Positions 1-26,883 of a stretch of 26,883 nt of DNA are shown in pieces. Source of the DNA: a virus. Position 1 is the stretch's first letter. Each line of letters starts with the position of its first letter. The stretch is from the IMG/VR virus record IMGVR_UViG_3300033993_000635, positions 1 to 26,883 of that record; one strand, 5' to 3'. The notes beneath the pieces were generated by a model, which did not search any database, was not told the origin of the DNA, and saw only the letters and a list, made by a program, of their open reading frames with translations. The position numbers and the translations under genes are program-made.

Positions 1-230
1 GCAATAAGAATTTGAATTTCGTAATCAGTAGTGGTTTCCTTAAATCTTGTGGTTACAACATTTATATTAGCAACAGGATATGCAGGAAACTCTCTTTTAT
101 CAAAATCAGTAAGGTCTTCCGTTCCAACTGATATAATAGATGGATGTTCTGCACAATATCCTCCCAATGTATTAATTAAATTATAATATAAAGTGTAGTT
201 TACATTTGTATTATTAATAATTGCTGCCAT
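1..230 (-). CDS. Tail-terminator or neck-like protein, 3' end cut by window edge
   Basis: The open frame starts at ATG 230 (MAAIINNTNVNYTLYYNLIN) and runs off the left edge after about 76 residues, so the C-terminus is missing. The visible part has the pattern of small neck proteins of Bacteroidota phages: an N-terminal helix, then a stretch with FPAYPVANINV, then a beta segment TTRFKETTTDYEIQILI. In related phages, proteins of this type follow the portal and connector genes and are thought to act as tail terminator or head-tail joining factors. Here it starts three bases after the stop of the connector gene, in the same operon. The frame is clear; the function is inferred from order and general sequence pattern. 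Confidence 0.75.
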   Translation of the reverse strand, partial: MAAIINNTNVNYTLYYNLINTLGGYCAEHPSIISVGTEDLTDFDKREFPAYPVANINVVTTRFKETTTDYEIQILI

Positions 231-233
231 AGT

Positions 234-752
234 TTACAATTGTATACCGCCGAAGTATTGATTACTTTGGTCTGGATATATTTGAGTTTGATTACCAACT
301 GATTGATTGTATTGTGGAATATATTGAGAATATGCTACACAATAGTTTTGTAATCTAAGTGCGTAGTAATCCGCGTTATTAAGAGCCTTATTAAGAAGAT
401 AATCTATTTCTGATTTAGAAGGTGCTATTCCCTGTTCACTCTGTTGTTTCACTGCACCATTCGATTTGAATTGGACACTGCTGAAGGGGATGTATTCCAC
501 ACAAGCATACCATATCAAGCAGTTCTTAATATGGTCATCTAAAAGGTCTTGATAATATGCAGAAAGAGAACCGACCGTATTGGCTAGAATTTGGTCTTGT
601 AAGTAATCAAATAGGACAGTTCCTAAAAGATTCTTTAAGTATTTATCCTGACTCGTTCTTACGAAGGGTAGGAGTGCATCTGCATCTATTGCCCCTTGTA
701 GTGGAGAGTTCTTAATAATATCGTTTCGGTTTATAAAAAGTGCGTACGCCAT
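234..752 (-). CDS. Head-tail connector (adaptor-like), DUF6712-like
   Basis: A 172-aa, mostly helical soluble protein. The N-terminus (FINRNDIIKNSPLQGAIDAD) and the central helices (residues about 30-140) resemble the small adaptor proteins encoded just downstream of phage portals, which attach below the portal ring and receive the tail. The C-terminal 30 residues are rich in Gln, Asn and Tyr. It lies six bases after the portal stop and three bases before the next gene, consistent with a portal-connector-terminator block. No catalytic motif is visible. The family name comes from memory of Bacteroidota phage proteins, not from a search; the connector role is mainly from position. Confidence 0.7.
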   Translation of the reverse strand: MAYALFINRNDIIKNSPLQGAIDADALLPFVRTSQDKYLKNLLGTVLFDYLQDQILANTVGSLSAYYQDLLDDHIKNCLIWYACVEYIPFSSVQFKSNGAVKQQSEQGIAPSKSEIDYLLNKALNNADYYALRLQNYCVAYSQYIPQYNQSVGNQTQIYPDQSNQYFGGIQL

Positions 753-758
753 ATATTC

Positions 759-2051
759 TTAGTTTAAAAGTTTTCCATTATTATCATACATTTCATATTC
801 TCTACTAAAGAATGCCCTACCCATTGTTGTAGGAAGTGCATCTTCAACAGTCGCATCTCCACTATCTTCCGTAGTTGCAGGATTTTCCATTTCTTTATTG
901 GTTTCATCTGCAACTTCTCCAACCGTCTTATCAGTTTCTTCTGCTTGTTGAGAAAGAATTGCTAAAGGAGTTAATTGGTCAAAGTATAATTCCGTATCGT
1001 CATATCCACCTTCAGTTAGTGCTGCATCTAAAGCATTTAGAATAAGGTTTTGAAATGGAGAGATAGTCATTGTTTGCATGATTGAGAATGCTGTTTGCAT
1101 TTCTTCTGATTGAGAACTAAAACCTGTTGTCTTACTTCTTATACCAAATAGAAGAGGAGAAGTAACTCTATGAGCTACTAAGATTCTGTCTTGAATATAA
1201 TCAGCAACATACTCATACTTCTCATGTAAGTTATCAATTTGTATTGTATCTATACTGGGCTTAGTTTCAACAGAATCGTTAAATGATAACATGAAACGAC
1301 CTGCGTTATCAGTACCAGTAAACTTTGCTTGAACTAAATCCTCTATTGTTTGTCTTTCTTCAGGTGCAGGAACTCCATTATTAAAGTTAATCATTACTGC
1401 AGGTAAGAAACCATTAGTGATGTTATTAAAATGTAAGTTACTTATCTCACCATCAGATATTGCTAATTGCATTGCTGATACCCAATCAGGTAGGGAATAA
1501 TAGTATAGACCAGGACAGTAATTCTTAATCCAAAGTAATTCTACTTTTTCATTAGAAGTACCAAATGCTGGTAATTTCTTTTTATCCTTTATCTTTCTTT
1601 GGTCTGACCAATCAGTACAATAATAATAATTTTCTATCTTAGGATTATTACCAATCTTTTCAGCTCTTAGTGTTTGTGCTGGGACATGGTAAAACTTAAT
1701 TACCTTTGTATGGTCATCGTTCCAATAGACTTGGAATGCTGCATTACCATAAAGTTTTAAATCAAATGCTACTCTCTTAACTTCCTCTTGTGGAATTAAC
1801 TTTTGTAGAACTTTATCAAATCCTGCACTCTTAGAATATAAACCCTTTCCATATATTAAATCTGCAATACCTTCGATACATGCAGCGTTAGATGTAGATA
1901 CGTTAAATGCAGATATTACTGCATCGAAGAAATCATCTTGGCCATAAACACCAAAAGGCACCCATGAGTAACGGGTTTTTGTGTCTTCATTGATAACCGG
2001 TAATTGGTTATTGTTAACATTTATGATTGCAAAGTTTTGTTTTTTATTCAT
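759..2051 (-). CDS. Portal protein
   Basis: A 430-aa protein with the layout of phage portals. The N-terminal half has alternating beta and alpha segments, including a NAAFQVYW segment near residue 105 and the FYHVPAQTLRAEK segment that follows it. A long helical region around residues 285-350 (YVADYIQDRILVAHRVTSPL, then QSEEMQTAF) corresponds to stem and wing helices. The C-terminus is acidic and low in complexity (about residues 370-410), as is common in portals. The dodecameric portal sits at one capsid vertex, through which DNA is packaged and ejected. The start at 2051 is directly after the stop of the preceding gene (2053). The protein is a little shorter than most portals of siphoviruses. 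Neighbouring capsid, tube and connector genes support the call. Confidence 0.88.
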   Translation of the reverse strand: MNKKQNFAIINVNNNQLPVINEDTKTRYSWVPFGVYGQDDFFDAVISAFNVSTSNAACIEGIADLIYGKGLYSKSAGFDKVLQKLIPQEEVKRVAFDLKLYGNAAFQVYWNDDHTKVIKFYHVPAQTLRAEKIGNNPKIENYYYCTDWSDQRKIKDKKKLPAFGTSNEKVELLWIKNYCPGLYYYSLPDWVSAMQLAISDGEISNLHFNNITNGFLPAVMINFNNGVPAPEERQTIEDLVQAKFTGTDNAGRFMLSFNDSVETKPSIDTIQIDNLHEKYEYVADYIQDRILVAHRVTSPLLFGIRSKTTGFSSQSEEMQTAFSIMQTMTISPFQNLILNALDAALTEGGYDDTELYFDQLTPLAILSQQAEETDKTVGEVADETNKEMENPATTEDSGDATVEDALPTTMGRAFFSREYEMYDNNGKLLN

Positions 2052-2052
2052 A

Positions 2053-2415
2053 TTAGTTGTATATTACATATTTGTTTTCTGAGACATGAGATACTTCATT
2101 ACCATCCAAAGGAATCTGATTCTCATAAACTGATTTATCAATTGATTGAGAATGGTAGACTTGTACCGAACCATGCCATATTGTATCAGCAGAGTTATAT
2201 AGAATTGCTCTATACTCACTACCAACCACTGCTCCACTTATACTTGCAGTAAAAGCTAAGATGCTTTCATAACCAGAATATGATGCAGATGATAGGGATG
2301 CAGTAAAAGAATTTAAACCCATCATATCAGTTAAACTCATAGTAAATGAGTTAGAACCCGTTGGTTCAGTTCTAATAGTGTATGAGTTGGATTGAGAGAT
2401 ATAATAGGCCAGCAT
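2053..2415 (-). CDS. Small beta-rich virion protein
   Basis: A 120-aa protein with regularly spaced beta-strand-like segments rich in Ser, Thr and Tyr (SLTDMMGLNSFTASLSSASY, then EYRAILYNSADTIWHGSVQV). It ends where the portal gene begins and starts downstream of a strong terminator, so it may be the first gene of a transcript running into the portal, connector and neck genes. The composition resembles short structural proteins of Bacteroidota phages, found with portal and tail genes. I do not recognise a specific function. A decoration, neck or minor tail role is possible. The ATG at 2415 has no Shine-Dalgarno sequence. Confidence 0.7.
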   Translation of the reverse strand: MLAYYISQSNSYTIRTEPTGSNSFTMSLTDMMGLNSFTASLSSASYSGYESILAFTASISGAVVGSEYRAILYNSADTIWHGSVQVYHSQSIDKSVYENQIPLDGNEVSHVSENKYVIYN

Positions 2416-2463
2416 TATCTATGTGTTTAGTAATAATAACACTCATTTTCGTATAAATACTTA

Positions 2464-2495
2464 AAACAAAAAAAGGTATCCATATAGGATACCTT
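2464..2495 (-). terminator. Intrinsic terminator after the tail-tube gene
   Basis: On the minus strand a perfect 9-bp stem AAGGTATCC / GGATACCTT encloses a 5-base loop (TATAT), followed at once by a run of five T, then GTTTT. It lies 24 bases past the stop of the tube gene and upstream of the gene starting at 2415. It should end transcripts coming from the capsid and tube genes, perhaps partly. Confidence 0.88.
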
Positions 2496-2519
2496 CTTAT
2501 TATTGTGTTATACTGAGAG

Positions 2520-3080
2520 TTAGTTACTTCCGTATACGATTGTATTACCATTTAAAACAGAAGTTGGAATAGCTGTTGTTGTAGTTGAGCCTGATACGAA
2601 TGAAGCTGGTAACTTTTCTTGCCCCTGGAAAGTAACTGAATAACCATAAAGGTCACCCAATGCTCCACCGGTTTGAATTGTTCCTGCAGTCACATCACAT
2701 CCTTCTTTTTCTCCTGCTAAAAGTGCTTCACCATTCAATGTCCACAAGATGATTTGAGGACGGCCATAAGCCATCAACTTCAATTGTGTAGTCATTTCAT
2801 TAGTTAACTTCTTTAAGTTCAATGTTAATTCTTGAGAGAAGAAGGTTGTACCATTTTCTCTTGACGTATTAACTGTTTCAGTATACGCACTTGTTCCTTT
2901 TAATTCATAATAATACAAAGTACTACCTGAAGGAATTGCTGTTAGTTCGCCATCACCATTTTTAGTGAATGAGCCTGTTGTGTAATTGATAAAATAAACT
3001 CCTGCAAGTCCACCTACCGATTCTTTACAAACCTCATTTCTACCTTTTGATACTTGACAATTTAATCCTGTTAGTGCCAT
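2520..3080 (-). CDS. Major tail tube protein (putative)
   Basis: A 186-aa protein predicted from its pattern to be mainly beta. The central part, VNTSRENGTTFFSQELTLNL followed by KKLTNEMTTQLKLMAYGRPQ, and the later GALGDLYGYSVTFQGQE match a family common in Bacteroidota phages that I take as the tail tube: a beta-barrel with a helix, polymerised as rings around the tape measure. Length fits tube proteins (150-250 aa). It is flanked by intrinsic terminators on both sides, giving it a separate transcript or dosage control, as expected for an abundant virion subunit. A capsid decoration protein is the main alternative. The start ATG at 3080 is preceded by an AT-rich leader with no Shine-Dalgarno sequence. 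Confidence 0.72.
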   Translation of the reverse strand: MALTGLNCQVSKGRNEVCKESVGGLAGVYFINYTTGSFTKNGDGELTAIPSGSTLYYYELKGTSAYTETVNTSRENGTTFFSQELTLNLKKLTNEMTTQLKLMAYGRPQIILWTLNGEALLAGEKEGCDVTAGTIQTGGALGDLYGYSVTFQGQEKLPASFVSGSTTTTAIPTSVLNGNTIVYGSN

Positions 3081-3106
3081 AGCTGTTGTTTTTTATTTTA
3101 AGTTAT

Positions 3107-3147
3107 TAAAAAGGGTGAGTTTCTGTTTTAAGATACTCCCCACCCTT
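3107..3147 (-). terminator. Intrinsic terminator after the major capsid gene
   Basis: Minus-strand arms AAGGGTG (3141-3147) and CACCCTT (3111-3117) lie 23 bases apart. An inner GAGT/ACTC pairing shortens the loop, and the 3' arm runs into a five-T tract before AATAACTT. It begins 12 bases past the capsid stop. The loop is larger than in the other terminators here, so it may be leaky and let some transcription pass into the tube gene. Confidence 0.65.
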
Positions 3148-3158
3148 GTTATATTTTA

Positions 3159-4166
3159 TTAGTATGCTCCGTAGTATACAATATCGCTACCGATACCGAA
3201 CTGAACACCTGAAGTAAATCTCATGATGATACGATAGTTCTGAGAACCGTCGATGTCTGCCATGTCGATTACTTTTACTTGATTATAATCTGCTAAAAGG
3301 CCAGTTCCGAAGAACAAATTGCTCTTTTGTGCTGCTACAATTTTGTTATCACTCATACCTGGACAAAGAACAACGTCTATACCATTGTAGTTGTAAGGTT
3401 TTTCTCCTATAACGAAAGCATTCTGATATCCATTTGCTCCTAATGAAGTGTTAGTAATTGTTCCACCTGCTGTAGCAACTCCTAAACCAGAAGATGCTTG
3501 TTGCCAAGCTCTTGCTACGTTTGTACCAACATATAAAACTAAATCTTGCTTACCATAAACTGTTGTTGGAATAGTTTGTACGATAGAATCGAATTTAGCG
3601 ATAATGTTTGTTGAAGTAACTGAACCTGAGATAATTTGAGAAGAACCACCTGTTTGTCTTGCTGGTAAAACTCCACCTGCTGCAACTGATGCAGAGAATA
3701 AGTTTTCAAAACCATTGAAAGTTCCAGTTGATGCTAAACCTTGCCAGATGTTTGTTTCTGTTGCTTCTGCAACTTTACCACCGATGTAAGATACCAAATA
3801 GTCATTGAATGATTTTGGAATTTCATCAAACGCAGAAAAACCTAAGTTTAAGGCTTCCCATGAGTTTAAGAAATCTTGCTTACATAATTGTACGTTTACT
3901 TGTAACTCTGCTGGAGTTAGGACTTGTTCAGAGATTGTTACTGAACCTGTGTTTGTGATGAAATCGCAAGATGCTGCGTTAACTAAGTTAGCAACTGCTA
4001 ATTTCTGGATAACTGATTTGTACTTCACGTTTGGCATGATAGTAACTAATTTTTTATCCAATGTGTTTGCACTTAACAACGCTGCTGCGATGTATCCCGA
4101 TGCTGCCTCACCTGCGTATGTTCCGCCAGAGATAGTTGGGTTTGCGAATTTTTGAATTTTGTTCAT
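3159..4166 (-). CDS. Major capsid protein (HK97-fold candidate)
   Basis: 335 aa starting MNKIQKFANPTISGGTYAGE. Upstream in-frame codons reach 4307, but they lie inside the end of the preceding gene and read as low-complexity Lys and Ile, so I place the start at 4166, after an A-rich leader. Features of an HK97-type capsid subunit: a Gly/Ala-rich N-terminus, a long helix-like SFNDYLVSYIGGKVAEATET segment around residues 125-145, and a C-terminal beta-rich domain ending FGIGSDIVYYGAY. It follows a scaffold-like gene and precedes the tube gene, with a terminator in between. There is no direct proof of the fold from sequence alone; position, size and composition make it the best capsid candidate in the window. 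Confidence 0.85.
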   Translation of the reverse strand: MNKIQKFANPTISGGTYAGEAASGYIAAALLSANTLDKKLVTIMPNVKYKSVIQKLAVANLVNAASCDFITNTGSVTISEQVLTPAELQVNVQLCKQDFLNSWEALNLGFSAFDEIPKSFNDYLVSYIGGKVAEATETNIWQGLASTGTFNGFENLFSASVAAGGVLPARQTGGSSQIISGSVTSTNIIAKFDSIVQTIPTTVYGKQDLVLYVGTNVARAWQQASSGLGVATAGGTITNTSLGANGYQNAFVIGEKPYNYNGIDVVLCPGMSDNKIVAAQKSNLFFGTGLLADYNQVKVIDMADIDGSQNYRIIMRFTSGVQFGIGSDIVYYGAY

Positions 4167-4194
4167 TGTTTTTTTCTTTTTGAAATTAATAATT

Positions 4195-4923
4195 TTATTT
4201 ATAAAGTTTAGATAAGAATGCAGATTGGAAATCTGATTTATTCTTACCGAAGTTTTTATTGTTAGTTTGTGATGAGAACTTTTGAGCTGAATCAGTTGGA
4301 GCACCATCTAATTTTGGTAACTCTTCTTCTTCTTCTTTTTTCATTTCGATACCTTCTTCTTCCTCAACTACTTCTTCATCTGTTGGTGGGACCATTGCTT
4401 CTTCCATCTTAGCTATTTTCTTTTCCATTTCTGAAATTCTATATGCTAATTTAGTGTAAGTCATTTCTTCCTCTGCACCTTCTCCGATTGGAGTTTCATC
4501 TTGTGGAATTGGTTCTTCAGTTTCAGTCTCTTCTGCTGCGTTAACTGAACCTTGTGTTCCGTTCTTTACTTGTCCTTCAGAATCTGGCATGACGTTTTCT
4601 TTATCTTCGTTGCCTGATTGAGGAATCTTTTCTACTGGTACTTCTGCTAATTCTACATTTTCTCTTTCTACGATTACACCATCTTTAGAGATTACTTTGA
4701 TAAGAGTTTCATTTCCTTCAGAATCTTTTAGGGATAGTTCGTGAGTACCATCTGGTGCTGGAGATTTAGTTCCATCTTCCGCAACCACTTCGATACCTTC
4801 ACCTACATCAAATGTTTTTGATTCAACGATTGTACCGTCTTTTAATTTTGCGTAAGTAAAAGTTGCCTCTTCTTCTAAGTTAAGGATACTCATTATTTTA
4901 CTTAATACTGTTTTTGAATTCAT
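4195..4923 (-). CDS. Capsid scaffolding protein (putative), highly acidic
   Basis: A 242-aa protein just upstream of the capsid gene. The N-terminal third (residues 15-90) has short beta repeats of the type KLKDGTIVESKTFDVGEGIE and KVISKDGVIVERENVELAEV. The middle is very acidic (Glu/Asp/Pro/Gln), and around residues 155-175 there is a coiled-coil segment ISEMEKKIAKMEEAMVPP followed by poly-Glu. The last 40 residues turn basic and Asn/Phe/Lys-rich, as expected for a scaffold tail that binds coat protein. Scaffolds of HK97-like phages are typically acidic, helical and encoded directly before the coat. I see no protease motif in it. The protease gene lies far away at 17301-18320. Confidence 0.7.
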   Translation of the reverse strand: MNSKTVLSKIMSILNLEEEATFTYAKLKDGTIVESKTFDVGEGIEVVAEDGTKSPAPDGTHELSLKDSEGNETLIKVISKDGVIVERENVELAEVPVEKIPQSGNEDKENVMPDSEGQVKNGTQGSVNAAEETETEEPIPQDETPIGEGAEEEMTYTKLAYRISEMEKKIAKMEEAMVPPTDEEVVEEEEGIEMKKEEEEELPKLDGAPTDSAQKFSSQTNNKNFGKNKSDFQSAFLSKLYK

Positions 4924-4997
4924 ATCTTTCGAGTTTGTATATGCTATAATAACATACGGGTTTAATAAAATAGTTATTTTTTGTTTATATTTTTATA

Positions 4998-5882
4998 TTA
5001 TAATATTGTGAATGTAGATGATGATGGGAAATAATGATACACGTAACTTCCTGAGATGATAATTTCACCACCTGCTAACTTTATAGTTTCTCCTGGATAT
5101 CTAATAGCAACTATACCATTTTGTCCACTAGCACTGATTGCATTATCAGGGCCTGGAGCATCACAAGAGAAGTTCGAACCCGAACCCCAAATACCTGAAC
5201 CACCACTACCACTTATATAATTATAATTACTTCCTGTTGCAAATGTTCCTGTATAATTTTGTTTACTTACACCACCACCAGCGTAGAATCTACCATCTAC
5301 CCAAGCCAAAGGTGGACCTGGTTGTCCTGGTGTTACTATACCGCCAATTTGAGTACCGGCGATACCTGCTCCACCTGCTCCACCTCCACATCCTGGTATA
5401 TTAATATTATTAGATGCTGCTCCTCTAAATCCTTGTCTTTGTGCAGATGATGATATTGAATTACCAGCACCAGTTTGGTATCCAGCTCCACCACCACTAC
5501 CACCACTTAAACTTACAGGTGTACCTATACCAAAAGGATTTCTTGCCATGGCACCTCCACCACCTCCACCTATACTTATGAAATCTAAAAATTGTGAATT
5601 ACCACCTGTAGAACCAGAAGTAATACCTGCTTGTGATGAACTACAATATGGATTTGCACTACCGGTAATACCACCTACCCCAACTGTGATTGAATACGTT
5701 GTATTTTTAGTAGTATATAATGTTACTGAACCTGATAGAAACCCACCAGCTCCACCTCCACCTGCTGGGAAGTTACCAATATTAATAGTATTACCTCCTC
5801 CACCACCTCCTGCTACTATTAAGTAATCTAAGAAGATTGGTTGATTTGGATTCATAAATCCCATATGATGTTGTAATGCCAT
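4998..5882 (-). CDS. Glycine-rich tail-fiber tip or adhesin
   Basis: A 294-aa protein with a classic glycine-rich adhesin domain from about residue 18 (DYLIVAGGGGGG) to residue 265 (NGIVAIRYPG). Repeated runs such as FPAGGGGAGGF, SIGGGGGG, GGSGGGAG and PGCGGGAGGAG are separated by short polar loops. Such domains can fold as stacked polyglycine II helices, as in the receptor-binding tip gp38 of T-even phages, with the loops exposed for recognition. The last 25 residues form a separate beta segment ending STFTIL. Its ATG overlaps the stop of the upstream repeat-fiber gene (TAATG), so the two are translationally coupled and probably work together. Two Cys lie in loops. It probably binds a host surface structure. 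Confidence 0.78.
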   Translation of the reverse strand: MALQHHMGFMNPNQPIFLDYLIVAGGGGGGNTINIGNFPAGGGGAGGFLSGSVTLYTTKNTTYSITVGVGGITGSANPYCSSSQAGITSGSTGGNSQFLDFISIGGGGGGAMARNPFGIGTPVSLSGGSGGGAGYQTGAGNSISSSAQRQGFRGAASNNINIPGCGGGAGGAGIAGTQIGGIVTPGQPGPPLAWVDGRFYAGGGVSKQNYTGTFATGSNYNYISGSGGSGIWGSGSNFSCDAPGPDNAISASGQNGIVAIRYPGETIKLAGGEIIISGSYVYHYFPSSSTFTIL

Positions 5883-7042
5883 TATACCATATTTTTAGTT
5901 GATACTACAAAGATATTAGATGTGTTAGTTCCTACTAAAGAAAGTATATCTATCTTACCACTTCCCAATGATGCACTATATGCACTACCAGTTGGTTGTA
6001 AACATATAGATGCAAGAGATGCAGTTGAGTTAGTACCTGTGGTAATAACTACTGTTGCACTCACACCTGCTGCTAAGTTAGTAGGTTTAATATGTGTTGA
6101 TGCGTTATCAGCTAGTGTTAGAGTAAAGTATGTTCCTTGTGTAAGGTCTAATGATGCTGTTTGGGATGCGATTGTTACCGGTACTACGTTCTGATATACC
6201 CCACCAGTTATATACAATGGACCACTAAATATTACACTTGTACCACTTACAGTAAATGCAGTGTTAAGAGATTGAGTATAAACATTTAAAGAAGCAGTGT
6301 AACTTCCTAATGTTGTAAATTTAGTATCTACCGAACCTGTATAAGTTGCAAGGGTAGAATTTTTAGTATCTTGTGATTGGGTATATGAACCTATTGTAGT
6401 AAACTTAGTATCTACTGATTGGGTATATGTTCCTATTGTAGTAAACTGTGTATCTACACTCGCTGTGTATGTTGCAAGAGTAGAGAATTTAGTATCTACA
6501 CTCGCAGTGTATGTACTTAGTGTACTATTCTTAGTTACTTGAGATGATGTAAATACATTCAAAGAAGCAGTTGAACTTCCTATTGTTGTAAACTTTGTAT
6601 CTACACTACCAGTATATACTGCAAGTGTACTATTCTTAGTATCTTGAGATGCAGTAAAATCATTTAAAGGAGTTAGCGGTATCTGTCCTGGTAAGTTTGT
6701 CATACCACTACCATCACCACTAAAGAATGATGCAGTGACATTACCTGTTACTACTTGATTACCAATAAAGGCATTCGAACCGGTTGTTGCGTAACTTCCA
6801 GTCTTTGCACTTAATACTGCTAGTGAACTTGTTGTTGCGAAACTTCCAGTCTTTGCATTAATACTTTGTAAGGTTTGATTCCAACTACCACTATCAGTAG
6901 TGTATTGTATTTGATTCACTGTCGAATCAATTACGTTTGTATTGTATGACCTTAATATCGCAGGGGTTATATACCCATTATTGTTATTAGGAAAACTTTG
7001 ATTGCTATCGACCTGTAAGGCCACTTTACTTAATTCTGACAT
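5882..7042 (-). CDS. Virion fiber with 14-residue tandem repeats
   Basis: 386 aa. The N-terminus (residues 1-60) contains SYNTNVIDSTVNQIQYTTDS. Around residues 100-118 is an ASFFSGDGSGMTNLPG motif that often links shaft segments in phage fibers. Residues about 128-265 consist of repeated 14-residue units of the type YTASVDTKFTTIGS, a spacing of two heptads that fits a trimeric coiled-coil-like shaft. A beta domain follows (residues 270-386). Ser, Thr and Gly are abundant and Cys is almost absent. The gene lies upstream of, and is coupled to, the glycine-rich tip gene. Together they may make a shaft and tip, or a head fiber, given their position between packaging and capsid genes. Confidence 0.75.
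   Translation of the reverse strand: MSELSKVALQVDSNQSFPNNNNGYITPAILRSYNTNVIDSTVNQIQYTTDSGSWNQTLQSINAKTGSFATTSSLAVLSAKTGSYATTGSNAFIGNQVVTGNVTASFFSGDGSGMTNLPGQIPLTPLNDFTASQDTKNSTLAVYTGSVDTKFTTIGSSTASLNVFTSSQVTKNSTLSTYTASVDTKFSTLATYTASVDTQFTTIGTYTQSVDTKFTTIGSYTQSQDTKNSTLATYTGSVDTKFTTLGSYTASLNVYTQSLNTAFTVSGTSVIFSGPLYITGGVYQNVVPVTIASQTASLDLTQGTYFTLTLADNASTHIKPTNLAAGVSATVVITTGTNSTASLASICLQPTGSAYSASLGSGKIDILSLVGTNTSNIFVVSTKNMV
6248..6661 (-). repeat. 42-bp tandem repeats inside the fiber gene
   Basis: About nine imperfect units of 14 codons, variants of YTxSxDTKFTTIGS and YTASQDTKNSTLAT. On the plus strand the recurring words are variants of ttagtatctac and tgtatatg. Copies are alike at DNA level, so recombination or slippage could change shaft length without breaking the frame. 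Confidence 0.8.
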
Positions 7043-7060
7043 ATTCTTTTTATTTCGTTG

Positions 7061-7330
7061 TTATGATAGGATTTCAAAACCATCTGAGTAACCACTACTA
7101 AAACCACCTAATGCGATTGCCTCTCCGGTGATGTTACCAATACCTTGTTCTATTAGATGTCCTTTACAGCAATCAACACTATATGTGTTCGTATCTATAC
7201 AAAGACATGCCCTTCTACTATTCTTAGGAGAACTCAATCCTAGTGTTGGACCGAAGTACACACCAGAGTTATTTTCTCTATTAACAGAATATCTTAAATT
7301 GCCATTGCGTGAGTTACTCCATTTTCCCAT
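7061..7330 (-). CDS. Small Cys-rich phage protein with CLC...CC motif
   Basis: An 89-aa protein with SRRACLCIDTNTYSVDCCKG at residues about 38-57, giving four cysteines as C-x-C and C-C, followed by HLIEQGIGNITG. I know this arrangement from small proteins encoded near head and fiber genes of Bacteroidota phages, where it is conserved but not characterised. The cysteines could bind a metal or form disulfides in the virion. The first 20 residues are basic and polar, with no signal peptide or membrane segment. It sits between the frameshifted gene pair and the fiber gene and is probably co-transcribed with them. Confidence 0.72.
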   Translation of the reverse strand: MGKWSNSRNGNLRYSVNRENNSGVYFGPTLGLSSPKNSRRACLCIDTNTYSVDCCKGHLIEQGIGNITGEAIALGGFSSGYSDGFEILS

Positions 7331-7365
7331 ATCTTAATAACAACCCTTTCACGAAATATAATTAG

Positions 7366-7665
7366 TTACCCATTCTTTTTCATATTCTCTCTATGCACTA
7401 AGTTCTCTAAGACTGTCTTATCAGATTTATACGAAAGATAAAGTAGGCACATCTCTAAAGGATATGCAGTTACTTCCGTGAACTTCGTGATGTCTCCTCC
7501 GGCAAGTTCAACAATCGACGAGTAAGCTGACCACTTTTTAGCAAAGTTTGCTTGATGTTGGGAAGGTGCTCCACCTCCTTCAAAAAGTTCGGGATAGAAC
7601 TCACTAAGTCCGTTGATAAAAGTAAAAAAAAAAACAGCGTACCAAAGTGGATATCCATACCCCAC
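7366..7665 (-). CDS. C-terminal module in the -1 frame (likely frameshift extension)
   Basis: The listed span is the open frame from its only ATG (7665). That ATG lies deep inside the upstream gene and ahead of the U11 run, so I think the real use is as a C-terminal extension. The conserved-looking part starts with QANFAKKWSAYSSIVELAGG (about residues 39-58), then DITKFTEV and CLLYLSYKSDKTVLENL, a pattern I recognise from small proteins of Bacteroidota phages. No ATG, GTG or TTG lies in this frame between the U11 run and that module. A -1 slip at 7624-7634 would give a 254-aa fusion of the upstream N-terminal 168 residues with this module. Alternative: independent translation from 7665, or a homopolymer error. 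Confidence 0.6.
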   Translation of the reverse strand: MGYGYPLWYAVFFFTFINGLSEFYPELFEGGGAPSQHQANFAKKWSAYSSIVELAGGDITKFTEVTAYPLEMCLLYLSYKSDKTVLENLVHRENMKKNG

Positions 7666-8129
7666 TCCTTAATGATGTGGGTGTTATCCTTTAGTGTATA
7701 AGGTTCTATCTCATACATATCTCCATTCTTTCTTGTCACTGGTCTATATAGGATATTCATTATCTTTACCCAATTCTCATCTATTGCAATGGAACTAAAC
7801 TTACTGATATCTAAGTACGCACCATAACTCATTTGTGATAGGTTAGGTTCGAATCCGTATTCTACTCCATTCCATTTAACGAATCGTTGCAACTCATAAT
7901 CAGTGCGAGTAATGAATTTACTTAACTCATTCTTCAACATTAGAAAATCTTCTATCGATACCTGTTTGAGATATTCCGCATCTAATCCACATAGTTCTAC
8001 CATTAGAACTGCAGTGGTTGCTTCTTCATCATCCGCGTATTGTTTTAGAAGGTTTTGTAGTTTAAGATATCTATCTAAACTCACATCGTTCCAATCAGTT
8101 GGGATGTGTAAAGTTAATTCCTGCACCAT
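7470..8129 (-). CDS. Conserved Bacteroidota-phage protein, candidate tail assembly chaperone
   Basis: 219 aa. Residues 1-165 look like a conserved phage family: LHIPTDWNDVSLDRYLKLQN at the start, VELCGL near 45-50, VEYGFEPNLSQMSYGAYLDI around 90-110, and WVKIMNILYRPVTRKNGDMY followed by EIEPY around 120-145. At residues 166-168 the mRNA has a run of 11 U. In the zero frame the protein continues 51 residues to a basic C-terminus (LNLPEETSRSSRK); a -1 slip gives the longer product described for 7366-7665. Two products sharing an N-terminus recall gpG/gpGT tail chaperones, although this gene is not next to the tape measure gene. The start overlaps the end of the small coiled-coil gene. Confidence 0.75.
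   Translation of the reverse strand: MVQELTLHIPTDWNDVSLDRYLKLQNLLKQYADDEEATTAVLMVELCGLDAEYLKQVSIEDFLMLKNELSKFITRTDYELQRFVKWNGVEYGFEPNLSQMSYGAYLDISKFSSIAIDENWVKIMNILYRPVTRKNGDMYEIEPYTLKDNTHIIKEWGMDIHFGTLFFFLLLSTDLVSSIPNFLKEVEHLPNIKQTLLKSGQLTRRLLNLPEETSRSSRK
7562..7578 (-). other. Hairpin holding a strong Shine-Dalgarno-like core
   Basis: On the minus strand, AAGGAGGTGG (7571-7580) is a strong Shine-Dalgarno sequence inside the two-frame overlap. Its GGAGGTG core can pair with CACCTTC through a 3-base loop, a 7-bp stem with one G-U pair. It lies about 45 bases downstream of the U11 run and is not followed by a start codon at normal spacing. Confidence 0.5.
7624..7634 (-). other. U11 slippery run, candidate -1 frameshift site
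   Basis: The plus strand has 11 consecutive A, so the mRNA has U11. In the zero frame the codons are CUG UUU UUU UUU UUA, which contains the canonical slippery heptamer U UUU UUU. Slipping back one base enters the frame of the module ending at 7366. Transcriptional slippage, or an undercounted T12 in the assembly, would have the same effect. Confidence 0.65.
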
Positions 8130-8328
8130 ATGTAATTTGTTTTATTGTTCTTACTAAATGTTTTACCTTTGCCTCTTCATTATCTAATTTGGCTTGTATC
8201 ATTATCACACTTGCCTGAAGGGTTTCATTGTGTTCTTGCAGATGTTGTACATACTGCAGTAGTTCTCTTATCTCCTCTACGTTCCATACCTGGTCGTTAG
8301 AGTTTGTATTGTCCGATTGATATTGCAT
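8095..8328 (-). CDS. Small coiled-coil protein
   Basis: A 77-aa protein. Residues about 17-65 (EEIRELLQYVQHLQEHNETL, then a basic KVKHLVRTIKQIT) form one long amphipathic helix likely to be a coiled coil. It overlaps the 3' end of the large terminase gene by 32 bases and the following gene by 35 bases, so the three are tightly coupled. I do not recognise a family. Roles as a small assembly factor or a terminase partner are possible; nothing in the sequence decides between them. Confidence 0.7.
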   Translation of the reverse strand: MQYQSDNTNSNDQVWNVEEIRELLQYVQHLQEHNETLQASVIMIQAKLDNEEAKVKHLVRTIKQITYGAGINFTHPN

Positions 8329-9481
8329 ACTTACCTGCGTTTATTTTTCTTACGTTTAATCTTTCCATACACACATAACGGATTGCATCGATAGTATGAT
8401 TGGAGTAATCTACTGGCACATTCTCAAAGTTACCATTCTTATCTACCATCCACACATACTCCGAAAACTCTTGTATGGTATTCTTAGATGCCTTAGTCAC
8501 GTGCAGTTTAAAGGTTTGCATGATGTCTATACCCATGCGAATACTATCCTTACCCTTTCTTACACCCTTAATGTTAAATCCACTTCTATATATTTCTTCT
8601 ATTAATCTTCCCTCTGCACTATCCGCCCATATCTCTGCCCTCTCTACTTCTAAATCTCTTAGTACCTTTACTATCTCTCCTGTCACTAATCCCTTACTAT
8701 ATAACAACTCATCTATATACAGGTTGGTATCCCATTTGTATATCGCCATTATCGTAGTTGGGTCTATACTAAAACCAAAGTCCATACCGAATGCAACGAA
8801 CTCTGCCTCATCTGGTATCGCATCTATTACACTTATGTTAAAGATAGTACCAACATTGTTGCCAGGTATCCCTAATCCGTATATCTTGTAATACTCTGGA
8901 TTAACCTCTTTAAGACGTTCTATCTCATCAACGATGGATTGTTCCAAAAAAGGATTATCTTTGAATGTAGATATGTACAAATCACTCTGAGGGTGTGTCT
9001 GCACTTCATTAAAGATATAGTGGTTAGTTCCGAAGGATGGATTGTACGCGATGATAGTTTTAATCCGCGTTCTGATAAAGAGCTGAAAGTAATCCTCTCT
9101 ACTTAACTCATTACACTCGTCAATGAATAGGTAATCTCTACTACTTCCCTTTCTCTTCTCTGATGAATCGATAGACATAAACTCTACCATACTTCCATTC
9201 TCAAAGGTATAGATGTGTTCCGTTGCACTCCACCGGTCTTCATCCCATATGTTTAACTCTTTCAGTATACCAATCCAATCACGCATAATAGATACACGCA
9301 TTGATGGGAATGATTTCCTTACTATTGATACTACTACTCCAGGTTCTGATAGTGCATGGACTAATATCCATTGTAGTGCTGAATAAGATTTAGAACTTCT
9401 CGTACCACCTTGCAGTATACATATCTTACGCGATGATTCTATATCCCTATATGTCTTACTCGTTCGTATGTTTAGTTCCAT
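8297..9481 (-). CDS. terL: Terminase large subunit (TerL)
   Basis: 394 aa, a DNA-packaging motor with ATPase and nuclease domains. Walker A is GGTRSSKS (residues 25-32) and Walker B DYLFIDECNE (116-125), with the catalytic Glu in DECNE; the coupling motif is IIAYNPS (143-149). The C-terminal RNase H-fold nuclease has the acidic residues expected: D234 in FGMDFGFSIDPT, D287 in WADSAEGR and D365 in NHTIDAIRYV. Length is near the lower end for TerL but both domains are complete. It would assemble on the portal to cut concatemers and pump DNA. The start overlaps the small-terminase-like gene by 26 bases, a normal TerS-TerL arrangement. Confidence 0.95.
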   Translation of the reverse strand: MELNIRTSKTYRDIESSRKICILQGGTRSSKSYSALQWILVHALSEPGVVVSIVRKSFPSMRVSIMRDWIGILKELNIWDEDRWSATEHIYTFENGSMVEFMSIDSSEKRKGSSRDYLFIDECNELSREDYFQLFIRTRIKTIIAYNPSFGTNHYIFNEVQTHPQSDLYISTFKDNPFLEQSIVDEIERLKEVNPEYYKIYGLGIPGNNVGTIFNISVIDAIPDEAEFVAFGMDFGFSIDPTTIMAIYKWDTNLYIDELLYSKGLVTGEIVKVLRDLEVERAEIWADSAEGRLIEEIYRSGFNIKGVRKGKDSIRMGIDIMQTFKLHVTKASKNTIQEFSEYVWMVDKNGNFENVPVDYSNHTIDAIRYVCMERLNVRKINAGKYAISIGQYKL

Positions 9482-9764
9482 CTAAGATGTGTATTGAGAT
9501 TTGCTGTATTCTTGCATTGACTTCCATTGTACCTGTAATATCTACCGATTTTAATTTAGGCATAGTGTATTCTAATAACTTTAATGCTAACTCCATTGCC
9601 CTTTCGGGGTTGCGTTTCTTTATCTCCTCTAAATCTTTTGAGATGGTACTTAGTGTATTATTCACTGCACGAGATATCGTCAACTTCATTTCTTCCGTTG
9701 AACGATTCAATGCACCTTTAGGTCTTCCTGTTGCTAATTTATGACCTTTTTCAAATCTAGCCAT
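9456..9764 (-). CDS. Terminase small subunit-like, DUF5681-like N-terminus
   Basis: A 102-aa basic and helical protein starting MARFEKGHKLATGRPKGALN. The GRPKGALN element is an AT-hook-like signature that opens many small proteins encoded before TerL. The remaining residues (25-85) are helical, with a possible oligomerisation helix ERAMELALKLLEYTMPKLKS. Its stop lies inside the TerL start region (26-base overlap). TerS binds packaging sites on the phage DNA and hands it to TerL. I call it TerS-like from position and DNA-binding character; no classic helix-turn-helix is obvious. Confidence 0.68.
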   Translation of the reverse strand: MARFEKGHKLATGRPKGALNRSTEEMKLTISRAVNNTLSTISKDLEEIKKRNPERAMELALKLLEYTMPKLKSVDITGTMEVNARIQQISIHILDGTKHTNE

Positions 9765-9855
9765 TATTTTCCATTTATTAAATGTATATAGATAATAACA
9801 CGCAATGTGTGGGATTGTATGTGATGGTGTATATATGTATATATAGATATACGGA

Positions 9856-10050
9856 TTATTTCATAAATCTACTCCATGTAGATATGAAAAGGTCGATATC
9901 TTCTATTGAGTAGGATTGGAAGTAATCTACTTTTACTTCATCAGTTTCGTAATGCCTCTTATAGGTTTCGTATACGATTGGATGTGATTGAATGAAATGG
10001 GTCAGTTCATCCAGTTTGTCTTTCTTAATATCAGTCATGTGTAAATCCAT
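9856..10050 (-). CDS. Small acidic hypothetical protein
   Basis: A 64-aa protein rich in Asp, Glu, Tyr and His (DELTHFIQSHPIVYETYKRH, later YSIEDIDLFISTW), predicted helical. It overlaps the 3' end of the upstream basic gene by 20 bases and is followed by a 91-base AT-rich gap before the small-terminase-like gene. No family is recognised. Tight overlap and normal codon use make it a likely real gene. Confidence 0.6.
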   Translation of the reverse strand: MDLHMTDIKKDKLDELTHFIQSHPIVYETYKRHYETDEVKVDYFQSYSIEDIDLFISTWSRFMK

Positions 10051-10399
10051 TTGGGTAATCCTTCTGTCTTTGTATCTTTCTATCTAAGGTCTCCCAATTA
10101 ATTTGTTGTCTTTCAGTTGCATTGACTTCCTTTATCCAATATTGATAATCCGCATCAGTTTGCATTAATCGGTATACCCTTTCATAGTATCCTCTCCATT
10201 GTTCCGGACTCATCTTATGCCAAAATGGATACTCACTACGGATTTGAGTTTTTCTTTCGAAGTACCGAAGATAGTGAGGGTTAGTACGTGAATGCATGAA
10301 GGGAGGTATATCCTTCTTCTTATCTAATGGAACATATGCTTTACTTCTTGTATAATATACTCTACCTGATTTAGCAACTCTTTTATTTTCACTACCCAT
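10031..10399 (-). CDS. Basic hypothetical protein next to sigma-like gene
   Basis: A 122-aa protein rich in Arg, Lys, Tyr and Trp. The N-terminus is strongly basic (KRVAKSGRVYYTRSKAYVPL), followed by aromatic helices (YPFWHKMSPEQWRGYYERVY) and a basic C-terminus. The composition suggests nucleic-acid binding. It overlaps the sigma-factor-like gene by 8 bases and the next small gene by 20 bases, so the three are probably translated together. I do not recognise the family. Confidence 0.68.
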   Translation of the reverse strand: MGSENKRVAKSGRVYYTRSKAYVPLDKKKDIPPFMHSRTNPHYLRYFERKTQIRSEYPFWHKMSPEQWRGYYERVYRLMQTDADYQYWIKEVNATERQQINWETLDRKIQRQKDYPNGFTHD

Positions 10400-10946
10400 T
10401 GAATGGAGATTTAATTGTGTTTTGTAAATACTTTCTTATCTTCTTTACTGCAATGAAGGTAGTACTCTTACTGATACCGATTTTGTCTGCAGTCTCTTGT
10501 AGGGTATCTTCACTCATCCAATACAATTCAAATATCTTTGCAGATGGCCAGAGACGAGTTACGGATAGGGATTTCAATTCGTTAATGACTTCGTTGTGTG
10601 CCCTTTCTAATTCTCTATCTAATTCTTCATCATACGGAACGTCTTCTTCCCATAGTAGTTCTACTTTAACATCACCCATTAGTTCTGTTCGGTTAAGGGA
10701 TTTAGTTTTATTCATAAATCTACTGAATAGAAATTTATTACAATAGAAGATATTATATGATTCACCCCAAAATAGTTTTGGATTTTGTTTGATGTGTAGA
10801 TACTCAAAGAGTTCTTGTACTAAATCCTCTGCCTCTTCCGTATTCTTAGTCAGTTTTTTTGCCTCTGATATTAACCAACGATGTTTGTCGTGATATAGGA
10901 CTGATAATCTTTTATCACATTCTGCTTGGATGCTTCCACTTATCAT
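10392..10946 (-). CDS. Sigma-70-like factor
   Basis: 184 aa with the two-domain plan of short sigma factors. Residues about 22-50 (LISEAKKLTKNTEEAEDLVQ then ELFEYL) match a region 2 helix, including the EEAEDLVQE signature that contacts core polymerase. Residues about 146-174 (EDTLQETADKIGISKSTTFI) form a region 4 helix-turn-helix that would read a -35 type element. The linker (residues 90-125) is acidic. Such genes are common just upstream of terminase genes in Bacteroidota phages. It may redirect host RNA polymerase to phage late promoters; with region 2 partly divergent, a terminase-type DNA-binding role cannot be excluded. Its ATG overlaps the stop of the preceding gene (ATGA). Confidence 0.75.
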   Translation of the reverse strand: MISGSIQAECDKRLSVLYHDKHRWLISEAKKLTKNTEEAEDLVQELFEYLHIKQNPKLFWGESYNIFYCNKFLFSRFMNKTKSLNRTELMGDVKVELLWEEDVPYDEELDRELERAHNEVINELKSLSVTRLWPSAKIFELYWMSEDTLQETADKIGISKSTTFIAVKKIRKYLQNTIKSPFNG

Positions 10947-11158
10947 TTAGTTTTAATGTAGTCTCTATGGAATTCGATGTATCTTCTCCATCTATCCGCA
11001 GCACTTCCACATAGACATGGTTCACTCTCGTGTGCATCATTTAAATGATTATACATACTCCAAATGAAATTAGCGTGTTGTGATGGAAAAGTATCACCTT
11101 GAATCCCATTGATGACATCTTTTAGTTTTTGTAATTCGATTTCACCTAAATCTTTCAT
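10943..11158 (-). CDS. Small protein with CLCG motif
   Basis: A 71-aa protein with a helical N-terminal half (LGEIELQKLKDVINGIQGDT) and a C-terminal element EPCLCGSAADRWRRYIEFHR. A Cys-x-Cys-Gly followed by a Trp and Arg-rich helix recurs in small proteins of Bacteroidota phages found near sigma-like and terminase genes. It might bind zinc as a dimer, since only two Cys and two or three His are present. The stop overlaps the sigma-like start (ATGA), which suggests coupled translation. Function unknown. Confidence 0.7.
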   Translation of the reverse strand: MKDLGEIELQKLKDVINGIQGDTFPSQHANFIWSMYNHLNDAHESEPCLCGSAADRWRRYIEFHRDYIKTK

Positions 11159-11168
11159 ACGGATTGGA

Positions 11169-11471
11169 TTATACTTTTTTAATCTTTGGTAATTCTAAAT
11201 CCTTCGGTTCAGGACGTGGTTGTTGTGCCTTTTGTAAACCCTCTTGTGGAATTGGATTATCTAAATTAAGAAATGGTTTTAGATTTTCAATTAGTGGGTG
11301 GTTGCCGGGAAAGCCAATACCTAATCCACTAAGGATAAGAATTAAATCGTTTACCGAATTTAATTTGGTAAAATCTACGATGTAAACTGAGTTACTATCG
11401 ATTTCTTTTACTGATGAATTATCAGTTGGTAGAAATGAACTACCACTAACTGCTGCTGTGATTTGTGACAT
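11169..11471 (-). CDS. Hypothetical protein with Pro-rich basic tail
   Basis: A 100-aa protein. Residues 1-50 have short beta-like segments (NSVYIVDFTKLNSVNDLILI), followed by a Gly-rich turn LSGLGIGFPGNHP. The last 25 residues are Pro, Gln and Lys-rich (QKAQQPRPEPKDLELPKIKK). No family is recognised and there is no signal peptide. It is packed between two genes with 10-base and 17-base gaps in the same direction, which is the main support for it being real. Confidence 0.65.
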   Translation of the reverse strand: MSQITAAVSGSSFLPTDNSSVKEIDSNSVYIVDFTKLNSVNDLILILSGLGIGFPGNHPLIENLKPFLNLDNPIPQEGLQKAQQPRPEPKDLELPKIKKV

Positions 11472-11488
11472 CTGTGTTTTTGTTTAGT

Positions 11489-11686
11489 TTAAAATTTGAT
11501 TTGATTACATTTACCATCGAATGTTGGATTGGTTAGACGATTAAGCCATTCCTTTCGTTCACAGCACCCACAGGAGTTCAATTTAAGGAGCTTTATTGCT
11601 ATGAACAATGAAATACGTTCGCCATAACCTAAAGTGAGGAAATGGATACCTGCTTCAACCCAGTCACCAAGTTTAATTCTTTTCAT
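11489..11686 (-). CDS. Small conserved phage protein with CGCC motif
   Basis: A 65-aa protein with the order MKRIKLGDWVEAGIHFLTLG, a helix ISLFIAIKLLK, then NSCGCCERKEWLNRL. The motif CGC-x-x-R-x-x-WLNRL after an amphipathic helix is one I recognise from many short proteins of Bacteroidota phages and prophages, all uncharacterised. A fourth Cys lies near the end. It may bind metal or associate with membranes through the central helix. It begins one base after the end of the GIY-YIG gene, in the same operon. Confidence 0.72.
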   Translation of the reverse strand: MKRIKLGDWVEAGIHFLTLGYGERISLFIAIKLLKLNSCGCCERKEWLNRLTNPTFDGKCNQIKF

Positions 11687-11687
11687 A

Positions 11688-12323
11688 TTATTGATTTTTT
11701 TTAACTCTCATATCGTTTTTAGAACCAACGATGTTTAAGAGTGGGATTCCCTGTGATTCATACTTTTTAATGTACGCTCTTTCCTTTGTAAGTAACTGAG
11801 ATTGTGTTAAATCTTTTGAAAAGGTTTCTAATATCTTCATAGTATCTAAGTACTTAATCCAATTCTCACCTTCCCTATCAAACGCTGAATGTAATCCTGG
11901 TATGAAATTTGTTTTCTGTCCTCTGACATGTCGCATATAATCTATCTTATGTCTTCCTTTACGAACTACAAATTTAGAACGAGAACATCCAATATAAATA
12001 CCTGATGGGGTTTGGATTGAATAGATGAAAGGGATTTTATCAGCTCTGATGTAATCGTTGTAGTAATCAAGAGTTTTTCGGTAATCCTTTTCAAAGTAAC
12101 CAGTTCCATTCTGAGACCAATAGTATTCCTCACGAAGAACGTGTCTAAAATAAATACCTTCTTCTCGATTACATTCTTTACAATTTGGTTGTTTACCTGT
12201 CGGTCTTGAAGAACATTTATAAAATTCTGATGCTGGTTTTGTAGTCTTGCATTTATTACAAGTGTGAAATTCTGATGGTTGGAGGAATGAAGGTCTTCCT
12301 GCTTTGTTTTTGTGTTGTGCCAT
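11688..12323 (-). CDS. GIY-YIG endonuclease with N-terminal zinc ribbon
   Basis: 211 aa. Residues 22-51 make a zinc ribbon (Cys22, Cys25, Cys48, Cys51; CNKCKTTKPASEFYKC start, NCKECN end), as found in HNH and GIY-YIG homing-type nucleases. The nuclease domain starts at about residue 98 (PFIYSIQTPSGIYIGCSR), with Tyr101 and the GIY/IG pair at 108-112, basic residues R121, R124 and H125, and the catalytic Glu expected in KERAYIKKY (E181). It would cut DNA, metal-dependent. A free-standing nuclease like this may be a homing endonuclease or act on host or rival phage DNA. No intron or intein boundary is visible nearby. Confidence 0.82.
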   Translation of the reverse strand: MAQHKNKAGRPSFLQPSEFHTCNKCKTTKPASEFYKCSSRPTGKQPNCKECNREEGIYFRHVLREEYYWSQNGTGYFEKDYRKTLDYYNDYIRADKIPFIYSIQTPSGIYIGCSRSKFVVRKGRHKIDYMRHVRGQKTNFIPGLHSAFDREGENWIKYLDTMKILETFSKDLTQSQLLTKERAYIKKYESQGIPLLNIVGSKNDMRVKKNQ

Positions 12324-12382
12324 TATATATAGTTTATGTGCTTATAAATACAAGGATAACTGTTCTCAAGGAGCTGGTAGCC

Positions 12383-12589
12383 TTATTTGTTTTTGATTAT
12401 TTTTTCTAATGTATCCTTTTGTTGCTCTGAGTAATGAGTAGAATTAAAGAGTACAAGTAAGAAGTTAAACTCCCAATTGTCTAATTCACTTCTATGTTGT
12501 GTAATAAAGTTTTGAATGAAAACTTTTTGCTGAAGAGTAAACTCAATATCAGATTTAGTAGATAGATGTTTAGGTTGTAAGTTATTCAT
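12383..12589 (-). CDS. Small hypothetical helical protein
   Basis: A 68-aa protein rich in Gln, Asn, His and Lys (FTLQQKVFIQNFITQHRSEL, then FNFLLVLFNSTHYSEQQKDT). It is probably all-helical, with an aromatic hydrophobic core around residues 40-52. The start overlaps the 3' end of the DUF6291-like gene by 8 bases. No family is recognised. It may be a partner of that upstream protein, because they share the operon. Confidence 0.62.
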   Translation of the reverse strand: MNNLQPKHLSTKSDIEFTLQQKVFIQNFITQHRSELDNWEFNFLLVLFNSTHYSEQQKDTLEKIIKNK

Positions 12590-13004
12590 AAAATGTTTTA
12601 TTAAATTTATCAGTAATAAGTTTAGCTTTATAGCTAATAGCTTCTATCTCTATATCTTTATCTTTATCTTTATCTTTATCTTTATCTTTATCTTTAAGGT
12701 TCTGTGGGTTAGAGTGGGTTTCACTTAAACCCATAATATCCGAATGGGTTTTAGGTCTACCACCATTTTTACCATTCTTTTGATTGATTTCACACTTTTT
12801 TTGGTAATTTTCTTCTTGAAGAACAAAATCTCTACGGATTGCCATCCAAATACCCAAAACAACCGAATCGGTTATGTGGGTTTGTGTGGGTTCTATTCCC
12901 TTATTGAATAACCCAATTGCTTTTATCAGTATCCCACTTTGGGCATCTGATAAATTATCCATCAACTCAAAATGAGATGGATAGATAAGTACGTTTTTTG
13001 CCAT
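12582..13004 (-). CDS. DUF6291-like protein with KD repeat
   Basis: 140 aa. The N-terminal part (FELMDNLSDAQSGILIKAIG, then AIRRDFVLQEENYQKKCEIN, then NGKNGGRPKTHS) fits the DUF6291 pattern found in Bacteroidota phages and mobile elements, often near replication-initiation genes. The family is usually longer; here a stretch of seven KD dipeptides is followed by a short C-terminus ending NKTFYE. No helicase or primase motif is present, so a replication link is inference from the family. It is one of few genes here with a recognisable Shine-Dalgarno-like element (AAAGGA, about 6 bases before ATG 13004). Confidence 0.75.
   Translation of the reverse strand: MAKNVLIYPSHFELMDNLSDAQSGILIKAIGLFNKGIEPTQTHITDSVVLGIWMAIRRDFVLQEENYQKKCEINQKNGKNGGRPKTHSDIMGLSETHSNPQNLKDKDKDKDKDKDKDIEIEAISYKAKLITDKFNKTFYE
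12655..12696 (-). repeat. Perfect hexanucleotide repeat, seven units
   Basis: Seven exact copies of plus-strand tcttta (coding AAAGAT on the minus strand), encoding Lys-Asp x7 inside the DUF6291-like gene. As the unit is a multiple of three, length change would alter only the linker. Confidence 0.95.
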
Positions 13005-13048
13005 TTATATTCCTTTTTAGTTTTGTATATTATATATAAGTATTAAGG

Positions 13049-13080
13049 TAAATCCCCAAACACGAAGTTTTAGGGATTTA
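13049..13080. other. Stable hairpin between accessory island and DUF6291-like gene
   Basis: Arms TAAATCCC (13049-13056) and GGGATTTA (13073-13080) pair perfectly over 8 bp, and inner AAAC/GTTT pairing leaves a small loop containing TTCG on the minus strand. A T-rich tract follows it only on the plus strand, so it is not a standard terminator for the minus-strand genes. It may protect or process the mRNA, or act weakly as a terminator. Confidence 0.6.
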
Positions 13081-13083
13081 TTT

Positions 13084-13158
13084 TTAAAATTGTTTTACTA
13101 ATGTGATTGTCAACCATATGATTACCAATCCCCAAAATATTTTATCTCTATTTCTCAT
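13084..13158 (-). CDS. Possible 24-aa membrane peptide
   Basis: An open frame from ATG 13158 encodes MRNRDKIFWGLVIIWLTITL followed by VKQF: a basic start, one hydrophobic segment of about 15 residues rich in Trp and Ile, and a basic end. This is the pattern of a single-pass small membrane protein, as in some phage toxins, holin-like peptides or superinfection factors. It starts 7 bases after the GNAT stop and ends 3 bases before a stable hairpin. With so short a frame in AT-rich DNA, chance is a real alternative. Confidence 0.35.
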   Translation of the reverse strand: MRNRDKIFWGLVIIWLTITLVKQF

Positions 13159-13165
13159 AATTTTA

Positions 13166-13768
13166 TTATTCAAAGTTACACCATATTAATGAACTATCGG
13201 ATACAGGCCCAAATCCAATTCTTTCATAATATGATTTTAATCTATCAATACATTTCTTTTCATCTTTTGTTGGGAAATTATCATCTGGATATGGTATTAA
13301 ATAAATTGGTATATTCATCTCCTCAGATAAATCATATAACTTATTCATTACTTCTGTCCCAACTCCTTTATTTCTTAATTCTTTTTTGATGTTAATACCA
13401 TACAACATAACACCATCTGAATATGGAGTGAACATCAATCTACCATAATCTTCATCTACAACTATAAAATCTGATGTATATAGGGATATCTTATTTACTT
13501 TGTAATCCTCTCTTTGAGATGCGTATTCAACAATTTCATCGTAGTGAAAGTTTTGAACAACACTCATATCATTTTTGAAGATTGTTTCATTTGCCTTATT
13601 CATAAAATTCGAAAATGGCTTAGTTGATGGAGTTAATCCAGTCCATCCTATTGTATTTGTTCCATTAATTTGAAGAGGTCCCCATATTACATCGGTTACT
13701 GCAGTATTGTTTTTAAATACAGGAGACCAATCTTTTTTAGGTTTACTTACTAATTTAAATTTGCTCAT
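13166..13768 (-). CDS. GNAT family N-acetyltransferase
   Basis: 200 aa. The GNAT acetyl-CoA site is at residues 126-150: a beta strand LYGINIKKELRNKGVGTEVM with the R-N-K-G-V-G loop (132-137) and the helix after it. It is followed by strand IPIYLIPYP and the C-terminal YYERIGFGPVSDS element typical of the fold. The N-terminal 60 residues do not look like GNAT and may contact the substrate. It would transfer an acetyl group to an amine of unknown identity. In phages such enzymes may modify host proteins, nucleosides or toxins. It is part of the accessory island, 22 bases downstream of the SEC-C gene. Confidence 0.82.
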   Translation of the reverse strand: MSKFKLVSKPKKDWSPVFKNNTAVTDVIWGPLQINGTNTIGWTGLTPSTKPFSNFMNKANETIFKNDMSVVQNFHYDEIVEYASQREDYKVNKISLYTSDFIVVDEDYGRLMFTPYSDGVMLYGINIKKELRNKGVGTEVMNKLYDLSEEMNIPIYLIPYPDDNFPTKDEKKCIDRLKSYYERIGFGPVSDSSLIWCNFE

Positions 13769-13790
13769 AACTTATTTAGTTTATTGTAAT

Positions 13791-14288
13791 TTAAAATTTT
13801 TCTGATGCATAACCATAAGTCATTCCATTATAGTTATCATTTTTAATGTAACCTAATGTAGTAAGAATATGAATATCTTGCATTATACACATAGTTGATT
13901 TTAATATATTCTCATCTCCAAAATTTACATTTGCAATACAATGCTTTTCTTTTCTTCTTTCACTACCAATAGTATGTAAATTCCAATATTTGATACTATC
14001 TTCTAAATGTTTGAAACACTCCTTTGCATCAAACTCTTCACCAGTTTTTTCCAAATCTTCTAACTCAGCCTCTGTCATTTTAAAAACAGCAGTTGACAAC
14101 ATATTAGCTTGTTCATAACCCATTACACCAAATGAGAACCCATCTAATGTATCATCTTTATAATAAGCACCAAATGTATTGATGTATTCATTTTTGGGTT
14201 GATTAGTTTGGCTAGTTTTCATACAACATTTTTTGTACTTAATACCTGAACCACAATTACATTTTTCGTTTCTTTCTTGATTTTTCAT
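13791..14288 (-). CDS. SEC-C zinc-motif protein
   Basis: A 165-aa protein beginning with a complete SEC-C motif, EKCNCGSGIKYKKCC (Cys10, Cys12, Cys21, Cys22), which binds one zinc. In SecA the motif contacts SecB and ribosomes; in small proteins it is often fused to unknown domains. The rest (residues 35-165) is not recognised: a helical segment MTEAELEDLEKTGEEFDAKE, then CFKHLEDSIKYWNLHTIG, and a beta-like CIANVNFGDENI near residue 120. It is preceded by one of two copies of an 88-bp element that may be its promoter. Its role in infection is unknown. Confidence 0.78.
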   Translation of the reverse strand: MKNQERNEKCNCGSGIKYKKCCMKTSQTNQPKNEYINTFGAYYKDDTLDGFSFGVMGYEQANMLSTAVFKMTEAELEDLEKTGEEFDAKECFKHLEDSIKYWNLHTIGSERRKEKHCIANVNFGDENILKSTMCIMQDIHILTTLGYIKNDNYNGMTYGYASEKF

Positions 14289-14311
14289 TTTTTTATTTGT
14301 TTTAAATTTTA

Positions 14312-14399
14312 AATTGTTTATCTCTTAATCTTATAAAGCTAATCTACGAAGAAAAGCTGATATTTCCAAATTATTTCCCATATTTTTTTCAATTATTTT
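14312..14399 (-). promoter_or_regulatory. 88-bp regulatory repeat, copy A (upstream of SEC-C gene)
   Basis: The copy lies 24-111 bases upstream of ATG 14288. It matches copy B (14856-14943) at 80 of 88 positions with no gap. Seven of eight differences fall in one 11-base block (14351-14361), so flanking blocks of 38 and 31 bases are conserved at fixed spacing. On the minus strand it carries TTTGG, then TAGCTTTA, which differs at one base from the Bacteroidota -7 element TAnnTTTG. The spacing between them (25 bases) is longer than usual. A promoter or operator is likely. Confidence 0.7.
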
Positions 14400-14437
14400 T
14401 AGTGTTTTTCATAACTCGTTGATAGTCAATGAAAGGA

Positions 14438-14842
14438 TTATTTGGTGATACCATATTTGATAGCATCATTTACCATATCATCAAATATCTGGCCATCTCT
14501 ATCTTCATCTGCATTATAATCATCTTCGTATATATCCCATAAAGTTCGGTATATATCTTTTGTTGAAGTTGCCGAAGCAAAAACCTCATCAAAGTGATTT
14601 ACTAATACCTCTTCAATATTATCAATTGGTTCGTTTTCATCCTCACCCTCTGATTGTAAATCATAATCTATTAACTCAATAGAATTGATGAACTCCATTT
14701 CACTTTCAGTAATATCTCTACCACTCTTACCGATGATATGTCCCATAAGGAACGCCTTAACGAAGGGTGTATTAACATTACCAAAGGTGGAAATCGATGT
14801 TCCAATTGCCAAACTCAAATACTCATTTTGTAACTTTTTCAT
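14438..14842 (-). CDS. Acidic hypothetical protein
   Basis: 134 aa. Residues 1-45 are mildly hydrophobic and helical (LQNEYLSLAIGTSISTFGNV). Residues 55-95 are rich in Glu and Asp (LQSEGEDENEPIDNIEEVLV), and the end is again acidic (WDIYEDDYNADEDRDGQIFD). Strong acidity over much of the length is seen in DNA-mimic and anti-defence proteins, but also in many unrelated small proteins, so this is only a hint. The gene has its own copy of the 88-bp element upstream, and a terminator isolates it from the bS21 operon. No family is recognised. Confidence 0.7.
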   Translation of the reverse strand: MKKLQNEYLSLAIGTSISTFGNVNTPFVKAFLMGHIIGKSGRDITESEMEFINSIELIDYDLQSEGEDENEPIDNIEEVLVNHFDEVFASATSTKDIYRTLWDIYEDDYNADEDRDGQIFDDMVNDAIKYGITK

Positions 14843-14855
14843 TTTTTTACGTTTT

Positions 14856-14943
14856 AATTGTTTATCTCTTAATCTTATAAAGCTAAACTACGAATAATAT
14901 TCCACATTTCCAAATTATTTCCCATATTTTTTTCAATTATTTT
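14856..14943 (-). promoter_or_regulatory. 88-bp regulatory repeat, copy B (upstream of acidic gene)
   Basis: Second copy of the element, 13 bases upstream of ATG 14842. It keeps the same TTTGG and TAGCTTTA blocks at the same 25-base spacing as copy A. Placement right behind the terminator at 15036-15069 fits a new transcription start for the accessory genes. Confidence 0.7.
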
Positions 14944-15035
14944 AGGGTTATTTCGCATGAGATTGACTATCAATTAGTTATGAAAACTAACGATTTTAGA
15001 TATATCTGGTAGGATTATGAGATTTCCAAAGGTAC

Positions 15036-15069
15036 AAAAAAACCCCCTAAATCCAAAGATAAAGGGGGT
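15036..15069 (-). terminator. Strong intrinsic terminator downstream of bS21 gene
   Basis: On the minus strand ACCCCCT / AGGGGGT form a perfect 7-bp, GC-rich stem around a 14-base loop, followed by a run of seven T (counting the last stem base). It is the second of two terminators behind the bS21 gene and separates that operon from the accessory island. Confidence 0.9.
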
Positions 15070-15168
15070 AAATCATTTGTATTGAGATACAATACATAAA
15101 CCAAAGGAAGTAGGTCAAACGGCAATAAGACCTATTCTGCTAATAAATATGCGGTTTTGGGCTAAAAC

Positions 15169-15191
15169 GAAAAAAAGACCTATTTGGTCTT
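15169..15191 (-). terminator. Intrinsic terminator overlapping the bS21 stop codon
   Basis: On the minus strand AAGACC / GGTCTT pair over 6 bp around AAATA, followed at once by T residues (seven in a row counting the last stem bases). The stop codon TAG lies inside the hairpin, so a ribosome finishing the gene could disturb folding. Confidence 0.83.
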
Positions 15192-15422
15192 CTTTCTATG
15201 GGTTATCCCATTCTCTCTATCCTGTTCCAGTGTTCTCTCCCTCTGCAGCCTATATAATACTTTATTCATTTTTTCTCTTTTAACTACTGAAGGTTTCTTG
15301 TATTCCTTTCTTTCCCTCAGTTCCTGAAGATGTCCACTATCTTCGACCCTCTTTTTAAATAACTTTAGGGCCTTAGCAATATCTCCGTTTCTAACCTCTA
15401 TTGTAACCAATGTAACACTCAT
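15180..15422 (-). CDS. rpsU: Ribosomal protein bS21 homolog, phage-encoded
   Basis: 80 aa. Residues 5-65 follow the bS21 pattern closely: IEVRNGDIAKALKLFKKRVE, then DSGHLQELRERKEYKKPSVV, then KREKMNKVL. The shared landmarks with E. coli bS21 are AL-x-x-FK, G-x-L-x-E-x-R-x-R and Y-x-KP, in the same order and spacing. The length suits bS21 plus a short basic tail. bS21 joins the 30S platform near the 3' end of 16S rRNA; in Bacteroidota it helps to hide the anti-Shine-Dalgarno sequence. bS21 genes are known in several phages. This one ends a small-gene operon 12 bases after the preceding ORF and sits before two terminators. It probably replaces or competes with host bS21; the effect is not known. 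Confidence 0.85.
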   Translation of the reverse strand: MSVTLVTIEVRNGDIAKALKLFKKRVEDSGHLQELRERKEYKKPSVVKREKMNKVLYRLQRERTLEQDRENGITHRKKTK

Positions 15423-15434
15423 ATCATTTTGTAT

Positions 15435-15587
15435 TTATCTTTTAACCTTGCCCGCTAAGAATGGGACTAATTTGATTTTAACCACCTTGTCCTCTTGTGG
15501 GTTTCGGCCTCGGTGTATGCTTATTGTAACTCTTCGCATACGAGCCTCTCTTTTTATTTTTGGGAACTCTACTATTGCTACTAGCAT
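15435..15587 (-). CDS. Small basic hypothetical protein, 50 aa
   Basis: From ATG 15587 the frame reads MLVAIVEFPKIKREARMRRV, then TISIHRGRNPQEDK, ending with LVPFLAGKVKR. It is strongly basic, with short beta-like stretches, and could bind RNA. It begins 2 bases after the previous stop and ends 12 bases before the bS21 start, filling the operon. Its family is unknown. The tight packing is the support; being short, it remains uncertain. Confidence 0.58.
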   Translation of the reverse strand: MLVAIVEFPKIKREARMRRVTISIHRGRNPQEDKVVKIKLVPFLAGKVKR

Positions 15588-15589
15588 TC

Positions 15590-15736
15590 TTAACCTTTGT
15601 CACTCTCTAATTTTTTATTGAATTCGTTTATTGTCCACGATAAGGATATAAGGATATCTCTTAACTCTTCAACATCTCTTTGAAGATGTTCTACCTTTAA
15701 CTCTAAATCTAATAATCTTGTTTCAGTAGTATCCAT
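15590..15736 (-). CDS. Small coiled-coil protein, 48 aa
   Basis: From ATG 15736: MDTTETRLLDLELKVEHLQR, then DVEELRDILISLSWTINEFN, ending KKLESDKG. Heptads of Leu, Val and Ile from residue 8 to 44 mark a coiled coil. It starts 3 bases after the upstream stop and ends 2 bases before the next ATG. Similar short coiled-coil proteins are common among phage structural genes, but no family can be named. Confidence 0.65.
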   Translation of the reverse strand: MDTTETRLLDLELKVEHLQRDVEELRDILISLSWTINEFNKKLESDKG

Positions 15737-15739
15737 TAT

Positions 15740-16054
15740 CTATTCTTCTTTTATAGGTACACAATTTGGAACTTCTCTTCCATCCATATCCTTTGTACCG
15801 ATTTGTTCGTATCCATCCCAACAAGGGTCACCACCCTCTGCTAAATTGATACCCCTAAACTTTACGTTATATATAATTTTAGCCATTACTTTAGCTGAAG
15901 TATCCTTTATCTTACTCATTTTATCCATATCGTAAGTTCCCTTACATACTGCATAGGCTTGTCCTTCGGAATCGTATTCACTACTGATTTCAGATATACA
16001 TCTACCGATGTACTTCTCTTCCGATTCTCCACTCTCTGGTTTAGGTATTGGCAT
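15740..16054 (-). CDS. Phage protein with RC...VC and CWDGYEQIG...PNCVP motifs
   Basis: A 104-aa protein with two recognisable parts. Residues 1-40 (MPIPKPESGESEEKYIGRCI, later GQAYAVCKG) match a short module in many phages, often beginning IPKP and ending in AVC. Residues 75-100 (DPCWDGYEQIGTKDMDGREV then PNCVPI) match a second module found at the ends of phage structural and protease proteins. Both contain paired Cys. Their roles are unknown. In related phages they occur near the protease and head genes, as here. The gene lies 11 bases after the PA14-like gene. Confidence 0.75.
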   Translation of the reverse strand: MPIPKPESGESEEKYIGRCISEISSEYDSEGQAYAVCKGTYDMDKMSKIKDTSAKVMAKIIYNVKFRGINLAEGGDPCWDGYEQIGTKDMDGREVPNCVPIKEE

Positions 16055-16065
16055 TGTATTTGGTT

Positions 16066-16653
16066 TTAGAATCCTAATGATGCTGTATTAGCAAATATCC
16101 ATGTATTATAATCTTTTCTTTCTGGTATAGAAGGAGTTGAGAAACTTGAACTAAAATATTGAGCACCTCTTCCATCTGTGTATTGTACTCTCATCGGATA
16201 GTAGCTACCTGATGTTAATGATATACTACCAGAAGCAATGGTTACACTTGTAGGTGCCACTACTACTGCACTACCAGTAGTTAAAACTGATGCAGTTGCA
16301 GCATTACCAAGCCATAATACACTACTATCATCAGTTAGTATATAAAATGTATATGTTTCAGTTGTACTAGCTTTAAAATATCCTAACCATTGAGTAGACC
16401 TGAATTGTGTTGGAGTAGCTAATGCTGGTATTAATATACCATTTTGCATTGTTGGACCGGAAACTACACTTGCTGTAGCAAAATTATTTGGATATACGGT
16501 CGGTTCTATAAAACCATTATATATAGTTCTACCTAACCCATCAAAATAATTAAGTGTTGGCCCCGGAGGTGGTGGCGGTGGTATCTCTGCAGGCCCTCTT
16601 AGGACTCCTCCTCCAAGAGATTGCATTTGATTAGTATTTCTTAAATACAACAT
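16066..16653 (-). CDS. PA14-fold virion protein, candidate head-spike fiber or lectin
   Basis: 195 aa. A Pro-rich linker (EIPPPPPPGP, residues 23-32) separates a short N-terminus from a PA14-like domain (about 35-185). Marks of the PA14 beta-barrel: WLGYFKASTTETYTFYI (89-105), the DDSS turn (108-111) with VLWLGNAA, and YYPMRVQYTDGRG (151-163). PA14 domains often bind sugars through such loops. The short N-terminal segment could anchor it to a virion protein. It starts 6 bases after the spike-base-like gene, so a two-part surface spike is a fair guess. Alternative: a tail or decoration protein. Confidence 0.75.
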   Translation of the reverse strand: MLYLRNTNQMQSLGGGVLRGPAEIPPPPPPGPTLNYFDGLGRTIYNGFIEPTVYPNNFATASVVSGPTMQNGILIPALATPTQFRSTQWLGYFKASTTETYTFYILTDDSSVLWLGNAATASVLTTGSAVVVAPTSVTIASGSISLTSGSYYPMRVQYTDGRGAQYFSSSFSTPSIPERKDYNTWIFANTASLGF

Positions 16654-16659
16654 AGTCTT

Positions 16660-16935
16660 TTATTTTAATGCTATAATACTTGCACAAGTTGATGAAGCAG
16701 ATACTGCTGTAAAAATACCAGGAATAAATCCTGATGCTGATACAAATGATAATACTGAACCATCTACTGTTCTTGCAACTAATGTACCAACAAGACCTAC
16801 ATATAATCCTCCTGCAACAAATCCAAACGAACCTGTCTCAGAAAGAAATATCGAACCTGTTGTTGGAGTTACAGCTGCACCACCTGAGAATTGTCCATTT
16901 TCAGCGTAATGTTGTTGATTGATAATTGTTCCCAT
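16660..16935 (-). CDS. Small virion protein, head-spike-base-like
   Basis: A 91-aa protein with Ala, Gly, Ser and Val-rich beta segments. The order LYVGLVGTLVARTVDGSVLS, then FIPGIFTAVSASSTCASIIA, follows a short phage family that I recall as YVG-x-G...DG...F...G...P...TTA...IVAL, which includes the spike base protein of the RcGTA gene-transfer agent (Rcc01079). The start is after an A-rich leader. It is followed by the PA14 gene. The match rests on memory of the pattern and should be tested by profile search; a decoration protein is an alternative. Confidence 0.65.
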   Translation of the reverse strand: MGTIINQQHYAENGQFSGGAAVTPTTGSIFLSETGSFGFVAGGLYVGLVGTLVARTVDGSVLSFVSASGFIPGIFTAVSASSTCASIIALK

Positions 16936-16948
16936 AATTTCTATTTTT

Positions 16949-17299
16949 TTATTTTATAATATATTTTTTTCTTTTGAAGGTTACACTATCTATGTTATCA
17001 TAACTTAGTGTTCTCCATGTACCACTATTATCTGTTACTCGCAGATTCAATTGGTTTTGTGCCTCTTTAGTATCACTACCTCCGGCGTTTCCACCTACAT
17101 ATTCATTCTCATCCCACCACATTAAGTATTGTGCAGTGTGTGGTGGTTTCCCACTTCCATCTGCAGAACCTTCCGTTCTCCATCTAACATTCATTTTATT
17201 AGTCTTATCAGATGTTTTTAGTAAAGATAAAAATTCCGTTACGGATATTTCCCTACTAACAAACTCCTGTATTTTACTATGTACGATATTAGTATTCAT
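16949..17299 (-). CDS. Small SH3-like beta-barrel protein (tentative)
   Basis: A 116-aa protein with an N-terminal helix (residues 5-30, IVHSKIQEFVSREISVTEFL) and a beta region with VRWRTEGSADGSGKPPH, YLMWWDENEYVGG, and the end GTWRTLSYDNIDSVTFKRKK. A closing WR-x-x-x-x-DN-I strand is typical of SH3-like barrel proteins in Bacteroidota phages, often annotated only by fold. It begins one base after the protease stop. Function unknown; nucleic-acid or protein binding are both possible. Confidence 0.65.
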   Translation of the reverse strand: MNTNIVHSKIQEFVSREISVTEFLSLLKTSDKTNKMNVRWRTEGSADGSGKPPHTAQYLMWWDENEYVGGNAGGSDTKEAQNQLNLRVTDNSGTWRTLSYDNIDSVTFKRKKYIIK

Positions 17300-17300
17300 A

Positions 17301-18320
17301 TTAATCTAATAGTGCAGGTGATATACTACCACTTGCCTTTTGTCCTGGATATGATGAATTTGGTATAGATGGATTTCCTTCACTTTCATTTAGTAATCCT
17401 AACTCTCTCAATTTATTTCTACTCCATCCCAATGCAGCCTTTCCTCCCCATGCATCATACATAAGTTTACCACAACCATCTCCGTATGCAGTTGATGATA
17501 CTAAATCACCTTCGTGTCTGCTTAAGAAACTATACATGCGTTTGATTGTATCAACCGATATTGGTTCTCCTTTAGCTAATTGATTTGCTCTTTGTTTGCC
17601 AACGGGTGTTCCACAACTTCCCCAACCATTTTTATCTGCGTATTCTAATGCCCTTTTAGCATTTGCCTTCACACCATCCGGATAATCAGCATAAGATTCT
17701 TCTAATTCGGTTTGAGCCTTTAAAAGTAAATGAATAGAATTTAATAAATCCCTTGCTTCACTTTCAGTTAAATCATTAACCTCTTTTAATAAATAAGATT
17801 TAGATGCATGAATTAATTTATGAGAGAATAAACCCTCAATACTGAATCCTTTTACAATCCCTGTCTTAATATAATCATTCCAAAGCCTATCATCAGTAAT
17901 CTTAAACATCCCCATCCACGTTCCCTCTGGTAATCCAGCTAATCCGTAAGAATTGGATTTATCTAATCTACCTTCTTTAATCCAGGATTCCACTAAATGA
18001 ACTCCCTTAATCGTTTTATCGTGTTCTAAGGTTGCTTTATCAGTATACTTTTTCATTAAGTAATTCTGTGCAACTTGTTTAATCGTATCTTTAGACAGGT
18101 AGACTTGATAAGGTTTACCCTCACCATCTACTCTTAAAATTCTTTTATCTGGAATAAGAACTGGTCCGATTAACATACGTTGTTCTTCATCAACCTTTGC
18201 AAATTGAATTTCTTCTTTACCGAAATAGATAAAATCAGATTCAATGGCAGGATTTTCTACAAGTGAAATTGCAAAAACCTCATCCATCTTCTCCTCTATT
18301 GTTAATTCAAATAATTCCAT
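17301..18320 (-). CDS. Prohead protease, XkdF-like, with extra C-terminal domain
   Basis: 339 aa. The protease domain (residues about 1-185) has the XkdF-type signatures: the start VFAISLVENPAIESDFIYF, LIPDKRILR, then YTDKATLEHDK with catalytic His100 and IKTGIVKGFSIEGLF with catalytic Ser160. It should mature the capsid by cutting scaffold and coat. A second domain (about 200-310) contains YADYPDGVKANAKRALEYAD, GWGSCGTPVGKQRANQLAKG and GDGCGKLMYDAWGG, a module known in several phage proteins with unknown role. It lies directly after the tape measure gene and far from the capsid genes, an unusual placement. Confidence 0.87.
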   Translation of the reverse strand: MELFELTIEEKMDEVFAISLVENPAIESDFIYFGKEEIQFAKVDEEQRMLIGPVLIPDKRILRVDGEGKPYQVYLSKDTIKQVAQNYLMKKYTDKATLEHDKTIKGVHLVESWIKEGRLDKSNSYGLAGLPEGTWMGMFKITDDRLWNDYIKTGIVKGFSIEGLFSHKLIHASKSYLLKEVNDLTESEARDLLNSIHLLLKAQTELEESYADYPDGVKANAKRALEYADKNGWGSCGTPVGKQRANQLAKGEPISVDTIKRMYSFLSRHEGDLVSSTAYGDGCGKLMYDAWGGKAALGWSRNKLRELGLLNESEGNPSIPNSSYPGQKASGSISPALLD

Positions 18321-18322
18321 AA

Positions 18323-18336
18323 TGTAATAACATTAA
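18323..18336 (-). repeat. 14-bp leader repeat before the protease start
   Basis: Plus-strand tgtaataacattaa lies 2 bases beyond the start codon at 18320 and recurs at 20240-20253, also 2 bases from a start. In AT-rich DNA a pair of 14-mers can occur by chance, so only the shared position is suggestive. Confidence 0.4.
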
Positions 18337-18351
18337 AAATAAGAAATATAA

Positions 18352-20103
18352 TTACCCACCTGAAAAGGTTGCTGCTCTATTTGTTCTTCTATCTAATGCA
18401 GATTGATTTTGTATATCTTGAGAAACTACATAAGCACGCACGCCTTTCATTTGACCACCTATTGTTTCACCTAATTGTTGTCCTGCGTTAATTCCTTGAC
18501 CACTTTGTATTTGTGGTGCACCTACTGCTGCTACTGTTGGTGGTGCAATATTTACTGCTCCTCCTCCACCTCCACTTGCTCCTCCACCTCCACCACCACC
18601 TGCTTTCTTAGCGGATAGGATTGCTGCTACCTGAATTGCAGATGATGCTCCTACTGCAGCAACTTGTAGAGTTGTATTTACTTTGGTTGCAGCCTTACCT
18701 GCAATCGCACCTGTTACTGCTGCTTTACCTGCTGCTATCTCTGCGATACCAATACCGGCAGTAATTGGATTTACTAATTTTGGTATACCCATAAGGATTG
18801 CAGCATTACCTGTTGCAATTGCTTTATTGTATTCTGCTTGTGATGCTGCACCATTCAAAAGGATTTGACCAATTGAAGATGCTGCGTTAATAAGAACTGC
18901 TGCTACTGCAAATACTTTTTGTGCGGTTGAACCTTGTTCAAATACTGTGGTTAAATTTTGTAATATACCTGATATATTAGTACCTAAATCTACCCAACTT
19001 TGACCAATGACTTGATTTGTCTTAAAGGTTAAATCTTCTCTATTTTGTTCTAACTCTTTAATCTTCTCATATTGTTCCATTTGGAACTTAGAAAACTCAT
19101 CGTACTTCTTTTTCTTTTCCTCATCCTCTTTATCTTGTTTATCTCTAGCCTCTTTTAGATATTTATCATCAATCTCTTTTAGTGCGTTTGCCTGTGCAAG
19201 TTTTAATTGAGTTGTATCATCACCATATTTAGTTGCAAGATATAATAGATTTGCATAATGTTCATTAACTTTATATTCTTCAGCTTCTCTTTCAGAAAGT
19301 AATTCTAAGAATGCTTCCTTCTGCCCGTCAGATAATTCTTTTAATTCTTCTGCCTTAATTCTTTTTGCTTCATCTGCTGCAGCCTTCTGTGCTTCGTTTC
19401 TTTCTTTAAGATTTTCTTTTTCAATCTTAGTTAACTTCTTAGTTCCAGCAACATATCTTTCCTGTGCTGCTTCAAAGTTGGTAGAGAATGAGGTTACTGA
19501 TGCCTTTGCATCTTCCCACGCACCAGAGAAATCTCCTTTAACTAATTTACCAATAGCAGAACCTAATTTACCCAATGATTGGAAAAGGGCAGTAACTGCA
19601 GAGTATGCAACTGAAACCGCTTTAGATACATAAGGAAGAGCGGTAGTAGCGAATTCGATAAATCCATCTATTAGTGGTGATAAAGCCTCTAAAATACCCC
19701 CTAAAATCCTTTGTAATGCAATTAAGATAGGTTCAAACTTCTTTGCTGCTTCATCTGATTGAGAGAATGCTGCTGCTAAACCTGCAACTAAAGAAACTAA
19801 TAAACCAATACCAGTTGCTTTTAATGCTGCTCCAAATGATTGTGTAGAAACTTTTAACTTATTTATACTAGCACCTAACGCACCTAATGGTCCACCTGCA
19901 CTTTCTAAACTATCTACCCAATCTGATGATTGGTTTTTAGCTGATTTAATTTTATCTTCTAAATCATCTATTGCATTATATAATTTTGTAAATTCCGCAG
20001 AACCAGCTGCAGTCTTCTTTAATTCAGCTTTAAGTGCTTTTAAATCTGCTATTGAACTGGCAGTATCTATATCTACTTTTATTTTGACTGTCTTGTCGGC
20101 CAT
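18352..20103 (-). CDS. Tail tape measure protein
   Basis: 583 aa. The N-terminus (VKIKVDIDTASSIADLKALK then AELKKTAAGSAEF) is a tape-measure-type repeat region. Hydrophobic helices at about 95-115 (GLLVSLVAGLAAAF) and 395-500 (VFAVAAVLINAASS and others) could form membrane passages during DNA entry. A long charged coiled coil occupies about 225-375, rich in Lys and Glu. A Gly-rich linker near 502-518 precedes a polar C-terminus. The protein sets tail length and is ejected with DNA; at about 0.15 nm per residue the maximum is near 87 nm, fewer if processed. Large size and helical, Ala-rich content support the call despite its place after the tail-tip genes. Confidence 0.88.
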   Translation of the reverse strand: MADKTVKIKVDIDTASSIADLKALKAELKKTAAGSAEFTKLYNAIDDLEDKIKSAKNQSSDWVDSLESAGGPLGALGASINKLKVSTQSFGAALKATGIGLLVSLVAGLAAAFSQSDEAAKKFEPILIALQRILGGILEALSPLIDGFIEFATTALPYVSKAVSVAYSAVTALFQSLGKLGSAIGKLVKGDFSGAWEDAKASVTSFSTNFEAAQERYVAGTKKLTKIEKENLKERNEAQKAAADEAKRIKAEELKELSDGQKEAFLELLSEREAEEYKVNEHYANLLYLATKYGDDTTQLKLAQANALKEIDDKYLKEARDKQDKEDEEKKKKYDEFSKFQMEQYEKIKELEQNREDLTFKTNQVIGQSWVDLGTNISGILQNLTTVFEQGSTAQKVFAVAAVLINAASSIGQILLNGAASQAEYNKAIATGNAAILMGIPKLVNPITAGIGIAEIAAGKAAVTGAIAGKAATKVNTTLQVAAVGASSAIQVAAILSAKKAGGGGGGGASGGGGGAVNIAPPTVAAVGAPQIQSGQGINAGQQLGETIGGQMKGVRAYVVSQDIQNQSALDRRTNRAATFSGG

Positions 20104-20237
20104 ATTCTTCTTTTGATATTTTTAAATACTCCACCAAATGTAGTTGGAATAGCATATTTTCCCTTTGCGATATCTAATCGTTCTGAATAACCGATAAAAT
20201 CATTCACTTGTAATAAATCAATTAAATTCTTAATCAT
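20079..20237 (-). CDS. Small ORF overlapping the tape measure start, 52 aa
   Basis: An open frame from ATG 20237: MIKNLIDLLQVNDFIGYSER, then AKGKYAIPTTFGGV, ending WPTRQSK. It overlaps the first 25 bases of the tape measure gene in another frame and fills the 166-base gap after the tail-tip gene. It is basic at the C-terminus with a helical N-terminus. No family is recognised. The filled gap and overlap point to a real gene, perhaps coupled with tape measure translation. Confidence 0.5.
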   Translation of the reverse strand: MIKNLIDLLQVNDFIGYSERLDIAKGKYAIPTTFGGVFKNIKRRIWPTRQSK

Positions 20238-20239
20238 AT

Positions 20240-20253
20240 TGTAATAACATTAA
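20240..20253 (-). repeat. 14-bp leader repeat before the 52-aa ORF
   Basis: Second copy of tgtaataacattaa, 2 bases from the start codon at 20237. See the copy at 18323-18336. It supports the choice of this start slightly. Confidence 0.4.
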
Positions 20254-20269
20254 TTTTGTAATAAATAAG

Positions 20270-21544
20270 TTAGAGACATCCACTATCACATTGTGCGTAT
20301 GTATCCAACACAAGATAACTTCCTATATCACCACTTACTACTGTATATGTTCCTGTCGTTAAAGATACAGGTGTTCCATTAGCACAAGCTATATCAGTTA
20401 TTATATTTCCACTTGTATAAACATTTGCGTATGTATTAGGTGAACCACATGTAGTGAGTATTTCTAATTCTACATAAATTGTATCACCTGGATATACACT
20501 ACGTGTTCCTGCTGCAGTTGAAGTTGCTGTTTCTACTGCAACTGAATTTACATATATTATCATTTCTCCATTTGCACCATTTATTTCACTAAATGACCAA
20601 TCTAATGTTGCACTACCCGTTGGTGGTGGTGGTGGAGTAGGAGAACCTACTAATGCACTACTACCTGAAATTGTAATAGTATTTCCTGCAGTAAATGTTG
20701 TTGGGAATGTTATTACTGTATCACCACTACCTGAATAAATGTATTGTGTTGAACTTGTAATAGGTGTTCCGTTATTTAAAATTGATAGGGTTGCAGATGC
20801 AGTTGTATATGCACCCCAAGTCGTTGAACCACCATCTTTACCTTCCATTACTACGTTAGCAACTGCTCCACCTGAAATACTTTGTGTGAAATTACCTGCA
20901 AAATAATATGCAGTTCCAGATACAATTAAGTTTGCATCTATAAACACACTAGCAGAAGTAAATTCACTTAAATAAATTGATGCAGTTGCAAATGCTGTTG
21001 GTGGTGCCGGTGGTGTTGGTGCCGGCCCAACTTCTTGACTAAATGTATCAGCAATGATAGGACCTAATAATTGTAAATTACAAGTTCCATCCCTTAATGA
21101 GTAATCATTTATTGCTCTTAGATGATAATAGTTTCCTCTAAAGTTTACTACATCATTTAGTTGCATATCGAAATAATCAGCTAAAGGAATAATCGCTGAG
21201 CAATTAAGTAGACGAGTTCTAGGATTGTATAATAATTGGATATATTTTTCCCAATATTCAGTATATAAACTTCTAGTTGGTGTTTGACCATATACGGCAG
21301 TTTCATTCGTAAAAAGTAAAGATTTAGAATCAGTTGTTGGAAAACTACCTGATACTACATTGTAATTATCAAAATAAGGAAATGCATCTTGTTGTCTTCC
21401 AGCATTATTTTCATCTGCAATATAAAAACTCTCACAACCTACCATTCCATTAAAAAATAAAATACGTGGTAATACTCTCGCAGGTGCATATGTTGCACTG
21501 CTTATGTAAACTGGTATATAAATTGGTATTCTTTGTGTTGCCAT
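20270..21544 (-). CDS. Tail-tip or baseplate protein with Ig-like C-terminal part
   Basis: 424 aa. Residues about 75-165 contain the block LYTEYWEKYIQLLYNPRTRL, then LADYFDMQLNDVVNFRGNYY and HLRAINDYSLRDGTCNLQLL, typical of the last domain of Bacteroidota phage tail-tip proteins. After a Pro-rich linker (PAPTPPAPP, near 172-182), the remaining residues are Ser, Thr and Gly-rich beta sandwich-like repeats, with a second linker (PTPPPPPTGS) near 303-312. Such Ig-like domains often bind surface sugars. It follows the larger tail-tip gene by 12 bases and may complete it structurally. Exact role is inference. Confidence 0.75.
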   Translation of the reverse strand: MATQRIPIYIPVYISSATYAPARVLPRILFFNGMVGCESFYIADENNAGRQQDAFPYFDNYNVVSGSFPTTDSKSLLFTNETAVYGQTPTRSLYTEYWEKYIQLLYNPRTRLLNCSAIIPLADYFDMQLNDVVNFRGNYYHLRAINDYSLRDGTCNLQLLGPIIADTFSQEVGPAPTPPAPPTAFATASIYLSEFTSASVFIDANLIVSGTAYYFAGNFTQSISGGAVANVVMEGKDGGSTTWGAYTTASATLSILNNGTPITSSTQYIYSGSGDTVITFPTTFTAGNTITISGSSALVGSPTPPPPPTGSATLDWSFSEINGANGEMIIYVNSVAVETATSTAAGTRSVYPGDTIYVELEILTTCGSPNTYANVYTSGNIITDIACANGTPVSLTTGTYTVVSGDIGSYLVLDTYAQCDSGCL

Positions 21545-21556
21545 AATATATTTTTT

Positions 21557-23578
21557 TTAACAGAAGAAACCCGTTCCGTATCCTATTTCACCGGTTGATG
21601 AATTTAAATTATAAATTTCAGTTGATGAAGGGTCTACTACAAATAGTAATCCTGTAATTGGATTTTGACCATATGCATCTTGATATACTATAAGACCTTG
21701 CTGTATTCTACCGGTATCAGTATAAGTTGTTAAATTAGCACCTGAGAAACACGCATCTTGTGGAGTATATGAATAACCATAACGAACAGTACCAACTAAG
21801 TATTCATTTGGTTGTGGATTTATTCCACCAACACTACCAGATAGACCTGTTCCTGCTAATCTAATTAGAGGGTCTGATGCAAATGTTGTTTTAACATCAA
21901 AACTTCCTTGTGAGAAATAGTTAGTGGTATCAATGTAGTATTGTTTACCAAATTCTCTATTTGCTTCTTTTGAAAATTGTTGTGAAATATAATCCTGGTC
22001 TAATGTATCTCCAAAAGTTAATTTATTAACTGCAAGATTATTAGCTGGAATAACTTCTATTGTATTATCTAAATTTATATATTTGTTAAAATCTCTAACT
22101 GTTCCTTTAGTATACCAATCGTTAAATGTTTCAATAATAAAATTGTTTCGTTTAGTTTTATCTGCATAAATTACCAAATTGAATTTCTTTTGTAATCCTA
22201 ATATAAAATCAATTTGTTTAATTCCAGTTGTACCATACGGCATATTGGAAGGTATATCTAATACTTCACCATCAGCTGCTTGATTTACTTTTTTAATTTC
22301 TAAATAAGATTTTGGTGTTTCACCTGGGTCTAATGTAAATCTAAAATTATTGTATGGTGCGCTAAATTGGTCTCTCCAATTTAATGCAAAATAATATGTT
22401 CCTGGTCCTATTAGACTAGTTCGGAATTCTGTCTGAACTTCAGTAGTTTGATTTTGTCCAGTATTACCTGCAGCAAAATCTTGATACGTTCTATCAAAAA
22501 AGTAATTACTAATAGCAGGTAATGTATTAAGTGATACTGTCGATAAAGAACCTGTTTCTCTAACGATAATTTCAACAGTTGCTCCACCGATTGAACCAGA
22601 CATATTAACATTTAAATTAAGTATACCTGATAAAGATGAACTATGGTCTAATGTAATAGTATAAGATGAATTAGTACCAACAACACCCGATGGGTCTCTT
22701 TCAACATTGTACCATGGCAAGTTAGTAATTGTTTCTTGAGTTACAATTAAATCTGTCTGACCACTACCTGAAAGAGGTGATAATTTTACTACACCTAATG
22801 TTTCTAAATCTACACCAGCATATTCTGGATATCTTAGAGAATTATTACAAATTAAATAAGTATCATTAATAAAATCTTGATTAAGGAATGAAGATGAGTA
22901 AGTATATCCTGCTTCATTAAATATTGCATCTATTACTGGTTTTATCCTAATAGCAGGTTTAAAGTCCTGTACATTTAATGCACCTTCATTTGAATCTATA
23001 CCTGTATAAATGTTTGATGGTGTATATTGCCACCCTTGTCCATAATCTGCAAGTGGATAAACAATATCGCCATTAAATAATGCACTACTTGTACTCCAAC
23101 TTTTTACTATATTATCATACGATGAAGTATGATTATAAACTGAAAGAGAAGTCAAATCAGTAAGAAAGAATTTGTTAATATCCCTACCAAATGATGAAAG
23201 TGTACCATACATTGTAATTTCGTATGAATCAACAAACTTATTAGCAGTTACATTTATTTTATTTAACTGAATATACCCACTTGATAGGTATATTGAATCA
23301 AAATCAAAGTATGCAGCCACTTTAACGTTAGTAGCAAATAGATATGGGTCAAAGATTGATATATCATATGCGTGTTGAAAGAATGCATCGTTTACTTTTG
23401 AACCTGGTAGAGTAATTTGACGAGTAAAATCTGAAGGTAGGACACCGATATCAAACAGGCCAGTTACATTATTTGATAATTTTATATCTTCATCATCAAA
23501 TACATCTAATTGTTGAAACCCATTACTACCACTGGCCATCAATCGAAATGTAAAACCTTGTGTACTAATTACTCCCAT
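21557..23578 (-). CDS. Large tail-tip or baseplate protein
   Basis: 673 aa. The N-terminal region (QLDVFDDEDIKLSNNVTGLF, then LPSDFTRQITLPGSKVNDAF, then VAAYFDFDSIYLSSGYIQLN) follows a family common in tails of Bacteroidota phages and phage-like particles. In it a short acidic start, a set of small ordered strands and a P(G/A)SKxN element recur. Residues about 450-560 (GTTGIKQIDFILGLQKKFNL, then NNFIIETFNDWY) resemble the following hub domain. The rest is Ser, Thr and Gly-rich. It probably forms the hub or distal tail structure. Its ATG overlaps the previous stop (TAATG), so it is coupled to the gene before it. Confidence 0.82.
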   Translation of the reverse strand: MGVISTQGFTFRLMASGSNGFQQLDVFDDEDIKLSNNVTGLFDIGVLPSDFTRQITLPGSKVNDAFFQHAYDISIFDPYLFATNVKVAAYFDFDSIYLSSGYIQLNKINVTANKFVDSYEITMYGTLSSFGRDINKFFLTDLTSLSVYNHTSSYDNIVKSWSTSSALFNGDIVYPLADYGQGWQYTPSNIYTGIDSNEGALNVQDFKPAIRIKPVIDAIFNEAGYTYSSSFLNQDFINDTYLICNNSLRYPEYAGVDLETLGVVKLSPLSGSGQTDLIVTQETITNLPWYNVERDPSGVVGTNSSYTITLDHSSSLSGILNLNVNMSGSIGGATVEIIVRETGSLSTVSLNTLPAISNYFFDRTYQDFAAGNTGQNQTTEVQTEFRTSLIGPGTYYFALNWRDQFSAPYNNFRFTLDPGETPKSYLEIKKVNQAADGEVLDIPSNMPYGTTGIKQIDFILGLQKKFNLVIYADKTKRNNFIIETFNDWYTKGTVRDFNKYINLDNTIEVIPANNLAVNKLTFGDTLDQDYISQQFSKEANREFGKQYYIDTTNYFSQGSFDVKTTFASDPLIRLAGTGLSGSVGGINPQPNEYLVGTVRYGYSYTPQDACFSGANLTTYTDTGRIQQGLIVYQDAYGQNPITGLLFVVDPSSTEIYNLNSSTGEIGYGTGFFC

Positions 23579-24738
23579 TATAATATTAATTTATATGGTT
23601 GACCTAATTGGAAATCAAATTGGTATTGAATAAGTTTATCATTCACACCAGTTTTGAATTGTATATTTTGTGTTGTTATTGTTAATGGCATGAGTGCATT
23701 TGTTGACTCATTTGTAATCCAATAGATTTCATCACTCACTAACAATTGTTTTAAGATATCATTATATGAATCACTTAACCAATTGGTATTTACTGATATT
23801 CCTTGTTTAGAATCTACGATATAATTAAGTGTTGCTGAATCATAGTTTTGATATGATAGAGTTGTAGATTCCCAACTTCCCAATTGTGGAGAATAAGTTT
23901 TCTTTTCAGTTGAGAATGATTTTCTATTAATCATATTAAAGTTCATCCAGTCGAATTGTCCGTATCTGTTTTTCCATTTAATTCTTACATTGGGATACTT
24001 TTGTGTACAAACGACATCGTACTGTATAGGAGTTCCTAGCGGTGTTCCTGATGAATACGCTTGAGTACTGAAAGATGTAATTGTTCCACTTAAAGGGAAA
24101 GTACTTTCTGCTGGCCCAATTGGATATCCAACTATCTGACCTGTTGTTGCCGTATTTCCACTAACTGCATAATCAGCAGTTCCTAATGCAGATGTATAAA
24201 CTATCTTTGTTGGAGTAGTTGTTCCGGTATCACCAACATAAACTGATGCCAATCCGTAATTATCTACAAAACAACTTTGAGTTGCCGGACCATCTGTCAT
24301 CAAAGGCCAATGTGGTGATTTAGAATACAATTGTTGACCAATTGGTTCTTGAAATATACCATATCCATCTAATGCTTTATATGTTGCAGTTTTTAAATGA
24401 GAACCAGTTACATATGCAGTACCTGTATAGTATTGAAAATAAAAATCAGTTGCATAATAGACAACTGAAGATGTGAATGCTGTTGCTTGTTGTGTTAGAG
24501 TAGAATTAATAATTCTATTCAAATCAAATATACCAACGTTTTGAGTATTAGGAAATTTTACAATTGTATATTGAGGAGTACTTCCTGAATTTGTTAGAGA
24601 ACCTGTCCAAAAGAATAATTCACCTACATATTGAAATGAAGATGATTCAGTTACACCACCACTTTCCAATACGGAAAATATGATTGGTGATTGTGCTAAA
24701 GATGCAGTTGCAGGAACTTGTAATAGGGATAATGACAT
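23578..24738 (-). CDS. Tail structural protein (tip or baseplate)
   Basis: 386 aa. Landmarks are the early pattern ELFFWTGSLTN ... KFPNTQNVGIFDLNRIINST, the middle block RIKWKNRYGQFDWMNFNMIN, and a C-terminal LVSDEIYWITNESTNALMPL then QFKTGVNDKLIQYQFDFQLG. I recognise the order from Bacteroidota phage tail proteins encoded before the large tip protein. Its mostly beta make-up and the Trp and Tyr-rich middle suit a structural, possibly receptor-side, role. Overlap by one base with the next gene shows coupling. The exact function is not known to me. Confidence 0.75.
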   Translation of the reverse strand: MSLSLLQVPATASLAQSPIIFSVLESGGVTESSSFQYVGELFFWTGSLTNSGSTPQYTIVKFPNTQNVGIFDLNRIINSTLTQQATAFTSSVVYYATDFYFQYYTGTAYVTGSHLKTATYKALDGYGIFQEPIGQQLYSKSPHWPLMTDGPATQSCFVDNYGLASVYVGDTGTTTPTKIVYTSALGTADYAVSGNTATTGQIVGYPIGPAESTFPLSGTITSFSTQAYSSGTPLGTPIQYDVVCTQKYPNVRIKWKNRYGQFDWMNFNMINRKSFSTEKKTYSPQLGSWESTTLSYQNYDSATLNYIVDSKQGISVNTNWLSDSYNDILKQLLVSDEIYWITNESTNALMPLTITTQNIQFKTGVNDKLIQYQFDFQLGQPYKLIL

Positions 24739-24793
24739 AATATCTTAATGTTATAGTAATAATAACCCATTTTTTATTAAAAGTATTGGATGC

Positions 24794-25189
24794 CTAAAGT
24801 GATTTCAATTCCTTACTAACCATATCTGCTAAGTTATTGGCAGTATCATTAACTAATTTATCAATCAGTTGTTTAACCTCAGGAGAATTTATTGCTCTAC
24901 TAGCAAAGTTTACTTCAGGTTTACCTTTGACAGTTCTACTTACTGTCGGGTCATTCCACCACTTACCATAATCTGCTCCTGGAGGTGAAACATCTAATTC
25001 AAAAGAATAAGACATCACACCTCCATTTATACTCGTCTTAACCATACCAGAAGGTCTATTGTAGGTATCTAATTGTCTTTTTAGATTACCTGTATCCTTT
25101 GGTGCAAGTTTAACTGCAGTCTTTTTAATCGTATTAGCAATTCCTGCTAATGTAGGTGTATTTTTAGATATATCTTTTAAACTTGCCAT
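24794..25189 (-). CDS. HK97-gp10-like tail completion or neck protein
   Basis: 131 aa. The segment TIKKTAVKLAPKDTGNLKRQ (residues 21-40) carries the A-x-x-LAPKDTGNL motif of the HK97 gp10 family. A beta part with YSFELDVSP and YGKWWNDP follows, then a C-terminal helix. gp10-type proteins act at the head-tail joint or tail end and are usually encoded between connectors and tube. Here it precedes the tail-tip genes, and the upstream gene ends one base away. The motif makes the family likely; the position is atypical. Confidence 0.8.
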   Translation of the reverse strand: MASLKDISKNTPTLAGIANTIKKTAVKLAPKDTGNLKRQLDTYNRPSGMVKTSINGGVMSYSFELDVSPPGADYGKWWNDPTVSRTVKGKPEVNFASRAINSPEVKQLIDKLVNDTANNLADMVSKELKSL

Positions 25190-25190
25190 A

Positions 25191-26883
25191 CTATCTTACC
25201 TGTGTAACTGTTACTATTACCGAAGGTATTGCAGGATAATTACCACTTGCTGCTTCAGTTAATAGTGTTGCGTGACCATCTACACTTTGCCATACTAACT
25301 CAAAGTAATCAGTCCCAACTGCAGGAACAACGAAGTTCCATGCTGCTACTGATGCTTCATTATTTGCTAGTACTAATTTAGTTGCAGTATTAGAAACATT
25401 AGTTCCATTTTTCTTTAACCAAATCCATATTGTATCTGCTCCCGTACCTGCTAGGACTTGTGCTGAGAATTGTATATTGTATGTTCCACTATTTGTTAGG
25501 GTTAATTGAGTACCACCACCATTTAGTGTAACACCTTCTGTTATATCGGTATTATTAAATGTCATTGATTGTGATACTGCTGCACTACCACTTTGTGTTA
25601 TAGTTGAGTTGAATGCACCTACGTTAAATTGTGTACTTCCACTTACTATTAAACTTGTTACATTCAAACTTCCAGTTATTGTAGTGCTACCACTTACATT
25701 AAGTGTTCCTTCAATGAATGTATTAGAACCTGAATCAATTAAGAAACCAGTCTTTCTATTCGCTTCACTTGTACCTGTTCCAACAACGAGGATGTTTTCA
25801 CCTGTTCCGTTTCTCCTACCATCATTAGCATTAAATCTTCCAAAGTATCCACCACCACTTCCAGTAGTAGCAAGATTGTTAGAACCAGTTAATATTAAAA
25901 AAGTACCACCTATTAAATTGTTACGGACATCAACATAGTTTCCTCTACCTTCCACATTTGTGAATATGGTATTACTCGCACCGAATATACCATTCGCTTG
26001 CATTACCGGACCAGTAACATTACTTATTGTTCCACCAAAACTACCACTTACAGTGTAGGTATTACTAGCACCTTGTGTTTGATTATTATTAAATGTTAAA
26101 GCACCTAAACCTAATGAGCCACTAAACGCACGATTAGTTACCGTCATTGCTGCAGGTGAGATATTATTACTAGCTTGAATTGCAGATGCAGATGCTATTA
26201 AAGTCATACCACCAATGTTAGTGCTCATATTACCTGTAGATGTATGTAAACCTAACCCCGCTGCACCAGCATTTGAATAGGTAAAACCACCACCTCCAAT
26301 ATTACCTGATGCAACAACTTGAGCTGATGAGGATATATTAGTGACGGTAACAGCACCAGCTGCTAGAACATTATTATTAACATTTTGTGTAACACTCGTT
26401 AGTAGGGTACGAGGTGAGGTTGCGGTTATCGTTCCACCAAAAATACCATTACCATTTACATTAAATCCTCCACTACCACTTAATCCACTTGTTATTTCAG
26501 TAGTAGATGCAGAAGCAGCATTGACTGTAATAGTTCCATTATTATTAAAGTTACTCCTAACACTTAATGAGCCTGTAAATCCTAATGCATTTATGGTTGT
26601 ATTACCTGTTCCACCAATTATATTATTATTGAGGGTAAGTGTTCCACCATTTGTTGCTTGGTTAATACTAAAATTACCAGTTCCGTTGAATATATTATTA
26701 TTCATCGTAGGTGTTGTACCACTAACTGTCGTTGCCGATTGCGTTAATTGTGAGGTTATACCATTACTACTATTTAAGTAAAGGTTATTACTACCACCTA
26801 TGTATCTTGTATATCCAGTTGTTGGTGTTGCAGCGTTGGTAAATATATTACCACTGCCTGTAACAACTGTTGCTCCTGTATTA
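25191..26883 (-). CDS. Large fiber or adhesin, beta-repeat with C1q-like end, 5' cut
   Basis: The frame is open to the right edge: residues before the first visible ATG at 26705 continue without stop (TTGYTRYIGGSNNLYLNSSN and others), so the true start is outside and the protein exceeds 560 residues. Most of it consists of short strands rich in Asn, Gly, Ser and Thr (FNGTGNFSINQATNGGTLTL; GGTGNTTINALGFTGSLSVR), suggesting a beta-helix or stacked shaft. A GSTTITGSLNVTSLIVSGST segment leads into a C-terminal jelly-roll (about the last 140 residues, with TWNLQ-like strands such as TYNIQFSAQ and TIWIWLKKNGTNVSNT) like C1q/TNF heads at phage fiber ends. It may bind the host surface. Confidence 0.8.
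   Translation of the reverse strand, partial: NTGATVVTGSGNIFTNAATPTTGYTRYIGGSNNLYLNSSNGITSQLTQSATTVSGTTPTMNNNIFNGTGNFSINQATNGGTLTLNNNIIGGTGNTTINALGFTGSLSVRSNFNNNGTITVNAASASTTEITSGLSGSGGFNVNGNGIFGGTITATSPRTLLTSVTQNVNNNVLAAGAVTVTNISSSAQVVASGNIGGGGFTYSNAGAAGLGLHTSTGNMSTNIGGMTLIASASAIQASNNISPAAMTVTNRAFSGSLGLGALTFNNNQTQGASNTYTVSGSFGGTISNVTGPVMQANGIFGASNTIFTNVEGRGNYVDVRNNLIGGTFLILTGSNNLATTGSGGGYFGRFNANDGRRNGTGENILVVGTGTSEANRKTGFLIDSGSNTFIEGTLNVSGSTTITGSLNVTSLIVSGSTQFNVGAFNSTITQSGSAAVSQSMTFNNTDITEGVTLNGGGTQLTLTNSGTYNIQFSAQVLAGTGADTIWIWLKKNGTNVSNTATKLVLANNEASVAAWNFVVPAVGTDYFELVWQSVDGHATLLTEAASGNYPAIPSVIVTVTQVR

Follow-up and report, generated by a model that had tools for sequence, protein, structure and literature searches.

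A phage-encoded bS21 ribosomal protein gene in an optional genomic slot, with a conserved aromatic residue and no Shine-Dalgarno leader

The window analysed here is the whole of IMG/VR virus record IMGVR_UViG_3300033993_000635, 26,883 bases in length. The record has no end repeats, and the contig is therefore probably a fragment of a phage genome. Its likely genes all lie on the minus strand, and among them is a single-copy gene for the ribosomal protein bS21. The features on which the analysis draws are listed below in the direction of transcription.

18352..20103, minus strand: tail tape measure-like protein (PHROG 1538, E 6e-4), upstream of bS21 in the same gene string
17301..18320, minus strand: XkdF-like phage serine protease (PF14550, E 5e-16), upstream of bS21 in the same gene string
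15740..16054, minus strand: 104-aa conserved protein (PHROGs of unknown function; synteny), same gene string
15590..15736, minus strand: 48-aa ORF with a heptad-like, coiled-coil look (tblastn), conserved in place
15478..15603, minus strand: small basic ORF of 41 aa with a GTG start and an RGQGG end (tblastn), directly 5' of bS21
15423..15454, minus strand: bS21 leader, A-rich, with no Shine-Dalgarno (SD) sequence and a pairing energy of -1.5 kcal/mol
15180..15422, minus strand: bS21 gene, ATG start, 80 aa (PF01165, TIGR00030, PHROG 21469)
15170..15196, minus strand: U-rich terminator-like hairpin overlapping the bS21 stop codon (RNA fold -11.9 kcal/mol, z -4.4)
15042..15069, minus strand: second terminator-like hairpin, downstream of bS21, CCCCC...GGGGG followed by a U-run (fold)
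8297..9481, minus strand: terminase large subunit (PF04466/PF17288), used as a query for sister phages with and without bS21

The order of genes is tape measure-like protein, XkdF-like protease, small conserved genes, the 104-aa protein, the 48-aa ORF, the 41-aa ORF, bS21 and the hairpin, and bS21 is the last gene of a tail/protease cassette, placed just before a terminator. The 41-aa basic ORF overlaps another frame and is hidden by it. Hairpins equivalent to the one at 15170..15196 follow bS21 in two related loci (L062 and L005); a simple terminator scan listed this palindrome on the plus strand alone. A promoter scan around bS21 gave no more matches than shuffled sequence did. Downstream of bS21 the window also encodes a sigma factor-like phage protein (sigma-70 region 2-like; 10392..10946, minus strand; PF04542, E 2e-5; PHROG 1740), and the phage may therefore redirect transcription besides translation.

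The original prediction recognised an 80-aa bS21 from its sequence motifs, and AL-KL-FK, G-H-L-Q-E-L-R-E-R and Y-K-KP are all present. Searched against profiles of the bS21 family, the product scores above the curated cut-offs of both PF01165 (E 7.8e-13, 48.4 bits against a cut-off of 27, profile positions 1-53 of 55) and TIGR00030 (46 bits against a cut-off of 28.95, positions 1-57 of 58), and it matches PHROG 21469, 'ribosomal protein S21', at 8e-8. Its sequence matches in the PDB are bS21 chains, the best being 9i5v (E 4e-10), and they include the ribosome of Flavobacterium johnsoniae (7jil, 9e-7). The ORF is thus a genuine bS21 gene, and its motifs are no coincidence.

The protein is basic in composition, with 23 K/R and 12 D/E residues. 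Its AlphaFold model (mean pLDDT 82) places helices at residues 15-29, 31-37 and 44-71, a predicted arrangement that would match the three-helix plan of F. johnsoniae bS21, and the C-terminal tail is some 15-20 residues longer than that of the host protein. A Foldseek search of the model against the PDB put mitochondrial ribosome chains, bS21m included, on top, with weak E values of 0.1-0.4 that add little. Compared with an 86% identical homologue (L003), the gene has a dN/dS of 0.11, taken from this closest usable pair alone with dS saturated in most pairs, and is therefore kept by purifying selection.

The window protein is about 33-40% identical to the Bacteroidota bS21s aligned with it. V at F. 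johnsoniae position 23 and H at position 28 are found in 7/7 members of the window family and in 14/14 members of a large-phage group that carries R at residue 54. Both positions are among the sites that diverge between phage and Bacteroidetes bS21, in the mRNA-facing part of the protein (Chen et al. 2022, PMC9723584). In a 55-column tree, used for its coarse grouping alone with most forks unresolved and with Chen's own sequences not identified in the set, the window family falls with bS21 from large IMG/VR phages, the chromosomal bS21 of Bacteroidota being placed separately (support 91/94). This coarse split is weak evidence that the window bS21 belongs to a phage lineage, but it speaks against recent capture of the gene from a sampled host.

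The window was originally described as almost free of SD leaders, and this description holds. Over 36 likely genes, the energy of pairing to the 16S tail (UCACCUCCUUUCU) has a median of -1.2 kcal/mol for the SD region and of -3.15 for a mock region lying further upstream; the strongest SD pairing energy of any of them is -8.5 kcal/mol, and 27-28 of the 36 have A at -12 and -13. Such SD-free, A-led start regions are the Bacteroidota pattern. In sequence, the terminase comes closest to those of Phocaeicola and Flavobacterium phages, at about 37% identity, and the only matches of the capsid protein are to Nonlabens phages (26% identity). Taken with the SD-free genes, these likenesses make a member of the Bacteroidota the probable host, as a pointer and not a proof. 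A terminase search of 395 genomes of the phylum of Tenacibaculum returned prophage relatives at about 30-37% identity and nothing closer. The overall picture first drawn, of a phage-encoded bS21 in an SD-free genome, is thus borne out in the identity of the protein, its phage origin and the leaders.

Relatives for the comparison of synteny were found with the terminase and with bS21 as queries. bS21 stands at the same place in seven loci (the window, L003, L004, L005, L006, L010 and L062), and at least 13 syntenic relatives have no bS21 detectable with all HMMER filters off (L067, L081, L082, L085, L088, L093, L104-L106, L109, L113, L117 and L124). Homologues of the small basic ORF occur in relatives of both kinds (tblastn; the site that follows was compared in 13 relatives), and the stop of this ORF (15478-15603) marks the slot that bS21 takes. 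Where relatives without bS21 were inspected (L088, L093, L104-L106, L108, L117 and L124), a terminator-like hairpin comes immediately after the small basic ORF, which in most of them ends in RGQGR, the window having RGQGG. With the slot filled in seven loci and empty in at least 13 relatives, bS21 is therefore an accessory gene, and its site at the 3' end of the gene string is fixed. The genomes are mosaic: L062 and the window share a terminase that is 98% identical and a bS21 that is only about 70% identical, which suggests that exchange may have taken place around the slot.

Aligned to 7jil, Y57 of the window protein corresponds to Y54 of F. johnsoniae bS21, and the KPS motif is retained. 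In F. johnsoniae, Y54 stacks on A1534 of 16S rRNA and turns the tail of that rRNA toward bS18 and bS6; SD-dependent initiation rises with the Y54A change or when bS21 is lost, and SD-less initiation falls when bS21 is lost (McNutt et al. 2023, PMC9976891). The equivalent residue is Y in six and F in one of the seven members of the window family. As judged by alignment, the kept aromatic residue is a feature of the Bacteroidia-type bS21 that would hide the anti-SD. The earlier suggestion that the phage copy blocks SD use is consistent with these data, given that the A1534-stacking residue is kept.

To relate this residue to SD use more widely, about 130 viral bS21 loci were scanned and grouped into 34 clusters, and SD use was measured on neighbouring genes. 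All 24 clusters with an aromatic residue 54 (Y, F or H) are SD-free (motif excess at most 0.17), and all 10 with a non-aromatic residue (R, A, S, Q, K, I or N) are SD-using (motif excess at least 0.25), the latter including phages of Pseudomonas, Pelagibacter and Salicola. The separation of the 34 clusters is perfect (Mann-Whitney p 6e-6); the tree holds about three independent changes of residue 54, with one independent pair on well-supported branches, and the p value is therefore not independent evidence. A single lineage is even divided by this split, its window family having Y and its large phages R. Across these sequences, residue 54 tracks SD use strongly but with little replication, and the phylum of the host may account for much of the pattern. 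If it holds in more independent lineages, the initiation mode of a host could be read from the bS21 of its phage.

Several viral loci depart from these arrangements or add to them. In three of the 24 aromatic clusters (L294, L295 and L369), the bS21 gene has an SD (-9.6 to -12.1) in the midst of genes that have none, an arrangement also seen in hosts; the aromatic-54 phages with an SD on bS21 (L294, L295 and L369-L373) include one of 735 kb. The three clusters would serve as a natural comparison for the uncoupled majority of aromatic-54 phages. Large IMG/VR phages with R54 (L013-L046) have an SD on about 70% of their genes and none on the bS21 gene; Bacteroidota chromosomes show the opposite arrangement. 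bS21 overlaps or adjoins ClpX, and lies near ClpS, in the jumbo phages MIJ3 of Pseudomonas (L290) and SCTP-2 of Salicola (L291); FtsH is also near bS21 in MIJ3, and in Pelagibacter phage Mosig (L293) an AAA-family protein is close to it. These neighbours fit the speculation of McNutt et al. (PMC9976891) that phages with bS21 encode a protease against the host bS21.

Pairing energies of the bS21 leaders in the window family range from -1.5 to +1.6 kcal/mol, and the window leader has an out-of-frame ATG five bases 5' of the start codon. In many Flavobacteriales, rpsU carries an extended SD that is used well only by ribosomes lacking bS21, and the gene is thereby autoregulated (PMC9976891). With an extended SD defined as leader pairing below -13 kcal/mol, the window gene (-1.5 kcal/mol) does not have the one found on SD-autoregulated Bacteroidota rpsU. 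As no leader of the window family has it, the phage bS21 gene is not wired into the rpsU loop. We rejected the missing SD as a peculiarity of phages: among 42 sampled chromosomal bS21 genes of the Y54 type, 22 pair more strongly than -13 kcal/mol (mostly -17 to -20) and 20, about half, are also without a strong SD. An SD-less leader is also the default for genes of the window phage. Some Bacteroidota genomes have two to four bS21 copies, namely a Tenacibaculum genome (G005; L231, L232, L234 and L141) and Lewinellaceae (L140 and L142); one of the Tenacibaculum copies has an extended SD, and none is present on the others examined, which are SD-less.

The explanation we prefer, with moderate confidence, is that the window bS21 is a real, selected protein that would join host 30S subunits during infection, keep the ribosomes blind to SDs and escape host feedback. 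From its position in the tail/protease cassette it would be made late; in Bacteroidetes myophages, bS21 is transcribed along with the late genes (PMC9723584). It would then replace or top up host bS21 in 30S subunits, and the bS21 of pelagiphage HTVC008M is known to enter E. coli 70S ribosomes (Mizuno et al. 2019, PMC6375957). Replete with bS21 and SD-blind, the ribosomes would be in the state that in F. johnsoniae was shown to be best for SD-less mRNAs, the kind of mRNA that the phage makes. With no extended SD in the leader of its gene, the phage protein would go on being made once ribosomes are replete. Host rpsU, provided that it has the SD loop, would then be turned off, and ribosomes would thus drift from host to phage bS21. 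Against this explanation, sister phages do without bS21, and the host, itself only probably one of the Bacteroidota, may have an rpsU outside the SD loop, like 20 of the 42 Y54-type chromosomal genes.

A more far-reaching version, which we hold as no better than tentative, makes the feedback itself the means of takeover: the SD-less phage bS21 gene would make ribosomes replete and blind to SDs and thereby silence an SD-driven rpsU, so that the host protein would be replaced without a dedicated protease, and phages of SD-using hosts would have lost the aromatic residue.

The idea that phage bS21 shifts mRNA selection toward phage messages, put forward by Chen et al. 2022, Mizuno et al. 2019 and the original prediction, seems to us unlikely for this locus. 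The N-terminal V23 and H28 common to phage bS21s, at Chen's divergent mRNA-facing positions, speak for it, but no leader feature sets phages with bS21 apart from those without, and host leaders are likewise SD-free and A-rich. In a comparison that is coarse, with ORF starts taken mechanically, median SD-region energies are -1.1 in phages with bS21, -0.4 in sisters without it and +0.15 to -1.7 in three host genomes, and leaders are A-rich throughout, Flavobacteria-like chromosomes included. With leaders alike in phages and hosts, a basis for choosing phage mRNA is therefore not visible. We accordingly rejected the leaders as support for such a preference, and the proposed tilt toward A-rich phage leaders draws nothing from the comparison of phage and host genes.

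It is similarly doubtful that the phage only tops up an easily lost, exchangeable protein as host expression stops, with the specificity of the ribosome unchanged. Simple supply agrees with the loose and exchangeable binding of bS21 (PMC6375957), with the retention of the key aromatic residue and with the place of the gene among structural genes; the divergence from Bacteroidota bS21s, the phage signature and the longer tail, however, exceed the needs of a plain spare copy. Phage bS21 can also impair, to judge by the analogy of E. coli ribosomes, which were left about 5% active in vitro with the pelagiphage protein (PMC6375957). That the window protein poisons or remodels host ribosomes, lowering host translation, is nevertheless improbable, since that result came from a distant ribosome and the place of the gene after the tail/protease genes argues for late use, when the phage needs translation. 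Freeing of the anti-SD so that ribosomes begin using SDs, also raised originally and produced in F. johnsoniae by mutation of Y54 (PMC9976891), is contradicted by the kept Y57 and its aromatic equivalents throughout the family and by phage genes that offer freed ribosomes no SDs to exploit, and is very nearly dismissed.

Much of the background to our preferred explanation has been published: that phages carry bS21, Bacteroidetes phages among them, that the aromatic residue is kept and expression is late, and the idea of replacement (PMC9723584, PMC6375957), the swap into ribosomes having been proposed by Chen et al. (2022, ISME Commun, PMC9723584) for the large myophages of Bacteroidetes. McNutt et al. 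(PMC9976891) have speculated on phage bS21 in relation to the rpsU loop. The phages of Chen et al. share with the window the bS21 family, the aromatic residue 54, the divergence at positions 23 and 28, nearby structural genes and inferred Bacteroidota hosts. They are, however, myoviruses of 293-331 kb in which bS21 lies on the strand opposite the structural genes, beside a conserved partner, bS21_CN (PMC9723584), whereas in the window it is on the strand of its neighbours, last before the terminator and in an optional slot. The relatives of the window differ in size as well: the terminase kin are Phocaeicola and Flavobacterium phages of about 36-43 kb, and the distant capsid kin are the 36-kb Nonlabens phages P12024L/S. 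F. johnsoniae rpsU/bS21 (PDB 7jil; PMC9976891) has the same helix plan and KPS motif and an aligned Y54; the phage gene differs in lacking the extended SD of rpsU, and its protein in a longer C-terminal tail and in substitutions at positions 21-28. The bS21 of pelagiphages and jumbo phages (PMC6375957) is likewise carried by phages, and those examined with known proteobacterial hosts have, unlike the window, a non-aromatic residue 54 and SD-led genes.

In the openly licensed literature we found no paper on phage bS21 leaders, on the smaller phage group, on the optional slot or on residue 54 in relation to phage SD use. New here are the accessory bS21 slot, the missing autoregulatory SD, the pattern of residue 54 and SD use, and the smaller phage lineage. 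bS21 is carried by phages more than any other ribosomal protein, and the locus bears on why phages favour it. Sister phages with and without bS21 at one site, together with the missing SD, allow cheap and direct tests in Flavobacterium johnsoniae, for which the rpsU loop and reporters exist.
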